Positions 1 to 64,000 of a stretch of 64,000 nucleotides of DNA are shown one piece after another; position 1 is the stretch's first letter, and each line of letters begins with the position of its first letter. Under the pieces are notes generated by a model. That model ran no database searches. It was not told the DNA's origin and saw only the letters and a program-made list of their open reading frames with translations. A program made the position numbers and the translations under genes. The stretch covers positions 5,628,501 to 5,692,500 of the forward strand of contig NZ_CP016808.1 of assembly GCF_002741035.1 (NCBI RefSeq). Reading direction: 5' to 3'. The DNA is from Paenibacillus sp. BIHB 4019. Lineage in GTDB: Bacteria; Bacillota; Bacilli; Paenibacillales; Paenibacillaceae.

Positions 1-666
1 CGGGACTGGAAGCGCAGCGAGGAAAACATGGAAATACGCCTGGATGCGGATACGACGTCTAAAGAAGAGACGAAACGGCTTGGCATCGAGGTCGGCGATA
101 TTATTTCATGGGACCCGCGCACAAAAATAATGGACAATGGATGGGTGAAATCACGCCACTTGGATGATAAAGCTAGTGTCGCTGCCTTGTTTGGGCTGTT
201 GGAGTGGTTTGGACGCGAAGGGAAGCGTCCGGAGCGCACGCTTAAGCTGATTTTTTCCACGTATGAAGAGGTAGGACATGGCAACGCCTATATGCCGCCG
301 GATGTGACAGAGCTGATCGCGATTGATATGGGCGCTTTAGGCGATGATTTATCCGCAAGCGAGCGGGATGTATCCATTTGTGCCAAAGATTCCTCTGGCC
401 CGTATGATTATGAGATGACATCAAAGCTCATTGAGCTGGCAAAGGCTTCAGGCATTTCCTATGCGGTAGATATTTATCCGCAATATGGCTCGGACGCATC
501 GGCTGCGCTGAGAGGAGGCAGCAATATTCGGGCCGCGCTAATTGGGCCTGGTGTGCATGCTTCGCATGCCATGGAACGGACGCATGCAGATGCGATTATT
601 AACACGGCAGCATTGTTATTATCCTACATAAGCGAGGGATATTCATGGACAACGAAATCAAGCTAA
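1..666 (+). CDS. M42 family metallopeptidase, 3' part (5' end outside window)
   Basis: The reading frame is open from base 1, so the N-terminus lies upstream; 221 residues are visible. M42 enzymes are cytoplasmic dinuclear-metal aminopeptidases or deblocking peptidases that form large shells. Visible family motifs are HLDDK (bridging Asp), the STYEEVGHG block with the catalytic Glu pair, a metal-binding Asp in AIDMG, and a late metal His in the HASHAMERTH stretch. These cover the catalytic half, so the product is probably intact apart from the window edge. Its end overlaps the next gene by 22 bases, which suggests translational coupling to the APH-fold kinase. The exact substrate cannot be read from the sequence. 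Confidence 0.88.
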   Translation, partial: RDWKRSEENMEIRLDADTTSKEETKRLGIEVGDIISWDPRTKIMDNGWVKSRHLDDKASVAALFGLLEWFGREGKRPERTLKLIFSTYEEVGHGNAYMPPDVTELIAIDMGALGDDLSASERDVSICAKDSSGPYDYEMTSKLIELAKASGISYAVDIYPQYGSDASAALRGGSNIRAALIGPGVHASHAMERTHADAIINTAALLLSYISEGYSWTTKSS

Positions 667-1601
667 AGCTGGACACGCAGCAGTTGGGGCAGATTGCCCA
701 GCATCATTTCGGCAGGGAGCTTGCGCATTCGCGCGAGCTTACCGATGGCTGGGCCAATACGGCTTATCAACTGACGCTTGAGGACGGCTTCCAGTCGGTT
801 ATAAAGGTAGCTCCTACGGCGGTGGGGGCGCTTATGCGCTATGAGCAAGAGATGATGAAAACCGAGGTGGAGGTTATGAGGCTCGTGTCTCAGGATCGCC
901 GCATTCCAGTTCCTGAAGTGTACGCTTATGATCAATCACGGTCACTTGTACCGACTGATTATTTCATTATGCAGTGGCTGGAAGGAGAGCCCTATAACAA
1001 AGTGAAGGAAAGCTTTACCCAGGAACAGCGGGAGCAAATTGAGCTTCAGTTGGGCGAGTACAATGCCTATATTAACAAAATCAGCGGGGAAAAGTTCGGT
1101 TATTATCCGCTTAACGAGGCATTTGCAAGCTGGACGGAGGCTTTTTGGGCGATGCTGCAAGGCGTGCTTGATGACGCAACGGATGCGGGCGTTACGCTTC
1201 CGGCAGAGCGCGTTGTCATTGAACAGGAGGTAAAGGAGCGCTTGCCTTATCTGGACGCGGTGACTAAACCAAAGCTGCTGCACTGGGATTTGTGGGATGG
1301 CAATATTTTTATTAAGGATAAGCAAATTTGCGGCATTATTGACTTCGAACGGGCGATGTGGGGCGATCCGCTGATGGAGCATTATTTTAGCCATTTTAAC
1401 TTGTCGGAGACGTTTTTGCAGGGCTACGGTCGTGGAGCGCTGACGGCTGAGGAGCAAATAAGACGCAGTTTATATGATTTATATTTGGATCTCATTTTAC
1501 TAATTGAATGCGCTTTCCGAAAATATAGCGACCAAACGCATCTGGAATGGGCAGAAAGCAATGCAGCTGAAGGCTGGGAGCGGTTTATGAAGCTCCAATA
1601 G
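645..1601 (+). CDS. Aminoglycoside phosphotransferase (APH)-fold kinase
   Basis: A 318-residue protein of the APH/choline-kinase-like phosphotransferase superfamily, which transfers the ATP gamma-phosphate to small hydroxyl or amine substrates. The Brenner motif is HWDLWDGN with catalytic Asp near residue 215, and the metal-binding Asp is in IIDFERAMWGDP near residue 233. An N-terminal lobe (about 1-100) carries the nucleotide-binding lysine region. The ATG lies inside the end of the upstream M42 gene, so the two are probably co-translated. A strong bidirectional hairpin follows. No residue pattern points to a particular antibiotic; many such genes in Bacillales are metabolic kinases of unknown substrate, and resistance should not be assumed. 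Confidence 0.8.
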   Translation: MDNEIKLKLDTQQLGQIAQHHFGRELAHSRELTDGWANTAYQLTLEDGFQSVIKVAPTAVGALMRYEQEMMKTEVEVMRLVSQDRRIPVPEVYAYDQSRSLVPTDYFIMQWLEGEPYNKVKESFTQEQREQIELQLGEYNAYINKISGEKFGYYPLNEAFASWTEAFWAMLQGVLDDATDAGVTLPAERVVIEQEVKERLPYLDAVTKPKLLHWDLWDGNIFIKDKQICGIIDFERAMWGDPLMEHYFSHFNLSETFLQGYGRGALTAEEQIRRSLYDLYLDLILLIECAFRKYSDQTHLEWAESNAAEGWERFMKLQ

Positions 1602-1626
1602 CTGAAATAGCTGAAAGAATAAGAAG

Positions 1627-1694
1627 AAGAGCCGGGCAAGGGAATGAAAAGCTTGTAAAAAGCTTGCTTTTCGTTCACTTGGCCCGGCTCTTTT
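1627..1694. terminator. Bidirectional terminator between convergent genes
   Basis: An inverted repeat with outer arms AAGAGCCGGG and CCCGGCTCTT and an inner stem around AGCTT sits between the kinase gene (+) and the spore protein gene (-). A T-run follows on each strand, so it probably ends both transcripts. Confidence 0.75.
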
Positions 1695-1700
1695 GTGCAA

Positions 1701-1907
1701 TCAGCGTCCGGAGAGCTGCTGCTCCGCAATTTGAATAAGACGGCGGGTAATGGATCCTCCGATGGAGCCCATGTCACGCGTGGTCATATGTCCATAATAA
1801 CCATCCTGCGGCAATTGAATGCCAAGCTCCTGCGCAACCTCAAACTTCATTTGCTCTAGCGCTGCACGCGCCTGTGGTACAACCAGCTGATTCGAACCTC
1901 TAGGCAT
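1701..1907 (-). CDS. Alpha/beta-type small acid-soluble spore protein
   Basis: A 68-residue protein with the full alpha/beta-SASP pattern: a short polar N-terminus, the first DNA-binding helix region after LVVPQARAALEQ, the germination protease site region KFEVAQELGI, and the second conserved block GYYGHMTTRDMGSIGGSITRR split by a short linker. These proteins coat spore DNA, shift it towards an A-like form and protect it from UV; they are degraded by Gpr on germination. The start is fixed by AGGAGGT eight bases upstream of the ATG at 1907. It marks the host as an endospore former. A forespore sigma factor would be expected to transcribe it, but I did not identify a convincing sigma-G promoter. 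Confidence 0.95.
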   Translation of the reverse strand: MPRGSNQLVVPQARAALEQMKFEVAQELGIQLPQDGYYGHMTTRDMGSIGGSITRRLIQIAEQQLSGR

Positions 1908-1970
1908 AAGGGTGACCTCCTCAAGTAATGAGCGGCAGCAATTTTATAAGAAACCAAGCTCTCCTTGGAC

Positions 1971-2264
1971 AAGGTGAAACGGCTGTGGCCGTCCTCTGGC
2001 GGCCCGGCGTGTTTCATTCCGAGAAATATAGAGAAAGGATGACGTTAGGATACCTTTCCTATATTTCAAGGTGAAACGGCTGTGGCCGTCCTCTGGCGGC
2101 CCGGCGCGTTTCAATCCGAGAAATATAGAGAAAGGATGACGTTAGGATACCTTTCCTATATTTCAAGGTGAAACGGCTATGGCCGTCCTCTGGCGGCCCT
2201 GCGCGTTTCAATCCGAGAAATATAGAGAAAGGATGACGTTAGGATATCCTTTCTCTATATTTTA
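1971..2264. repeat. Three tandem copies of a 97-bp two-hairpin element
   Basis: Copies begin at 1971, 2068 and 2165 with a period of exactly 97 bases. Each has a GC-rich hairpin I (GTGAAACGGC ... GCGTTTCA with a GGCCGTCCTCTGGCGGCC-like core) followed by an AT-rich hairpin II (AATATAGAGAAAGGAT ... opposite arm). Copies 1 and 2 differ at only a few positions and share the same imperfect right arm of hairpin II. Copy 3 has a perfectly matched arm. Related single copies occur at 37232-37331 and 61030-61130, and a diverged inverted copy at 25955-26051. No open frame of note is present in 1908-2405; apart from these repeats I see only a weak promoter-like area before the ligase-like gene. Confidence 0.93.
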
Positions 2265-2405
2265 AAGAAAAATGGCTTCCAAGCGCTGGCTTATTGCTAT
2301 TATGTGGAGGAAGGTATGCGATTATTCACTAATTTATCCTGAATTTACCGCCGTTCAGCTGAACCTTTCCATGCTAAAATGATAGGACGGCAAGGGGGAA
2401 TCGGC

Positions 2406-3044
2406 ATGTTTAAGCGACCGATGCTGATGACGGCATATGATCAGCCTTTTGATAACGAGCATTTTTTATTTGAGCCGCTCATTGATGGGCAGCGCTTGCT
2501 GCTTTCTTTTATTAATAGGAAGGCGCGTTTGTTCACAAAGCATGGGTATGAGGTTACTCGGCAATATCCAGAGTTGCTCAAGCTGCCGCTGTCCCGTCCC
2601 GTGGACGTCGTGCTTGATGGAGAGCTTGCTTATATGAACCCAGACACACGGCGACTAGAATTTGCTCCGCTCATTGACCGATATAAGATGACGAAGGAAG
2701 CACGCATTCGCGAAGGCGCGATAAAATGGCCTGTTCGTTATTATGTGTTTGATTTGCTTTATTATGACGGAGTAGACTTGCGCAGCAAGCCGCTGCTGGA
2801 GCGAAAGAAGCTGCTGCAAGCGCTGCTTGAAGATAATGGTTTTTTTATGAAGCTGCCATATGTAACCGGATGCGGCACACAATTATGGGGTCGAATTGCC
2901 GCTTACGAGCTGGAGGGCATGGCTGGGAAAAGAAGCGAGAGCCAATACCTTGCCGGGCGGAGCGCCCATTGGCTGAAAATGACGAATGCGGCGTATTCCC
3001 GCATACATATGGACGCGAATACTGTGCTGCATGGCTCTGATTAG
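2406..3044 (+). CDS. ATP-dependent DNA ligase-like adenylation domain, catalytic Lys absent
   Basis: A 212-residue protein resembling the nucleotidyltransferase domain of LigD-type ATP-dependent DNA ligases. Recognisable motifs are DGELAY (motif III), YYVFDLLYYDG (IIIa), EGMAGKR (IV) and WLKMT (V). Motif I, normally KxDG, reads LIDG at residues 25-28, so the lysine that forms the AMP adduct is replaced by Leu. The C-terminal OB-fold found in active ligases is also missing. It is therefore probably not a ligase by the known chemistry and could be a structural or nucleotide-binding relative. The ATG at 2406 follows AAGGGGG at good spacing; an in-frame ATG at 2379 has no such site. Its stop overlaps the convergent DUF2809 gene by four bases. 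No Ku or primase gene is adjacent. Confidence 0.75.
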   Translation: MFKRPMLMTAYDQPFDNEHFLFEPLIDGQRLLLSFINRKARLFTKHGYEVTRQYPELLKLPLSRPVDVVLDGELAYMNPDTRRLEFAPLIDRYKMTKEARIREGAIKWPVRYYVFDLLYYDGVDLRSKPLLERKKLLQALLEDNGFFMKLPYVTGCGTQLWGRIAAYELEGMAGKRSESQYLAGRSAHWLKMTNAAYSRIHMDANTVLHGSD

Positions 3045-3475
3045 GAGCTATGCAGCCTTTTTTCTGGGGCAGAGCCGATTTTTGGTTTGGCTTTGACCCG
3101 TTTACACACAAAGTAATCAATAGCATAGGAAGGCAGTATGCCAATGCTGTATCTGACTAAATCAATACCGCTGAAGCCTTGTCCTAGCACAAGCCCTCCG
3201 AGCGTCGTATGGCGCACATTTCTAATCCAGTCGGCCTGATACAGCTGGCTGAATTCAATGCCGTAGCTGAAGGCTGCGCTGCAAGCAAGCGACAGGAGCA
3301 GGGGACGCCTGACCTGCAGCATGCGGAAGCCGAAGTAAACCATGCTGGCCCATAAAATATCGCCAAAGTGGGCGACGACGAAGGACGGCAGCTGGCTGGC
3401 GAAATACCGCGAGCTAAAGCCGAGCGCCATCGCAAGGAGGAAGGCTGCCGCATAATAAATGGTTGGTTTAAGCAT
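3041..3475 (-). CDS. DUF2809-family integral membrane protein
   Basis: A 144-residue hydrophobic protein with about four membrane helices. It matches the DUF2809 pattern in the middle (FGDILWASMVYFGF) and in GIEFSQLYQADWIR followed by RHTTLGGLVLGQGFSGIDL. Family function is unknown. The start at 3475 is chosen because AAAGGAG lies nine bases upstream; longer upstream frames would run into the AraC gene. The stop shares four bases with the stop of the convergent ligase-like gene. It probably forms a short transcription unit with the AraC-type gene 28 bases upstream. Confidence 0.8.
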   Translation of the reverse strand: MLKPTIYYAAAFLLAMALGFSSRYFASQLPSFVVAHFGDILWASMVYFGFRMLQVRRPLLLSLACSAAFSYGIEFSQLYQADWIRNVRHTTLGGLVLGQGFSGIDLVRYSIGILPSYAIDYFVCKRVKAKPKIGSAPEKRLHSS

Positions 3476-3503
3476 CGTTTGTGCTCCTTTACATACTTTA
3501 TCC

Positions 3504-4331
3504 TTATTTGAATCCATGCATTTGCTTAAACTCTCCAGGCGTACAGCCCACATAAGCTTTGAACAATGTATTAAAATACGTCGGATTTTCAAACCCTACT
3601 TGGCGGGCGATTTCATACAGCTTCATGCCGCCGCCGCGAATGAGCAGCTCCTTGCCTTTATTGATCCGCTCTTTATTGACATATTCCATTGGACGAAGCT
3701 TGAACGTCTTTTTGAAAAGCAGGCACAGATGCTGCGGCGTTACATGAAGCAGCTCTGCCAGCTCGGGCAATGTAATCGGGCGATGCAGATTCGCCTCGAT
3801 ATAACGCAGCACAGGATGAAGCCGCTCATTCATTTGCTGCGTGGCAAGACTGCCTTCGGCAAGCTGCTGGCGCAGCCCAAGCAGCACGCCATAAATTTGC
3901 TTGGAGCCGAGCATGCCAAGGCCCGGCTCCTTCTCCCGCATAAGGCGGAGCATATCGCTCATCATCTCTAAGACGGGGCGGGAGTCATTAATCGTATAGA
4001 TGCCAGGGCGGGTCAAGCCTGCCAGCTGGTTTAGCGATTCCGCAAGCGGACCGTCATACGTAAACCAATAGGCTTCCCAAGGCTCTTTGACAGCATGGTA
4101 GCTATGGGTAAGCCTTGGAGGGAGCAGGAAGCCATCGCCTTGCTTGACCAGAAAACGTTCCTGCTCGATAATCAGCTCGCCTTCTCCTGAGACAACCTGC
4201 GTCCACTGGTAGTCGGGAAAGCCTTCCGGGCGACGAATGCCCTCCTGATGGTCCCAATGTCCCACACCGGTTACATAGACAGGCAGCTGATAATCCGTCG
4301 TCGTCAGCGTCGTATAAATAATTTCATTCAT
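3504..4331 (-). CDS. AraC-family transcriptional regulator
   Basis: A 275-residue regulator. The N-terminal cupin-like sensing domain (about 1-150) includes GEGELIIEQERFLVKQGDGFLLPP. The C-terminal AraC DNA-binding domain has two helix-turn-helix units, the first around ITLPELAELLHVTPQHLCLLFKK (quoted in part) and the second around LYEIARQVGFENPTYFNTLFK. Start 4331 is preferred because GAGGGG sits nine bases upstream, and the two upstream in-frame ATGs are less well placed. It is divergent from the beta-galactosidase gene with 138 bases between them, so it is the likely activator of lacZ in response to a galactoside or related sugar. The inducer is inferred only from context. Confidence 0.88.
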   Translation of the reverse strand: MNEIIYTTLTTTDYQLPVYVTGVGHWDHQEGIRRPEGFPDYQWTQVVSGEGELIIEQERFLVKQGDGFLLPPRLTHSYHAVKEPWEAYWFTYDGPLAESLNQLAGLTRPGIYTINDSRPVLEMMSDMLRLMREKEPGLGMLGSKQIYGVLLGLRQQLAEGSLATQQMNERLHPVLRYIEANLHRPITLPELAELLHVTPQHLCLLFKKTFKLRPMEYVNKERINKGKELLIRGGGMKLYEIARQVGFENPTYFNTLFKAYVGCTPGEFKQMHGFK

Positions 4332-7598
<3,267 letters not shown>

Positions 7599-7620
7599 TC
7601 ACATATAGCCACTCTATGGC

Positions 7621-7663
7621 AAACTGCCGCTATGACCGAACTGGTCACAGCGGCAGTTTTTTT
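7621..7663 (+). terminator. Rho-independent terminator of lacZ
   Basis: Arms AAACTGCCGCT and AGCGGCAGTTT enclose a short loop that itself can pair, followed by a run of T. Confidence 0.85.
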
Positions 7664-7716
7664 GCATTTAGAGGGAAAATTTGAAGGGGGAATGATACAC
7701 AGTTTCAACAAAAGCA

Positions 7717-7795
7717 TTGACTAAAACCAAACATAAATATATTATGTCTAGATAAAAGGCGAACAATATTTATTTTTGTCTAAATAATATCTAGA
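7717..7795 (+). promoter_or_regulatory. Sigma-A promoter with inverted-repeat operator before MFS gene
   Basis: TTGACT at 7717-7722 and TATTAT at 7740-7745 are separated by 17 bases. Just downstream, TCTAGATA at 7747-7754 and TATCTAGA at 7788-7795 form a perfect 8-base inverted repeat with a 33-base loop. The first arm overlaps the expected transcription start, so a repressor that bridges the two arms, or a leader hairpin, is plausible. Confidence 0.6.
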
Positions 7796-7807
7796 GGAGT
7801 TGCAATA

Positions 7808-9016
7808 ATGTTTAGTAATCGATTTTTCCGTACGATCATCCTGTCCAGAGTTTTGCTCCAATTGGGTATTTGGATTAGGAACTTTGCGATCTTGCTGTAT
7901 GTGACGGAAGTCACGAACAACGATCCCTCAGCCGTATCGCTTATTTCGGTGGCAGAGTTTGCGCCGATTTTTGTCTTTGCCATCATTGGCGGCACGTTTG
8001 CAGACCGCTGGAAGCCAAAACGGACGATGATCGGCTGCGATTTCTTGTCCGCTTTTTCCGTCCTCGGCGTATGGATCGCATTGCTTAGCGGCTCATGGCA
8101 AGGACTGCTGCTGACGACGCTAGTTTCGGCCGTGCTGTCGCAATTTTCCCAGCCATCAGGCATGAAGCTGTTCAAGCAGCATGTACCACAAGATCAGCTG
8201 CAAGCTATGATGGGCATGTATCAGACCATAATGGCTGTATTTATGGTCATAGGACCGCTGCTCGGCACATTTGTATATCAGCACTATGGCATTGAGGTGG
8301 CGATTACGGCTGCAGCTGCGCTGTTTTGCGGCTCAGCAGCCGTATTGATGCTTCTGCCGCGCGATGCACAATCTGAGCGTACACAGCAGGAAGCGAGCTT
8401 CAGGCAAGAGCTTATGGCGGGACTTCATTATGTGTGGGGCCAGCATGCCCTGCGCTCTCTGGGACTTACGTTTGCAGCAATCGGCCTCGCTTCTGGACTT
8501 ACCCAGCCGCTGGCTTTGTTTATTGCTATCGATAATTTAGGACAGGATAAGTCGTTTTTACAGTATTTATTAGTGGTTAGCGGGGCTGCGATGCTAGTTG
8601 GCGGAGGAGTGGTTATGTCGATCGGGAAAAAGGCAAGTCCGCGCAAGCTGCTCCTATTCGGCTTGTCGGCAAGTGCACTGGCTACGCTGGGCACCGGATG
8701 GTCGGAGAGCATTCCGCTAACGCTCGCTCTGCTCTTGGTCGGCGGCTTCTGTGTTCCGCTTATTCAGGTGGGGATTAACACCATTATTCTTCAAAACACC
8801 GATGCGGCCTTCATCGGCCGGGTAGGAGGTACGATTACGCCCATGTTTACCGGCATGATGGTCATCGGAATGTCGCTATCCGGCGTATTAATGGCAGCCT
8901 TGACGCTGCCCCTTGTATACAGCATAAGCGCGTTCATCTTTGTCATTGCCGTATTTACGGTGAAACTCGGGTATAGGGCAAGGCCAAGTGTTTCAAAAGC
9001 GTCAACACAGATTTGA
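7808..9016 (+). CDS. MFS transporter, macrolide-efflux-like
   Basis: A 402-residue protein with about 12 membrane helices in two six-helix halves. The loop after helix 2 has the MFS signature in the form GGTFADRWKPKR. Overall it resembles the MFS_3/Mef group of proton-coupled drug exporters, but substrate cannot be inferred. AGAGGAG lies about eight bases before the ATG. It has its own promoter with an inverted-repeat operator. A membrane histidine kinase/response regulator pair starts 70 bases downstream and might sense the same compound, though no shared operator was seen. Confidence 0.85.
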   Translation: MFSNRFFRTIILSRVLLQLGIWIRNFAILLYVTEVTNNDPSAVSLISVAEFAPIFVFAIIGGTFADRWKPKRTMIGCDFLSAFSVLGVWIALLSGSWQGLLLTTLVSAVLSQFSQPSGMKLFKQHVPQDQLQAMMGMYQTIMAVFMVIGPLLGTFVYQHYGIEVAITAAAALFCGSAAVLMLLPRDAQSERTQQEASFRQELMAGLHYVWGQHALRSLGLTFAAIGLASGLTQPLALFIAIDNLGQDKSFLQYLLVVSGAAMLVGGGVVMSIGKKASPRKLLLFGLSASALATLGTGWSESIPLTLALLLVGGFCVPLIQVGINTIILQNTDAAFIGRVGGTITPMFTGMMVIGMSLSGVLMAALTLPLVYSISAFIFVIAVFTVKLGYRARPSVSKASTQI

Positions 9017-9086
9017 AAATAGGACCTTAATCGCTGAATTATGGTAAAATAAAGCGATCACACGTTTCTTTGGGGAAGGATACCGT

Positions 9087-10421
9087 ATGCTTTATTATTT
9101 TGCAGCGCTGCTTGCCGCTGCTTTACTGCTGCTGCTGACAAATCCGAGGAGCGAGTCGAATCGCTGGGCCGCTTTTTTTCTCGGATTTGCGTCCATAGGC
9201 GGGCTGGCAGATACGCTTGCCGCAGCAGAGTTGAATACGTTAGCGCATTTCGTTCAAATGCTGAATCACACCTTCACGCCTTACGGCGTACTGGTATTCA
9301 GCATCGTTTATTCCGATAAGGTGGCGAACGAGAAGGTGCGCCTGCTGCTTAAAGGACTGCTGCTGCTTCCCGTAGTCGGCATGCTGCTGTTCACGCCGAT
9401 TACTCCAAAGCTGGAGCTGGATTACCCTATATTGCTAGCCTGGACAGCTCCTTATTATTTAGCCTCCTGCTATCTGCTGCTTGTCTCGTTATGGAGCGAG
9501 GAAAATAGCCGCCGGAAGCGGAATCGCTTTATAATTGCCCTTATTATGGTGCCGACGCTGCTGGCGGTGCTTGTTCTTATTAATGTAGCGAACGTCATTT
9601 CGCCCGCATTCGATTATTTCCGTTACATTTCGCTCTTCATCTTTTATTCGCTTGCTGTAGCTGTGTTGTGCACATTTGCTTATGGCGTGCTTGGCGTAAA
9701 GCTGCGGTTTGAACGCGATCAGTGGGAAAGCACTCGCAAGGCGGTCAGTTCCGGGACGACGATACTTAACCATACGATTAAGAACGAAATCGGGAAAATC
9801 GCGATCAGCACAGAAAATTTAAAAAGCGAGCTGTCGACCCAATCGCCTGAGGCAGCGGAGCAGCTGCGCATCATTGAAACGGCTTCAAGCCATATGCTTG
9901 CGATGGTGACGAGCATTCACAGCCAGACCAGAAGCATTGTGCTGCGCGAGCAGCCTGTCCGTTTGGATGAGCTGGTCGAGCGCTGCTTGCAGCAGCAGCA
10001 GGTGGAAGGAAGGCCCATTCGGCTCAAGCTGCATTCGTTATGCAGGCCAACCGTGCTGTGTGATCCGCTTCACCTGCTGGAAGCCATAAATAATCTGGTG
10101 CAAAATGCGATTGAAGCGATTCCCGAAGGAATAGCTGGAGAAATAAACGTGACGCTGAGCTCGCACAAAAAGGCGGTGCGACTGCTCGTGAGCGACACAG
10201 GTACTGGAATGAATGAGGAACAGCTGAAGCAAGCGCTGGAGCCTTTTTATAGTACGAAAAACCGCAGCCGCAACTTTGGACTGGGGCTCGCTTATGTGTA
10301 TAATGTCGTGCATCAAAGCGGATGGACGATCGAGCTGTCCAGCATTCTTAATGAAGGAACAGAAGTGCTGCTGCATGTTCCTGCCCGCAAAGTGATGGAA
10401 ATCAAGGAGGGAATTCGATGA
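9087..10421 (+). CDS. Membrane sensor histidine kinase
   Basis: A 444-residue kinase. The first 215 residues form six to seven membrane helices, then a dimerisation segment with the phospho-acceptor His in ILNHTIKNEIGK (about residue 231). The HATPase domain (about 290-440) has N box NNLVQNAIEAIP, G1 box DTGTGM and G2 box FGLGLAYVYN. There is no separate extracellular sensor domain, so the membrane part itself probably senses. The stop overlaps the ATG of the response regulator by four bases (ATGA), a typical translationally coupled two-component pair. GGGGAAGGA precedes the ATG at 9087. Confidence 0.88.
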   Translation: MLYYFAALLAAALLLLLTNPRSESNRWAAFFLGFASIGGLADTLAAAELNTLAHFVQMLNHTFTPYGVLVFSIVYSDKVANEKVRLLLKGLLLLPVVGMLLFTPITPKLELDYPILLAWTAPYYLASCYLLLVSLWSEENSRRKRNRFIIALIMVPTLLAVLVLINVANVISPAFDYFRYISLFIFYSLAVAVLCTFAYGVLGVKLRFERDQWESTRKAVSSGTTILNHTIKNEIGKIAISTENLKSELSTQSPEAAEQLRIIETASSHMLAMVTSIHSQTRSIVLREQPVRLDELVERCLQQQQVEGRPIRLKLHSLCRPTVLCDPLHLLEAINNLVQNAIEAIPEGIAGEINVTLSSHKKAVRLLVSDTGTGMNEEQLKQALEPFYSTKNRSRNFGLGLAYVYNVVHQSGWTIELSSILNEGTEVLLHVPARKVMEIKEGIR

Positions 10422-11062
10422 GCCATATACGGGTGCTGCTTGTGGAGGATGATCCCGATTGGGTGAAGGCGATGACGCTCTTCTTGAACAAGGAAGCGGA
10501 TTTGCTCATAGTAGGAGCTGCTTCTACGGCGGAAGAAGCGCTCAGCCTGGCTCGAACCTTGTCGTTTGATGTCGCATTGCTTGATATTCAATTAGCTGAC
10601 CATCAGCAAAATGGCATCTATACGGCTGTAGAAATGCATCGCATCCACGCCGCCAAAATCATCATGCTAACCTCAATGAGCGAGGAGGAAGTGATGACCC
10701 AGGCGTTCACGGCTGGAGCGATTAATTATATTGAAAAAACAAATTTTCGCCAGCTGCCGGAAGCGATTCGCAGCGCTTATCATCATCCTGCACCGATGGA
10801 GGCGCTGCTTAAGGAATTGGCCAGGTTAAAGCGCGAGGAGCAATTGAAGGATTTAACGTCTGCCGAGCGGGAAGTATTCGAGCTGATTGAGCAGGGCTAT
10901 ACGCAGACGCAAATCGAGCAGAAGCTGTATAAGGCGGAGAGCACGCTGAAAAATCAAGTGAACAAAATGCTTAAGAAGCTTGGCGTCCGCAGCCGCAAGG
11001 AAGCGGTGGAGAAGGTACGGCGCAAAGGGCTGACCGCTGGCATGGAGGAATACAAAGAATAA
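10418..11062 (+). CDS. NarL/LuxR-family response regulator
   Basis: A 214-residue regulator with a receiver domain (1-120) and a LuxR-type helix-turn-helix (about 145-205). Acidic pocket VEDD (9-12), phospho-acceptor Asp56 in VALLDIQLAD, and LTS followed by IEKTN for the Thr/Lys switch residues. The output domain starts at LTSAEREVFELIEQGYTQ. It is coupled by a four-base overlap to the upstream kinase and followed by a strong terminator, so the pair is a two-gene operon. Target genes are unknown; the flanking MFS gene and the downstream DCC/DoxX genes are the nearest candidates. Confidence 0.9.
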   Translation: MSHIRVLLVEDDPDWVKAMTLFLNKEADLLIVGAASTAEEALSLARTLSFDVALLDIQLADHQQNGIYTAVEMHRIHAAKIIMLTSMSEEEVMTQAFTAGAINYIEKTNFRQLPEAIRSAYHHPAPMEALLKELARLKREEQLKDLTSAEREVFELIEQGYTQTQIEQKLYKAESTLKNQVNKMLKKLGVRSRKEAVEKVRRKGLTAGMEEYKE

Positions 11063-11079
11063 CCGCATAAGCGAGGGGA

Positions 11080-11107
11080 GGGTACTACGATTTGTAGTAC
11101 CCTTTTT
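11080..11107 (+). terminator. Terminator of the two-component operon
   Basis: A perfect 9-bp stem GGGTACTAC/GTAGTACCC with a five-base loop and five T residues after it. Confidence 0.9.
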
Positions 11108-11182
11108 CGTATGCCCGCTACAAAAGTTAGCACTAAGCAAACTTCGTCTTTACTACTACAATGAAGGAAGAACGGAGGGGGC

Positions 11183-11638
11183 ATGATGCAGGCGCCTACA
11201 AAAAAACAACCAGGACGAGCGCTGCTGCTCGTTGACGGACAATGCCAGCTGTGCAGCAAAATCTCGCAGTTCGTTATTGCCCATGATCCGGAAGCGTGCT
11301 TTCGCTTCGCTGCGCTGCAATCGCCAGCAGGGCAATATGTGCTGGAAGCATATTTGCTGCCTCCGAGCGACTTGGATACCTTCGTCATGATTGAGGATGG
11401 CTGCTGCTACACAAAATCGGAAGCAGCACTGCGCGTCTTGCGGCAATTAAACGGTCTTTGGCCGCTGTTATATGGCCTAATCATCCTTCCTGCTTTACTG
11501 AGAAACGTTGTTTATGATTGGATTGCGGCTAAGCGCTATGGTTGGTTTGGAGAAGTGGAGCATTGCTTGCTTCCAAACGCCAATCAGCGATCCCTTTTAA
11601 TAGAAGAAAAAGAGGAGGCAGCTCCCTATGTCAAGTAA
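11183..11638 (+). CDS. DCC-family (DUF393) thiol-disulfide oxidoreductase-like protein
   Basis: A 151-residue member of the DCC1/YuxK family, named for the N-terminal DxxCxxC motif, seen here as VDGQCQLC. The C-terminal part contains a hydrophobic segment around LNGLWPLLYGLIILPALL and the conserved RYGWFG-like ending. The fold is thioredoxin-like but substrates are not established. GGAGG precedes two in-frame ATG codons at 11183 and 11186; the second has the better spacing. It overlaps the next gene by 11 bases, so the two are coupled. The set DCC, SRPBCC-DoxX, DUF4166 and DUF3817 probably forms one operon, perhaps concerned with membrane redox or lipid chemistry, which is inference. Confidence 0.85.
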   Translation: MMQAPTKKQPGRALLLVDGQCQLCSKISQFVIAHDPEACFRFAALQSPAGQYVLEAYLLPPSDLDTFVMIEDGCCYTKSEAALRVLRQLNGLWPLLYGLIILPALLRNVVYDWIAAKRYGWFGEVEHCLLPNANQRSLLIEEKEEAAPYVK

Positions 11639-12566
11639 GCGAAGAGATAAGTCGATCTATGTCGAAACGACCATTCATACCGATTTGGATACGCTTTGGA
11701 ACTACACGCAAATTCCGAGCAAGCATGTACAGTGGGATATGCGCTTTACAAAAATTTTATATTTGCCCCGCCATACGGAAGAAGAAATGCAGAAATTTCA
11801 ATATCAAACACGCATCGGCTTTGGACTTGCGATAGCGGGCACAGGAGCGACTCGGGCAAGGTGGATAGAAAAAGAAGAAATTCAGTCCCGCCTGTCTACC
11901 CTTTCCTTCAGCTCGGAGCAGAAGCTGTCGCTGATTAGCAAGGGAAGAGGCTACTGGCAGTATACCGAGCAAGGAGACGACGTCATTTTTCTCACCCGCT
12001 ACGATTATCAAACGCGCTTTGGAGCTGCCGGTAAAGTGTTTGATCGCCTTCTATTTCGCCCGTTATTCGGCTGGGCAACCGCATGGAGCTTCGATGTGCT
12101 CAAAATATGGCTGGAGCAGCACATTCCGCCTGTGGCAACGATTCAGCGCGCATTCATTCATTACGCAAGCCTGGCGCTGCTCGCTGTCTTGTGGCTTTAT
12201 CAGGGCATTGTGCCCAAGCTGCTTTACCCGGAGACGGGAGAGCTTGCACAGATACAAGCCTCGGGGCTATTTTCAGGCTGGGAGCAGCAGGCACTCGTCC
12301 TTCTTGGGCTCGGGGAAGCGGCGCTGGCCATTATTTTCGTTATATTTCATCGTTTCCCGATCCTGTATAGCTTGCAGCTAGTCCTGCTTCTGCTCTTGCC
12401 GGCCGTTGCTCTGGCGAACAATCCAGAACTGCTGCAAGCCTCCTATAATCCGGCAACCATAACGATTCCGATGATTGGCCTATGCTTTGTGGCGTGGCGG
12501 ACATGCAAGGATCTGCCCAATGCGTCGCGCTGTTTACGCAAACCTAAGGCGAAAGCTAAATACTAG
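11628..12566 (+). CDS. SRPBCC-domain/DoxX-like fusion membrane protein
   Basis: A 312-residue protein in two parts. Residues 1-160 look like a START/SRPBCC hydrophobic-ligand domain (KSIYVETTIHTDLDTLW opening strand and a long final helix). Residues 175-300 form four membrane helices in the manner of DoxX-like proteins. It begins inside the end of the DCC gene (11-base overlap) and is followed 16 bases later by the DUF4166 gene. DoxX-like proteins are often linked to thiol redox partners, which fits the DCC neighbour. Function is not known, and the domain split is judged by eye. Confidence 0.75.
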   Translation: MSSKRRDKSIYVETTIHTDLDTLWNYTQIPSKHVQWDMRFTKILYLPRHTEEEMQKFQYQTRIGFGLAIAGTGATRARWIEKEEIQSRLSTLSFSSEQKLSLISKGRGYWQYTEQGDDVIFLTRYDYQTRFGAAGKVFDRLLFRPLFGWATAWSFDVLKIWLEQHIPPVATIQRAFIHYASLALLAVLWLYQGIVPKLLYPETGELAQIQASGLFSGWEQQALVLLGLGEAALAIIFVIFHRFPILYSLQLVLLLLLPAVALANNPELLQASYNPATITIPMIGLCFVAWRTCKDLPNASRCLRKPKAKAKY

Positions 12567-12582
12567 AAGGGGGACATTAACG

Positions 12583-13260
12583 ATGGGTTCGATTTATGAG
12601 CAAGTATTAGGAGCGGATTTTGCAAAGCTGCATCCCCGCATTCAAGAGCGGTTCGGCTTCAGCAGCACGGAAGGCATAGCTTCGATTGGCGAAGGCGTCA
12701 TGGAGGAAATTTGGTACAGCAAGCGGGTAGCCATCCCGCTTTATATTGGCAGCTCGCGCCATATTATGTTTCCGCAGGGAGGCAGACAAATTCCGTTCAC
12801 GATTGGGAATTATGCCTATGCCGACCGATTCGGCCGGGAAACGGTAACATGGAATAGAACGTTTAAATTTCCACAAAAAATACGAAGATTCGACGCTACG
12901 ATGATTTATAGTCGAAAAAGCAATAAAATTGTCGATTATTTAGGAACGAAACAGCATCTCGCAGTAGACCTCGATATTTCTGCCGTACCGGGAGGAGGCA
13001 TTCGCATCCGTTCAGGCGAGCAGCGCTTCTATGAGCGATATCTGCAGTTTCGTTTTCCGCGCCTGTTTACTGGCGAAGCCAATGTAACGGAGTGGTATGA
13101 TGATGAGCAGAAGAAATTTCGAATTTCGGTGCAGGTGGACAATCCGCTGCTGGGTACGATTTTTCGTTATACGGGTTCCTTTCAGGCTTATTTCATCGAT
13201 ACCGGCAAGCAGCCGATTCCGCTTGATGCGAAGCCTCTGCGCGAGGAGCGCAGGGAGTAG
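12583..13260 (+). CDS. DUF4166-domain protein
   Basis: A 225-residue soluble protein with the DUF4166 pattern: FAKLHPRIQERFG at the start, a middle beta-rich region with GRETVTWNRTFKFP, and a C-terminal VDNPLLGTIFRYTGSF block. Domain function is unknown; it is often found with DoxX- and SRPBCC-type proteins, as here. The start at 12583 follows GAAGGGGGAC at good spacing; the frame is open upstream into the previous gene but no site supports a longer product. No signal peptide or membrane helix is visible. Confidence 0.8.
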   Translation: MGSIYEQVLGADFAKLHPRIQERFGFSSTEGIASIGEGVMEEIWYSKRVAIPLYIGSSRHIMFPQGGRQIPFTIGNYAYADRFGRETVTWNRTFKFPQKIRRFDATMIYSRKSNKIVDYLGTKQHLAVDLDISAVPGGGIRIRSGEQRFYERYLQFRFPRLFTGEANVTEWYDDEQKKFRISVQVDNPLLGTIFRYTGSFQAYFIDTGKQPIPLDAKPLREERRE

Positions 13261-13356
13261 ATTCACAACTTGTTCAAAGTATGAATGCGTATTTCTCCCG
13301 CCTTGCTGGTATGATTAGGATGTGCTTGAAGATCATTTCGCCAGGAGGTAACACAG

Positions 13357-13650
13357 ATGTCAACCCATACGATGAAAACAGCGATCGGCCGGCTGCGCCT
13401 GTTCGGCATTACGGAAGGGATTTCGTTCTTGGTGCTGCTCTTTATTGCCATGCCGCTAAAGTACGGTGCAGGCATTGACGAAGCGGTTGCCATTACAGGG
13501 ATGCTGCATGGCTGGCTGTTTGTCATTTATCTAATCGGCATTGCCAACGCTTTTTTCGTTAAGCAATTATCCTTCTTTCATTCTTTTTTGGCAGTTGTTG
13601 CTGCCTTTGTACCATTTGGCCCATTTCTACTGGATCGCAAGCTGCGTTAA
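13357..13650 (+). CDS. DUF3817-family small membrane protein
   Basis: A 97-residue protein with three predicted membrane helices and the DUF3817 features: an early ITEGISFLVLL stretch, the MLHGWLFVIYL block, and PFGPFLLDRKLR at the C-terminus. Function is unknown. CAGGAGGTAACACAG places a strong ribosome binding site before the ATG at 13357. It lies 96 bases after the DUF4166 gene with no hairpin in between and is closed by a terminator at 13688-13724, so it is probably the last gene of the operon. Confidence 0.85.
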   Translation: MSTHTMKTAIGRLRLFGITEGISFLVLLFIAMPLKYGAGIDEAVAITGMLHGWLFVIYLIGIANAFFVKQLSFFHSFLAVVAAFVPFGPFLLDRKLR

Positions 13651-13687
13651 TAGAGGTAAATGCGATAAATGTCTCAATTGTACATGC

Positions 13688-13724
13688 AGTCTGGTGCCCC
13701 GTACTCGGGGAGCCAGACTTTTTC
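13688..13724 (+). terminator. Terminator after the DUF3817 gene
   Basis: Arms AGTCTGG and CCAGACT with an inner GCCCCG/CGGGG stem, followed by a T-run. Confidence 0.85.
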
Positions 13725-13953
13725 TTATATTCCGTGCACTTTCAGTAAAATTTTTTTGAAAAACGGTGTCTTAAGCACTAGTACGATTAAACCGAGATAT
13801 GCTATGTTATTTCTATGATTCATCCAACTCCCAATAGAGAACGAAGAAGTATTTTTTGGAAATCCATCCAAAAGAAGAGGATTTCGCCAAATCGTGTGGA
13901 AACTTACTTAACCAGTATTTGAGACATGACGAATAAGAATCCGAGGTAAATGA
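13725..13953. other. Intergenic region before the HD-GYP operon
   Basis: About 230 bases with no credible reading frame. I looked for a cyclic-di-GMP riboswitch because the operon downstream concerns that molecule, but the conserved GEMM motifs are not present. A promoter must lie here, but I cannot point to one with confidence. Confidence 0.5.
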
Positions 13954-15006
13954 ATGCAAAATTCAGTATTTTTCAAAAGTGTGATAAACTCTGATTCGAT
14001 CTTGGATTCTATTGGGTTGTTAGGGCAATACCTGGAGACATTGATCGGTTGCCAGCATATTTGTTTATTGCTGCCGCACGATAATGGGCGAAATAAGCTT
14101 ATACCATATTCTTTCAAAATCAATCAAACGGATCTGAAGCTGCTGCAGCAAATGGCGATAGACACCGATTTATTTTCAGACATGTCCTCGGGCATGCACC
14201 TCTGTATAACGATGAGCAGCGCCAAACCTGCGATTAAACTCCTGTCCATGACAACTTTCCAATCGCTATATACCTTTCACCTAAACCGTTCTGTCTATGG
14301 CGCAATTTTATTGTGCTTCCGTTCCCCAGTTCAGTTGACAGACGAGCAGCTTCATATCTGCCAGATGGTTACAATGCAAATGGAACAGTTAATCGAGAAA
14401 ATTTATTTTCGCAAACAGGTGTTGAAGCAGCAATCCTACGAGAATTTGGTCAACACATTGCGGATGAAGGATGGCTTTACGCTTAATCACTGTTATAATG
14501 TGGCCTTCTACGCTTCTTTGTTAGGCGCCAAAGTAGGGGTTGATGCTGAGCAGCTGGAGCAGCTCAAAATCTCGGCACTGCTGCATGACATTGGGAAAAT
14601 TGCCATACCGGATTCGATACTGCTCAAGCCTGATCGACTGACGGATGAAGAATTTTCGGTCATCAAACAGCATCCTGCAATCGGTTACGAACTGCTCAAG
14701 GATTTGCCTGATGTTCAGAAAATATTGCCTGTCGTACGATGGCATCATGAGCGTATTGATGGCAGTGGCTATCCGGACGGACTCAGCGGGGATGATATTC
14801 CTTTGCTTGTGCGGATTGTCAGCCTGGCAGACGCCTTTGACGCCATGACTTCCACAAGAGTGTACAGGCACTCCCTGCCTGTTTTCGAGGTTCGCAGGCA
14901 GCTGGAAATCAACGTAGGCAAGCAGTTTGACGGGCTGCTCGTGCAGGCATTTCTGCAAATGCTTGATGATCATATGATTATGGACAGATTGGTTTGGGAT
15001 GAGTGA
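13954..15006 (+). CDS. HD-GYP domain protein with N-terminal GAF-like domain
   Basis: A 350-residue protein. Residues 1-150 resemble a small GAF-like sensor; residues 165-345 form an HD-GYP domain with HD at 211-212 (LLHDIGKIAIPD), the HxGxxLL-like region KQHPAIGYELL, HHERIDGSGYP with GYP at 272-274, and SLADAFDAMTS. HD-GYP proteins hydrolyse cyclic-di-GMP to GMP using a di- or tri-metal site; all metal ligand motifs seem intact. The ATG follows CCGAGGTAAATGA. The next gene, a REC-GGDEF protein, starts 29 bases later, so synthesis and breakdown of cyclic-di-GMP are encoded together. No membrane segment is visible, so it is cytoplasmic. Confidence 0.9.
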   Translation: MQNSVFFKSVINSDSILDSIGLLGQYLETLIGCQHICLLLPHDNGRNKLIPYSFKINQTDLKLLQQMAIDTDLFSDMSSGMHLCITMSSAKPAIKLLSMTTFQSLYTFHLNRSVYGAILLCFRSPVQLTDEQLHICQMVTMQMEQLIEKIYFRKQVLKQQSYENLVNTLRMKDGFTLNHCYNVAFYASLLGAKVGVDAEQLEQLKISALLHDIGKIAIPDSILLKPDRLTDEEFSVIKQHPAIGYELLKDLPDVQKILPVVRWHHERIDGSGYPDGLSGDDIPLLVRIVSLADAFDAMTSTRVYRHSLPVFEVRRQLEINVGKQFDGLLVQAFLQMLDDHMIMDRLVWDE

Positions 15007-15035
15007 TTTTATAGTGAAGAAGGTTGGGGACATAT

Positions 15036-15926
15036 ATGCGCAAGAGGATTTTTATTGTCGACGATGAGCCTCACAACATCCATATACTCCGTGTTTTCTT
15101 GACATCGCTGAATTATGACATTTATGTAGCCGAGAACGGCAGGCAGGCGGTGGAAATGATTGACGCTGTTGCGCCGGACTTGATTTTACTGGATGTTATG
15201 ATGCCGGATTTGTCGGGATTTGAGGTTTATAAACGCTGGCTGGACAAAGATGATTTTGATGTGCCGATCATTTTTTTGTCTGCCAATGTGCAGAAGAAGG
15301 CGATGCTGGAAGGCCTTCAGCTTGGCGCATTCGATTATTTAACCAAGCCTTATGATCTCGATTTGCTGGAGATGAAGGTGTCGATTGCCTTGCAGCAAAA
15401 AATGAAGCTGTTCAATTTGAAGAAGGATAATGAGCAGCTTGCAGAGCTGGCTTATGTGGACGCACTAACGGGGCTTTACAATCGTACATATTTGGAAGTG
15501 GTCGCTCAGCAAATTAAAGACGGAGATAAGCATTATGAGTCCGTTCTGATGATTGACATGGATAATTTTAAAACGATTAACGACACCTTCGGCCATATGA
15601 TCGGCGACCAGACGCTTCGCGACATTGGAAACATCCTGTACCAGGTGCTGTCTCCTTATGTGCATGTGACTTTCCGCTATGGGGGAGACGAGTTTCTCGT
15701 TATATTACAGGATAGCGGAGCAGCGCTCGCGGCGGCGGAAGCCATTATTGCGGCTGTTGATCAAATACAGGTCGGCCATCCTTCTCAAAAGCAGATTCAA
15801 GTTTCCGTTAGCATCGGAGTGTCTCACAGCTTAGACTGCAATACCCTTCATCAGATGATATCGCAAGCGGACTCTGCATTGTTAGGCTCAAAACGAGGCG
15901 GCAGGCACCAAATAACGGTGAAGTAA
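15036..15926 (+). CDS. REC-GGDEF response regulator (diguanylate cyclase)
   Basis: A 296-residue protein. The receiver domain (1-120) has acidic residues at IFIVDDEP and phospho-acceptor Asp53 in LILLDVMMPD. A short coiled linker (122-140) leads to a GGDEF domain (about 145-296) with intact FRYGGDEF at 216-220 and DNFKTINDTFGH before it, so it should make cyclic-di-GMP. There is no RxxD inhibitory site at the usual position before GGDEF. ATG 15036 is chosen; an in-frame TTG at 15024 is possible but less well placed. The likely phospho-donor is the GAF-GAF histidine kinase encoded immediately downstream, which has no receiver of its own. Confidence 0.92.
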   Translation: MRKRIFIVDDEPHNIHILRVFLTSLNYDIYVAENGRQAVEMIDAVAPDLILLDVMMPDLSGFEVYKRWLDKDDFDVPIIFLSANVQKKAMLEGLQLGAFDYLTKPYDLDLLEMKVSIALQQKMKLFNLKKDNEQLAELAYVDALTGLYNRTYLEVVAQQIKDGDKHYESVLMIDMDNFKTINDTFGHMIGDQTLRDIGNILYQVLSPYVHVTFRYGGDEFLVILQDSGAALAAAEAIIAAVDQIQVGHPSQKQIQVSVSIGVSHSLDCNTLHQMISQADSALLGSKRGGRHQITVK

Positions 15927-15953
15927 TCTACGATGAATGGATGATGTGAAGTG

Positions 15954-17753
15954 ATGGAATTAAAGAGCTTCAAGAAGCTTTTTCATATGACCAAGATTAT
16001 TAACTCGCAATATGAGCAGTCCGAAATTTTACAAGTGTTTGTTGATGCAATAGCGAGTGAGATTACCCAGGCCGACCTTGTTGGCTTTTTTCTCAAGCAG
16101 CCGGATGGGACGTACAAGGGCTACAAAGGAAATAAAATGCCTGTCGATATAACAGAGCTTATCATTGATCCATTGAAGGACGCTTTCGTTCACGATATTA
16201 TGGAGAATCGCACGATTGGCTACATTCCCGATACGAGCAAAGACAATCGCATTGACGATACGAAAAAAAATCTGCTGAGCATCAAGTCGATTCTCGGGAT
16301 TCCGGTTATTGTCGATGATAAAATATTCGGCCTTGTGTTCGTTCATGACTTTGGCAAGCCTATGAATTTAACGCAGGAGCAAATGGACGTAACGGAAGCG
16401 TTCGTCAATATGGCCAGCGTGGCGATCCGCAATTTGCAAATGTTCGAGCAGTCGCAGGAGCTGCTGGAGAAGCAGCAATTGCTGCTTGATGCAACGAAGT
16501 CGCTGTCCAAATCGCTGTCCGTGCGCGAAGTTTTGAAAACCTGCTTTTATTATATGCAGCGTGCCAGCGGCTCCGATGATGTTGCCATTCATCTGTTCAA
16601 TGAGAAGGATCGGACAGTCGAGCCTTTCCATCTCTCTTCTCTGAATGTGAAGGAGGAGGACTGGCGCGGGAAGCATCGTGATGTAATCAAGCTGAATATC
16701 GACAGCGACAAGCTGTTTTACGAAGTCATTATGCACAAGAAGGCGATTTTCATACCGGATGTTTTTGCGGACGAGCGCCCTAATCATAAAGCGTGCGAAA
16801 TGTTTGGTATTAAAAGCTTGCTTGCGATACCGCTTGTTGCCAAGGGCAGCGTATTCGGCATTATTGCTATTCCTTCGATTCATAAACCTACAGCGTATGA
16901 GGAAGGCAAAATTGAGTTTTGCCATTCCATTGCTGATGTAACGGCAACGGCTTTGTCTAATGCTTTGCATACCGAGCATTTGGATCAGGCGGTAAGCGAG
17001 CGCTCGATGGAGCTGCAGCAGGCGAACTTCAAGCTGGAGGGGCTTGTGAAGGAACTCGAATATTTAAACGAGCTGAAAAATGATTTCATTGCGACGCTGT
17101 CGCATGAACTGAGAACGCCAATCACTGCAATCAAGGGCACCGTCGATATTTTGGGCAAAGGGCTGCTTGGTCAATTAAACGATGCACAGCATGATTTGCT
17201 TGATACGGCGGGCAGATCCATTGAACGTTTATTAAATCAGGTAAACGAGCTGCTTGATTTTGCCAAGATGGAAAATGGGAAATTTGAGCTCAGCTACAAG
17301 GTTGTCGATTTTAATGATTTAATTCATGAGGCAGCACGCATCGTCCAGTCGCTGGTCAATAAGAAGAAAATCAACCTGGAAATAGAAATCGAAGAGACGG
17401 CCGACATGATTATTCAGGCCGATCGGGAACGCATTTTGCAAATATTGCTGAATTTGTTGTCCAATTCGGTGAAATTCACGCCGCAGCAAGGCCAAATTAC
17501 GATCCGTGCTTCTTCTGACGATGAACATTTGAAGCTGGAAGTATGCGACAATGGCATCGGCATTCCGCTTGAGAAGCAAAAAAATATTTTCACGAAATTT
17601 TACCAGGTTAACAATCAAATTAATGGCACGGGGCTGGGGCTTGCTATCTCCAAGCAGCTGATCGAACTGCATGGCGGTCAAATCTGGTTTGAAAGTAATG
17701 AAGGAGCAGGCTCCATATTTACGTTTATGCTGCCAAAAAGGGGGCGGAGATAA
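15954..17753 (+). CDS. GAF-GAF sensor histidine kinase
   Basis: A 599-residue soluble kinase with no membrane helix. Two GAF domains occupy about 1-170 and 180-345, followed by a coiled-coil linker, a HisKA domain with phospho-acceptor H384 in TLSHELRTPITAIKGT, and an HATPase domain with NLLSNSVKFTP, VCDNGIGIP and GTGLGLAIS. GAF domains usually bind small cytoplasmic ligands or nucleotides. The start is taken as the ATG at 15954; a GTG directly before it is also possible. Its TAA overlaps the ATG of the next gene by one base (TAATG), so the kinase and the thiamine-diphosphate enzyme are translationally coupled. The natural partner is the upstream REC-GGDEF protein. Confidence 0.92.
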   Translation: MELKSFKKLFHMTKIINSQYEQSEILQVFVDAIASEITQADLVGFFLKQPDGTYKGYKGNKMPVDITELIIDPLKDAFVHDIMENRTIGYIPDTSKDNRIDDTKKNLLSIKSILGIPVIVDDKIFGLVFVHDFGKPMNLTQEQMDVTEAFVNMASVAIRNLQMFEQSQELLEKQQLLLDATKSLSKSLSVREVLKTCFYYMQRASGSDDVAIHLFNEKDRTVEPFHLSSLNVKEEDWRGKHRDVIKLNIDSDKLFYEVIMHKKAIFIPDVFADERPNHKACEMFGIKSLLAIPLVAKGSVFGIIAIPSIHKPTAYEEGKIEFCHSIADVTATALSNALHTEHLDQAVSERSMELQQANFKLEGLVKELEYLNELKNDFIATLSHELRTPITAIKGTVDILGKGLLGQLNDAQHDLLDTAGRSIERLLNQVNELLDFAKMENGKFELSYKVVDFNDLIHEAARIVQSLVNKKKINLEIEIEETADMIIQADRERILQILLNLLSNSVKFTPQQGQITIRASSDDEHLKLEVCDNGIGIPLEKQKNIFTKFYQVNNQINGTGLGLAISKQLIELHGGQIWFESNEGAGSIFTFMLPKRGRR

Positions 17754-19435
17754 TGCGTGCTATCGAAGCGGGTCTGCGTTTTTTGATCAAGCAGGGGGTT
17801 AAATATATATTTGGCATTCCTGCAGGTTCGATTAATGCCCTTTACGATTGTTTATATGATTTGCCCGAGCTGCAGGCGGTAGTCGCCAAGCATGAGACAA
17901 GCTCTGGCTATATGGCGGCAGCTTATACGCGAATCACCGGCATCCCGGCAGTTTGCGTGGGCTCCAGCGGCCCGGGAGCGACTAATTTGGTGACTCCAGC
18001 CGCTAACGCATGGAAAGAGAAGCTGCCCGTTATCTTCATCACTGGCTCGGTACCATCGCCGAAGCTTGGCAAAGGGGGCGCGCAGGAGCTCGGAGCTGAT
18101 CCGATTTTTTCGCCTGTCACAAAGCTCAGCCGGATGGTAATGAATGCGGAGGAGCTGCCGGCAGCTATTGCCGAGGCCTACTGGACGGCGATTAGCGGGG
18201 TTCCGGGACCGGTGCACCTGTCAATCCCTATCGACCTGCAAATGGCTGATATAGGCGAAATGGAGCTGCCTGAGCTGCCATTGATACAGGAGCAGATGGT
18301 ACCTGTAAATAAAGTGCTCATCGATGCGGCCTTGCAAGCTGTGCTGCAAGTTGGCGAGCGAGGAGCAATCTTGCTCGGACATGGGGCGAAAAGCGCCCCG
18401 GCGGAAGTGCTCGCATTTGCGGAGCGGACAGGCTGGATGGTCGCCACGACGCCGCGGGGCAAAGGAGCGTTCCCTGAGAACCATCCGCAATCGCTTGGTG
18501 TGTACGGACTGGCGGGCAATGATAAAGCGGTTGAATTTCTAAACAGCGATGGACATAAGCTTCTATTAGTGCTGGGGTCAAGCCTCGGCGAGCTTGCAAC
18601 CTGCAATTGGGAAGCACGGCTGACCGCAGGCAAGCAGCTTATTCATGTCGATTATGATGAGCGGGAGCTTGGACGCTGCTATGCAGCGGACATTGCGCTG
18701 CATGGTGAAATTGCGCATGTACTGCGCGAACTTAGCGCAGGGCTTGCTAAGGCAGGAAGCGGCTTGACTGCGGAGCGAAAAATGCTGCTGGAGCAGCTGC
18801 ATCTTGCACGGTTAGAGGCGGCGGCAGATGCTTCGGCAATGGAGACGTGGAATACACGTACAGCGATCCGTTTGCTTGGGGCAAACGCTCCAGAACAGAC
18901 CCGCTTTTACATCGATATCGGCGAATTTATGACCTATTCGATTCAAAATTTGCTTATTCGTGAGCAGCAGCAATTCGATATTAATATTAATTTTGGCGGC
19001 ATGGGCTCTGGCATAGCGGGCTCGCTGGGCGCGAAGCTTGCAGAGCCTGATCGTCCCGTGCTTTGCATAACGGGGGACGGCTGCTTTTTTATGCATGGCC
19101 TTGAAGTAATGACGGCGAAAGAATACGGTTTGCCAATCGTTTTCGTAGTCATTAACAATGCTCGATTGGGCATGGTGTACCATGGTCATATGCTGCAATA
19201 CGAGCGCTGTCTCAGCGATTTCTCGCAGCAGCGCGTCAGCATTGCAGCAGTCGCACAGTCGCTTGGCATCCGCTATGTGCAAGTCGAATCCACGGTGCAG
19301 CTTCAAGCCGAGCACGTGCAGCAGTGGTTTGCTGAAGGCAAAAGTGGACCTATCGTCGTAGAAATTATTGTGGATGGCAATGAAATTCCGCCAATGGGCG
19401 AACGAGTGAAGTTTTTGCAAGGCGCGACGTATTAA
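17753..19435 (+). CDS. Thiamine-diphosphate-dependent enzyme, acetolactate synthase/pyruvate oxidase-like
   Basis: A 560-residue protein with three domains typical of the family: N-terminal PYR domain (1-170) with catalytic Glu48 in AKHETSSG, central domain (190-330), and C-terminal PP domain with the diphosphate/metal motif GDG near residue 441 ending in INN near 468. The opening GIPAGSINALYDCL resembles pyruvate oxidases and acetolactate synthases. Substrate cannot be settled; FAD binding is uncertain. It starts on the last base of the kinase stop codon after GGGGGCGGAGA, so it is made with the cyclic-di-GMP signalling proteins. That coupling is unusual and suggests that the enzyme or its 2-oxoacid substrate is part of the regulated response. 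Confidence 0.85.
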   Translation: MRAIEAGLRFLIKQGVKYIFGIPAGSINALYDCLYDLPELQAVVAKHETSSGYMAAAYTRITGIPAVCVGSSGPGATNLVTPAANAWKEKLPVIFITGSVPSPKLGKGGAQELGADPIFSPVTKLSRMVMNAEELPAAIAEAYWTAISGVPGPVHLSIPIDLQMADIGEMELPELPLIQEQMVPVNKVLIDAALQAVLQVGERGAILLGHGAKSAPAEVLAFAERTGWMVATTPRGKGAFPENHPQSLGVYGLAGNDKAVEFLNSDGHKLLLVLGSSLGELATCNWEARLTAGKQLIHVDYDERELGRCYAADIALHGEIAHVLRELSAGLAKAGSGLTAERKMLLEQLHLARLEAAADASAMETWNTRTAIRLLGANAPEQTRFYIDIGEFMTYSIQNLLIREQQQFDININFGGMGSGIAGSLGAKLAEPDRPVLCITGDGCFFMHGLEVMTAKEYGLPIVFVVINNARLGMVYHGHMLQYERCLSDFSQQRVSIAAVAQSLGIRYVQVESTVQLQAEHVQQWFAEGKSGPIVVEIIVDGNEIPPMGERVKFLQGATY

Positions 19436-19467
19436 GGCTCAAACAGGAAAATGGTCAATCTGAAAAT

Positions 19468-19510
19468 AAAAACGCTAAGCCATCGAAAGATAGAGGCTTA
19501 GCGTTTTTTA
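19468..19510 (+). terminator. Terminator of the signalling operon
   Basis: Arms AAAACGCTAAGCC and GGCTTAGCGTTTT with a 12-base loop, followed by a T-run. Confidence 0.9.
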
Positions 19511-19705
19511 TTGCGGACTAGGGTGTGCATTCAAACCGGAGTCAGCCTGCAATTCCTTGCTCAAAGCTTATTCGCTGCTGGAGAACCGATGCCAAACTCA
19601 ATCTGGTGACTCAAGAATTAGACTTGAGAACCGAAACATGCGATTGTTACTGAAAACACGATTGCTTAGAGCACACAGCTGCTCGGGGTCGCTCCCTTTT
19701 TTTTG

Positions 19706-19834
19706 GCGGACTGAGGTTCCACTATTCTGGATTTTGGCCCGGTTTCAGGCTGTAAGCGGACAGGAAAGCCGTTATCCCCCTCATTATCCCGTCAAAATGG
19801 TCATTTACAGCACAATAGTGGCTCCTGAGTCCGC
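19706..19834. repeat. 129-bp element with imperfect 24-base terminal inverted repeats
   Basis: The left end GCGGACTGAGG...CCACTATT (19706-19729) is matched by the right end AATAGTGG...AGTCCGC (19811-19834) in inverted orientation, with a few mismatches. Outside this pair, ACACAGCTGCT at 19673-19683 and AGCAGCTGCTGTGT at 19868-19880 also partly pair, so the whole element may run from about 19670 to 19890. There is no transposase frame inside. This resembles a small non-autonomous (MITE-like) or palindromic intergenic element. The rest of 19511-20001 holds no credible gene. Confidence 0.6.
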
Positions 19835-20001
19835 AGCCTGTGCCTAACTCGCGATTCTGTTGAAATAGCAGCTGCTGTGTCCGCCAAATCTATCTTTGTT
19901 CTATCTTTGTTTAGGGTATATTCACTAGTAGAGGCCATACATACGTCTGACGCTAAATTTGGTCACGATCTCGCTTGCTTAAGTTTGCTTGCACGCCCTA
20001 G

Positions 20002-21981
20002 TTAAATTTTAAACTTATTCACTTCTTCAAAGAGTGCATGGGCATGCTGGGTCAGCTCATTTGATCGCTCAGAAATGCTCGAAATAAATTCAAACTGCTC
20101 CTGCGTCGAGGAAGCCACTTCTTCCGTCGAAGCTGCGCTTTGCTGCGACATGGCAGCTACACTGGCAATAACCTCCGAAATTTTGCCGGCATTATCGTCC
20201 AACTCCGCCGTCGAGACGGAGACGGCTCGAATTTGGCTGCCAATACCGTCAATGGATTGTTGAATTCGCTCGAACGAATCCCGCGTCTCATATACCGCTG
20301 CTACTTGCTGCTCCACATAACCTTCGGCATGGGATACCTCGCTTACGCTCTGACGGCTAGCTGCCTGGATTTCATCCAGCAGCACAATGATGTCGCCAGC
20401 GGAGCCAGTAGACTGCTCAGCAAGCTTCCTGACCTCGTCTGCCACGACTGCAAACCCTCGACCGTTCTCGCCAGCCCGCGCTGCTTCAATAGCCGCATTT
20501 AAGGCAAGTAAATTCGTTTGGGAGGCAATGCCGCGAATAACCCCGACAATAACTTCGATTTTTTGCGATTTATCTACAAGCAGGGCGATAGACTTGCCAA
20601 CGCGATCAATCGACTTGCGGTTGTCTGCTGCAAGCTTCACCTGATCATCCACAGCCTGCAAGCCAGCACTCATTGCGCTTCCTGCTTCATTTATCATCGC
20701 AACGGATTGTTCCACACTGTGGCTGATGCTGCGGGCAGATTCGCTCATTTCAGACAGCCGCTCGGAGCCTGCATAGACGGAATCGGCCTGCGAGCTTGAG
20801 CCTTTCGCCAGCTCTTCCGTTGCCAACGCGATTTGCTGAGATATCCGCTGCGTGTTGTTCGTATGTTCCTCCATTTCAACAGAGACGCTGTGAACCCGGC
20901 CAGCTGATTCGGCAACCTGCTGGAGCAGGGCGCTTAATTTATCTGACATGAGATTAAAGGCTATGCCCAGCTCAGCAAATTCATCCTTGCCTTTTAAAGT
21001 CACTCTCCCGGTAAAATCGCCTTCCGACATTTGGTGAGATATTATCCTCAGCCTATGCAGCGGTTTGGAGAAGCGCGTAGCTATAAAGTAAGAAGCGGCC
21101 ATGACGATAAGCAAGGTAGCTGAAATGATAACAATATATTGATTACGGAGCTTGAAATAATTGGCAAAAGCAAGCTTTTCGGAGATGACTGAGCCTACAA
21201 TCCAGCCGGTGCTAGGTATTTGGTTGTAGTAAAGCAAATACGGTTCACCTTCAAGGCTGAAGGACTGCTGGCCAATTGCATTAGCTTGCATGCCTGCAAG
21301 GAGCGGCTTCAGCGCAGCATTTTCCGCTGCGGACGTATTTACTTGCTGTTCATCAGGATGAGCTAAAATCATGCCCTTCTTATCCAGCAAAAACGCATAG
21401 CCCAGACCATCCAAATTAATTTTGCTTACCGTTTCCGTAATGGTCGAAAGCAGGAGATCGCCTGCAACGATGCCTTGGATGCCGCCGTTTTTGCCGTTTA
21501 CCGGCATGGCAATCGATACGGCGTATTGTTTGGACATCATATCCTGGTACGGATCGGAAAAGATGAGCTTATTCGCTTGCTTTGCCTCCATATACCATGG
21601 ACGCTGGCGAGGATCATAGTCTGCATCCGGCGACCAATCGGAGCCATTCATGAATGTACCGTCAGATTCGTAGCCAAAGTAAAAGTCGGACATGTTTTCT
21701 TTATTCGTGCCAAGATTCATAATTGAAAAATAATTTTCAGTAAGCTCGCCTTCCGGAATACCTTCCTGAATGACAAAACCGAGCGTTTCCACTACCTTTG
21801 CATTGCTGCTCAGCCAGCTGTCAAGTTGGTTGGCAGCGGAAGCCATCGTTCCTTCGAGCCGGGCATCTACCCCGCGGGCAGATTGCTTCTCAATGTGATA
21901 AAGCCCAGCTGCGACTAATGGGGTGGCAGCAAATATAACCGTTAGCACAAACATCAACATTAATTTCATTTTGAGTTTCAT
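20002..21981 (-). CDS. Methyl-accepting chemotaxis protein with dCache sensor
   Basis: A 659-residue receptor. An N-terminal membrane helix (about 7-28) is followed by a large extracellular double-Cache domain (about 35-275) with the [13 protein letters not shown] and [11 protein letters not shown] blocks, a second membrane helix (about 283-303), HAMP (304-357) and a long cytoplasmic signalling helix pair. The hairpin tip, with [20 protein letters not shown] and [15 protein letters not shown], is intact for CheA/CheW binding. The ligand is not predictable, though amino acids and organic acids are common for dCache domains. AGGGGTG lies six bases before the ATG at 21981. A sigma-D-like promoter is visible upstream, as expected for motility regulon genes. 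Confidence 0.94.
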
Positions 21982-22032
21982 TCAATCACCCCTATAGAAT
22001 TAATAAGATAGTGAAACTGTTACTTAAGGACT

Positions 22033-22059
22033 ATATCGTCAAACCATTTTGTTATTTTG
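22033..22059 (-). promoter_or_regulatory. Candidate sigma-D promoter for the chemoreceptor
   Basis: Read on the minus strand, CAAA, 15 bases, then GACGATAT, close to the Bacillus sigma-D consensus TAAA-N15-GCCGATAT. It lies about 50 bases before the start codon. The rest of 21982-22284 has no reading frame that I can support. Confidence 0.45.
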
Positions 22060-22177
22060 AGGCTAATTGCGCGTGTGGATTGATTTTTACTAAAATTTTA
22101 CGAATGAACTGTAGAAAAGAATATATGTTCCATTTTTTAATCGGCTAGCGCTTCTGCTGGCAATTAGCAGGGACATA

Positions 22178-22205
22178 TTGGGCAAAGCTGCCGCATACAT
22201 ATAAA
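22178..22205 (+). promoter_or_regulatory. Possible promoter of the small membrane peptide gene
   Basis: TTGGGC at 22178-22183 and TATAAA at 22200-22205 with a 16-base spacer; a weak match, supported mainly by position before the small gene. Confidence 0.3.
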
Positions 22206-22284
22206 GTGGGAGCGAAGTTTCAAGTCACTTGCAGAGGAGAAGCCGGAACGAAGGAGCATTTTGAACAGCAATGGAGGTATGAAA

Positions 22285-22365
22285 ATGAGCGCTGAGCTAC
22301 TCATTCAATTACTCGTGCTTGTCATCATGATCATCGGGCTGGCGAACAAATCGGGAAAGTCCTGA
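22285..22365 (+). CDS. Single-helix membrane peptide of 26 residues
   Basis: A 26-residue frame: MSAELLIQ, then a strongly hydrophobic stretch LLVLVIMIIGLA, then a basic tail NKSGKS. It would span the membrane once. A near-ideal GGAGGT sits six bases before the ATG at 22285, and a strong terminator starts 25 bases after the stop, so the piece has the layout of a complete small gene. An in-frame ATG at 22279 is directly against the ribosome binding site and less likely. I do not recognise a family. Functions seen for such peptides include holin-like toxins and regulators of membrane complexes, but nothing here decides between them. Confidence 0.6.
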   Translation: MSAELLIQLLVLVIMIIGLANKSGKS

Positions 22366-22389
22366 ATGCAAAATGCATAAGGAGGACGG

Positions 22390-22425
22390 AAAGCCGGAGC
22401 ATGCGAACTTGCTGCTCCGGCTTTT
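22390..22425 (+). terminator. Terminator after the small membrane peptide gene
   Basis: A perfect 11-bp stem AAGCCGGAGCA/TGCTCCGGCTT with an 11-base loop and a T-run. Confidence 0.9.
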
Positions 22426-22486
22426 TGGCGTGTTTATTAGCAAGCAGGCTGGGGCACAGGGGAAGACTTGCTTTTCTAACTGAAAG

Positions 22487-22521
22487 GTTATATACTTACA
22501 AATATAAAGTTACAATATAAC
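22487..22521 (+). promoter_or_regulatory. Candidate operator before the ring-cleavage dioxygenase
   Basis: GTTATAT at 22487-22493 and ATATAAC at 22515-22521 form an inverted repeat, with ACTT/AAGT half-sites inside it. The inner half-sites resemble those of quinone-sensing HxlR-family repressors, but no such regulator is encoded nearby. Tentative. Confidence 0.35.
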
Positions 22522-22538
22522 TCGAAAGGGTGTTTAGG

Positions 22539-23513
22539 ATGAACGTAAAAGGAATCCACCATCTATCTGCCATGACAGGGAGCGTATCCTTAAACTATAG
22601 CTTCTACACGCAAGTGCTTGGCATGAGACTGATTAAGAAGACGGTAAATCAGGATGACACTTCGGCTTACCATCTCTTTTATGGCGATGAGAGAGGCAAT
22701 CCGGGGACAGAATTGACGTTTTTTGACTTCCCCGGCATTGGAAGCAATCGTCCTGGCGTAAGCAGCATCTCCGGTACGTCGCTGCGGGTGGCGAGCGACA
22801 AGGCACTGGAATATTGGCTCCAGCGTTTTGACCAGCATGAGGTTAAACATTCGGATATTACGCCATTTGCCGGACGCAGCGTCATCTTTTTTGAAGATCC
22901 AGAAGGGCAGCAGCTTGCTCTTGTCTCGGATGAAACGAATAGCGGTGTTGCGGCCGGAACGCCTTGGGATCGCAGCCCTGTGCCGGTAGAATACGGAATT
23001 ACCGGTCTTGGTCCTGTAAAGCTGACCGTCCGCAAGCCTGATTCAACCGTTGCCGCCCTTAAGCTGCTGGGCTTTGAAGAAACAAGCCGCGTTCCTGCGC
23101 TCGTGGAAGGGCAGGAAGATATTATTATTATGCAGGCTCATGAGGGAGGCTCTGGCTCTGAGGTACAGGTAGAGCCGCGCAGCGATTTGTCGGTTGCTGG
23201 CCTTGGCAAAGGCGGCGTTCACCATGTCGCTTTCCGTGTAGAAGATAAGGAAGAACTACTGGCGTGGATCGACGTGCTTAATAAGGCGGGCTTGCAAAAC
23301 TCCGGCTTTGTAGAACGCTACTACTTCCGTTCGTTATATTTCCGCGAGCCGAATGGCATTTTGTTCGAATTAGCTACAGACGGTCCAGGCTTCGTTACTG
23401 ACGAGCCTTTCGAGACGCTTGGCGAATCGCTGGCGCTTCCTCCGTTTCTGGAACCGCGCCGTGAAGCAATCGAAGCACGGTTGAAACCGATTGATACGAC
23501 GCTAAAGTCATAA
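22539..23513 (+). CDS. VOC-family ring-cleaving dioxygenase
   Basis: A 324-residue vicinal-oxygen-chelate protein with two paired beta-alpha-beta-beta-beta modules (about 1-140 and 150-300). It opens with the family pattern GIHHLSAMTG and has the metal His pair in HHLS and later GGVHHVAF, plus a C-terminal metal Glu in NGILFELATDGPGF. It matches the MhqO/MhqA-like group that opens hydroquinone or catechol-type rings and helps detoxify quinones in Bacillus. The ATG at 22539 follows GAAAGGGTG; a GTG at 22530 is also in frame but too close to that site. It appears to be monocistronic. Substrate is inferred from family only. Confidence 0.88.
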   Translation: MNVKGIHHLSAMTGSVSLNYSFYTQVLGMRLIKKTVNQDDTSAYHLFYGDERGNPGTELTFFDFPGIGSNRPGVSSISGTSLRVASDKALEYWLQRFDQHEVKHSDITPFAGRSVIFFEDPEGQQLALVSDETNSGVAAGTPWDRSPVPVEYGITGLGPVKLTVRKPDSTVAALKLLGFEETSRVPALVEGQEDIIIMQAHEGGSGSEVQVEPRSDLSVAGLGKGGVHHVAFRVEDKEELLAWIDVLNKAGLQNSGFVERYYFRSLYFREPNGILFELATDGPGFVTDEPFETLGESLALPPFLEPRREAIEARLKPIDTTLKS

Positions 23514-23603
23514 GGCATAAGGCCTAACGAAATGAGGCTTGCTGAATTGTCATTGTTCTCCAAGTTCTTTTATACTATTGTATAAAGCGATTAGAATGGG
23601 GGA

Positions 23604-23858
23604 ATGGCATTGAAGCTGACAGAAGATGCTGTATTGGTCATTGAAGATGAAGATGTGTCCGGGATGTACTGTTATCGCGACCGTGATGGTATAGATTTCG
23701 TTGATGGCTTTAAATTTGAATTGCAGCTCCATGACATTGTCGTTAAGGCGGGAAGCATTGCCTCTGTGCAGTTTCCAGAAGATTTGTTCAATCAGCCGGA
23801 AGAGATTAGGCAGGCTGTATATACGGCGATTAAGGAATTAGAACAAGAAAATAGGTAA
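23604..23858 (+). CDS. Small acidic protein of unknown function
   Basis: An 84-residue acidic protein with alternating hydrophobic and charged residues, probably a small alpha/beta fold. A run of five G lies just before the ATG at 23604; an in-frame TTG at 23610 has better spacing to that site and may be the true start. A hairpin terminator at 23909-23944 closes the unit, and a weak AT-rich promoter area precedes it, so it seems to be a single-gene transcript. I do not recognise a domain. Codon use looks like that of its neighbours, which supports it as a real gene. Confidence 0.6.
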   Translation: MALKLTEDAVLVIEDEDVSGMYCYRDRDGIDFVDGFKFELQLHDIVVKAGSIASVQFPEDLFNQPEEIRQAVYTAIKELEQENR

Positions 23859-23908
23859 ATACTTGCCCAAAAGCTAATAAACACGCAACCCATTTATTAG
23901 GTTGGATG

Positions 23909-23944
23909 GAGCATTCGGAAGCTTTTCCGGATGCTCTATTTTAT
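23909..23944 (+). terminator. Terminator after the 84-residue protein gene
   Basis: GAGCATTCGGAA and TTCCGGATGCTC pair with one mismatch around a GCTT loop, followed by a T-rich tail. Confidence 0.85.
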
Positions 23945-24121
23945 TTTGCAGACTCGCAATAACGGGCTATTTGTCATATGAAGACAAGAAAATATTATAT
24001 TTTTTGTAACCATGTAGAAAATGAAGGGTATTTATGGTAAAGTTCCATTAAGGTCCTTTTTGAATGCGCTTCCATTAAGTCGCATCTGTATAGGACAACC
24101 TATTAAAAAGGAGGAATTGAA

Positions 24122-25288
24122 GTGACAAAGAAACGATGGTCAAAAGCTTTTTTAATGTGCTTGGCTTTTACTTTGCTGCTTGGGGGGATAAGCTTGGGGC
24201 AGGGGGAGCAGGTTAGCGCAGCAGACAATTATAAATTTGATTTCGGCAATGGCGGCGTGGCCTCTGGCTACATTGGCGTCTCCGCTACGCTCGGCTATTC
24301 GGCTTCGACCGGTTATGGCTTCAACACACCAGCCAACATGCAAAATGTAAGCGCTTCCGGTACTGGTGTAGGCAGTGATGCGGTACGCTTCCTGACATTC
24401 GGAACGAAGAGTGCTAATACATTTAATGTAGATTTGTCGAACGGCCTGTACGAAGTAAAGGTTATGCTCGGCAATACGTCGAGAGCGAGCGTGGCCGCAG
24501 AAGGCGTTTATCAAATTATGAATATGACAGGCAATAATGCGACGGACTCTTTTCAAATTCCAATTACCGATGGGCAGCTTAATATTTTGGTAACGGAAGG
24601 CAAGGTGGGCACTGTTTTTACGCTTAGCTCGCTGGAAATTACGAAAATCTCGAACAATCCGGTAACGAACCGGACGATTTATATTGGCGGCGACTCCACG
24701 GTTGCGAATTACTATCCACTGGCCAGCAGCGAACAGGGCGGCTGGGGGCAAATGCTGGAGCAATATGTAAACGGCAGCACGTTCAAGGTGCGGAATATGG
24801 CGACAGGCGGACAATTCGCAAGAGGGTTCCGGGATGATGGACAGCTGGAAGCGATATTAAAATATATTAAACCGGGCGATTATTTCATTCTCCAGTTCGG
24901 CATCAACGATACAACTGCCAAAAATGAAACGACCGAAGCGCAGTTCAAGGAAATTATGCGCGATATGGTTACTCAGGTCAAGGCGAAGGGAGCGACCGTT
25001 GTCCTTTCCACGCCGCAAGGCCGCGCTACTGATTTTAATGCGAGCAATGTTCACAGCTCAACGGGAAGATGGTACAGAGCCGCGACAATGGCGCTGGCTG
25101 CCGAGGAAAATGTGACGCTTGTTGATCTCAATGTGCTGAGCTCGGCCTATTTCACCTCCATTGGCCCTGCAGCTACGTTGAACCTGTACATGACAGGCGA
25201 TACGCTGCATCCAAACTACGCAGGTGCCCAGAAGCTCGCCCAGCTTGTGAAAAACAATCTAAGCAGCCAAGGCTTGAGCGGATTTTAA
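24122..25288 (+). CDS. Secreted rhamnogalacturonan acetylesterase-like SGNH hydrolase
   Basis: A 388-residue secreted protein. Residues 1-35 are a signal peptide (KKRWSK, hydrophobic core, cleavage near VSAADN). Residues 36-180 form a beta-sandwich domain of the type that precedes rhamnogalacturonan acetylesterases. The catalytic SGNH domain (182-388) has block I IYIGGDSTVA with Ser192, a block II Gly in TGGQFARGF, block III QFGINDT with Asn, and block V DTLHPN with Asp360 and His363. It should deacetylate pectic rhamnogalacturonan. The GTG start is fixed by AAAGGAGG seven bases upstream. It fits the plant-polysaccharide lifestyle seen elsewhere in the window but stands alone, followed by a terminator. 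Confidence 0.9.
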   Translation: MTKKRWSKAFLMCLAFTLLLGGISLGQGEQVSAADNYKFDFGNGGVASGYIGVSATLGYSASTGYGFNTPANMQNVSASGTGVGSDAVRFLTFGTKSANTFNVDLSNGLYEVKVMLGNTSRASVAAEGVYQIMNMTGNNATDSFQIPITDGQLNILVTEGKVGTVFTLSSLEITKISNNPVTNRTIYIGGDSTVANYYPLASSEQGGWGQMLEQYVNGSTFKVRNMATGGQFARGFRDDGQLEAILKYIKPGDYFILQFGINDTTAKNETTEAQFKEIMRDMVTQVKAKGATVVLSTPQGRATDFNASNVHSSTGRWYRAATMALAAEENVTLVDLNVLSSAYFTSIGPAATLNLYMTGDTLHPNYAGAQKLAQLVKNNLSSQGLSGF

Positions 25289-25290
25289 GG

Positions 25291-25337
25291 AAATAGCCGG
25301 TGTGCAGCGAGAAATTCGCGGCATGCCGGCTATTTTT
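25291..25337 (+). terminator. Terminator after the esterase gene
   Basis: AAATAGCCGG pairs with CCGGCTATTT, with an inner GCGA/TCGC stem, followed by a run of T. Confidence 0.85.
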
Positions 25338-25394
25338 TGTTTATTTTTATCCTGCATAGAGATTTGATATACTACTCAGACAGGAGGCTGAAAA

Positions 25395-25853
25395 ATGGAA
25401 AACACTTATGTTGTTGAGCAAGCGGGGATAGAGCAGTTGGATGAAGCGGCTACGCTATTTGACTTATACCGTATGTTTTATGGACAAGCCCCGGATGTGC
25501 AGGGAGCGCGACGCTTTTTATTCGATCGCTTTGAACAGCGGGATTCGGTCATCTTTTTGGCTAAGCACTCCGGGAGTGGGGAGGCAGCCGGCTTTACCCA
25601 GCTGTATCCTGCATTCTCCTCAATTTCAATGAAGCGTTCCTATATTTTAAACGATCTATACGTTTTGGAATCCCACAGAAAGCAAGGCGTAGCCCAATTG
25701 CTGCTGGATCAGGCAAGAAGCTACGCCAGCCTGCTGCAAGCGAAAGGCATTGAGCTCTCTACCTCAATTATGAATGTTCAGGCTCAGCGGCTGTATGAAC
25801 GCAATGGTTATTCACAAGATGCAGAGTATAAGCATTATTATTTAACGTTATAA
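25395..25853 (+). CDS. GNAT-family N-acetyltransferase
   Basis: A 152-residue GCN5-related acetyltransferase. The acetyl-CoA pyrophosphate-binding segment (motif A) reads LYVLESHRKQGVAQLLL at about 90-108, close to the R/QxxGxG/A consensus; motif B lies around MNVQAQRLYERNGY near 130-143. ACAGGAGG precedes the ATG at 25395. The acceptor substrate cannot be inferred. It is a single gene with a weak hairpin behind it, convergent to the EamA transporter gene. Confidence 0.88.
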   Translation: MENTYVVEQAGIEQLDEAATLFDLYRMFYGQAPDVQGARRFLFDRFEQRDSVIFLAKHSGSGEAAGFTQLYPAFSSISMKRSYILNDLYVLESHRKQGVAQLLLDQARSYASLLQAKGIELSTSIMNVQAQRLYERNGYSQDAEYKHYYLTL

Positions 25854-25895
25854 ACTAATTAGTTAATGCCGTAAATCATATGTGCAAATTCACCA

Positions 25896-25954
25896 AGCGG
25901 CTTGTTGTGCCTTATTTAGTTGAGGCGCTAGCACAGCCGCTCTGGCGGATTTTT
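25896..25954 (+). terminator. Possible terminator after the acetyltransferase gene
   Basis: AGCGGC ... GTGC pairs with GCAC ... GCCGCT with a bulge, and a T-run begins at about 25950. The stem is imperfect. Confidence 0.45.
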
Positions 25955-26051
25955 TAATATAAGAAGGTATCAGTTTTACACTTATGATCTTCTTATTTTA
26001 CCCTCTCGAAACGGTAGCTTTGCCGCCAGAGGACGGCGACGGCCGTTTACG
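25955..26051 (-). repeat. Diverged copy of the two-hairpin repeat, overlapping a gene 3' end
   Basis: Read on the minus strand, GTAAACGG...GTCGCCGTCC followed by TGGCGGC and a CGTTTC arm matches hairpin I of the copies at 1971 and 61030. It is followed by AATAAGAAG ... CTTCTTATATT, matching hairpin II. Hairpin I lies inside the last 17 codons of the EamA transporter gene, and its stop codon falls just before hairpin II. Confidence 0.75.
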
Positions 26052-26954
26052 CTTGCTGCCCAGCAGATTAGTGCCGACAACCCCTGCAATAATGAACAGC
26101 GAACCGATGACATGATACATCGTCAGCTCTTCCCCAAGGAAAAGGGCACCGCCCGCCATAGAAACGATCGTCGATAAATTGGTAAACACGCTCATTTTCG
26201 AAGCTTCGATCCGTCCCAAAATGTAATTGGACGTCAGAGAAGTGATGAGCGAGGAAATAACGCCCAAATAGAAAATGGATAGCAGGAATGATCCGCTGCG
26301 CAGCGGCGTAAGGAAGCTGCCCAGCGTCCCCGCAGTCGTGTGCTGCACCAATGATATAGAGAGAAACACGCCAAAACCAATCCCAAGCATCAAATACGTA
26401 AGTTCAGCTGGGCTAAAATGCTTGGAAAGCGAGCGTGCCAGCACGCTATAGCCGGCAAAAGCGAAGCAGGTCAGAAACAGCAGGGAAATGCCAAGCATAT
26501 TGGATAAGTCGATGCTGCTGCCCTTCATCATGAAAATGAACACAACGCCAAATACCGAGAGGAAAATCGATAGCTTTTGCAGCAAGGATGTCCTTTCTTT
26601 CAGAAAGATGGAGGCGATGATCATCGTCACAACAGGCGTAAAGGCATATAAAATGCCGCCTTCAGCGGAGCTTGCATGCAGCAGGCCAAAAGCCTGAAGG
26701 GTGAAAAAGCCGAGCGGATACATCGCTGCGAGCAGCAGCGCTTTAAATAGCGGTTTCCCGCGATAATTCAGCTTAATCATGCCCAGTGCTACAGGGATTG
26801 TCATGATGAGAAATGAAAATGCAAACCGGAACGTGAGCGTGTCCAGTGGCTGGGCGCTTCCGAGCGACAGCTTGGCGAATAAAAAGGAGAAACCGATAAT
26901 GACGGCATTTAATACAGCGAATATATAGGCGAGCTTAATACTTTTATCTTTCAT
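25998..26954 (-). CDS. EamA/DMT-superfamily transporter
   Basis: A 318-residue protein with ten predicted membrane helices in two EamA repeats (about 10-140 and 155-295). This superfamily exports or exchanges amino acids, purines and other metabolites. GGAAGGAAG precedes the ATG at 26954. The soluble C-terminal tail, from RKRPSPSS to VSRG, is encoded by a copy of the dispersed repeat, so the native end of the protein has probably been replaced or extended by the insertion. The gene is divergent from a MocR-type regulator, which often controls a neighbouring transporter or an enzyme of vitamin B6 or amino acid metabolism. Confidence 0.88.
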   Translation of the reverse strand: MKDKSIKLAYIFAVLNAVIIGFSFLFAKLSLGSAQPLDTLTFRFAFSFLIMTIPVALGMIKLNYRGKPLFKALLLAAMYPLGFFTLQAFGLLHASSAEGGILYAFTPVVTMIIASIFLKERTSLLQKLSIFLSVFGVVFIFMMKGSSIDLSNMLGISLLFLTCFAFAGYSVLARSLSKHFSPAELTYLMLGIGFGVFLSISLVQHTTAGTLGSFLTPLRSGSFLLSIFYLGVISSLITSLTSNYILGRIEASKMSVFTNLSTIVSMAGGALFLGEELTMYHVIGSLFIIAGVVGTNLLGSKRKRPSPSSGGKATVSRG

Positions 26955-26991
26955 AGGTATGACTTCCTTCCTAAGGTTAAGCGAGGTCGTG

Positions 26992-27098
26992 TTCGCGAAC
27001 GGCTCATCTGTTAATTTAAAGATAAACCATTCGGCAGTGCCGCACGATAGCCGATTTCGCGAACTGTATCAATACAGTTGGGCGATATGCGGTATAAT
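26992..27098. promoter_or_regulatory. Divergent EamA/MocR promoter region with palindromes
   Basis: A perfect palindrome AACTGTAT-CA-ATACAGTT lies at 27062-27079, just upstream of a TATAAT -10 at 27093-27098 for the MocR gene, so it covers the -35 position. TTCGCGAA occurs twice, at 26992-26999 and 27056-27063, the second touching the palindrome. These are good candidates for MocR binding sites acting on both genes. Confidence 0.6.
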
Positions 27099-27155
27099 GA
27101 TGGGAGAAGGAAGACAGCTAGAGCAGGAATAGGAACAGGAACAGGGAGGGGCAGC

Positions 27156-28514
27156 ATGAAAAAGTATTTTGCGATTTTGTCCGACATGGAAGGGAAAATT
27201 CGCGACGGGCATTACCGTCCAGGCAGCAAGTTGCTGTCTGTTCGCAAAGCTGCGGAGCAGTACGGATGCAGCACGAATACGATTACCCGTGCATATGCAG
27301 AGCTGGAGAAGCGCCATGCGATTTATTCTATCCCGCAGAGCGGCTATTATGTGGTGGACAAGGATGGCGGCGGAAGCGGGCAAAATGAGGACGGCATTCA
27401 AAGAGAGGGCATTGATTTTTCATCGGCATCGCCGGATTTGTTTGTGTTTCCGTATTTGGATTTTCAGCATTGCTTGAATAAAGCTATTGATACGTACAAA
27501 TATCATTTATTTACGTATGGCGATCCTCAAGGAATGGCCGAGCTTCGCGAAACACTCGTTCGCCATTTGGCTAATGATCAGGTGTTTGCGAAAACCGAGC
27601 GGATTTTCGTGACATCAGGCGCTCAGCAGGCGCTGGAAATATTGGCGAAAATGCCCTTCCCAAACGGCAAGCAAACCATTCTCGTCGAACAGCCGACGTA
27701 CAATCTTTATTTGAGGTTTCTGGAAATCGAGCAGCTGCCGACAGCGGCCATTGCCCGCACCACGGCGGGGATCAGCTTGCAGGAGCTGGAGCGTCTATTT
27801 CGCGACGAGGATATTAAATTTTTTTACACGATGTCGCGTTATCACAATCCGCTGGGCACGTCCTACACAACCGAGGAACGGAAAGCAATTGCTGCCTTGG
27901 CGAAAAAATACGATGTGTACATTGTCGAGGATGACTATATGGCCGATCTGGGGGTGGAACGGGGGTTTGATCCGATTTATAGCTATGATTTGACGGAGCA
28001 TGTCATTTATTTAAAAAGCTTCTCGAAAATCATTTTTCCCGGCTTGCGCCTTGGCGCTGCTGTATTGCCGGAACAGCTCATTGAAACGTTTTACCGCCAT
28101 AAAAAATACGGAGATACGTCATTTCTTTCCCAAGCGGCATTGGACATTTATATTAAAAATGGGATGTATGAACGCCATAAGCGCGCCATAAGCAGCCTGT
28201 ACACCTCGCGAATGCTGGTGCTGAACGAAGCGCTCGCACGGCATAATGGAGCAGGGCTTATTCAAGCCTCTGGAGTGAGCTCAGGCATCTACACCCAATA
28301 TAAACTGCCTATTACCGTTAATATGGAGCAGTTGATGGAAAGGCTAACAGCAAAGCAAATCCGGGCTGTCGATGGGAAAGGCTTTTATTTGCCGGGGTAT
28401 CTGGAGCGGGAGAAGTTTTTGCGAATCAGCATCTCCCGGGCCAGTGAAGGGCAAATCGATGAGGGCATAACGGCTATTGTGGAGGAAGTAAAGCGGGCTA
28501 ATCATTTTTATTAA
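27156..28514 (+). CDS. MocR-type regulator (GntR helix-turn-helix fused to aminotransferase fold)
   Basis: A 452-residue protein. Residues 1-70 form a GntR winged helix-turn-helix (LLSVRKAAEQYGCSTNTITR) and about 100-452 an aminotransferase class I fold. The PLP lysine is probably K291 in YLKSFSKIIFPG. Such proteins sense PLP or amino-compound aldimines and regulate divergent genes. ATG 27156 follows GGGAGGGG at four to five bases; the frame is open upstream but lacks support. It is divergent from the EamA transporter gene, with a perfect palindrome between them, which suggests control of that transporter and autoregulation. It ends 20 bases from the convergent metallo-beta-lactamase-fold gene. 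Confidence 0.9.
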   Translation: MKKYFAILSDMEGKIRDGHYRPGSKLLSVRKAAEQYGCSTNTITRAYAELEKRHAIYSIPQSGYYVVDKDGGGSGQNEDGIQREGIDFSSASPDLFVFPYLDFQHCLNKAIDTYKYHLFTYGDPQGMAELRETLVRHLANDQVFAKTERIFVTSGAQQALEILAKMPFPNGKQTILVEQPTYNLYLRFLEIEQLPTAAIARTTAGISLQELERLFRDEDIKFFYTMSRYHNPLGTSYTTEERKAIAALAKKYDVYIVEDDYMADLGVERGFDPIYSYDLTEHVIYLKSFSKIIFPGLRLGAAVLPEQLIETFYRHKKYGDTSFLSQAALDIYIKNGMYERHKRAISSLYTSRMLVLNEALARHNGAGLIQASGVSSGIYTQYKLPITVNMEQLMERLTAKQIRAVDGKGFYLPGYLEREKFLRISISRASEGQIDEGITAIVEEVKRANHFY

Positions 28515-28534
28515 CACAGATGAGCTATATTCCT

Positions 28535-29317
28535 CTATTCATAATAGAGCGGTGCAAGCTTAACACCTTGAATAAAGACGGGATCATGGAAGGGAAAAAG
28601 CATGCTCCCTGGCTGTTTGGCCAGCTCATTCAGCCTGCGGATGGAGGCGAGCGCCGCCTCGTCGCCGCCGCTTGCTGAGCCCGGCAGCTGTTCCCGCTCA
28701 AAGTTTTCGAGGAAATCGCCAGCATCGAACGTGAGCACGAGCCTTGTCCCGCTTGGCAGCGTTGCGACAGCAGATTGATGGCCCGGCGTATGTCCGGGTG
28801 TTGAAATGATTTGCAGGCCAGGCACTAGCTCGGCGTCACCATCGAGAAGCTGCCAATCGATATCTGGAAAATCATAATCCTCCGTAATATTGCCCAAGAA
28901 GGGAGGCGTCTCCATAGCAAAAATATACTCTGCGCGTTGAACGTACACTTTGGCATGCCGGAAAAGCTTCAAATAACCAGTATGATCGGCTTCCATGTGA
29001 GAAAGAAACACGCGGGTAATATCGGCTGGCTGAACACCAATGGCGTTCAACTGATCCAGAAGCGAGTGGGCGGGACGGACGACAGGAAGGGCGCTCCAGC
29101 CGCGGCTCGTATAAAAGTGCTTCGCGAGCTCGGGATCGCGGAGCCTCGATTCATCTAAGCCTGTATCCATTAAAATCCATCCTGTATCGGTATCAACCAA
29201 ATAACAGCATATCGGCTCTGCAATCATAATGCGGCTATCGCCGCCTCGCAGCGACAATGACTTGGGCACCATTTCATATCCAACTAGCAGGACATAGAAG
29301 CGTTTAATTGATGTCAT
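28535..29317 (-). CDS. Metallo-beta-lactamase-fold hydrolase (lactonase-like) with altered metal motif
   Basis: A 260-residue protein resembling N-acyl homoserine lactonase-family members of the metallo-beta-lactamase superfamily. The signature HxHxDH is HMEADH at 107-112, so the second His is Glu109. Other ligands appear present: TPGHTPGH (about 187-194), an Asp in TFDAGD, and a late His in LFPFHDP. The Glu may still bind metal but changes the site, so activity on lactones should not be assumed. The TACCTCC-type ribosome binding site is replaced here by AAAGGAGG before the ATG at 29317. It lies 25 bases downstream of the ABC importer genes on the same strand and may be co-transcribed with them. 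Confidence 0.8.
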   Translation of the reverse strand: MTSIKRFYVLLVGYEMVPKSLSLRGGDSRIMIAEPICCYLVDTDTGWILMDTGLDESRLRDPELAKHFYTSRGWSALPVVRPAHSLLDQLNAIGVQPADITRVFLSHMEADHTGYLKLFRHAKVYVQRAEYIFAMETPPFLGNITEDYDFPDIDWQLLDGDAELVPGLQIISTPGHTPGHQSAVATLPSGTRLVLTFDAGDFLENFEREQLPGSASGGDEAALASIRRLNELAKQPGSMLFPFHDPVFIQGVKLAPLYYE

Positions 29318-29341
29318 TAAAGATCCTCCTTTTTTTCATAG

Positions 29342-30154
29342 TCAGGCATGAAGCAAATCTACAATTTCCCGTTTTAATTGAATGAAGGGCTCTGAATCGC
29401 GGAGCGCTTTATTTTGGCGCATAGCAGCCGGAATTTCAATTTCGCGGACGATGCGCCCTGGGCGGCTTTTCATCACATATAGACGCTCAGATAGAAAGAT
29501 GGCCTCATCAATATCATGCGTAATAAACAAAATAGTGGCGTGCTCATGCTTCTGAATGTTCATGAGCAGCTCCTGCATATCGCTGCGTGTCTGGGCGTCC
29601 AGAGCGGCAAAAGGCTCATCCATCAGCAGCATTTCCGGAGAATTGGCTAATGCCCTGGCGATGGCGACGCGCTGCTTCATTCCGCCCGACAGCTGCTTCG
29701 GATAAGCATCAGCAAATTTCGCCAACCCGACCAGCTCCAAATATTTATCCGACACTTCGCGCCGCTGCAGCTTGGGAGTTCCTTTCAGCTCCAAGCCAAA
29801 TTCAATATTGTCGCGTACGGTGAGCCAAGGAAACAGCGTATAGGATTGGAAAACAACGCCGCGGTCTGCGCCGGGCCTGGTTATTCGCCTGCCCGCTATG
29901 GAGGCGCTGCCGGAGCTTGCATCCTCAAGGCCCGCAAGCACCCGGAGCATCGTTGATTTGCCACAGCCGGACGGGCCAACGAGCGTCACGAATTCATTTT
30001 CTAAAATATGTGCCGAAACTTGATCCAGCGCAGTAAAGCTGCCGGATTTGGTTGTGTAGGTTTTGGACAGGCTGTCGATGATAATTTTGCTGGATCTGGC
30101 TGCTTGGCTTACGCTAGCTGTATGCGGCTCCGTTTGCGAGGGGAAAGTACTCAT
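29342..30154 (-). CDS. ABC importer ATPase (SsuB/TauB/NrtD type)
   Basis: A 270-residue ATPase with Walker A GPSGCGKST, signature LSGGMKQR, Walker B MLLMDEPFAALD and switch His in ILFITHDIDEA. It belongs to the nitrate/sulfonate/taurine importer group. The ATG at 30154 follows AAGGAGG and begins one base after the stop of the permease, so the two are coupled. The operon is binding protein, permease, ATPase on the minus strand. Homology alone would name it a sulfonate or nitrate transporter, but the leader carries a guanidine-I-like riboswitch, which points to guanidine-linked nitrogen compounds. Confidence 0.9.
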   Translation of the reverse strand: MSTFPSQTEPHTASVSQAARSSKIIIDSLSKTYTTKSGSFTALDQVSAHILENEFVTLVGPSGCGKSTMLRVLAGLEDASSGSASIAGRRITRPGADRGVVFQSYTLFPWLTVRDNIEFGLELKGTPKLQRREVSDKYLELVGLAKFADAYPKQLSGGMKQRVAIARALANSPEMLLMDEPFAALDAQTRSDMQELLMNIQKHEHATILFITHDIDEAIFLSERLYVMKSRPGRIVREIEIPAAMRQNKALRDSEPFIQLKREIVDLLHA

Positions 30155-30155
30155 C

Positions 30156-30956
30156 TTAGCGTCCTCCTTCTGCCCATGGAAATAGCTTCTTGTTGAGTAA
30201 AGCAAACAAACGATCAATGATGAGTCCGAGCATGCCGATAACGAGTATGCCCATGAAAATCATATCCGTCTGCAAATAGCGCTGCGCTCTAATAATCATA
30301 AATCCTAGCCCGGAGCTGGCGGCAAATAGTTCGGATGCGATGAGGTAAGACCATGCCCATCCCATTATAAGGCGCATCGTATTCATAAGCTCCGGCAGCA
30401 GTGCAGGGAGGAGCACCTTGCGAAGCACCTGCAGCTTATTGGCGCCAAGCGTATAGGAGGCCTGCAGCAAATCATTGGATACTGCGCGGGCATTGTCGGC
30501 AACCATCAGCAGCATTTGAAAGAAGCATCCTACGAAAATGACCATTATTTTTGCGGGCTCCCCAAGCCCAATCCAAACAATAATGAGTGGAATAAAGGCA
30601 GTGGCGGGCATATAACGAATGAATTCGGTAAGCGGTACAAGCACAGCTTCAGCAAATTTAAACGTACCTGCCAAAATGCCGAGCGGAACAGCAAGAAGAC
30701 AGGTGAACAAATACCCCATCAGCACCCGGTAAGAGCTAATGCCGACATAGCTCCAGAAATCAGCGCTCTGGATGCTGCTCCACAAGGTTTTGCCGACTGT
30801 GCCAGGCGTTGGCAGAAAGGTCGGATCGACCAGCTGAGAGTAGCTTAATAAACTCCACGCCACAAACACGGCGGCGAAGGTACCGACAACTGTAGCCATA
30901 TAAGCTTTACGGCTCATCTCCCCACGGATTTTAAAAAGATTGGATAAGGTGTCCAT
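30156..30956 (-). CDS. ABC importer permease (SsuC/TauC type)
   Basis: A 266-residue membrane protein with about six helices and the BPD_transp_1 pattern. The cytoplasmic EAA-like loop reads ASYTLGANKLQVLRKVLLPA at about 170-190. Start 30956 is chosen because GCAGGAGG lies about ten bases upstream; a TTG directly before it is also in frame. It sits between the binding-protein gene (91 bases upstream) and the ATPase gene (one base downstream). It would form a homodimer in the membrane. Confidence 0.9.
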   Translation of the reverse strand: MDTLSNLFKIRGEMSRKAYMATVVGTFAAVFVAWSLLSYSQLVDPTFLPTPGTVGKTLWSSIQSADFWSYVGISSYRVLMGYLFTCLLAVPLGILAGTFKFAEAVLVPLTEFIRYMPATAFIPLIIVWIGLGEPAKIMVIFVGCFFQMLLMVADNARAVSNDLLQASYTLGANKLQVLRKVLLPALLPELMNTMRLIMGWAWSYLIASELFAASSGLGFMIIRAQRYLQTDMIFMGILVIGMLGLIIDRLFALLNKKLFPWAEGGR

Positions 30957-31047
30957 CAACGTTATTCCTCCTGCTTATGCGAACAGGCGGCAAGCGGATT
31001 CGTCCGACTGCTGTCCATTCGCATCTTTATTTTACATAGCTAGCTGT

Positions 31048-32088
31048 TTATTTGAACAGGAAAGGATTAATGGCACCGCTTGTGTCAAGCGACTCGGTCA
31101 ATATTTTTTGTTCGATAAAAAATTGTACGAATTCAGCCATTTGCTTCTCCCAAGCTGCCTGATCCTCCATGAGCATTTTTTGGGAATCCGCAAGTGCAGC
31201 TAAATCAAGCGTTGCTGCTGTACTTTTAACAGCCTCGAGGTCCATGCCTAGCTCATCGCCAACAAGCTGCTTGCCTTCGTCTCCATTGTTGAATAACGCA
31301 AGGCCTTCATCAAAGGCTTCCGCCATTTTTCTCAGCTCATTTGGATACTGGTCAATGATGCTTTTCTTGGTAACTAGAGTATCGACAATGAGATCAGGCG
31401 CATCAGCTGTGGAGTAGAGCAAATGTCCATTTTTTTCTACCGCCTGAGATAGGTAGGGCTCCCATGTTACCGCTGCATCAACTTGCCCGGACATAAAGGT
31501 CGAGCCGGCAAGGTTGTTGTCCATATTTACAATTTTGACATCCGATTCTTGCAATCCAACCGTATCCAAGGCGTGAAGCAGCAGAAAGTGGGCGAGAGAG
31601 CCAATGGATACGGCTACGCTTTTACCTTTAAGGTCCGCCAAAGAAGTAACGGACTGGCTGGCAATAATGCCGTCTGCACCTTTGGATTTGTCGACGACCG
31701 CAATAATTTGGATCGGGTCATCAGCCTTTTCCTTCGATTTCATCTGCACGACAGCATCGAGCGACTGCACGACTACATCCAGTTTGCCTGACATAAAGGC
31801 ATCCTTTGTGCTGCCTTCCATTTTTACAAATTCGACGTTAACGCCCTTCTCCGCAAAAAGGTTTTTGGCTTGGGCGATAATCGCCCCTGCAGAGCCGATC
31901 CAGGGACTATAGCCGAAACGAATCGTTTTGGAGCCGCCCTCGCTGTTGTTGCCCGCGGTTTGTGCGCCGGATGGGGAAGCTGTAAGAGCGGGGGCTTGGC
32001 TAGGTGTGTTATTGCTTCCGCATCCAGCAATGAGGAGCATAACGGAGAAGAGAAGTGACAGCGTTGTAAACATGTGCTTTTTTGTCAT
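31048..32088 (-). CDS. ABC importer substrate-binding lipoprotein (SsuA/NrtA/THI5-like)
   Basis: A 346-residue lipoprotein. The signal peptide ends in the lipobox LLIAGC, followed by a Ser/Ala-rich linker and an NMT1/THI5-like periplasmic-binding fold (about 50-330) that opens with IRFGYSPWIGSAGAII. The start at 32088 is set by GGAGGAATCACCT. It is the first gene of the importer operon and lies behind the riboswitch and its terminator at 32175-32310. Among members of this family, control by ykkC class I RNAs is known for transporters linked to guanidine, urea or cyanate-type nitrogen metabolism, so the ligand is probably a small nitrogenous compound. That is inference from the leader. Confidence 0.88.
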   Translation of the reverse strand: MTKKHMFTTLSLLFSVMLLIAGCGSNNTPSQAPALTASPSGAQTAGNNSEGGSKTIRFGYSPWIGSAGAIIAQAKNLFAEKGVNVEFVKMEGSTKDAFMSGKLDVVVQSLDAVVQMKSKEKADDPIQIIAVVDKSKGADGIIASQSVTSLADLKGKSVAVSIGSLAHFLLLHALDTVGLQESDVKIVNMDNNLAGSTFMSGQVDAAVTWEPYLSQAVEKNGHLLYSTADAPDLIVDTLVTKKSIIDQYPNELRKMAEAFDEGLALFNNGDEGKQLVGDELGMDLEAVKSTAATLDLAALADSQKMLMEDQAAWEKQMAEFVQFFIEQKILTESLDTSGAINPFLFK

Positions 32089-32174
32089 AGGTGATTCCTC
32101 CAAGTGTTCGTTATCGGCTTGCTTATCCAATCGTTCTATAAGACTGAAGCACAGGCACCTCCCTAATAAAAATA

Positions 32175-32310
32175 AAAAACCCGGGAGATTATTTATGAAA
32201 TAATCTCCCGGGTTTTTATCCCTCCGTGTCACTGACGCATTAAGGTAGCGGCAGCGGTTTACTCTCGGACCTGACCCAAATTGGCGGAACCCTAGTAAAC
32301 TGTAAAACCG
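32175..32310 (-). promoter_or_regulatory. Guanidine-I-like (ykkC class) riboswitch with terminator
   Basis: On the minus strand the leader carries the ykkC signature blocks in order: CTAGGGTTCCG (32295-32285), GGTCCGAGAG (32271-32262) and ACGGAGGGATAAAA (32227-32214), running into ACCCGGGAG. The last piece is also the 5' arm of a 20-bp perfect terminator stem with a three-base loop (32175-32217) and a T-run. Aptamer and terminator therefore exclude each other, so ligand would switch transcription on. The sequence fits the guanidine-I subtype better than the ppGpp or PRPP variants, though the subtype call is by eye. Confidence 0.85.
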
Positions 32311-32330
32311 TTATTCAGTTAATGTAATGT

Positions 32331-32360
32331 ATACTAACATTTAAAAGTTGATTTTGACAA
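32331..32360 (-). promoter_or_regulatory. Candidate promoter of the riboswitch-controlled operon
   Basis: On the minus strand TTGTCA (32360-32355) and TAGTAT (32336-32331) with an 18-base spacer, about 30 bases before the first riboswitch block. Confidence 0.5.
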
Positions 32361-32540
32361 GAGTTTTATGAAATATTAAATAAATTTAAGAGAAATATCT
32401 AATTAGTTAACTTAATGAGTTATATATAAGTTATGTTTGGCGTTGGATAATTTCGTTTTTTTTCTATGTCCATAATGGAATAGGGGAGGCGAGGTTGCAG
32501 AATGCCGTTCTCGGCGTGCAGTGGGCACAGCAATAAAAAG

Positions 32541-32586
32541 AAAAGGCAGGGGAGAGGGCGTCGCACGCCCGTTCCTCTGCCTTTTG
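32541..32586 (-). terminator. Terminator of the P-type ATPase gene
   Basis: AAAAGGCAG ... GGGCG and CGCCC ... CTGCCTTTT form a long stem just downstream of the ATPase stop; T-rich on the minus strand. The remainder of 32361-32619 shows no credible gene. Confidence 0.8.
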
Positions 32587-32619
32587 AAAATGCCTTGATA
32601 ATTGGACGAAAGCTCGTCG

Positions 32620-34872
32620 CTACTTCAGCGGCTTGCTGCTGCTTAATGTTGGCGTGTGAGCTTTGCGCAGCGGGATGAGAATAGTCAAGCTGACCAAGGT
32701 GACGAAAATAGTGGCACCCATATCGGATAAAATTGCGATCCACAGCGTGAGCCAGCCTGGTATGGTCAGCAGCAGCGCAAGCACCTTAAGCCCGAGTGAA
32801 ACCGCAATGTTGAAGCGAATCACCCGGTTTACCTGCTTGGCAACGGATATCGCCTCGGGCAGCTTGCCCAAATGATCCTGCATGAGCACAATGTCCGCTG
32901 TTTCAATCGCGCTGTCTGTGCCCTTGCCCATGGCAATGCCAAGCTGGGCAGAGGCAAGAGCGGGAGCATCATTGATGCCGTCACCGATCATAGCGACTTT
33001 GCCGCTTTCCCCAAGCTCTTTAATCCGTGCGACCTTATCCTCAGGGAGCAACCCTGCGTAGAAAGCAGATACCCCGACAGCCGAAGCTACTTTATCGGCC
33101 GTTTTTTGGTGATCGCCGGTGAGCATGACCGTACGTTTAATGCCCTGCTGATGAAGCGCAGCGATGACCGCATGGCTTTCCTCGCGAATTTCGTCAGCGA
33201 TTCCGAACATGCCAAGCACTTGATTGGCATTTGCAACAATGACGAGCGTGAGTCCAGACGCTTTCATCTGCTCGACCGTGTCGCGCACCTGATCAGAAAA
33301 GCTTAAATGCGCGATGCTTTTCTCATTGCCGAGCCAGTAGCGCTCTCCATCAATGACAGCTTCCATTCCACGGCCGGCTACATTGATCATTTCCTCTGGC
33401 TCTGGCAAGCTGACTCCGCTTTCTTGCACAGTCTTCATAACCGCTTTAGCGAGCGGATGGGAGGAGGAGCGCTCCATCGCGCCGGCAACCTTATAGAAAA
33501 GTGCATCCTCATAAACTTCCACCTGTACGACATGCGGCTCGCCTTTGGTTAAGGTGCCTGTTTTATCAAAGGCAATCGTATCGATTTTACCAAGCTGCTC
33601 CAAATATACGCCGCCTTTAATTAAAATGCCGTTTCGGGCATTGCGCGTAATGCCCGAAACAATGGCGATAGGCGAAGAGAGAATAAGGGCGCATGGGCAG
33701 CCAACAATCAGCACTGAAAGACCTTGATAAAGCCATTTTGTCCAGTCCTCTTGCAGCAGCAGAGGAGGGAACAGCGCCACAAGCAAAGCAATCGCCATAA
33801 TAAGCGGTGTATAATATTTCGCGAATTTATTAATAAACAGCTCGGTTGGCGTCTTTGTTTCCTGGGCTTCCTCTACCAAATGCAAAATCTTCGCTAGCGA
33901 GGAATCCTCATAGGCTTTATCAATTCGAATGATCAGTACGCCTTCATTGTTGATGCTGCCGCCAAATACGGTATCCCCAGCTGCTTTGTCGACCGGAAGC
34001 GACTCGCCAGTTAGGGCAGCTTCGTTGACCGAGCTTTTCCCTTCCGTAACAGCACCGTCCGATGGGATTTTCTCTCCAGGTTTGACGCGGACGATGTCTT
34101 GCGCCTTCAGCGAGGTAATGGGAATAACCAATTCCTTGCCATCTATCAGCTTGGTCGCTTCCTTAGGCGCTACTTGCAGCAGCGTCTCCATTGAACGCCG
34201 CGCCTTCTCCATGCCGTAGCCTTCCAGCCATTCATTGACGCCGAACAATACGGCGACGAGCGTCGCTTCCTTCCATTCGCCGATGGCGATGGCGCCAACA
34301 AGCGCAATGGTCATTAGCGTATCAATGTTGAATTTTAGCTTGAACAAATTGCGCAGTCCGCGCCAAAAGGTCGTATATCCGCTGATGGCGATGGCTGCCA
34401 AGTATAAAGCGATTAACAGTGGTGCGCTTAGCGCCTGCTCCAGCAGCAGCGCTCCGCCGTAGAGTACGCCGGAAGCAAGCAGCAGCTTCAGCATATGGGA
34501 GTTTCCTCCCCCATGGGTATGATCATGTCCATGGTCGTCGTGAGCATGGCTGTCGCCATGCGAATGAGCAGCTTCCTCATGGCAATGACCGTCATGGCAA
34601 GCGTGGTCATGAGCCGAGTGGTCATGAGAATCAGCGCTATGGACCGATCCCGATCCTTTAACGGCAGCGGGAGCAGAAAGCTTCTCTAAATAAGCGCCTT
34701 CCGACTTCAAAATTTGTTCAACCTTCTGCATCGAAATTTGCTCATTGACCAGCAGCTTGCCCGAATTATAGCTGAGCTTGGCATCTTCGCCAAACGTCAA
34801 TTTTTGAATTTCCGTCTCCATCGTATGGGCGCAATGGCCGCAGGTCAGACCTTTAACACGATACTCAACCAT
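32620..34872 (-). CDS. Heavy-metal P-type ATPase (Zn/Cd/Pb exporter type)
   Basis: A 750-residue P1B ATPase. It has an N-terminal HMA domain with LTCGHC (1-65), a His-rich linker (about 75-120, many DH and HGH pairs), eight membrane helices, the metal-selecting CPC in VGCPCALI near 392-394, phosphorylation Asp436 in FDKTGTLT, the HP motif in SSSHPLAK and the hinge in GDGINDAPAL. CPC with a downstream helix lacking the Cu-type motifs and a His-rich linker suggests Zn, Cd or Pb export. AAGAGGG precedes the ATG. An SmtB/ArsR-type operator lies about 30 bases upstream, but the repressor gene is not in this window. Confidence 0.93.
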   Translation of the reverse strand: MVEYRVKGLTCGHCAHTMETEIQKLTFGEDAKLSYNSGKLLVNEQISMQKVEQILKSEGAYLEKLSAPAAVKGSGSVHSADSHDHSAHDHACHDGHCHEEAAHSHGDSHAHDDHGHDHTHGGGNSHMLKLLLASGVLYGGALLLEQALSAPLLIALYLAAIAISGYTTFWRGLRNLFKLKFNIDTLMTIALVGAIAIGEWKEATLVAVLFGVNEWLEGYGMEKARRSMETLLQVAPKEATKLIDGKELVIPITSLKAQDIVRVKPGEKIPSDGAVTEGKSSVNEAALTGESLPVDKAAGDTVFGGSINNEGVLIIRIDKAYEDSSLAKILHLVEEAQETKTPTELFINKFAKYYTPLIMAIALLVALFPPLLLQEDWTKWLYQGLSVLIVGCPCALILSSPIAIVSGITRNARNGILIKGGVYLEQLGKIDTIAFDKTGTLTKGEPHVVQVEVYEDALFYKVAGAMERSSSHPLAKAVMKTVQESGVSLPEPEEMINVAGRGMEAVIDGERYWLGNEKSIAHLSFSDQVRDTVEQMKASGLTLVIVANANQVLGMFGIADEIREESHAVIAALHQQGIKRTVMLTGDHQKTADKVASAVGVSAFYAGLLPEDKVARIKELGESGKVAMIGDGINDAPALASAQLGIAMGKGTDSAIETADIVLMQDHLGKLPEAISVAKQVNRVIRFNIAVSLGLKVLALLLTIPGWLTLWIAILSDMGATIFVTLVSLTILIPLRKAHTPTLSSSKPLK

Positions 34873-34899
34873 GATTCAGCCCTCTTTTCTACCAATGTA

Positions 34900-34913
34900 T
34901 GAATAAGTGCTCA
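34900..34913 (-). promoter_or_regulatory. Candidate ArsR/SmtB-family operator
   Basis: On the minus strand TGAGCA-CT-TATTCA, an imperfect inverted repeat close to the CzrA/CadC-type site, within the AT-rich promoter area of the metal ATPase. A Zn- or Cd-responsive repressor would be expected to bind. Confidence 0.55.
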
Positions 34914-35069
34914 TATATAAATAATATGCCTCGATGACAGCATCTGTCAAACCTATCTTTGCCAATTAGCTCCCGAATCATGAGGCAAAGCTGTTTAAAA
35001 GCAGATTATGCAAGACATGGAGCGGCGTGTCTAATGCATATAAATAGGGAGTAGAAGGAGCGTGATGAA

Positions 35070-35417
35070 TTGAACGAGAAGGTGAGGAAATATTACCAGC
35101 TCAAGCAGAAGCAAAAGGAACTGGAGCAGGAGCTGGCTGGCCTGCGAACGGAAATTTTAGCTTATTGTGCGGAGCAGGAAGCAGCGGAGCTGACTGTAGG
35201 CCGCTATAAAGTAAAAATTGTCGCACAGGAGAGGCGGGAATACGATGAGGCGAAGCTGCTTGCAGCACTTCCAGAGCCCGATGCCTGGCGCCTCGTTTCC
35301 AAAGTGGACCCATCAAAGGTATCCAGTCTGCTGCAGCTAAACGTCATTAGTGAATCCAGCCTTCAGGATACCTTTACAACGAAAAAAATTTCCTTATTGC
35401 AGGTTGATAAACTATAA
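35070..35417 (+). CDS. Coiled-coil protein of unknown function
   Basis: A 115-residue protein. Residues 1-42 are a Lys/Glu-rich coiled coil (KQKQKELEQELAGLRTEI); the rest is a small domain with YKVKIVAQERREYDE and a Val-Ser-Lys-rich tail. It opens with TTG at 35070, set by AGAAGGAG nine bases upstream; the nearby ATG and GTG codons run into stops, so no other start works. I do not recognise a family. The pattern slightly recalls phage-type nuclease inhibitors or host factors with an N-terminal coiled coil, but no phage genes are nearby. It stands alone before a strong terminator. Confidence 0.65.
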   Translation: MNEKVRKYYQLKQKQKELEQELAGLRTEILAYCAEQEAAELTVGRYKVKIVAQERREYDEAKLLAALPEPDAWRLVSKVDPSKVSSLLQLNVISESSLQDTFTTKKISLLQVDKL

Positions 35418-35431
35418 TTTCCACCCAAAAA

Positions 35432-35497
35432 GGCGATTGCAACCGTTGGACTGAGATTGTTTATGCTCAGAAAGCCAACGCTGCAATCGTCTTTTAT
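35432..35497 (+). terminator. Terminator after the coiled-coil protein gene
   Basis: GATTGCAACCGTTGG pairs with CCAACGCTGCAATC with one mismatch, with an inner CTGAG/CTCAG stem, followed by TCTTTTA. Confidence 0.8.
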
Positions 35498-35542
35498 TAT
35501 TTCTCTTCATGAATTAATTTCCATATATATCATTATATAAAT

Positions 35543-35606
35543 GGATTATTCGATTAAATAATAATCCGTTTAGCGGTATTTAGAATCCGTTTTAAGGTAG
35601 CCGCTA
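35543..35606. promoter_or_regulatory. Two inverted repeats upstream of the MFS gene
   Basis: GGATTATT/AATAATCC (35543-35550 and 35560-35567) and TAGCGG/CCGCTA (35571-35576 and 35601-35606). They could be operator or leader hairpins for the following transporter. No clear -10/-35 pair was found. Confidence 0.35.
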
Positions 35607-35670
35607 TTTTCGCAATGGATTACGCTTGAAGCAGAGCAGCGCCAAAACAACAGCTGCGAAAGGAGAAGTA

Positions 35671-36885
35671 GTGAAAATGGGACGAATAAGGCTCAGTATA
35701 TTTTTTAGCGTTTTTGTTGCTATGGTTGGATTAATGATTATAGCTCCTGTCATGCCGCCGCTTATCCGCGAATTGGGACTAAGCGAGACACACTCGGGCT
35801 TAATTATTTCCTTAGGTTCCATTGCCATGGCCGTGATGGCTCCGGTATGGGGGAGAAGAAGCGATTCGTTAGGGCGGAAGCCGGTCATTTTAATCGGATT
35901 TATAGGCATGTTTGTCAGCTACATTTTGTTCACGGTCATCATGTATGCTGGGCTATCAAAAATGATAAATGGAACGCTGCTGGTTGTGCTGCTGATCGCA
36001 GCGCGTGCGATGGTCGGGCTATTCATTCCAGCCGTACCTTCGTCGGCACAAGCTTATATGGCGGATGTGACCGATGAAAAGGGACGTTCGGCCGGCATGG
36101 CCTTAATCGGGGCAGCCAATGGGCTGGGACTGGTGCTAGGACCGGCAATTGCGGGTGTTTTTGTCCTGATTGGGCTGCTATGGCCGTTATATATCGGTGC
36201 TGTGCTGCCGCTTATTGCCTTTGTCGTCGTCCTCTTGTTAATTCCCGCTCATAAACCGGTCATTCGAGAGAAGCTGCCCAAAGTTAATCCGTTCGCCAAA
36301 GGGCTTCGTCTGTATTTGTTTGCTGGACTTGCCACGATGCTGAGCATCGTCACCTTGCAAGTCATTGGCGGCTTTTATTTTCAGGATCAGCTCGCTTTGA
36401 CGACACAGGAAACCGCACGCGTGGTATCGCTTGGCCTCATATTTAGCGGAGTCGCGATGATTATTACCCAAGGGCTGCAGATGAAAAATACAAAATGGCA
36501 GCCAAAGCCGCTCATTCTTGCTGGCGCTTTGCTTTTGCTCGTCAGCATGGCTATTTTTCTTTTTGCCATGAGTTTAATTGGTTTTTATACGGCTTTCTTT
36601 ATATTCGGAATTGGTGCGGGCTTGATGATGCCGGGCTTTATGGCGGGCGCTTCGCTTAGCGTTTCACCAGAGCAGCAAGGCGGCGTCGCAGGGATGGTTG
36701 CATCGGTTCAAGGCGTATCCGCTGTAATTGCGCCGATACTAAGCACGACCTTATATCAGGTGGATAAACATCTGCCTTTTGTCGCGGTAGCCGCGATTGT
36801 GCTCATTATGGGAATTACACTGCTTTCCGTGAAAAATAAAGCGAGTGCAGGCCAGCCAACGTCCGAAAAACATTTTTCTGCTTGA
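35671..36885 (+). CDS. MFS drug-exporter-like transporter (DHA1 type)
   Basis: A 404-residue protein with 12 membrane helices and the motif A sequence GRRSDSLGRKP between helices 2 and 3 and GPAIAGVF-like motif C in helix 5, which is typical of DHA1 proton antiporters such as NorA and Bmr relatives. The GTG at 35671 is chosen because AGGAG lies five bases before it; the ATG at 35677 is 11 bases away. The stop codon TGA at 36883-36885 falls inside the TTGACT hexamer that probably serves as -35 for the T-box transcript, so the two units abut tightly. Substrate is unknown. Confidence 0.85.
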   Translation: MKMGRIRLSIFFSVFVAMVGLMIIAPVMPPLIRELGLSETHSGLIISLGSIAMAVMAPVWGRRSDSLGRKPVILIGFIGMFVSYILFTVIMYAGLSKMINGTLLVVLLIAARAMVGLFIPAVPSSAQAYMADVTDEKGRSAGMALIGAANGLGLVLGPAIAGVFVLIGLLWPLYIGAVLPLIAFVVVLLLIPAHKPVIREKLPKVNPFAKGLRLYLFAGLATMLSIVTLQVIGGFYFQDQLALTTQETARVVSLGLIFSGVAMIITQGLQMKNTKWQPKPLILAGALLLLVSMAIFLFAMSLIGFYTAFFIFGIGAGLMMPGFMAGASLSVSPEQQGGVAGMVASVQGVSAVIAPILSTTLYQVDKHLPFVAVAAIVLIMGITLLSVKNKASAGQPTSEKHFSA

Positions 36886-36911
36886 CTTTTTTAAACCGGC
36901 AGCCGTAATAT
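36882..36911 (+). promoter_or_regulatory. Promoter of the thrS leader
   Basis: TTGACT (36882-36887) and TAATAT (36906-36911) with an 18-base spacer. The -35 element contains the stop codon of the upstream MFS gene. Confidence 0.55.
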
Positions 36912-36939
36912 AATACCTACATCTTCATAACTGGCATTG

Positions 36940-37223
36940 ACCAAAGACATGATTCCAATTTCGGGCCGCCCAGAGAGAGAAGCGATTGCTGCAAGCTTCT
37001 TCGGATACCGGATATGGTTTTACCCCTTTGCAGCCGTGCTGCTGAACCCGCTCCCTTGTGCGACAGTAAGCTTCACCGCCTTATCCGCGATAACGGATAC
37101 CAATAAGGGCCTTTTATCCGGGGCGCTGCAGCAAGGGCTGTGGCAAGCTGGCGATTAGGTCGAATAAGGGTGGAACCACGAGCCGAACGCACTCGTCCCT
37201 TTCCGGGATAGAGGCGTTTTTTT
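36940..37223 (+). promoter_or_regulatory. T-box leader (threonine) with terminator
   Basis: The T-box sequence AGGGTGGAACCACG lies at 37167-37180, followed by the terminator arms AACGC...TCCC and GGGA...GCGTT (37186-37223) and a T-run. The long GC-rich stem I occupies about 36960-37120. The specifier is probably ACC at 37046-37048 in the context GAACCCG, a threonine codon, which agrees with the downstream thrS. Uncharged tRNA-Thr should stabilise the antiterminator and switch thrS on. Confidence 0.88.
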
Positions 37224-37231
37224 GCGTTCCC

Positions 37232-37331
37232 AAGGTGAAACAGCTATCGCCATCCTTTGGCGGCGCAGCGCGTTTCAGTCCGAGAAATATAAGCATATTT
37301 ATAAGGGGAAACTTATAAATTCTTATATTTT
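37232..37331. repeat. Single copy of the two-hairpin dispersed repeat
   Basis: AAGGTGAAACAGC ... GCGCGTTTCA forms hairpin I, and AAATATAAG ... CTTATATTT with an inner TTTATAAG/CTTATAAA stem forms hairpin II. It lies between the T-box terminator and the thrS ribosome binding site, so it is part of the thrS mRNA leader when the terminator is passed. Confidence 0.9.
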
Positions 37332-37358
37332 AAATAAGCAGAAGTGGAGGCTCAAGCG

Positions 37359-39317
37359 ATGAAAAATCAAAGCGAAAATCAAAATCACATACAAATCAAG
37401 CTGCCGGATGGCGCAATCAGAAGGTGCCCAGCTGGAACAACAATGGAACAGCTCGCTGAATCGATCAGCCCAGGGCTGCGAAAAAAGGCCGTTGCCGGCA
37501 AAGTCAATGGAGAAGCCGTTGATTTAAGCTATTCCATAGAGGAAGACAGCGACGTGGAAATCATTATTTTGGACAGTCCGGAAGGGCTGGAAATTTACCG
37601 GCACAGCACAGCGCATCTTTTGGCGCAGGCGTTGAAGCGGCTGTACGGCAAGCAAGAGGTTCAGCTCGGAATTGGGCCTGTCATTAGCGACGGTTTTTAT
37701 TATGATATTGCCATTGCAAGCCCGCTGCCGAATGAGCAGCTCGCCGTCATTGAGCAGGAGATGGCCCGAATTGCGGAGCAAAATCTGCCGATAATTCGCC
37801 GTGTTGTCAGCCGGGAGGAAGCGCTGCAGCTATTTGAGCAGCTAGAGGAGCCGCTTAAGGTCGAGCTGATTCAAGCTTTGCCGGAAAAAGCCGTCATTTC
37901 ACTTTATGAACAGGGTGAATTTATCGATTTATGCCGCGGGCCGCATTTGCCATCAACAGGCTGGATTAAGGCGTTCAAGCTGCTGCACACAGCGGGAGCC
38001 TACTGGCGCGGTGATTCCAATAACCAAGTGCTGCAGCGCATTTATGGCACAGCATTTCCGAAAAACAAGCAGCTGGAGGAGCATCTCCATATGCTCGAAG
38101 AAGCGAAAAAACGCGATCACCGCAAGCTGGGCAAGGAGCTAGGGCTATTCATGTTTTCGGAGGAAGCGCCTGGCATGCCGTTTTATTTGCCGAATGGCAT
38201 GATTATACGCAATGAGCTGGAGGAGCTGGAGCGCGGCATTCATCGCGAACGGGCCTATGATGAGGTTCGCACGCCGCTAATGCTGAACAATCGGCTATGG
38301 GAGCAGTCCGGTCATTGGGAGCATTACAAAGACAATATGTATTTCACACATGTTGATGACGCGGTTTTTGCCCTCAAACCGATGAATTGTCCGGGCCATA
38401 TGCTTATATTCAAAAATGAGCTCCGTTCTTACCGAGATTTGCCGATCCGCCTTGCCGAGTATGGACAGGTGCATCGCCATGAGTTTTCAGGAGCGCTCAA
38501 TGGCATGATGCGGGTGCGGACGTTTTGTCAGGATGATGCGCATTTATTCGTCCGGCCCGATCAGATCGAGGAGGAAATCGCTAAGGTAATGGCGCTCATT
38601 GACGATATTTATTCGATCTTTGGCTTTACTTATCGGGTGGAGCTGTCGACTAGGCCGGCCGATTCCATGGGCTCGGCACAATTATGGGATCAAGCGGAGG
38701 ATGCGCTCAAAAATGTGCTGGTCCAGCAAAATGTCCCTTATATGCTCAATGCAGGAGACGGCGCCTTTTATGGGCCGAAAATCGACTTCCATATTCGCGA
38801 TGCGCTTGGCCGCAGCTGGCAATGCGGAACAATCCAGCTTGATTTTCAAATGCCTGAAAAGTTTGATTTGACTTATATCGGCGAGGATGGCGGAAAGCAC
38901 CGTCCTGTCGTCATCCATCGTGCCGTATATGGCTCTATTGATCGGTTTATGGGCATATTGACAGAGCATTTCAGCGGAGCATTCCCGCTGTGGCTCGCAC
39001 CCGTACAGGTGAAGCTGCTTCCTGTTTCAAGCGTGCATTTGGATTATGCCCTGCAAGTCAAGCAGCAGCTTCTGAAAGCAGGCCTTCGTGTGCAAGTCGA
39101 TGCTCGCAGCGAAAAGCTTGGCTACAAAATTCGGGAAGCGCAGCTGGCGAAGATTCCTTATACACTCGTAATCGGGGATCAGGAGGCGAGCGAAGGGACG
39201 GTTTCGGTTCGCAGACGCGGCGTGAATGAGCAGCAAGGGATGTCCATTGCGCAGCTAATGGAGCAGCTTTCCCGGCAGGTTGCAGCTAAAGAGCTGAACG
39301 CTAATGAGAGCGTATAG
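37359..39317 (+). CDS. thrS: Threonine--tRNA ligase
   Basis: A 652-residue class II synthetase with the full domain order: TGS domain (about 8-70), second additional domain with HSTAHLLAQALK (editing site, about 75-240), catalytic core (245-540) with motif 1 in RNELEELERGIHRERAY, motif 2 VHRHEFSGALNGMMRVR-like sequence, Zn ligands Cys in PMNCPGHM, and C-terminal anticodon-binding domain (545-645). The start at 37359 is set by GTGGAGG eight bases upstream; a GTG at 37344 overlaps that site. It is controlled by the threonine T-box leader. A strong terminator follows at once. Confidence 0.97.
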   Translation: MKNQSENQNHIQIKLPDGAIRRCPAGTTMEQLAESISPGLRKKAVAGKVNGEAVDLSYSIEEDSDVEIIILDSPEGLEIYRHSTAHLLAQALKRLYGKQEVQLGIGPVISDGFYYDIAIASPLPNEQLAVIEQEMARIAEQNLPIIRRVVSREEALQLFEQLEEPLKVELIQALPEKAVISLYEQGEFIDLCRGPHLPSTGWIKAFKLLHTAGAYWRGDSNNQVLQRIYGTAFPKNKQLEEHLHMLEEAKKRDHRKLGKELGLFMFSEEAPGMPFYLPNGMIIRNELEELERGIHRERAYDEVRTPLMLNNRLWEQSGHWEHYKDNMYFTHVDDAVFALKPMNCPGHMLIFKNELRSYRDLPIRLAEYGQVHRHEFSGALNGMMRVRTFCQDDAHLFVRPDQIEEEIAKVMALIDDIYSIFGFTYRVELSTRPADSMGSAQLWDQAEDALKNVLVQQNVPYMLNAGDGAFYGPKIDFHIRDALGRSWQCGTIQLDFQMPEKFDLTYIGEDGGKHRPVVIHRAVYGSIDRFMGILTEHFSGAFPLWLAPVQVKLLPVSSVHLDYALQVKQQLLKAGLRVQVDARSEKLGYKIREAQLAKIPYTLVIGDQEASEGTVSVRRRGVNEQQGMSIAQLMEQLSRQVAAKELNANESV

Positions 39318-39374
39318 CGGAATGTGCTGCCTGGCTTTCTACTGGCGATAAGCTAAAAAGCAGGAAAGAGCAAA

Positions 39375-39419
39375 AGGACGGCATCCAGGCTATAAAGCCT
39401 GGTGTGCCGTCCTTTTTTT
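39375..39419 (+). terminator. Terminator of thrS
   Basis: AGGACGGCA-CCAGGC and GCCTGG-TGCCGTCCT pair across a six-base loop, followed by a T-run. It sits between thrS and the convergent MerR-type gene and may work in both directions. Confidence 0.9.
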
Positions 39420-39426
39420 CATTGGA

Positions 39427-40191
39427 TTAAGAGGTGTGCCCTGTGTAAACAAGCACCGCATCGCGTAAAAATGCTGCAGAACCGGGCTGCTTCTCATCAT
39501 AATAGGCAGTGAAGCGCTCATCGTCAACGTACATTTGGGCAACGCCGGCATGCGCTTCCTTCGAATAGCTGCCCCAGTAAAAGCTCAGCCATTGCTTGTG
39601 CAAGTCAGCTGCTTTCTGTGCGAGCTCGCCCGCAGGATCACCTGTCGCAAAGGCTGCCGCCAGCGCCGTCAGCACATCCTCGCCGAGCTTTTCCACTTCA
39701 GCGTGCTGCGCTTCTGTTATATTTTTAATAGCATCGTTTGAGCGATTGACGGCTGATTCCCCATATTTGGCCCTGATTTCTTCGCCATACTTGGCCTCAT
39801 TGTCATCCAGCAGCTGCTGCTTGAAGCCTGCAAACTTTTCTTTATCGTTCATCGTTTGTTTCCCTTCCTTCTGCAATAATGTTTGGTCGAGGTTGGCAAT
39901 AAGCTGATCGAGCTGCTGCCTGCGCTCAAGCAGCTTGTGCCGATGCTCCTGCAAGGCCGTGTGGACGTCGAAATGAGGCGACGTCATAATCGCTTTAATT
40001 TCCTCCAAGCTGACGCCAAGCTCCTTGTAAAATAAAATTTGCTGGAGCAGATCAACCTCGGTCTGCCCATAAATCCGATACCCTGATGAGTTGATGCGCG
40101 CCGGCTTTAATAGGCCGATTTCATCATAATAACGCAGCGTTCTTGTACTAATGCCAGCCAAATAGCCCAGCTTCTGAATGGTGTATTCCAT
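39427..40191 (-). CDS. MerR-family regulator with TipAS ligand domain
   Basis: A 254-residue regulator. The N-terminal MerR winged helix (1-75) reads YTIQKLGYLAGISTRTLRYY, a coiled-coil dimer helix follows (80-118), and a TipAS-type antibiotic-binding domain occupies about 135-250, with the tell-tale KYGEEIRAKYGES and YDEKQPGSAAFLRDAV. Relatives are Mta of Bacillus and TipAL of Streptomyces, which bind thiopeptides and other drugs and activate their own gene and efflux genes. ATG 40191 follows AGGAGGTGAG. Its promoter shows the 19-base spacer and dyad typical of MerR autoregulation. Confidence 0.92.
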   Translation of the reverse strand: MEYTIQKLGYLAGISTRTLRYYDEIGLLKPARINSSGYRIYGQTEVDLLQQILFYKELGVSLEEIKAIMTSPHFDVHTALQEHRHKLLERRQQLDQLIANLDQTLLQKEGKQTMNDKEKFAGFKQQLLDDNEAKYGEEIRAKYGESAVNRSNDAIKNITEAQHAEVEKLGEDVLTALAAAFATGDPAGELAQKAADLHKQWLSFYWGSYSKEAHAGVAQMYVDDERFTAYYDEKQPGSAAFLRDAVLVYTGHTS

Positions 40192-40213
40192 ATGCTCACC
40201 TCCTGACAAATTT

Positions 40214-40245
40214 ATCGTACACGTTGACGGCGCGTGAAGGTCAAC
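40214..40245 (-). promoter_or_regulatory. MerR-type promoter with 19-bp spacer and dyad
   Basis: On the minus strand TTGACC (40244-40239) and TACGAT (40219-40214) are 19 bases apart. GTTGAC and GTCAAC (40223-40245) form a dyad in the spacer. This is the classical layout that a MerR protein twists to activate. Confidence 0.75.
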
Positions 40246-40301
40246 CGTTTTTTTTCGGATGAAGAGGTCGTGGGAAGATTTACTTGGCCTGAAATACAAC
40301 C

Positions 40302-40340
40302 AAAAGCCCCGTCAGAAGAGAGCGTTCTTCTAATGGGGCC
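40302..40340 (-). terminator. Terminator of the pssA-dedA operon
   Basis: GCCCC-AGAAGA pairs with TCTTCT-GGGGC; on the minus strand a T-run follows. Confidence 0.75.
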
Positions 40341-40372
40341 TAATCGTTTTGATTTTACCTTTATGTTTTGAT

Positions 40373-40864
40373 TCAAAATTTAATGCTGGCGCCTAGAAAA
40401 TAGCCGATCGTAACAAAAATAAGCACCCATGTAAGTGAGCCGAGACTCGTAATGAGCAAATACTTGCGGAACGGCATTGATGTAATGCCGGAAATGTAGC
40501 TGGTCATGCTCCTGACACCCGGAATGAAATAGCCAAAAAACAGCGTCCATATGCCAAAGCGGGCAAACCAGCCCTTTACCTTTTCAAAACGTTTGGTTGT
40601 TAGGCCGACCCATTTGCCGTGCTTGTCGATTAAAGGCTGTCCAAATGTTTTGCCCAGCGTGTAGCTTAAAAGCATGCCCGTTATAGCTCCCGTGAAACTA
40701 ACTAGCAAAGAAATGGAATAATTTAACACCATAATCGAACATAAATATCCGATAAATAACATTAATAATTCATCTGGAACCGGAAGCCCGATAATGCCGA
40801 GTGCAAGCAGCCCGAAGACGGCGTAATATCCGTACTGAGAAATCATTTCTATGGCAAAAGTCAT
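40373..40864 (-). CDS. DedA-family membrane protein
   Basis: A 163-residue DedA/SNARE-associated-type membrane protein with re-entrant and spanning helices. The family blocks are LGLPVPDELLMLFIGYL-like opening (here GIIGLPVPDELLM), the middle FARFGIWTLFFGYFIPGVRS and the final GSLTWVLIFVTIGYFLG. DedA proteins scramble lipids such as undecaprenyl phosphate or phosphatidylethanolamine. It follows pssA by seven bases, with its ribosome binding site inside the pssA end, so the two are probably co-translated. The pairing with a phosphatidylserine synthase supports a role in phospholipid handling. Confidence 0.88.
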   Translation of the reverse strand: MTFAIEMISQYGYYAVFGLLALGIIGLPVPDELLMLFIGYLCSIMVLNYSISLLVSFTGAITGMLLSYTLGKTFGQPLIDKHGKWVGLTTKRFEKVKGWFARFGIWTLFFGYFIPGVRSMTSYISGITSMPFRKYLLITSLGSLTWVLIFVTIGYFLGASIKF

Positions 40865-40871
40865 AACCGGC

Positions 40872-41396
40872 TCACTTCCTTGCGTAGTCTTTTTTGAAGG
40901 CGGGAAATGGAATTCGGCTGACCATTAAGACAGAAAGCAGACCCATTAAGGCGAGAGCAGCGGCGGGCTTCATTTGACTGTTTAAAAAAGGAGCAAGCGC
41001 CAAAATGACCCCGGCGGCCGTAATCGGCAAGCCAACAAAACCTTTCACTTGGCCTTTTATATTGAATCTTGCCAGGCGCAGCGCGCCGCAAGCTAGAAAT
41101 AATACAGCGGCAATTGGCCCTAGCCACAATGAACCGTCGAGCTTGTACAGCAGGACCAGAAATACAGGCGCGATTCCAAAGGAGACCAGATCAGCCAGCG
41201 AATCCAGCTGTTTGCCGAAGTCGCTTGCACAATGAAGCCATCTGGCAAGCAGTCCATCGAGTACATCCCATAAAGCTGCTGTCATAACCATGGCGAAAGC
41301 AAGCTTATACTCGGCTTTTATCGTAAAAAGTAAAGACAATGTCCCGGCTCCCAAATTCAATAAGGTACAGAGGGAGGGCAGCCAGTTTTTATTCAT
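40872..41396 (-). CDS. pssA: CDP-diacylglycerol--serine O-phosphatidyltransferase
   Basis: A 174-residue membrane enzyme with the complete CDP-alcohol phosphatidyltransferase motif DGx2ARx8Gx3Dx3D, seen as DGLLARWLHCASDFGKQLD followed by SLAD (about 47-68). About six membrane helices. It makes phosphatidylserine, the precursor of phosphatidylethanolamine. The type fits the Bacillus PssA membrane form. AAGGGGC lies about 11 bases before the ATG at 41396. It forms an operon with dedA. The decarboxylase gene psd is not adjacent. Confidence 0.92.
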   Translation of the reverse strand: MNKNWLPSLCTLLNLGAGTLSLLFTIKAEYKLAFAMVMTAALWDVLDGLLARWLHCASDFGKQLDSLADLVSFGIAPVFLVLLYKLDGSLWLGPIAAVLFLACGALRLARFNIKGQVKGFVGLPITAAGVILALAPFLNSQMKPAAALALMGLLSVLMVSRIPFPAFKKDYARK

Positions 41397-41570
41397 GTCA
41401 ATCAGCCCCTTGATGAATGAAATCCTTTTTTTACTTGCAGGTTAATAATGTAACAGGCGGCTGTGACTTTTATGTGTCCACTTGTCCTTCTTTTATATCT
41501 TTAACGACAAAATCCCTATTAATTCACTTTATTAAGCGACAATGTTAAATTTTAATGTCGATTTTCAGCT

Positions 41571-41957
41571 TTACATAAACGAATAGGCGCCTCCGCCAGC
41601 AAGGGCAACCCCAAGCAGCGATGCAATTATCACTATATTGTACTCAAACCCGCCGTTAACCGACCAAAGTCCTTTGCTGCCATGAACTTTGATGATGGCA
41701 ACAATCATCGTCAATATCAGCAGCACAGCACCCGCCACAACCGATAGACCGGAAGCAAATAAAACTCCCCCAACCAACTCGGAAAGTCCAGCGCATATGA
41801 CCATCGCTCTGCCAGGACGGAGGCCAATTGCTTCAAAAAAACCAGCCGCTCCTTGAATCCCTTCGCCGCCAAACCAGCCGAACAGCTTCTTGCAGCCATG
41901 CCCAATCATAAGGAGCCCAATAACTAAACGAATTAATAATAACCCTAAATCTAACAT
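41571..41957 (-). CDS. DoxX-family membrane protein
   Basis: A 128-residue protein with four membrane helices and the DoxX pattern LLLIRLVIGLLMIGHGCKKLFGWFGGEGI, quoted in part, followed by FFEAIGLRPG. Members are associated with quinone or thiol redox and with sulfur oxidation in some archaea; function in Firmicutes is mostly unknown. AGGAAGGATG precedes the ATG at 41957. It is a single gene, divergent from the Gfo/Idh/MocA gene with 178 bases between, and is not related in position to the SRPBCC-DoxX gene at 11.6 kb. Confidence 0.85.
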   Translation of the reverse strand: MLDLGLLLIRLVIGLLMIGHGCKKLFGWFGGEGIQGAAGFFEAIGLRPGRAMVICAGLSELVGGVLFASGLSVVAGAVLLILTMIVAIIKVHGSKGLWSVNGGFEYNIVIIASLLGVALAGGGAYSFM

Positions 41958-42135
41958 TTATAAATCATCCTTCCTCGTTTGCATGCAACATTACGCTCAT
42001 TCTAAGGAGCAATCATACTGAAATCTCATTTTCAAGTCAATATCGTGCAGAAAATAATTTATTTTTGCCGCTTGCTTGTATCAGAGTATGGAAATGTGCT
42101 AATGTCGTTGTCGATATGATGAACAGGAGTGATAA

Positions 42136-43131
42136 ATGATGAGCCAAGCAAAACTTTGTTTTATCGGTGCAGGCTTTCATGCCTCGACGAATATTTTTCC
42201 ATCGGCAGTAGAAGCAGGAGCTGAAATTGCAGCAGTATCCACCCGCAGTCTGGAGCGTTCGCAAGCTGCGCTTACACGCTTTGGCAGCAGCGGCACACCG
42301 TATGACGATTACAAGCAAATGCTGCAAAATGAAGAGTGCAGCGGCGTTGTTGTTGTAGCCCAGCCTGGCGATCAAACGGAAATCGTTATGGACTGCATTA
42401 GAGCGGGTAAACATGTATTCGTCGACAAGCCGCTCGGATGGACTGCCGAAGAAGCGGCAGCTATTGCGGACGCCGCAGAAGAAGCTGGCGTCGTGCTGAT
42501 GGTCGGCTTTATGAAGCGTTATGCCCCGATCTATCTGAAGCTCCGAGAGCTGATTGAGTCTGGCGAGCTTGGAGCAGCGCGCTCGTTCCAAATTCGTTTT
42601 GCCTGCGATAGTACAGGCTTTAGCAAAAACGAGGAACAATTCCTGAAGCTGGCTGCCATCCATCTCGTTGATCTCATGCGCGGCTTGTTTGGCGAAGTGG
42701 CGCAAGTTGCAGGGTTTAACAACAATTTGGACGAAAATATATCCCAGACGTTTTCTTTGAAATTCGACAACGGCATTTCCGGCAGCGTCTATTTTGCAGG
42801 CATGACCGCTTGGTCGAGTGAAAGCGAAAGCGTGCTGGTTACCTTCGACAACGGCCATGTCGTAGCCGAAAATTCCAAACGGCTGTCGATTCACAAGCCG
42901 CCTTTGCCTGGCTCCTCTTCGTACCAGATGCTCTCCGAGGAAACAGCGGTGTTGACGCCGTCGATTTCCACGATGTCCGGCTGCTTTGGCGACCTATATA
43001 TACGCGGCTTTGTCGGTGAAATGGCCCATTTCATCGCCTGCTGCAAGCAAAATTTGACGCCGAATTCGAGTGGGCGGGACAACATTGGCACGATGGATTT
43101 ATGCGACCGCATTTTGGAAGCGCTGAACTAG
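42136..43131 (+). CDS. Gfo/Idh/MocA-family oxidoreductase
   Basis: A 331-residue NAD(P)-dependent sugar dehydrogenase-like protein. The Rossmann domain (1-120) starts with LCFIGAGFHAS and includes the family EKP-like motif as DKPLGW (about 96-101); the C-terminal alpha/beta domain follows with a probable catalytic His in AAIHLVDLMRG. Substrate is probably a sugar or cyclitol, not decided by sequence. AGGAGTG lies seven bases before the ATG at 42136 (a second ATG follows at 42139). A terminator at 43210-43233 ends the unit. It is close to the carbohydrate locus but separated from it by the Crp/Fnr-type gene. Confidence 0.88.
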   Translation: MMSQAKLCFIGAGFHASTNIFPSAVEAGAEIAAVSTRSLERSQAALTRFGSSGTPYDDYKQMLQNEECSGVVVVAQPGDQTEIVMDCIRAGKHVFVDKPLGWTAEEAAAIADAAEEAGVVLMVGFMKRYAPIYLKLRELIESGELGAARSFQIRFACDSTGFSKNEEQFLKLAAIHLVDLMRGLFGEVAQVAGFNNNLDENISQTFSLKFDNGISGSVYFAGMTAWSSESESVLVTFDNGHVVAENSKRLSIHKPPLPGSSSYQMLSEETAVLTPSISTMSGCFGDLYIRGFVGEMAHFIACCKQNLTPNSSGRDNIGTMDLCDRILEALN

Positions 43132-43209
43132 TATGCACCGCTGTAAATCTGCGAGGATAACTAGCATGAACGCTCCCAGCTCCGTTAAAAGTTTGAGAAA
43201 GCTTTGATC

Positions 43210-43233
43210 GCCGCGATGATTCGCGGCTTTTTT
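43210..43233 (+). terminator. Terminator after the Gfo/Idh/MocA gene
   Basis: A perfect GCCGCGA/TCGCGGC stem with a TGAT loop and a T-run. Confidence 0.9.
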
Positions 43234-43301
43234 GCTGTCTTGTTGCCCTGCTGGTGTCAACAATCTGTATGGTGGCGAATGACAGCTGAAAAAACTTTGC
43301 C

Positions 43302-43323
43302 AAAAAGGACATATGTCCTTTTT
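43302..43323. promoter_or_regulatory. Perfect 22-bp palindrome upstream of the Crp/Fnr-type gene
   Basis: AAAAAGGACAT joined to ATGTCCTTTTT, a perfect palindrome. It lies just before a TAAAAT stretch (43331-43336) and 65 bases before the regulator's start, so it is a candidate autoregulatory site. Confidence 0.6.
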
Positions 43324-43387
43324 AAAAGGGTAAAATAGGTTTACATTTAAGAAACTGAGGAAGAGCGACAGCAGAGAAGGTGCCATA

Positions 43388-44116
43388 TTGCGTACAGATT
43401 TGCGTACAGATATAGATTCCATTGAACGGATCATTCAGGGACATGGCTGGCTGAAGGAGATGTTTGACGAGCTTCCAGAGCAGGTGCAGAATTGCTGGGA
43501 AGTGCGCCGCTTTCATCCGGGCGAGACGGTATGTGATCAAGCCAGCGACATGGTCTACGTGTATATTTTGATTTCCGGCGAACTTGCGGTAGAGCGGAAG
43601 CTATCCGACGGGAAAATGTTCCGGCTCGCGATGTTGCTGCCGGGCGACGTCATCGGCGATATTGAGATTAGCCTGGATATGCCGTTTATTAATCAGGTCG
43701 AGACGACGCGCGAGTCTACGCTGCTTGCCCTCGACAAGCAGCGCTTCAAAAAGTGGGTCATCAACAGTCCTGCTTTTCTGCGCCGATTGAACGATCAGCT
43801 AGCGAATAAGCTTTTCCAGCAGGGGAGAAAGACGCTTGAAAACAGCTTTTATTCAATGGAGCATAAGCTGCTGGCCTATTTTTACGAGGCATTGGGCCAT
43901 GCTGATTTTCAGAAAAAGCCGGTATATGAGCTCATTGCCACTCGTGAGGAAATGGCGCGGCAGCTTGGCGTAGCAGTGCGCAGTGTCAATCGAATTATGA
44001 AAATGCTTAAAGAGGAGAAGCTATTCGTCGTAAAAAAAGGGCGATTGCTGTTTACCCAACAAAGCAAGCGGTCGATTGAGCAAAAGCTGAACTGCAGCAA
44101 CCGCGCGATGTTTTAA
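43388..44116 (+). CDS. Crp/Fnr-family transcriptional regulator
   Basis: A 242-residue regulator with a cNMP-binding-type beta-barrel (about 40-135, YVYILISGELAVERKLSDGK and LLPGDVIGDIE), a dimer helix and a C-terminal Crp-type helix-turn-helix (about 165-225, TREEMARQLGVAVRSVNRIM). The residue set for binding cAMP is not obvious, and there is no N-terminal Cys cluster for an iron-sulfur centre, so the signal is unknown; YeiL-like members are a possible comparison. TTG 43388 follows GAAGGTG by five to six bases. A perfect 22-bp palindrome lies in its promoter region. Confidence 0.85.
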   Translation: MRTDLRTDIDSIERIIQGHGWLKEMFDELPEQVQNCWEVRRFHPGETVCDQASDMVYVYILISGELAVERKLSDGKMFRLAMLLPGDVIGDIEISLDMPFINQVETTRESTLLALDKQRFKKWVINSPAFLRRLNDQLANKLFQQGRKTLENSFYSMEHKLLAYFYEALGHADFQKKPVYELIATREEMARQLGVAVRSVNRIMKMLKEEKLFVVKKGRLLFTQQSKRSIEQKLNCSNRAMF

Positions 44117-44205
44117 TAAATGGGGATAGCACAGGTTAAGCGACGATTAATGCTGCTAGCATTTAGGATTGCCATTTGAACAGTGTGCGACGTGTTTCTT
44201 CTATA

Positions 44206-44287
44206 TATAATAGAGTGCTGTTAGAGAGGCCGAATTGATCGTATTTGATCTGCTGAAAGATCCGCTGCTGAAGCGGGTCTTTTTTAT
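44206..44287 (+). ncRNA. Possible short RNA: promoter-like -10 and terminator
   Basis: TATAAT at 44206-44211 is followed by about 70 bases and a hairpin GATCCGCT/AGCGGGTC with a T-run at 44280-44287. There is no reading frame with a ribosome binding site. The hairpin could simply end the Crp/Fnr-type gene transcript, and no good -35 is visible. Confidence 0.3.
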
Positions 44288-44401
44288 TTTGCAAACAAGC
44301 TTTTCAGGAAGTCGTTCGTATGCTAATGTTAGCTTATTAATGATTAACGAAACCTAACAAAACTAACTAATGTCTCTATTCTAACTAAAGGATGTGAAGC
44401 T

Positions 44402-45469
44402 ATGGCTAACAAAGTGACGATGCAGCAAATTGCTGACTATTTAAATGTTTCAAAATTCGCTGTTTCTAAAGCGCTTTCAGGAAAGCCGGGCGTTAGTGCG
44501 GAGACGCGGGAGAAAATTGTCAGCGTTGCTACGCAGCTTGGCTATTTTGCCGGGCAAAAGCTTAAAGCTCCTTCCGCCAGCATAAGCGGCGACAAATCAA
44601 GCGAGCGTCAAACACGCGATACGGTCATTTTGCTTGTGCCGAACGTGAGATACCAGACGCGGGATTCCTTTTTCTGGGGCAAAATTATGGATGGCATTAC
44701 GATGGAGCTGGAGGAGCGGGAAATTGGCACGATGATGATTACGGAGCAGTTCAAAAATCATTTCTCCCAGTTCATTAACCCGAGCAGCATTCGCGGCATA
44801 ATTGGCGTTGGCCTAATCACCTCGCAAATGCTGCTTGAAATTCGCAGTCTAGGCATACCTTTCGTACTGGTGGATCATGAAGACCCGCTGATTCCGTCGG
44901 ATACGCTCTTTATGAACAATATGGAGTGCATGCGCAGAGTGACCAATTATTTAATCGGCTGCGGCCACCGCAAGCTGCAATTTGTTGGCAACACTCACTA
45001 TTCGCGCAGCTTTCTTGACCGTTTTCTCGGGTACAGCTCCATGCTGGAGGAGCATGGGCTTGTCCAAGAGCAGGAGTCTGCGCTGTTGGCGTTCGAGGGA
45101 AATAACCGTTCAGAAATGACCGAGGCACTGGAGCTTATTGTAAAAAAGCTTATCCAGGAAGCAGCGCTGCCGACCGCCTTCATTTGCGCCAATGATTCCA
45201 TTGCCATCTGCATAATGACGGTGCTGGGTAAATTAAATGTTGCCGTTCCTGGCGAATGCTCCGTTGTCGGCTTTGACAATATTGAGGATGCGGCTTGGTC
45301 AAAGCCTACGCTCAGCACCGTCGATGTGCAGAAGGAGGCTTTCGGCCGCCGCGCTGTCGAAATGCTGCTGCGCCGGCTGGAGCACCCGAGCAGCCCTCAA
45401 GAGAAAATTTTGCTGTCGGGCGATTTCGTCATGCGTGAATCGACTTCCAGCTCCATGGCGCAAAGCTAA
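44402..45469 (+). CDS. LacI-family transcriptional regulator
   Basis: A 355-residue regulator with an N-terminal LacI helix-turn-helix (1-50, VTMQQIADYLNVSKFAVSKA and GKPGVS) and hinge, followed by a periplasmic-binding-type effector domain (70-340) ending in FDNIEDAAWSKPTLSTVDV. AAAGGATGTGAAGCT precedes the ATG at 44402. It starts an operon with a YesM-type kinase 12 bases later and a YesN-type regulator. Effectors are probably mannose-containing sugars, given the downstream genes. A 12-base palindrome AACAACGTTGTT before the transporter genes is a candidate binding site. Confidence 0.92.
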   Translation: MANKVTMQQIADYLNVSKFAVSKALSGKPGVSAETREKIVSVATQLGYFAGQKLKAPSASISGDKSSERQTRDTVILLVPNVRYQTRDSFFWGKIMDGITMELEEREIGTMMITEQFKNHFSQFINPSSIRGIIGVGLITSQMLLEIRSLGIPFVLVDHEDPLIPSDTLFMNNMECMRRVTNYLIGCGHRKLQFVGNTHYSRSFLDRFLGYSSMLEEHGLVQEQESALLAFEGNNRSEMTEALELIVKKLIQEAALPTAFICANDSIAICIMTVLGKLNVAVPGECSVVGFDNIEDAAWSKPTLSTVDVQKEAFGRRAVEMLLRRLEHPSSPQEKILLSGDFVMRESTSSSMAQS

Positions 45470-45481
45470 GGGGCGAATGCG

Positions 45482-47338
45482 ATGGGAGACTCAAAATTTT
45501 GGCTGCGGCGCTGGACTTTCTTTCCGGCAACCCGCATGGAGGCCAAGCTGTTTATCGTGTTCGTGCTGTTGATCCTTATTCCGGTTGGCGGGCTTACTTA
45601 TATTTCTTCGCTGCGTTACACGAATACGATTGAGAAAAATACAGTCACCTATGCAGCGGAAATTTCCGACAAAATGGTCAGCAAGCTCGACGACTATACG
45701 AAGGATATGAAAAAAATTTCAATAATACCTTCCTATCTCGGCGAAATTCAGGAGGGGCTTAAGCTCTCTAATCATTATTATTCGCAGGTGGAGGCCGAAA
45801 CGGGAGGCAACCCTAATCTGCATGATGGAAATAATATAGAAATGAAGCTGCAAATCCAGCGCAAAATCGAAAGCAGCATTTATTTTATGAACAATATTAA
45901 GGAAGGCGCCAGCAGCGTCTATTTATTTGATGCGTACGGCAATCCCTATTATGTCATGAAGAGCGGGGGCGCTCGCGCCAACCTGCCTGAGTTTTATAAT
46001 CGCTGGCATGAAACCGCTGCTGCTGCAAATGGCAAGCCTGTGCTGATCAGCACGCAGGAGGTAAGCGGAGATACGAATCGCAAGCGGTATGTATTCACGA
46101 TCGTACGCAATATTATTGACAGCACCTACCACTCCGTCGGGATGATTGCGGTCGATGCCAGCATTGAAGTCATTGAGAACGTTGTGAATGATCTGGATGA
46201 GACGACGAAAGGCACAACGCTCATATTGGATGAGGCGGGCACCGTTATTTATGACAGCGAGCAAGCCTTTCTTGCTGAGAATTTATCCGGCGATGCGCTG
46301 CTCCAGCAGGCAGAAGGGCAAAACGGCAGCTACATCGTCGATAAAAATGGCAAGGAGCAGCTCGTCATTTATCGTAAATCCGAGGAATCCGGCTGGCTCA
46401 CTCTTATTCTCATTCCGAAGGAGCAGGTGGAGGCCGAAGCGATTCAGACGCGTAATTACACGGCAGCGGCAGCAATTGCCATTATGACGCTGGCTCTGCT
46501 CATTTCGATTGTGCTGATTTTTGCGTTGACGAAGCCGATGCGCGAAATGGTGAAGCTGATGAAGCAGGTGCAGGCGGGCAATCTCGATGTCGCCTTTCCG
46601 GTTCGCCGCCGCGATGAAGTCGGCATGCTTGGCAATGCCTTTAACCGCATGATGGTGAGAATTCAGCTGCTGATTGAAAACATTTACCGCATGGAGCAGC
46701 GTAAAAACCAGATCGAGCTGGAAAGCTTGCAGCGCCAGATTAATCCTCATTTTATATACAATACGCTGGAGTCGATTCGAATGACTGCTGTGCTGAACGA
46801 TGATCCTGAGGCCGCTGAGATGGTCCAGCTTCTAGGGCAGCAGCTCAGATACAGCATTCATGCAGGAGATGAAACGGTGACGGCGAGCCAGGAATTTGAG
46901 CATTTGCGCATGTATATGCAGCTGATTAATGACCGCTTCGGCGATCGGTTTCAATTGGAGCTTCCAGAGGGAGAAGCGGCCTGGGGCATAAGGGTGATGA
47001 AGCTGCTGTTCCAGCCCATTGTGGAAAATGCCGTCAACCATGCGTATGAGGATTCCCGGGAAACGATGCTCATTCGCATTGGCTGGGGAATCGTCGGCAG
47101 AGAGCAGTGGTTTACCGTTTCCGATGACGGCTGCGGGATGGAGGAAGCACAACTGCTTCGGGTACGCAATGCCTTGTCTGCTGCCGAGCCGTTAGAGCCA
47201 AATGGAAGAGGCATTGGACTGCGCAATGTCCATGAGCGCCTGAAGCTGCGTTTTGGCGTCAGCTATGGCTTAACGATCGACAGCGAGCTGGGGAAGGGAA
47301 CACGGGTAACGATTCGGATGCCGCTGGAACAGGAATAA
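45482..47338 (+). CDS. YesM-type sensor histidine kinase
   Basis: A 618-residue membrane kinase with an extracellular Cache-type sensor (about 45-315) between two membrane helices, HAMP (about 335-390), a His-kinase internal region with QRQINPHFIYNTLES (phospho-acceptor H423) and an HATPase domain (about 500-615) with IVENAVNHAYED and GRGIGLRNVHERL. It is the sensor half of the YesM/YesN type that detects extracellular sugar or binding-protein complexes and controls ABC sugar importers. The gene lies 12 bases after the LacI gene and 31 bases before its regulator. Confidence 0.93.
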   Translation: MGDSKFWLRRWTFFPATRMEAKLFIVFVLLILIPVGGLTYISSLRYTNTIEKNTVTYAAEISDKMVSKLDDYTKDMKKISIIPSYLGEIQEGLKLSNHYYSQVEAETGGNPNLHDGNNIEMKLQIQRKIESSIYFMNNIKEGASSVYLFDAYGNPYYVMKSGGARANLPEFYNRWHETAAAANGKPVLISTQEVSGDTNRKRYVFTIVRNIIDSTYHSVGMIAVDASIEVIENVVNDLDETTKGTTLILDEAGTVIYDSEQAFLAENLSGDALLQQAEGQNGSYIVDKNGKEQLVIYRKSEESGWLTLILIPKEQVEAEAIQTRNYTAAAAIAIMTLALLISIVLIFALTKPMREMVKLMKQVQAGNLDVAFPVRRRDEVGMLGNAFNRMMVRIQLLIENIYRMEQRKNQIELESLQRQINPHFIYNTLESIRMTAVLNDDPEAAEMVQLLGQQLRYSIHAGDETVTASQEFEHLRMYMQLINDRFGDRFQLELPEGEAAWGIRVMKLLFQPIVENAVNHAYEDSRETMLIRIGWGIVGREQWFTVSDDGCGMEEAQLLRVRNALSAAEPLEPNGRGIGLRNVHERLKLRFGVSYGLTIDSELGKGTRVTIRMPLEQE

Positions 47339-47369
47339 AAAGCGCAGCGAAAAGGAAGGAGTGGCAACG

Positions 47370-48878
47370 ATGGATATAGTTGTTGTAGACGACGAGGAAC
47401 GAATCAGGCTGGGATTATGCAAGCTCATTGAGCAGGCAGGCGAGGAATACCGAATTATTGGCGCATTTGGCAGCGGGCAGGAGCTGCTTGACCAACTGGA
47501 TCATCTTAATCCCGATTTTGTGCTGACGGATATAAAAATGCCGCAGATGACAGGGCTCCAGCTCATTGCCAAAGTAAAGAAGCTAGGTAAAAATATTAAA
47601 TTTGCTGTGCTGAGCGGGTTTAATGATTTCGAATATGCCAGAGAATCGCTGCGGCAGGGAGCAGAGGATTATTTGTTAAAGCCAGTAAACCTGGATGAGC
47701 TCATTCGCCTGCTCGCCAAGGTGAACAGCAAGGTGAAGCAGGAGCGCAGCCGCAGCCGCCTGGAGTCGGGCGATTTAATTAGCCTGCTGCTTTATGCCGA
47801 TGAGAAGCAGCTCCCCTCCTATGTCGTAGAGGATGTATGCGCAACGCTTGATCAGCTGCCCTTGTTTCTCCATCACTACGCGGTGCTGCTATTAACGACT
47901 GCCCCAGAGCTGGACGAAGTTCAGTTGGAACGGTTTATGGCTGACTGGCTGCGTGAGCGAATGATTATTACTGGTGAAGGCGGCAGACGGATTATCCTCA
48001 TCGCCATTCACGATTCCGACCATGCCGAGACCGTCAGGGAGCTCGCTGTTATACTTCTTCAGCGAATGCCAGCCTTTACGCGTGCAAAAGTAGGCTTTAG
48101 CAGCATTTTCCGCGGCAGCAGCTGGCTGACCAATGCTTATAGCGAAGCTTTTTCCGCCTATCAGCATGCTTGGTATAATACGGAGCCGCGCTGGTGCTCC
48201 GGCGCTGTTAGCCGTGCAGCACCTGTTGACCAGTTGCTGCGTTTGACGCACATCGTGGGCAAGGAGCTTCTGCCGGCGCTGCAAATGAATGATTTCGCCT
48301 TGGCACAGACTGCATTTAACAGCTGGCTGCAGGAGGCAGCCGCCCAGCGCATTTGCTGGAAGGAGCTGCATGAGGCATGCTTCGGCTTTAAAGCACTCAT
48401 GGCCGAGGAGCTGAAAAAACGCAGCGTTCAGCTTGCATATGGCCAGGTGAATATGCCGATCGACCCGGAAGCTAGCGAAAATTGGGAAGCTTTCGCTCAA
48501 AGCATGCGGACGGGCATGGAGGAAATTAGCGCCTTGCTAGGCAGCGCGCGATCGGATAATAGAGCAATAGATAAAGTTAAGTCGTATATCCAGCAGCATT
48601 TCACCGAGGAGCTTGAACTGCAGCGCCTTGCGGATATTGTATATTTGACGCCAAGCTATTTAAGCAAGCTGTTCAAGACGGAGACGGGCGAGACAATTAC
48701 CGATTACATGATTTCTGTGCGGATTGAGGCAGCGAAGCAGTTGCTGCGGCAGGAGCAGGGGCTGAAAACGTATATGGTCGGTGAGCGGATAGGGTATGCC
48801 GATCCGGCTTATTTCACTAAAGTGTTCAAAAAAATGACCGGCCTAACACCGAAGGAATATCGCGATAAAGTTAGGTAA
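47370..48878 (+). CDS. YesN-type AraC response regulator
   Basis: A 502-residue regulator with a receiver domain (1-120, VVDDEERIR, phospho-acceptor Asp54 in VLTDIKMPQMTG), a long middle region of unknown role and a C-terminal AraC DNA-binding domain (about 400-502) with YLTPSYLSKLFKTETGE and IGYADPAYFTKVFKK. ATG 47370 follows AAGGAAGGAG by nine bases; a GTG at 47361 is directly against that site. The partner is the YesM-type kinase, and the target is probably the permease operon that starts 135 bases downstream. Confidence 0.93.
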   Translation: MDIVVVDDEERIRLGLCKLIEQAGEEYRIIGAFGSGQELLDQLDHLNPDFVLTDIKMPQMTGLQLIAKVKKLGKNIKFAVLSGFNDFEYARESLRQGAEDYLLKPVNLDELIRLLAKVNSKVKQERSRSRLESGDLISLLLYADEKQLPSYVVEDVCATLDQLPLFLHHYAVLLLTTAPELDEVQLERFMADWLRERMIITGEGGRRIILIAIHDSDHAETVRELAVILLQRMPAFTRAKVGFSSIFRGSSWLTNAYSEAFSAYQHAWYNTEPRWCSGAVSRAAPVDQLLRLTHIVGKELLPALQMNDFALAQTAFNSWLQEAAAQRICWKELHEACFGFKALMAEELKKRSVQLAYGQVNMPIDPEASENWEAFAQSMRTGMEEISALLGSARSDNRAIDKVKSYIQQHFTEELELQRLADIVYLTPSYLSKLFKTETGETITDYMISVRIEAAKQLLRQEQGLKTYMVGERIGYADPAYFTKVFKKMTGLTPKEYRDKVR

Positions 48879-48956
48879 ATAAAGTTAGGTTCCCGTTATC
48901 CAAATTGAAGACAATAAAACATAACAAAGACCATTATAATCGGGCCCGGCATCTCC

Positions 48957-48986
48957 TATAATGATGAAAACGCTAACAACGTTGTT
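48957..48986 (+). promoter_or_regulatory. Promoter -10, cre site and palindrome before the mannan transport operon
   Basis: TATAAT (48957-48962) is followed by TGAAAACGCTAACA (48965-48978), a full match to the cre consensus TGWAANCGNTNWCA, and by the palindrome AACAACGTTGTT (48975-48986), which overlaps it. The positions suit repression by CcpA and by the LacI-type protein. Another TATAAT lies at 48935-48940. Confidence 0.6.
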
Positions 48987-49012
48987 CATTAAAAGAAAGC
49001 GAGGGTGGCCTT

Positions 49013-49891
49013 ATGCATCAGTTCTCTTACAAAACGCAGCGATATTTAATTTTGTTCGGGTTTTTGACAATTCCCGTCCTGCTGTCGCTGACCTTCTCGT
49101 ATTACCCGGCCGTATCTTTGCTGTATTACAGCTTGACGGATTGGAGCGGTCTTGGCTGGGACATGAATTTTATCGGCCTCGACAACTACAAGGAGATTTT
49201 CACCAAGCCCGAAGTATTCGGAGCGCTTAAAAACAATGCTTATTATTTCATCGGTGGTTTAATACAAGTCGTCTTTTCCTTGTATTTTGCCGTCATATTG
49301 ACTGGCAAGCTGCGGGGACGCAATGGGTTTCGGGTCATTTTGTTTCTGCCCTATGTGCTGCACAGCGTAGCAACGGTCATTATGTTCAAAAACGTTTACC
49401 ATGTGGAATACGGCTCGCTAAACACGCTGCTTGGGGCAATCGGACTTGAATCATGGCAGCAAAGCTGGCTGGGCGATAAGCATTTGGTCAACTTCTCGCT
49501 TGCCTTCATCTCTATGTGGAAGTATATGGGGCTGAACATGGTTATTTTCATCGGTGCCTTGCAGTCGATTCCAGACGATTTATATGAAGCGGGTTCAATC
49601 GATGGCGCATCGGGCTGGCAGAAGTTCAGGTTCATCACGCTGCCAAGCATTCGCAAAGTGCTGGAGCTCATGCTTATTTTAACGCTGACAGGAGCGCTTG
49701 AAGCATTCGATATTCCTTATGTCATGCTGCTAGGTGCGAACGATACGTCAACCTTCGTCATCAAGACGGTGGATACGGCATTTAAATATCAAAACTTCGG
49801 CCTTGCCTCGGCGATGGCGGTTGTGCTGCTATTAATGGTTCTGCTCTTTATCGTTATTCAGCGCAAATTTTTGTTCAAAGGAGGGGAATAG
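49013..49891 (+). CDS. Sugar ABC transporter permease (MalF/UgpA type)
   Basis: A 292-residue permease with six membrane helices and the EAA loop YEAGSIDGASGWQKFRFITL near 190-210. It has the N-terminal FGFLTIPVLLSLTFSYYPAV helix of CUT1 sugar importers. GAGGGTGG precedes the ATG at 49013. It is the first gene of the operon and is followed three bases later by the partner permease. The solute-binding protein is encoded five genes downstream, and no ATPase gene is present, so a shared MsmX-type ATPase is expected. Confidence 0.92.
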   Translation: MHQFSYKTQRYLILFGFLTIPVLLSLTFSYYPAVSLLYYSLTDWSGLGWDMNFIGLDNYKEIFTKPEVFGALKNNAYYFIGGLIQVVFSLYFAVILTGKLRGRNGFRVILFLPYVLHSVATVIMFKNVYHVEYGSLNTLLGAIGLESWQQSWLGDKHLVNFSLAFISMWKYMGLNMVIFIGALQSIPDDLYEAGSIDGASGWQKFRFITLPSIRKVLELMLILTLTGALEAFDIPYVMLLGANDTSTFVIKTVDTAFKYQNFGLASAMAVVLLLMVLLFIVIQRKFLFKGGE

Positions 49892-49894
49892 AGG

Positions 49895-50731
49895 ATGGGG
49901 CAGAGTAGAGAAGGTTCACCATTATTTACAATTTTCAAATATGTAACGCTGGTTCTTGCGCTGTTCGTCGTCTTATTCCCGCTGTACTCCATTGTAACCG
50001 GAGCGTTTAAGACACAGGTCGAGTATTATCAATCGGGCCTTGCTTTGCCAGCAAACTTCTTGAATTTTGATAATTTTCAAAAGGTGTTCGACATCGGCAA
50101 GCTCGGGCTCGGCTTCCGCAATATTGCGATCATTTTGGTCATCGCTGTAGCGGGCAACATTATGTTCGGCACGATGGTGGCGTACGCGCTCGGAAGATTT
50201 GATTTTAAGCTGAAAAAGGGAATTATGGGCATGTACCTCGTAGCCCAAGTCATTCCTATGGTTACGACGCAGGTTGCTACATTTAGCGTCATTAAGTATT
50301 TCTCGCTTTACAACACGATGGGGGCGCCAATCATTCTTTATTTGGGAGCCGACGTGCTGCAAATCGTCATCTATTTGCAATTCGTCAACAGTATTCCGAA
50401 AGATTTGGACGAAAGCGCAATGATGGAGGGCGCATCGCTGTTTAAAATTTATCGCTCGATTATTTTCCCGCTGCTCGGGCCAGCAACAGCGACGCTCGTT
50501 ATTTTGAAGACGATCTCGATTTACAATGACTTCTACACGCCTTATCTGTATATGCCAAGCCAGAAGCTAAAGGTTGTATCGACGGCTATTTATGCCTTTG
50601 TCGGACCGAATGCCGCCCAGCTGAACGTCATATCCGCGGGCATATTAATTATTTTCATTCCGACGGTAGCGATCTTCCTCTCGATGCAAAAGTTTATTTT
50701 CGCCGGGGTAACGAGCGGTGCGGTCAAATAA
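49895..50731 (+). CDS. Sugar ABC transporter permease (MalG/UgpE type)
   Basis: A 278-residue permease with six membrane helices and the EAA loop DESAMMEGASLFKIYRSIIF near 170-190. It pairs with the MalF-type protein to form the membrane channel of a CUT1 importer. The ATG at 49895 follows AGGGGAATAGAGG within the end of the previous gene. A GH113 hydrolase begins 46 bases later in the same direction. The likely substrate is beta-1,4-manno-oligosaccharide, from the enzymes encoded next. Confidence 0.92.
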   Translation: MGQSREGSPLFTIFKYVTLVLALFVVLFPLYSIVTGAFKTQVEYYQSGLALPANFLNFDNFQKVFDIGKLGLGFRNIAIILVIAVAGNIMFGTMVAYALGRFDFKLKKGIMGMYLVAQVIPMVTTQVATFSVIKYFSLYNTMGAPIILYLGADVLQIVIYLQFVNSIPKDLDESAMMEGASLFKIYRSIIFPLLGPATATLVILKTISIYNDFYTPYLYMPSQKLKVVSTAIYAFVGPNAAQLNVISAGILIIFIPTVAIFLSMQKFIFAGVTSGAVK

Positions 50732-50777
50732 CAGGGCGATCCAATACAAGGTTAGCGAATTGAAGGGGGAAACACAC

Positions 50778-51737
50778 GTGCAGCAGCAGTGGAATGAGCA
50801 GGTTTTTGGAATGACATGGGGCTGGACGGGAGTCCGTGGTACGTGGGCGGGGCCTGCGGCGGCGGCTTCCATCGCTGAAATGGCCAAGCTGAACGTTAAC
50901 TGGACGGCGATTGCGTTCGCAGCCGTTCAAGATACGCCGCAATCGACAGAAATTCCTTATTGGAGCGAGCCGACGGTTAGTGATGAGGAAATCCGCTGGG
51001 CGATTCGCGAGGCGAAAAGGCACGGCATTAAAGTATGCCTCAAGCCAGTAGTCAACGTTGGAAATGGCACTTGGCGGGCACATATCGGCTTCTTCGACCA
51101 GGATACGCCAGGGGAGCCGAGCTGGGGGGAATGGTTCGCTTCCTATGGAAAATTCATTGCCTATTATGCAGCGATAGCCGAGGAAGAGGGCTGCGAAATG
51201 TTTTGCATCGGCTGTGAAATGGTCCAGTCGGACAAACGCGAGCAGGAATGGCGCGATTTAATAGCCTTGGTACGGACGCTATACAGCGGACCTATTACTT
51301 ATAACTGCGATAAATATCAGGAAGAGCGAGTGGGCTGGTGGGATGCCGTCGATATTATTTCGTCCAGCGGCTATTATCCGATTGATCAATTCGAGGAGCA
51401 GCTTGATCGCATAGAGGCGGGCATTGCGAAGTGGAATAAGCCGTTCTTCTTCATGGAAGCGGGCTGTCCAAGCCGTGAAGGCTCGGCTGCAAAGCCAAAT
51501 GACTGGTCGCTGCCAGGCGCGCCGTCTGAAATCGAGCAGGAGCGTTATTATGAAGCGATGTTCGCTGCTTGTGCCCGGCGCGATTGGATGCTCGGCTACA
51601 TGCTGTGGGATTGGCCAGCTCAGCTTTACGATGCGAAAGATGCTGCCCGCAACGATGATTATTGCATGTATGGCAAACGTTCGGCAGCGGTCATCCGCTC
51701 TTACTATGCCAAGGGACAAGGACAGCCAGTAGGTTAG
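50778..51737 (+). CDS. GH113 beta-mannanase-like hydrolase, cytoplasmic
   Basis: A 319-residue TIM-barrel protein close in length to single-domain GH113 enzymes. The acid/base Glu is in CIGCEMVQ (about E147) and the nucleophile in FFFMEAGCPS (about E227); TWGWTGVRGTW and KPVVNVGNGTWR also match the family. There is no signal peptide, so it acts in the cytoplasm on imported oligosaccharides, releasing mannobiose. The GTG at 50778 is chosen because AAGGGGG lies about seven bases upstream. It is followed 15 bases later by an AGE-family epimerase and then a GH130 phosphorylase. GH113 members elsewhere are mostly mannanases; other specificities cannot be excluded. Confidence 0.85.
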   Translation: MQQQWNEQVFGMTWGWTGVRGTWAGPAAAASIAEMAKLNVNWTAIAFAAVQDTPQSTEIPYWSEPTVSDEEIRWAIREAKRHGIKVCLKPVVNVGNGTWRAHIGFFDQDTPGEPSWGEWFASYGKFIAYYAAIAEEEGCEMFCIGCEMVQSDKREQEWRDLIALVRTLYSGPITYNCDKYQEERVGWWDAVDIISSSGYYPIDQFEEQLDRIEAGIAKWNKPFFFMEAGCPSREGSAAKPNDWSLPGAPSEIEQERYYEAMFAACARRDWMLGYMLWDWPAQLYDAKDAARNDDYCMYGKRSAAVIRSYYAKGQGQPVG

Positions 51738-51752
51738 GGAGGCAAAAGAAAA

Positions 51753-52997
51753 ATGAGCAACGTAACAGGAACGCATAACATGCTGGATGTTGTAGAATGG
51801 CAAAAATCGCTGACGGAGGAAGTGCGCGAGCAAATTCTTGGCTTCTGGATGAAGCATGCGATAGATGAGAAGAACGGCGGATTTATTGGCCTTATGGCAA
51901 GCGACGGGTCCATTTCGGAAAATGCAGATAAGGGCCTCGTGCTCAATGCACGGATTTTATGGTCTTTCTCGTCGGCGTACCGCATTTATAAGGAAGCGCC
52001 TTATTTGGAATTGGCAGAGCGGGCACTTGGTGCGCTGCAGGAGCATTTTCATGATCAGGAGCATGGCGGTTTGTTTTGGATGGTCGATAAGGACGGGAAG
52101 CCCGTTCAGACGAAAAAGCAAGTGTATGGGCAGGCATTCGTTATTTACGCCCTAGCGGAATATGTGCGGGCTACTGGAAAGCAGGACGTGCTGCCGTGGG
52201 CAGAGGAAATTTACAGATTGCTGGAGAAGCATGCCTTTGATCCTGTTCATCTGGGATATATTGAAGCACTCGCGCAAAACTGGCAGGAAACGGATGATTT
52301 GAGCCTCAGCGGCAAGGATCTCAATGAGCGTAAATCGATGAACACGCATTTGCATGTGCTGGAAGCTTATACGAATTTGTATCGGGTATGGAAGCCGGAA
52401 GGGCTTCGCGACAAGCTGAAGACGCTCATTGAGCTGCATTTGGATTACATCATTGATCCGCAAAGCCATCACTTCAAGCTGTTTTTTGACGATGCATGGA
52501 ACTCCAAATCCCGCCATGTCTCGTATGGCCACGATATTGAAGGAAGCTGGCTGCTGTGGGAGGCGGCTGAAGTGCTGGGCGATAAGGCGCTTGAGGAGCG
52601 AGTGCGGGAAGCTGCTATTCATATGGCGCGCGTGACGCTTGCCGAGGGCGTTGATGCGGATGGCGGCATTTATAATGAAGCCGACGGAGACGGACATCTG
52701 GATGCAGCGAAGGATTGGTGGCCGCAGGCGGAAGCGATGGTTGGGTTTCTGAATGCTTATGAGCTGACGCAGGAGGAGCGGTATTTGAATGCCGCTTGGG
52801 GCAGCTGGCAGTTCATTGCAGCTTGCATATCCGATAAGGAAACAGGCGAGTGGCACTGGCAAGTCTCCCGTGAAGGTGTGGCCGACACAAGCTATCCAAA
52901 AATCGATCCATGGAAATGTCCGTATCATAACAGCCGGGCTTGCTTTGAAGCTATTGAACGCTTAGAACGAATTAAGATTAATGGCATTAATAATTAA
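51753..52997 (+). CDS. AGE-family cellobiose/mannobiose 2-epimerase
   Basis: A 414-residue protein with the (alpha/alpha)6 barrel of the N-acylglucosamine 2-epimerase family. Recognisable blocks are RILWSFSSAYR, MNTHLHVLEAYTNLYRVW with the catalytic His, YGHDIEGSWLLWEAAE with a second His, and WWPQAEAMVGFLNAYEL. Cellobiose 2-epimerases invert C2 of the reducing-end sugar, turning mannobiose into mannosyl-glucose. The neighbouring GH113 and GH130 genes support the mannobiose role. AGGGAGG precedes the ATG at 51753. The gene follows GH113 by 15 bases. Confidence 0.9.
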   Translation: MSNVTGTHNMLDVVEWQKSLTEEVREQILGFWMKHAIDEKNGGFIGLMASDGSISENADKGLVLNARILWSFSSAYRIYKEAPYLELAERALGALQEHFHDQEHGGLFWMVDKDGKPVQTKKQVYGQAFVIYALAEYVRATGKQDVLPWAEEIYRLLEKHAFDPVHLGYIEALAQNWQETDDLSLSGKDLNERKSMNTHLHVLEAYTNLYRVWKPEGLRDKLKTLIELHLDYIIDPQSHHFKLFFDDAWNSKSRHVSYGHDIEGSWLLWEAAEVLGDKALEERVREAAIHMARVTLAEGVDADGGIYNEADGDGHLDAAKDWWPQAEAMVGFLNAYELTQEERYLNAAWGSWQFIAACISDKETGEWHWQVSREGVADTSYPKIDPWKCPYHNSRACFEAIERLERIKINGINN

Positions 52998-53049
52998 TGG
53001 TCAAAAATAAAGCAGACATAAAAAAGATATGAATAATAAGGAGGCCCTT

Positions 53050-54255
53050 ATGAATCAATGGTTGGAACAGCTTAAAGCAATATCGGACCGGCATGAGCAG
53101 CTGCTTCATGCGCCTAATAAACAAGTTCAGCAGTCCAATGGCGTATTTGCAAGATTCGAGCATCCCGTTATTACGAATGAGCACACGCCTCTGTACTGGC
53201 GTTATGATTTGGACCCGGAGACTAATCCGTATTTAATGGAGCGGATCGGTGTTAATGCCGCTTTCAATCCGGGAGCCATTGAGCTCGGTGGAAAGTTTTA
53301 TTTGATGGTTCGGGTAGAAGGTGCTGACCGCAAGTCCTTTTTCGCAGTTGCTGAAAGCGACTCTCCGGCAGAAGGCTTCCGCTTCTGGGATTATCCCGTG
53401 CTGCTGCCGGAAACGGAAGATCCGGATATAAACGTGTATGATATGCGGCTTGTGAAGCATGAGGACGGCTGGATTTACGGGTTGTTCTGCACCGAGCGCA
53501 AAGATCCAGAAGCGCCAGCTGGCGATACGTCAAGCGCGGTTGCCCAAGGCGGCATTGCCCGCACGAAGGATTTGCGCACCTGGGAGCGTCTGCCGGATCT
53601 TGCTTCTCCGTCGCCACAGCAGCGAAATGTCGTGCTGCACCCTGAATTTGTTGATGGTAAATATGCCTTTTATACGCGTCCTCAGGACGGCTTTATTAAT
53701 ACAGGCGCAGGCGGCGGCATCGGCTGGGGCTTGTCGGAGAGCATGAATCCGGCAGTCATCGCCGAAGAAACAATCGTCGACAGCAAGCTTTACCACACGA
53801 TTAAAGAGGTGAAAAATGGACAGGGTCCAGCGCCGCTAAAAACGGCTGAAGGTTGGCTGCATATTGCTCACGGTGTGCGCAATACAGCGGCAGGACTTCG
53901 TTACGTCCTATATGCCTTCATGACGGATTTGAATGATCCGAGCAAAGTTACGTACGCGCCAGGTGGTCATTTGCTTGCCCCGGAGGGGATTGAACGGATC
54001 GGCGATGTATCCAATGTCGTATTTTGTAATGGCGCTGTCCAGCTGCCGGGCGGCGAAGTGTACATTTATTATGCTTCCTCCGATACAAGAGTACATGTTG
54101 CTGCAACGAGTATCGGCCAGCTTGTCGATTATGTGAAGCAAACGCCGCCGGATCATCTGCGTTCCCGGGCAAGCGTCGAGCAGCGCACGGAGCTGATCAG
54201 CCGCAATCTCCAATTGATGGAGCAGGCGGAATACGCTTTTCTGCGCCGCAGCTAA
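53050..54255 (+). CDS. GH130 4-O-beta-mannosyl-glucose phosphorylase
   Basis: A 401-residue five-bladed beta-propeller of the GH130 subgroup that phosphorolyses beta-1,4-mannosyl-glucose to mannose 1-phosphate and glucose. The acid Asp is in NVYDMRLV (D131 here); [20 protein letters not shown], phosphate-site Arg/His residues in RNVVLHPEF, and [16 protein letters not shown] (in part) are further matches. ATG 53050 follows AAGGAGG by five to six bases; the upstream ATG at 53029 has no such site. With the epimerase gene upstream it reconstructs the Bacteroides-type mannobiose route. Confidence 0.9.
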
Positions 54256-54260
54256 GCAAA

Positions 54261-54365
54261 CTAACAAACGATGGCGCTGTTAGCATAATTCATGACAATA
54301 AAAACAAAACAGCGTCATATTATTTTGCTTTCATAGCGTATATGATTACGATGTAAGCGATACCA
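54261..54365 (+). promoter_or_regulatory. Inverted repeat, promoter and cre site before the binding-protein gene
   Basis: CTAACA (54261-54266) and TGTTAG (54278-54283) form an inverted repeat just after GH130. TTGCTT (54325-54330) and TACGAT (54347-54352) are a weak promoter pair with 16-base spacing, and TGTAAGCGATACCA (54352-54365) matches cre at 13 of 14 positions. This suggests that the binding protein, needed in excess, has its own CcpA-sensitive start. Confidence 0.5.
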
Positions 54366-54388
54366 AATACGACTCAGGGGGAAACAAA

Positions 54389-55711
54389 ATGAAAAAAAGC
54401 TTGGCTTTATCTTCCGCAATTTTATTGATGACTTCCATTCTCGCTGCCTGCGGCGGCAATAATACGCCGGCAGAAAGCGCTCCAGCAGCCTCTGCTTCGG
54501 CAAGCCCTAGTGATTCCGCTGCAAGCCCAGAAGCAAGCGCAGCTAGCGAGCTGAGCGGCAAAATTAAAGTATTGACGCATCGGACCGATTTTCTCAACGA
54601 TGGAACGCTAGACAAATACGCAGCAGCTTTTAAAGAAAAATATCCAAAGGCTGAAGTTGAGTTTGAAGGCTTGACGAACTACGCAACCGACATTCAAGTT
54701 CGCCTAACAACTGGCGAAGCAGGGGACGTATTGATGATTCCTTCCGGACTTGCTGTTTCGGAATATCCAAAATATTTTGAGCCGCTGCCGGATGATTTTT
54801 TCACTAATACTTTTTTCGCTGACCTGACGCTCTTCGATGGCAAACGTTACGGTCTGTCGACTGGCGTAAACACGCAAGGGATTGTGTACAACAAAAAAGC
54901 TTTTGCAGCAGCAGGCATCGAAAAGGTTCCAGCTACGCTAGATGAGCTGTATGCGGATGCCGAAAAGTTGAAAGCAGCTAACATCATCCCGCTGTACATG
55001 AACTATGGCGCACAATGGCCAATGGGCAACTGGGCTGACAACTCCGCCTGGTACGTAGCAGGCGACCCGCAGTTCGTATCCAAGCTCGTCACAGACGAGG
55101 CGCCATTCAAAGTGGACAATGCTTGGGGCATTCTTGCCAACATCGGCCGTACCTTCATTGAAAAAGGCTGGGTAGAAAAAGATCTGTCGACGAACAACTG
55201 GGAAATGTCGAAAGGCGAAGTCGCATCGGGCAAAGCGGCTATGTACTTCCTTGGCAACTGGGTCATTCCACAAATCGTAGGCGCTGGCGCATCGTCAGAC
55301 GACATTGGCTTCTTCCCGCTTCCTTATGACAATAGCGGCAAATACAATGCACCGCTTGGCTCGGATTATTTGGTTGCAGTAAGCAAAGACAGCAAAAACA
55401 AAGAGCTTGCGACTGCATGGGTCAACTTCTTCGTGAAAGAGTCCGGTTATGTAGAGCAATCCGGTTTCATGCCAATCGACAAATCGGCACAATCGACGAT
55501 TCCTCAATTAGCGGAGTTCCAGGCTGCTAATCCGACACTGCTTGAAAGCGAAGCTACAGATCCAAAATTCAATGAAATTGCCAACAAAGCGCAAATCGGC
55601 ATCGGTACTGGCAACTATGTTCAAGAGTACCTCGTTGCTGATGATCTGAAAGCAGCTTTCGACAAGCTGAATGCGAAATGGAAAGAAGCTAAAACCGCTT
55701 TGGGCTACTAG
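54389..55711 (+). CDS. Sugar ABC transporter solute-binding lipoprotein
   Basis: A 440-residue lipoprotein with signal peptide and lipobox SILAAC at about residue 25, a Ser/Ala-rich linker (28-55) and a family 1 sugar-binding fold (60-440). It is the extracellular binding component for the two permeases encoded five genes upstream. ACTCAGGGGGAAAC precedes the ATG at 54389. Codon use is strongly biased, consistent with high expression. Its separate position, after the catabolic genes and with a candidate cre site and promoter of its own, is less common than the usual binding-protein-first order. The ligand is probably a manno-oligosaccharide, by context. Confidence 0.9.
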   Translation: MKKSLALSSAILLMTSILAACGGNNTPAESAPAASASASPSDSAASPEASAASELSGKIKVLTHRTDFLNDGTLDKYAAAFKEKYPKAEVEFEGLTNYATDIQVRLTTGEAGDVLMIPSGLAVSEYPKYFEPLPDDFFTNTFFADLTLFDGKRYGLSTGVNTQGIVYNKKAFAAAGIEKVPATLDELYADAEKLKAANIIPLYMNYGAQWPMGNWADNSAWYVAGDPQFVSKLVTDEAPFKVDNAWGILANIGRTFIEKGWVEKDLSTNNWEMSKGEVASGKAAMYFLGNWVIPQIVGAGASSDDIGFFPLPYDNSGKYNAPLGSDYLVAVSKDSKNKELATAWVNFFVKESGYVEQSGFMPIDKSAQSTIPQLAEFQAANPTLLESEATDPKFNEIANKAQIGIGTGNYVQEYLVADDLKAAFDKLNAKWKEAKTALGY

Positions 55712-55806
55712 AATAACAGCCTTCTCTAGCTGATTTATCTGAATAGAGCAGCACTAGCAATAAACAATCAATTTATTCGTGTTAAAATAGCGGTAAAATG
55801 CATGGC

Positions 55807-55842
55807 AACCTTGCTTCGGCGGCTCAGTCTCCGGAGTAAGGT
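55807..55842 (+). terminator. Stem-loop between the binding-protein and beta-mannosidase genes
   Basis: AACCTTGCTTCGG and CCGGAGTAAGGTT pair with a few mismatches. A T-rich stretch follows about 20 bases later rather than immediately, so it may attenuate or stabilise mRNA rather than end it fully. Confidence 0.5.
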
Positions 55843-55885
55843 TTCATGTGTTTAGCTGACTTTTTTTCATTTTTAGGAGGATACG

Positions 55886-58459
55886 ATGAAAGAGCAATGG
55901 ACGATTGGAAATTGGAAATTTAAGGAGCAAGGGCAGGGAGAATGGCTGCCTGCTGCCGTGCCAGGCTATGTACATACGGATTTAATTCAAAATGGCCGGC
56001 TGACAAATCCTTTTTACGGAACGAATGAGAAGGACGCGCAGTGGGTGGACAAAAAAGACTGGGAATACGTTTCGAGCTTTCAGCCTTCACCGGAGCAGCT
56101 TGCTGGGGCGAAGCAGGAGCTCGTGTTCGAGGGCCTTGATACGTATGCGGATGTGTATTTGAATGGAACGCATATACTGGCTGCAGATAATATGTTCCGC
56201 ACATGGAGAGTTGATGTTACGGACATGGTGACGGCTGGCGACAATGAGCTGCGTATTTTGTTCCGCTCGCCGATTAAAGAAGATTTGCCGAAGCTGGCTC
56301 AGCTTGGTTATGCGCTGCCGGCTCCAAATGATCAATCCGAAGTAGGCGGACTTGACGATCAGAAGATTAGCGTATTTGCCCGTAAAGCCCCCTACCACTA
56401 TGGCTGGGACTGGGGCCCGCGTTTCGTAACGAGCGGCATTTGGCGTCCCGTATATTTGGAGGGCTGGTCCTATGTCCGGATTACCGATGTATACATCCGT
56501 CAGGATGAGGTGCGGGCAGAGCTGGCAAAGCTTACAGCCGTCATTGAGCTGGAGGCTGAGCGCGAATGCGATGTCATGCTGAAGCTGGCAGCATCCGATA
56601 ATGGCATGTTCAGCGGGCATTCTGCTTCTTTAGCCGTAGGCAAACAGACGATTGAAATTCCGTTTGAAGTTGAAAATCCGCGCCTATGGTGGTGCAGAGG
56701 TCTGGGCGAGCCAGAATTATACACGTTCCAGATCGAATGCTGGCATAACAATAACGAAGTTCGATATGATTCGCAAAAGGTAACGACGGGACTTCGCACG
56801 ATCCGGCTCGTTAGGCAGCAGGGCGAGGTCGGCACTTCCTTTTATATGGAGCTGAATGGGGTTCAGGTTTTCGCCAAAGGCGCGAATCATATTCCCAATG
56901 ACAGCTTTACGACGAGAGTCGGCTACGAGCGTTATAAACATGAAATCGTAAGCGCCGTACAAGCAAATATGAACATGCTTCGTGTATGGGGCGGGGGCTT
57001 TTACGAGGAAAAAGCTTTCTATGAGCTGTGTGATCAATATGGCCTCCTCGTATGGCAGGATTTCATGTTTGCATGCAGCATGTATCCGGGTGACGAAGCG
57101 TTTCTGCGCAGCGTGCAGCTGGAAGCTGAAGATAACATTAGGCGTCTGCGCAACCATCCGTCGATCGCCCTATGGTGCGGCAATAATGAGATCGACACCG
57201 CATGGTCGCATTATAATCCAGATGGCGGCTGGGGCTGGAAAAAATCGTACACGCAGGAGCAGCAAACGAAACTATGGGCAGACTATGAGGCGATTTTCCA
57301 TCGCATTTTGCCAGAAGCTGTAGCGTCCTTGACGGTAGGAATCGATTATTGGCCTTCCTCGCCAATGGTTGATTTGACCGGCGACCATACGCAGCACTCG
57401 GATTCGTCCTCGATTAGCGGTGATATTCATTATTGGGGCGTATGGCATAATGTAGAGCCATTCGAAAACTATAATCGCTACGTCGGACGCTTCATGAGCG
57501 AATATGGCTTCCAGTCGTTCCCGGAATACAAATCGGTGCGCAGCTATGCGGAAGAGGCGGATATGGAGCTGGAATCCACAGTCATGCTCGCCCATCAGAA
57601 AAATGGCGCCGGCAACCGCCTCATTAAGCAATATATGGAGATGTATATGTCCGAGCCTAAGGATTTCCCTTCGTTTTTGTATATGAGCCAAATTTTGCAG
57701 GCAGAGGCGATGAAAACGGCTATTGAAGCACATCGCCGCCGCAAGCCGTATTGCATGGGCTCCTTGTATTGGCAGATGAATGATTGCTGGCCTGTAGCCT
57801 CCTGGGCGGGAATGGATTATTACGGCCGCTGGAAGGCGCTGCAATATTATGCAGCAAGAAGCTTCGCAGACTGCCTGCTGTCGGTAGATGATCGCAAGGA
57901 AGCAGGGGAAATCAGCTTCCACATCGTATCCGATCAGCTCGTTCCCGTACGAGGCCAGCTGCGCCTGCGGCTGTACAGCTTTAGCGGCGAGCTGCTGGGC
58001 GAGCAAAGTGCTCCTGTCCGCGTAACAGCAAATACTGCGGCTAATGTCCTGACACTTCAGCGCTCCGAGCTGCTTGGAGCTGCCGACACCGCGGCAAGCG
58101 TATTGCTGGCAGAGCTGCTGGATGAAGCAGATGGCCACACCTTGGCAAGCGAGCTGCATTATTTTGAGGCCATGAAGGACATCACGCTGGCGCAGGCTGA
58201 GCTCAAAATAACAGAGTCCGAGCACAACGGCGTTGCACAGTGGACGCTGGAGACGAATACGCTGGCCAAAGGCGTCTGGCTGACATGCGAGCGCGAGGGC
58301 CGCTTCAGTGATAATTTCTTTGATTTGCTGCCAGGCACGGTTAAGACGGTCACGTTTATACCGCATGAACTGGGAGATTTCAATGCAGGTGCAAGCACGG
58401 GCGGAACAGAGCAGGATAGCCGCGTGACGGCCCGTTCAATGGCCGATTTTATTGTTTAA
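55886..58459 (+). CDS. GH2 beta-mannosidase
   Basis: An 857-residue GH2 enzyme with the layout of beta-mannosidases: sugar-binding domain (1-190), immunoglobulin-like domain (190-300), TIM barrel (300-640) and C-terminal beta domains. The acid/base is in LWCGNNEIDTAW (about E435) and the nucleophile in FMSEYGFQSFPE (about E539), both diagnostic for beta-mannosidase rather than beta-galactosidase. No signal peptide. It removes mannose from non-reducing ends of oligosaccharides, a hydrolytic partner to the GH130 route. TTTAGGAGGATACG precedes the ATG at 55886. Confidence 0.93.
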   Translation: MKEQWTIGNWKFKEQGQGEWLPAAVPGYVHTDLIQNGRLTNPFYGTNEKDAQWVDKKDWEYVSSFQPSPEQLAGAKQELVFEGLDTYADVYLNGTHILAADNMFRTWRVDVTDMVTAGDNELRILFRSPIKEDLPKLAQLGYALPAPNDQSEVGGLDDQKISVFARKAPYHYGWDWGPRFVTSGIWRPVYLEGWSYVRITDVYIRQDEVRAELAKLTAVIELEAERECDVMLKLAASDNGMFSGHSASLAVGKQTIEIPFEVENPRLWWCRGLGEPELYTFQIECWHNNNEVRYDSQKVTTGLRTIRLVRQQGEVGTSFYMELNGVQVFAKGANHIPNDSFTTRVGYERYKHEIVSAVQANMNMLRVWGGGFYEEKAFYELCDQYGLLVWQDFMFACSMYPGDEAFLRSVQLEAEDNIRRLRNHPSIALWCGNNEIDTAWSHYNPDGGWGWKKSYTQEQQTKLWADYEAIFHRILPEAVASLTVGIDYWPSSPMVDLTGDHTQHSDSSSISGDIHYWGVWHNVEPFENYNRYVGRFMSEYGFQSFPEYKSVRSYAEEADMELESTVMLAHQKNGAGNRLIKQYMEMYMSEPKDFPSFLYMSQILQAEAMKTAIEAHRRRKPYCMGSLYWQMNDCWPVASWAGMDYYGRWKALQYYAARSFADCLLSVDDRKEAGEISFHIVSDQLVPVRGQLRLRLYSFSGELLGEQSAPVRVTANTAANVLTLQRSELLGAADTAASVLLAELLDEADGHTLASELHYFEAMKDITLAQAELKITESEHNGVAQWTLETNTLAKGVWLTCEREGRFSDNFFDLLPGTVKTVTFIPHELGDFNAGASTGGTEQDSRVTARSMADFIV

Positions 58460-58514
58460 GCGGATGAAAAAATAGCCCGGGCAAAAAAATAGGGGCGTTT
58501 TTTTAAAAAAAGAG

Positions 58515-58544
58515 ATGACAGAATGAAGCGCTTTCAGCTATAAT
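58515..58544 (+). promoter_or_regulatory. Promoter with cre site in the spacer, before GH105 gene
   Basis: ATGACA (58515-58520) and TATAAT (58539-58544) are 18 bases apart. TGAAGCGCTTTCA (58524-58536), a palindromic cre-like site, fills the spacer, so CcpA binding would block RNA polymerase. Confidence 0.7.
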
Positions 58545-58688
58545 GGCTGCATAAGGTTTAAATTTCAATACCGCGTCCTGTAAATTGCCTGTTCATTGGC
58601 GATTGCAAGCGCGGTTCATTTTCACCAAGTTAAGCGCTATACCTAATCGCTTTTTCATAAAATAGATTAACGGATAGCAAGCTACGCC

Positions 58689-61007
58689 ATGGAAAGGATT
58701 TGTGATCATTCGATGTCGATTTATTTTCAAGCAGAGGAAAGTGCACAGCATCGTTTTGGCGACAAAGATACCGCTATTTTGAAGCTGCTGGCCGACCGTT
58801 ATGTGGGCGCGAATCCGCAGGCAGGATTTATTTTCCGCGCTTTCAACAAAAATGGCGTTTTGCAAAATGCAGAGGGACTGTATGAGCTGGATCTTGCTTC
58901 ACGGTTTCCTGAGGCAAAAGCTGGTCAGCTGAGCTATGGAGCAGGGCTCGTATGGAGCGATGAGGAGCGCAGCTTGGATATTAATGTGCGCTGCCTTGGC
59001 CCTGTGAGACTGTATTTCAACGGCGAGCTAGTTTTTCGTTCGAATGTAATAGAGGAGATTAGCCCGGATGCGACGGTTAAGCTGAGCCTAGTATTTGCTA
59101 AGGGCTGGAACAGCTTATGGCTGTCGATGACTTGCACGCCAGCGGGCTTTGGCTGTCAAATCGGCTCCGACGAGGCTAAAGTAAGGATCATGAATGTACG
59201 TGCACCATTCGAGGAGCGTTATGGGCAGTCGGGATGGATTTTCTCGCAGCCGGTTGATGCAGCCCTTGAGGCAGGCAAGCGGGTAGAAGTGGCGCAGCCG
59301 GATTTAATGGGATCACAGCAGCAGGAGCCGGGTCTGGACTGGCTGCCGGTTATCGATTGGACAGAGGAGGAGCGCAGCCTTGGCCAGCTGGAACGGATTT
59401 TCGGAAAGCAGCATGGCAAAGCTGCCTATGCGTGGACGACATTGTATCAGCCGCTGCCTGGGAAGCAAGCAGTCGTGCTTGAAGGCGAGTCCTCTGGCGA
59501 GCTTACCTTGTGGCTTGAAGGAAAACAGGTAGGTGAAAGCACGGCGGCAGGACCGTTTCGCATTGAGCTTTTGCTGGAAGCTGGTAAGCATCATTTCGTA
59601 GCTCGCAGCGTGTGCGGCCAGCAGTCTTGGGGCTTTGAGCTGACGGCGGCTAACGCCAATGATGGCAGCGCTGTCACAATGAGCCTGCCGCAGCAAGTGC
59701 ATGGTTCGGGAGCAGGACAATGGTTATATGCCGGTCCGTTTGAAGCTGGGGCGGCTAACCCTGCTTGGGAGCAGCTTGTTCGCACGGATTGTCTATATGC
59801 TCTAAACAAGGAATCGCAGCCTGTTCAGCAGGGACAGATGAAGCACACTTACTGGCAGCTCGACCGACCGAATACTTGGGTACGTCCTTATTATGAAAAT
59901 GCCATGCTAAGCAATAAATGGACCGTCGGTACGGTATCCAATTATGCGCGGTGGGATTATCCGCTTGGCGTCACGATATACGGCTTGCTGCAAACCGGTC
60001 GTTTTCTGGATCGCCCAGATATCGTCAGCTATGCGACCCAGCATGTTGAGGCATGTACGGAAATGTACGACTATTCCTTCTGGGATCGTGAGCAATATGG
60101 GTTCCCAGCCATTAATCAGCAGCTCGTTATGATGAAAATGCTCGATAATTGCGGCTCATTCGGCTCGGCTATGCTGGAGTCTAGACAAGGGCTCGCTACA
60201 GCAAGCGTAGAGCCAATTGCCGAGCGCATCGCTGATTTTATGCTAAATAAGCTGGAGCGCAAGCCCGATGGCGCGTTTTACCGCACCTGCGAGGGCGAGT
60301 ATGCTGCCAATACGATGTGGGCCGATGATTTGTACATGAGCACGCCATTTCTGTGCCGCTATGCTCGCTTAACAGGCAATGATGAGGCGCTGGATGAAGC
60401 GGCGAAGCAATTTTTGCGCTTCAAAAACTATTTGTTTATGCCGGGTGAGAGGCTAATGTCCCATGTCTATGATTTTAAATATGACAGGGCGACAGGCATT
60501 CCTTGGGGGCGGGGCAATGGCTGGACGATTTTTTCACTGACAGAAGTGCTGGAAGCTTTGCCTGCGTCGCATGAGCTGCGCGATGAACTGCTGGACTTCT
60601 TCAATGAGCTATGCGAAGGTTATGCCGCTCGTCAATCAGATCGCGGGTTATGGCATCAGGTAGTCAATCGTTCAGATACTTATTTGGAGGCATCCTGCAC
60701 GGCAATGTTTGCTTATGGCTTCGCTCGGGGCGTTCGCTTCGGCTGGGTGAAGCAGCCTGCTGCTATCACGAATGCTGCGTTCCGCGCATGGGACGGCTTG
60801 ACGCGTTACGCCATTGACCGGCAGGGCAATGTGCATGGCGTATGCAGCGGCTCGCGCTACGCTTTCACAGCGGATTATTATGATCAGGATTTGCGGACGG
60901 TTGTCAACGACAATCACGGCATCGGCATTATGATGCTTGCCGGCACAGAAGTCGCCAAGCTGAAGCGGCATTTGCAAACGCAAACAAACGACGATAACGC
61001 AAAATAA
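58689..61007 (+). CDS. GH105 unsaturated glucuronyl/galacturonyl hydrolase-like protein
   Basis: A 772-residue protein. The first 350 residues are beta-rich accessory modules with no clear family. The C-terminal (alpha/alpha)6 barrel (about 380-760) has GH105/YteR blocks: WADDLYMSTPFLCRYA with the catalytic Asp, GIPWGRGNGWTIFSL and GLWHQVVNRSDTYLEASCTA. GH105 enzymes hydrate the unsaturated uronic acid left by pectate or rhamnogalacturonan lyases. No signal peptide, so cytoplasmic. The start is uncertain: ATG 58689 has no good ribosome binding site and ATG 58713 is in frame. The enzyme fits the rhamnogalacturonan esterase at 24 kb more than the mannan genes beside it. Confidence 0.82.
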   Translation: MERICDHSMSIYFQAEESAQHRFGDKDTAILKLLADRYVGANPQAGFIFRAFNKNGVLQNAEGLYELDLASRFPEAKAGQLSYGAGLVWSDEERSLDINVRCLGPVRLYFNGELVFRSNVIEEISPDATVKLSLVFAKGWNSLWLSMTCTPAGFGCQIGSDEAKVRIMNVRAPFEERYGQSGWIFSQPVDAALEAGKRVEVAQPDLMGSQQQEPGLDWLPVIDWTEEERSLGQLERIFGKQHGKAAYAWTTLYQPLPGKQAVVLEGESSGELTLWLEGKQVGESTAAGPFRIELLLEAGKHHFVARSVCGQQSWGFELTAANANDGSAVTMSLPQQVHGSGAGQWLYAGPFEAGAANPAWEQLVRTDCLYALNKESQPVQQGQMKHTYWQLDRPNTWVRPYYENAMLSNKWTVGTVSNYARWDYPLGVTIYGLLQTGRFLDRPDIVSYATQHVEACTEMYDYSFWDREQYGFPAINQQLVMMKMLDNCGSFGSAMLESRQGLATASVEPIAERIADFMLNKLERKPDGAFYRTCEGEYAANTMWADDLYMSTPFLCRYARLTGNDEALDEAAKQFLRFKNYLFMPGERLMSHVYDFKYDRATGIPWGRGNGWTIFSLTEVLEALPASHELRDELLDFFNELCEGYAARQSDRGLWHQVVNRSDTYLEASCTAMFAYGFARGVRFGWVKQPAAITNAAFRAWDGLTRYAIDRQGNVHGVCSGSRYAFTADYYDQDLRTVVNDNHGIGIMMLAGTEVAKLKRHLQTQTNDDNAK

Positions 61008-61029
61008 GATGTGGTAATAGCAAGGCTAC

Positions 61030-61130
61030 AAGGTGAAACGGCTGTCGCCGTCCTTTGGCGGCGCGGCGCGTTTCAGTCCGAGAAATATAAGCGGAGTATA
61101 AGGGTGAAACTTATAAATTCTTATATTTCA
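61030..61130. repeat. Single copy of the two-hairpin dispersed repeat
   Basis: AAGGTGAAACGGC ... GCGCGTTTCA is hairpin I and AAATATAAG ... CTTATATTT, with an inner TATAAG/CTTATA pair, is hairpin II. It lies directly between the GH105 stop and the iolD promoter area and is about 85% alike to the copy at 37232 in hairpin I, by eye. Confidence 0.92.
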
Positions 61131-61157
61131 AGAAAAAACTTGTCAGCGGCTCTATGT

Positions 61158-61229
61158 TATAGTAGCCTATGGGTGAAGCGCTTAATCTAAAACATTAGGC
61201 GCCATTCCTCTGGTAAGTTAAGCGCTTAA
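61158..61229 (+). promoter_or_regulatory. iolD promoter with two palindromic operators
   Basis: TATAGT at 61158-61163 is the best -10 candidate. TGAAGCGCTTAA (61174-61185) and TTAAGCGCTTAA (61218-61229) follow, each continued by TCTAAAAC or TCTTAGAC, so a roughly 20-base unit is repeated 44 bases apart. The central GCGC and symmetry fit LacI-family binding (inositol regulator or CcpA). Confidence 0.65.
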
Positions 61230-61316
61230 TCTTAGACGTAAACATAGTTCCTGCAAGCTGGCTATAGACTTGATGAAAGTGTTCAAATTATAGATTTACG
61301 ATAGGAGGAAATGGGC

Positions 61317-63182
61317 ATGACGACGATTCGACTGACGATGGCGCAAGCGCTGCTGCGGTTTTTGGATCAGCAATACATTTCGGTAGATGGCGAGGAAACG
61401 AAGTTCGTTGAAGGGGTATTCGGCATCTTCGGTCATGGCAATGTGACCGGCATGGGAGAGGCGCTGGAAAGAAGCGCAGGCAGCTTAACCTTTATTCAAG
61501 GCAAAAACGAGCAGGGCATGGTGCATACAGCAGCAGCCTTCGCCAAGCAGCGTAACCGCAAGCAGATTTATGCCTGTACAACCTCGATTGGCCCAGGTGC
61601 CCTGAACATGGTAACGGCTGCGGCAACAGCGACCGTTAATCGCATTCCGGTGCTGCTGCTGCCCGGCGATAACTTCGCTTCGCGCCAGCCGGACCCGGTG
61701 CTGCAACAGCTTGAGGTAAGCAGCGACTATACCCTTTCGGCTACGGATTCCTTCAAGGCCGTAAGCCGTTACTGGGACCGCATCGTTCGTCCAGAGCAGC
61801 TGATTACCGCAGCGCTGCAAGCGATGCGCGTGCTCACAGACCCGGCAGAGACTGGAGCGGTCACGCTCGCGCTGCCGCAGGATGTGCAGGCGGAAGCTTA
61901 TGACTATCCAGAAAGCTTCTTTGCAAAACGCGTGCATTATGTTGACCGCCGCGAACCGACCAAAGATGCAGTAGCCCGTGCAGCAGAGCGCATTGCAGCG
62001 AGCAAGCATCCGCTTATCGTAGCTGGAGGCGGCGTCTTGTATGCGTCTGCGACCTCCGAGCTGCAAGCCTTCGCTGAAGCTTTCGGCATTCCGGTTACGG
62101 AAACGCAGGCCGGAAAAAGCGCATTCGATTGGCGCCATCCGCTGTATGCAGGAGCCATTGGTGTCACAGGCGCACTGGCAGCAAACGAATGGGCCAAACA
62201 GGCTGATCTGGTTATTGGCGTCGGCACGCGCTACTCGGATTTTACAACCGCCTCCAAGTCCGCATACGCGAACCCGGATGTGCAGTTTATTAACATTAAC
62301 TTAAATGGCGCTGACGCAGCGAAGCTAGGCGGGGAAGCGGTAATTGCCGATGCCCGCACTGGTTTGCAAGCGCTGCAAAGTGCGCTTCAAGCAGCGAATT
62401 ACAAGAGCAGCTACACCGATGCGGAAGTGGCGCAGCGCAAAGCGGCGTGGGACGCAGAGGTTGATCGTCTTTATAAGGAAGAGCATGAAGATGGCTTCTC
62501 CCAAACCCGCGCGCTAGGCGTTATTAACGAAACGATTGATTCGTCTTCCGTCGTCGTTGGCGCTGCCGGAAGCCTGCCCGGCGATTTGCACCGCTTATGG
62601 CGTTCGACAGAGCCGAAAACGTATCATATGGAATATGGTTTTTCCTGCATGGGCTACGAAGTTAGCGGCGCTTTCGGAGCAGCACTCGCCGAGCCGCAGC
62701 GCGAGGTGTATGCGATGGTCGGCGATGGCAGCTACTTGATGCTGCATTCCGAGCTAGTGACGAGCTTGCAGGAGCAGCGCAAGTTTACGATATTGCTTTT
62801 TGACAATCATGGGTTCCAATGTATTCATAACTTGCAGCGCGAGCATGGCAGTGATGGCTTCGGCAATGAATTCCGCTACCGCGAAGCGAGCACAGGCAGA
62901 TATACCGGACAGCCGCTGCCGATTGATTTTGCTGCCCATGCCCGCAGTCTTGGGGCCAGTGCGTACAAAGCAACCAATGCGGAGGAGCTACGTGCTGCTT
63001 TGCTTCAGGCGAAACAGGAAGAGCGCACGACACTGATTGAAATTAGCGTATTGCCGGGCACAAACTCCGGCGGCTATGAATCCTGGTGGCATGTTGGCGT
63101 TCCTGCTGTGTCAGAGAGCGATAAAGTTCTCAAGGCACATGCAGCGATGCAGGTAAAGCTCAGCAAGGCGAAGCAGCTGTAA
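61317..63182 (+). CDS. iolD: 3D-(3,5/4)-trihydroxycyclohexane-1,2-dione hydrolase
   Basis: A 621-residue thiamine-diphosphate enzyme of myo-inositol catabolism that opens the ring of trihydroxycyclohexanedione to 5-deoxyglucuronate. Matches include the opening IRLTMAQALLRFLDQQYI, FGIFGHGNVTGMGEAL, catalytic Glu in GKNEQGMVH, and the diphosphate motif AMVGDGSYLMLHSELVTSLQ (in part) ending near NHGFQCIHN. ATG 61317 is eight bases after AGGAGG; an ATG at 61311 is in frame but closer. It is followed by iolE, and upstream lie two palindromic operators. Organisation differs from B. subtilis, where iolA to iolC come before iolD. Confidence 0.95.
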   Translation: MTTIRLTMAQALLRFLDQQYISVDGEETKFVEGVFGIFGHGNVTGMGEALERSAGSLTFIQGKNEQGMVHTAAAFAKQRNRKQIYACTTSIGPGALNMVTAAATATVNRIPVLLLPGDNFASRQPDPVLQQLEVSSDYTLSATDSFKAVSRYWDRIVRPEQLITAALQAMRVLTDPAETGAVTLALPQDVQAEAYDYPESFFAKRVHYVDRREPTKDAVARAAERIAASKHPLIVAGGGVLYASATSELQAFAEAFGIPVTETQAGKSAFDWRHPLYAGAIGVTGALAANEWAKQADLVIGVGTRYSDFTTASKSAYANPDVQFININLNGADAAKLGGEAVIADARTGLQALQSALQAANYKSSYTDAEVAQRKAAWDAEVDRLYKEEHEDGFSQTRALGVINETIDSSSVVVGAAGSLPGDLHRLWRSTEPKTYHMEYGFSCMGYEVSGAFGAALAEPQREVYAMVGDGSYLMLHSELVTSLQEQRKFTILLFDNHGFQCIHNLQREHGSDGFGNEFRYREASTGRYTGQPLPIDFAAHARSLGASAYKATNAEELRAALLQAKQEERTTLIEISVLPGTNSGGYESWWHVGVPAVSESDKVLKAHAAMQVKLSKAKQL

Positions 63183-63222
63183 CAGGTTGATCCTATTTTT
63201 GAATAAGGAGCTGGGGTAAGCA

Positions 63223-64000
63223 ATGAAGCCATTTACATTTTCACTCGGCATTCACCCGATTAACTGGGTTGGCGAGGATGTGCGGGAGCATGGGGCGGAT
63301 ACGACCTATGAACAGATTTTGGATGATATTCAGCGGCTGGGGCTGACTGGAACGGAGATGGGACGCAAATATCCGGCGGATACTGATGTATTGCGCGAGG
63401 AACTGGGCAAGCGAGGCATTCAGCTCGTGTCCCAGTGGAAATCGGTGCTGCTTTCTGATCCCGCATATCGCGAGGCCGAGCTTGAGGGCTACCGAAAGCA
63501 TGCCGAGTTTTTGCAAAGCATGGGGAGCAAGGTGATTAGCACGGCTGAGGTCGGCGGCTCGCTGCATTTTGATCCGCGGCGTACGCCTAATGAGACGCAA
63601 GTGCTGCGGCTGGATGAAGCGGGCTGGCAGTCGCTGGCGACAGGCCTTAACGCTGCCGGAAAAATAGCGGCTGAATACGGCTTAAAGCTGGCTTACCATC
63701 ATCATGGCGGAACCGTAGTTGAGCAGCCGGAGGAAATCGACAAGCTGATGGAGCTGACGGACCCGGCCTATGTGCATCTGTTGTTTGATACAGGTCATGC
63801 TTATTATGGCGGAGCGAATCCGCTGGATGTGCTGAATAAACATTATGACCGCATCGCATATATTCATTTGAAAGATATTCGCCAGTCTGTACTCGATGAA
63901 GCTCGCGCAGAACAGGCCGATTTCGTCACTTGTATTCGCAAAGGCGTCTTTACGGTGCCGGGTGACGGGTGCCTTGATTTTGCACCAGTTATTCAGGAGC
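63223..64000 (+). CDS. iolE: Inosose dehydratase, 5' part (3' end outside window)
   Basis: The frame runs from ATG 63223 to the window edge; 259 residues are visible of about 300. It is a sugar-phosphate-isomerase-type TIM barrel matching IolE, which dehydrates 2-keto-myo-inositol to the substrate-precursor of IolD. Family blocks: LGIHPINWVGED near the start, GLTGTEMGRKYP, LKLAYHHHGGTVVE with metal ligands, LLFDTGHAYYGGANP and YIHLKDIR. AAGGAG lies about 13 bases before the ATG, with GGGG closer. It is 40 bases after iolD, in the same operon. Confidence 0.93.
   Translation, partial: MKPFTFSLGIHPINWVGEDVREHGADTTYEQILDDIQRLGLTGTEMGRKYPADTDVLREELGKRGIQLVSQWKSVLLSDPAYREAELEGYRKHAEFLQSMGSKVISTAEVGGSLHFDPRRTPNETQVLRLDEAGWQSLATGLNAAGKIAAEYGLKLAYHHHGGTVVEQPEEIDKLMELTDPAYVHLLFDTGHAYYGGANPLDVLNKHYDRIAYIHLKDIRQSVLDEARAEQADFVTCIRKGVFTVPGDGCLDFAPVIQE

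Follow-up and report, generated by a model that had tools for sequence, protein, structure and literature searches.

The window analysed here is a 64,000-nucleotide stretch (positions 5,628,501-5,692,500) of the 7,246,671-base single-contig genome of Paenibacillus sp. BIHB 4019. It harbours six units of a short repeat: three in tandem near its start and one each at about 26, 37 and 61 kb (Table 1). A preliminary description, made from the sequence alone, had reported these six units, and all of them are confirmed at the positions it gave, with deviations of no more than a few bases. Its borders required adjustment, since the true span runs from CAAG to TATATTT. In the orientation of that description, a unit reads CAAG-GTGAAAC..(hairpin I)..GTTTCA-NTCCGA-(hairpin II)-TATATTT and measures about 97-101 bp.

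Table 1 Repeat units, right-hand tetranucleotides and neighbouring features in the window (window coordinates)
Feature	Position	Strand	Remarks
Class A unit 1 of 3	1970..2066	+	CAAG-hairpin I-hairpin II-TATATTT, 97 bp
Class A unit 2 of 3	2067..2163	+	97 bp; unit 1 has this unit's CAAG as its right tetranucleotide
Class A unit 3 of 3	2164..2262	+	terminal unit of the array
TAAA, right-hand tetranucleotide	2263..2266	+	putative target of the three-unit array, by the rule from empty sites
Class C unit	25956..26055	-	another hairpin I; overlaps the 3' end of the EamA-type exporter ORF
EamA-type exporter ORF	25998..26954	-	last ~18 codons and stop (25998-26055) come from the class C unit
Guanidine-I riboswitch	32203..32306	-	Rfam, E 1e-13
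T-box leader and terminator preceding thrS	37000..37345		49.7 bits; family cut-off 93
Class B unit	37231..37330	+	between T-box leader terminator and thrS start
TAAA, right-hand tetranucleotide	37331..37334	+	putative target of the 37-kb unit, by the rule from empty sites
Class B unit	61029..61128	+	site also filled in genome G010
CAAG, right-hand tetranucleotide	61129..61132	+	putative target of the 61-kb unit, by the rule from empty sites; A-run after it

Anatomy and pairing of the units

Units were assigned to classes A and B by their hairpin II, while class C is defined by the signature of the 26-kb copy. As had been recognized before, the tandem set (class A) has another hairpin II sequence than the class B copies at 37 and 61 kb, and pairing is kept in both. 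Hairpin I had been described as common to all six units, which does not hold for the 26-kb copy: this copy belongs to a sister class with a different hairpin I. Nor does it fold far better than dinucleotide shuffles (z -1.3), whereas the other five units reach z-scores of -5.0 to -6.5 against such shuffles. The earlier statement that no unit contains a gene is correct in general, the exception being the 26-kb copy, which encodes the end of the exporter ORF.

The two-hairpin structure was scored after leaving out 4 of 78 loci in class A, giving 74 copies, and 3 of 42 in class B, giving 39. It is paired in 90.9% and 90.4% of cells, respectively, compared to 36.6-53.4% for slid versions of the same structure. 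The covariation scores of 0.105 (class A) and 0.076 (class B) exceed those of all 500 shuffles and of all slides. Counts of pairs changed on both sides give a different picture, with 11 in class A showing no excess over slides (9-13) and 10 in class B lying barely above them (5-9). Cells with two-sided changes number 28 in class A (11-21 in slides) and 14 in class B (8-19 in slides), and the within-class count of paired changes is inflated by the kinship of the copies. The preliminary description had named the lack of an excess of compensatory substitutions in the stems as a refutation, and these figures answer that point in part. Pairing is retained chiefly between the classes, with a modest within-class excess of paired changes.

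Copies in the genome and in related bacteria

A covariance-model search of the genome revealed at least 150 copies of the main family. All 150 matches scored had an E-value of 1.9e-10 or better, so that 150 is a floor. A strict two-part pattern gave 71 exact matches, versus none for the reversed control, and BLAST returned 52 matches. The dispersed family proposed earlier, with further copies beyond the six, is therefore present. Among the matches listed (at least 150 copies), 108 are class A and 42 class B; with tandem units merged, they form 117 loci, of which 101 hold a single unit and 16 hold two to five. The class C signature has 36 exact matches in the genome, one of them (6,557,332) inside a covariance-model match. 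A simple gene finder places 2 of the 117 listed loci entirely within predicted ORFs, while a further 23 overlap the end of one.

The left tetranucleotide of the listed copies is nearly fixed, being CAAG in 127 of the 146 units scored (4 of 150 were left unparsed). On the right, all 32 array-internal units are followed by CAAG, while the 114 terminal units are followed by CAAG (23), TAAA (20), AAAA (15), CAAA (10), TTAA (8), TGAA (6), TCAA (5) or others (27).

BIHB 4019 and its relatives make up a set of 60 genomes, 35 of which contain matches. Within the genus these are 32 of 37 genomes, and among other families of the order 3 of 23; the number of matches per genome ranges from 0 to at least 65. 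A pattern scan of species representatives returned at least 120 stretches, and all among the matches listed are from Paenibacillus, which is no evidence of absence from other genera. Neither viral contigs (exact pattern) nor phages gave a match, and two plasmid records matched, both large replicons of P. cellulosilyticus.

Two stable hairpins, paired changes in modest excess and a largely extragenic location (2 of 117 listed loci wholly within a predicted ORF, though 23 others overlap an ORF end) might indicate functional RNA parts, namely intergenic hairpins serving as terminators or transcript stabilisers and spread through their usefulness; the 37-kb copy, located in the thrS leader, would fit such a role. 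Paired structure is, however, equally expected of a single-stranded DNA substrate and does not single out an RNA role. Moreover, at 43 of 77 loci a class A unit runs antisense to its neighbours on both sides, every orientation occurs, and several orthologous sites lack the unit precisely (see below). Rfam covariance models gave no match at gathering scores over the window's units, and at five loci searched with E up to 0.5 a single chance-level overlap with a unit appeared (IS009, E 0.25, 22.4 bits, cut-off 117). An RNA role, the alternative offered in the preliminary description, is thus possible but unsupported, with no above-chance Rfam match and the antisense placement of class A against it, and we consider it improbable.

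Empty sites, targets and array changes

The preliminary description suggested non-autonomous mobile elements, for which empty alleles at orthologous intergenic sites would be informative. Ten clean empty sites, picked by eye, were found in close relatives and define the ends as CAAG...TATATTT. With L numbers denoting loci, these are, as filled/empty, L217/L290; L158 and L434/L344; L282 and L383/L232; L164/L366; L321 and L390/L250; L229, L413 and L310/L449; L283/L430; L430/L283 and L235; L146/L440; and L396/L412 and L234. The filled allele equals the empty allele plus CAAG...TATATTT, inserted before a target tetranucleotide that pre-exists and is mostly A-rich. Some flanks carry substitutions, and at L282/L232 the A-run differs in length by one base. 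The clearest sites are L229 of BIHB 4019 against L449 of G010, and L430 of G010 against both L283 of P. algorifonticola and L235 of BIHB 4019. At the former, the empty GTTGTT followed by TAAAAAACG corresponds to GTTGTT-CAAG...TATATTT-TAAAAAACG; at the latter, GCGGACA followed by TTAAAAAGG corresponds to GCGGACA-CAAG...TATATTT-TTAAAAAGG. All target bases are kept in both filled alleles.

Comparison of the right tetranucleotides with the empty alleles gives 33 agreeing bases out of 40, with 5 of 10 sites exact; for the left tetranucleotides, 25 of 40 bases agree and 2 of 10 sites are exact. L396/L412 is the opposite case, with the better fit on the left, and at L164/L366 CAAG stands on both sides as well as in the empty allele, so that a 4-bp duplication would look alike. 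Eight of the ten empty alleles lack CAAG/CTTG at the site. A class C site, L429:5783/L313, obeys the insertion rule as judged by eye and stands outside the ten-site count. Further candidate sites were excluded owing to diverged flanks, a leftover element remnant or location in short repeats (L090/L141, L081/L301, L084/L318, L303/L278, L212/L328, L273/L202, L366/L089, L283/L264, L337/L394, L384 and L424/L227, L366/L456, L333/L452, L450/L163, L164/L456 at two places, L223 and L313/L429, L235/L283, and L429/L223).

Each filled/empty difference may reflect a gain or a precise loss, with the direction unproven for the individual site; at L430 and L396, the two empty species each favour a gain. Loci of P. 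algorifonticola are mostly 85-95% identical to those of BIHB 4019, and G010 is 91.1% identical at one 3.1-kb locus.

Arrays also change in length. In 43 comparisons of BIHB 4019 arrays with G010 (flanks of at least 80% identity; a few stretches overlap, so that some arrays were counted twice), 29 were of equal length, 9 of another length and 5 were scored empty. Two of the latter are clean (L229, L146), one, at the window's tandem locus (L223), is an apparent deletion remnant, and the remaining two, both in L164, have diverged flanks. The three-unit array of the window corresponds to a single unit in P. algorifonticola (L313), and other array counts between these two species are 3:1, 2:1 and 1:3. 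Together, the ten clean empty alleles and the differences in array length show that the elements are mobile, in line with the initial proposal. In G010, the counterpart of the window's tandem locus (L429) and L452 carry apparent remnants of deleted units, e.g. with CTTTCCTATATTT left, which could mark a route of copy decay.

The varying array lengths, together with mosaic arrays that mix unit classes and with no enzyme having been found, could also be read as spread through homologous or illegitimate recombination and DNA uptake, with no transposition involved. Yet unrelated sites have borders that coincide to within one base, and sites occupied by single units have empty alleles that lack any copy, which renders this reading very improbable.

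Directly after TATATTT, the first flanking position is A in 67% (class A) and 72% (class B) of cases, and an A-run of at least three lies beside the hairpin-II end in class A at 70 of 78 loci and in class B at 37 of 39. This A-rich flank is often the terminator T-run of a neighbouring gene, read in reverse. A hairpin of -10 kcal/mol or better is present next to 31 of 78 loci in class A and 14 of 39 in class B, as compared to 263 of 951 control A-runs of at least five. As this excess is modest, we rejected terminators as the specific target, the A-run describing it better. The unit's own CAAG can act as a target as well, which is consistent with the tandem arrays of 97-98 bp.

Two classes of mobile element were set aside on these grounds. 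Miniature elements of DDE transposons do not fit, as 9 of 10 clean sites need no duplication and visual inspection reveals no inverted-repeat relation between the ends CAAGGTGAAAC and TATATTT. Elements of the IS91/rolling-circle (Y2) type use a target tetranucleotide CTTG or GTTC that is already in the target; as stated, 8 of 10 empty alleles lack CAAG/CTTG, and the Y2 domain PF04986 is missing from the BIHB 4019 genome (no match at 0.001). Group II introns, retrons, attC sites and CRISPR were set aside on anatomical grounds.

Strand bias, enzyme searches and proposed mechanism

GC skew from sampled stretches places the replication origin at ~2.05 Mb and the terminus at ~5.82 Mb. With the two loci wholly inside ORFs omitted, 62 of 77 listed class A loci have one and the same strand of the unit on the lagging-strand template (unit opposite the leading strand; 15 lead). 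Listed class B loci show no bias (19:19), and the two classes differ (Fisher p 0.0011), although class B has hairpin I and the ends in common with class A. Class C is biased like class A, at 27 of 33 loci, or 24 of 29 without the loci beside class A or B matches. Within the window, the class A array is a leading-strand case, as are the two class B units. In relatives, where loci were taken by exact patterns and the skew from 40 fetched stretches, class A amounts to 56 of 68 (G010 36/44, G011 11/12, G032 9/12). Class B is unbiased in two relatives at 28:20 (G010 16/31, G032 12/17; one locus in a terminus gap dropped), and exact patterns found none of it in G011. The relatives have insertions in common, so that these counts are not independent.

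The predicted genes are themselves oriented, with 670 of 849 leading and 179 lagging. As the class A bias equals this gene bias (Fisher p 0.88), gene orientation may account for much of it. At the 23 class A loci whose two neighbours disagree in direction, however, the ratio is 17:6 (p 0.035), which favours replication. The geometry of the empty sites and the bias concern the same strand: the bottom strand carries the target 5' of the unit and is the strand found on the lagging-strand template. This pattern points to insertion into single-stranded DNA during replication.

Reverse transcription of a unit transcript at a T-tract, comparable to SINE-type retroposition or to the retrohoming of group II introns, would likewise account for the A-runs beside hairpin II (counts above) and for the lagging-strand bias. 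Most empty alleles already hold the A-rich tetranucleotide, though, and the 5' ends are mostly complete (CAAG in 127 of 146), and we regard such an RNA-mediated insertion as extremely improbable.

No enzyme that could move the units was detected by the searches made. The Y1 transposase domain (PF01797) has no match in the BIHB 4019 genome at 1e-5 (best E 0.39 in a relaxed search). Across the 60 genomes, PF01797 occurs in 8 and PF04986 in 10, and of the ten genomes with at least 60 matches to the element, five (G000, G016, G022, G026 and G032) have neither. Eight intervals between close copies were inspected for an autonomous partner; seven contain ORFs, which, judged by their first 60 residues, are ordinary-looking host genes. 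Five IS605-type Y1 loci of relatives have, by eye, ends unrelated to the units and were rejected as a source. The element model matches one of 18 Y1 loci, L128 of G010, where a broken Y1 transposase gene has a weak composite copy (2423-2557) more than 600 bp away. Given more than 100 copies per genome, this proximity may be due to chance.

The copies might thus be debris of a REP/RAYT or IS200/IS605 system whose Y1 transposase has since been lost, i.e., fossils rearranged only through recombination. Y1 genes, absent here, are occasional in relatives, including one intact copy in G010; units more than 5 kb apart are at best 96% identical, not 100%; and L429 and L452 are probable deletion remnants. 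On the other hand, close relatives differ in filled and empty sites, so that movement is recent on that scale. The unrelated ends of the five Y1 loci and the single weak, distant match among 18 also speak against debris, as does the missing GTAG tag. We therefore view this explanation as rather unlikely.

A single-strand mechanism driven by an HUH-type or HUH-like enzyme is, on balance, the probable explanation for these non-autonomous ~97-101-bp repeats. The active strand would be the reverse complement of the orientation used here, 5'-(T-rich target tetranucleotide)-AAATATA...hairpin II...hairpin I...CTTG-3'. Acting mostly on the lagging-strand template, an HUH-type (or similarly acting) enzyme would recognise the hairpins in single-stranded DNA, cut past the T-rich tetranucleotide and past the element's own CTTG, and paste the unit behind another T-rich tetranucleotide. 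Because CTTG would itself be an acceptable target, units could stack head-to-tail into arrays of 97-98 bp, which might later lengthen or shorten through recombination or slippage. More tentatively, the units may constitute a genus-wide, high-copy single-strand mobile family whose mover is neither a known Y1 nor a known Y2 enzyme, being instead an unrecognised HUH-like protein or a host replication or repair enzyme that acts on CAAG-tagged hairpin pairs on the lagging-strand template.

Such a scheme resembles IS200/IS605 elements, which, as outlined in the cited passages, use the lagging-strand template, carry subterminal hairpins and are flanked on the left by a target tetranucleotide, with an equivalent one closing the right end (PMC6006769). 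Like IS608 and ISDra2, the Paenibacillus units insert precisely beside a target tetranucleotide, carry a related tetranucleotide of their own at the other end and have a hairpin near each end. There is no target duplication, and insertion occurs 3' of the target tetranucleotide, at the ten sites except L396/L412 (poor fit) and L164/L366 (ambiguous). In classes A and C, the putative active strand is biased towards the lagging-strand template, a resemblance that is confounded with gene direction. In contrast to IS200/IS605, the units have no transposase gene in or beside them, and none was found in the genome; the target is loosely A/T-rich rather than one fixed tetranucleotide; hairpin II starts right at the target; inspection by eye 5' of the hairpin-II foot reveals no obvious guide tetranucleotide, and no guide sequences were identified; and class B is unbiased.

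With REPs and REPINs, as portrayed in the cited sections, the units have in common a high copy number, a mostly extragenic location, a conserved tetranucleotide at the 5' foot of a hairpin and tandem clusters (PMC3116915, PMC6006769, PMC8266576). Whereas REPs carry GTAG or CGTC, according to the passages cited (PMC6006769, PMC8266576, PMC3733652, PMC3116915), the Paenibacillus units carry CAAG, are ~100 bp long, consist of two unlike hairpins in direct order and have no RAYT. The family thus appears to work like an IS200/IS605 or REP-type element, although membership in either fails on transposase and tag.

The preliminary description had compared the units to the bcr repeats of Bacillus cereus. 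This comparison holds in kind, both being short high-copy repeats of one group of Bacillales. In the portions of the literature cited, bcr repeats measure 100-400 bp, have a mobility tied to TTTAT (PMC6542083) and are transcribed within mRNAs for 40-51% of copies (PMC3446304). In the same account, bcr1 is likewise confined to one group of Bacillales, mobile in character and associated with a T-rich motif (PMC6542083); its target motif and unit ends appear to differ. The open-access literature searched contained no description of the family, which is no proof that none exists.

The units are a real family of orphan two-hairpin mobile repeats, and most likely a new one that works like IS200/IS605 and REP elements. 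High-copy short repeats without a mover are a standing puzzle, as exemplified by the CGTC-tagged REPs, which, in the cited passages, seem to lack a dedicated transposase (PMC3733652). Here, the unit ends, the empty sites and their targets, a set of close relatives and a strand bias are all available, so that what moves an orphan repeat can be put to a direct test. The repeats lie beside genes at the 117 listed loci, one within the leader of an aminoacyl-tRNA synthetase gene and one ending a coding sequence, and thereby shape gene ends.

Other modules adjoin some units, e.g. one starting CAAGCAAAAACGACTTCG, so that arrays can be mosaics. Such mosaic arrays join units of differing hairpin I types, of which at least four can be told apart by eye, at CAAG; examples are L232 and L167 in BIHB 4019 and L310 and L318 in P. 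algorifonticola. This repertoire of hairpin I types deserves a classification of its own.
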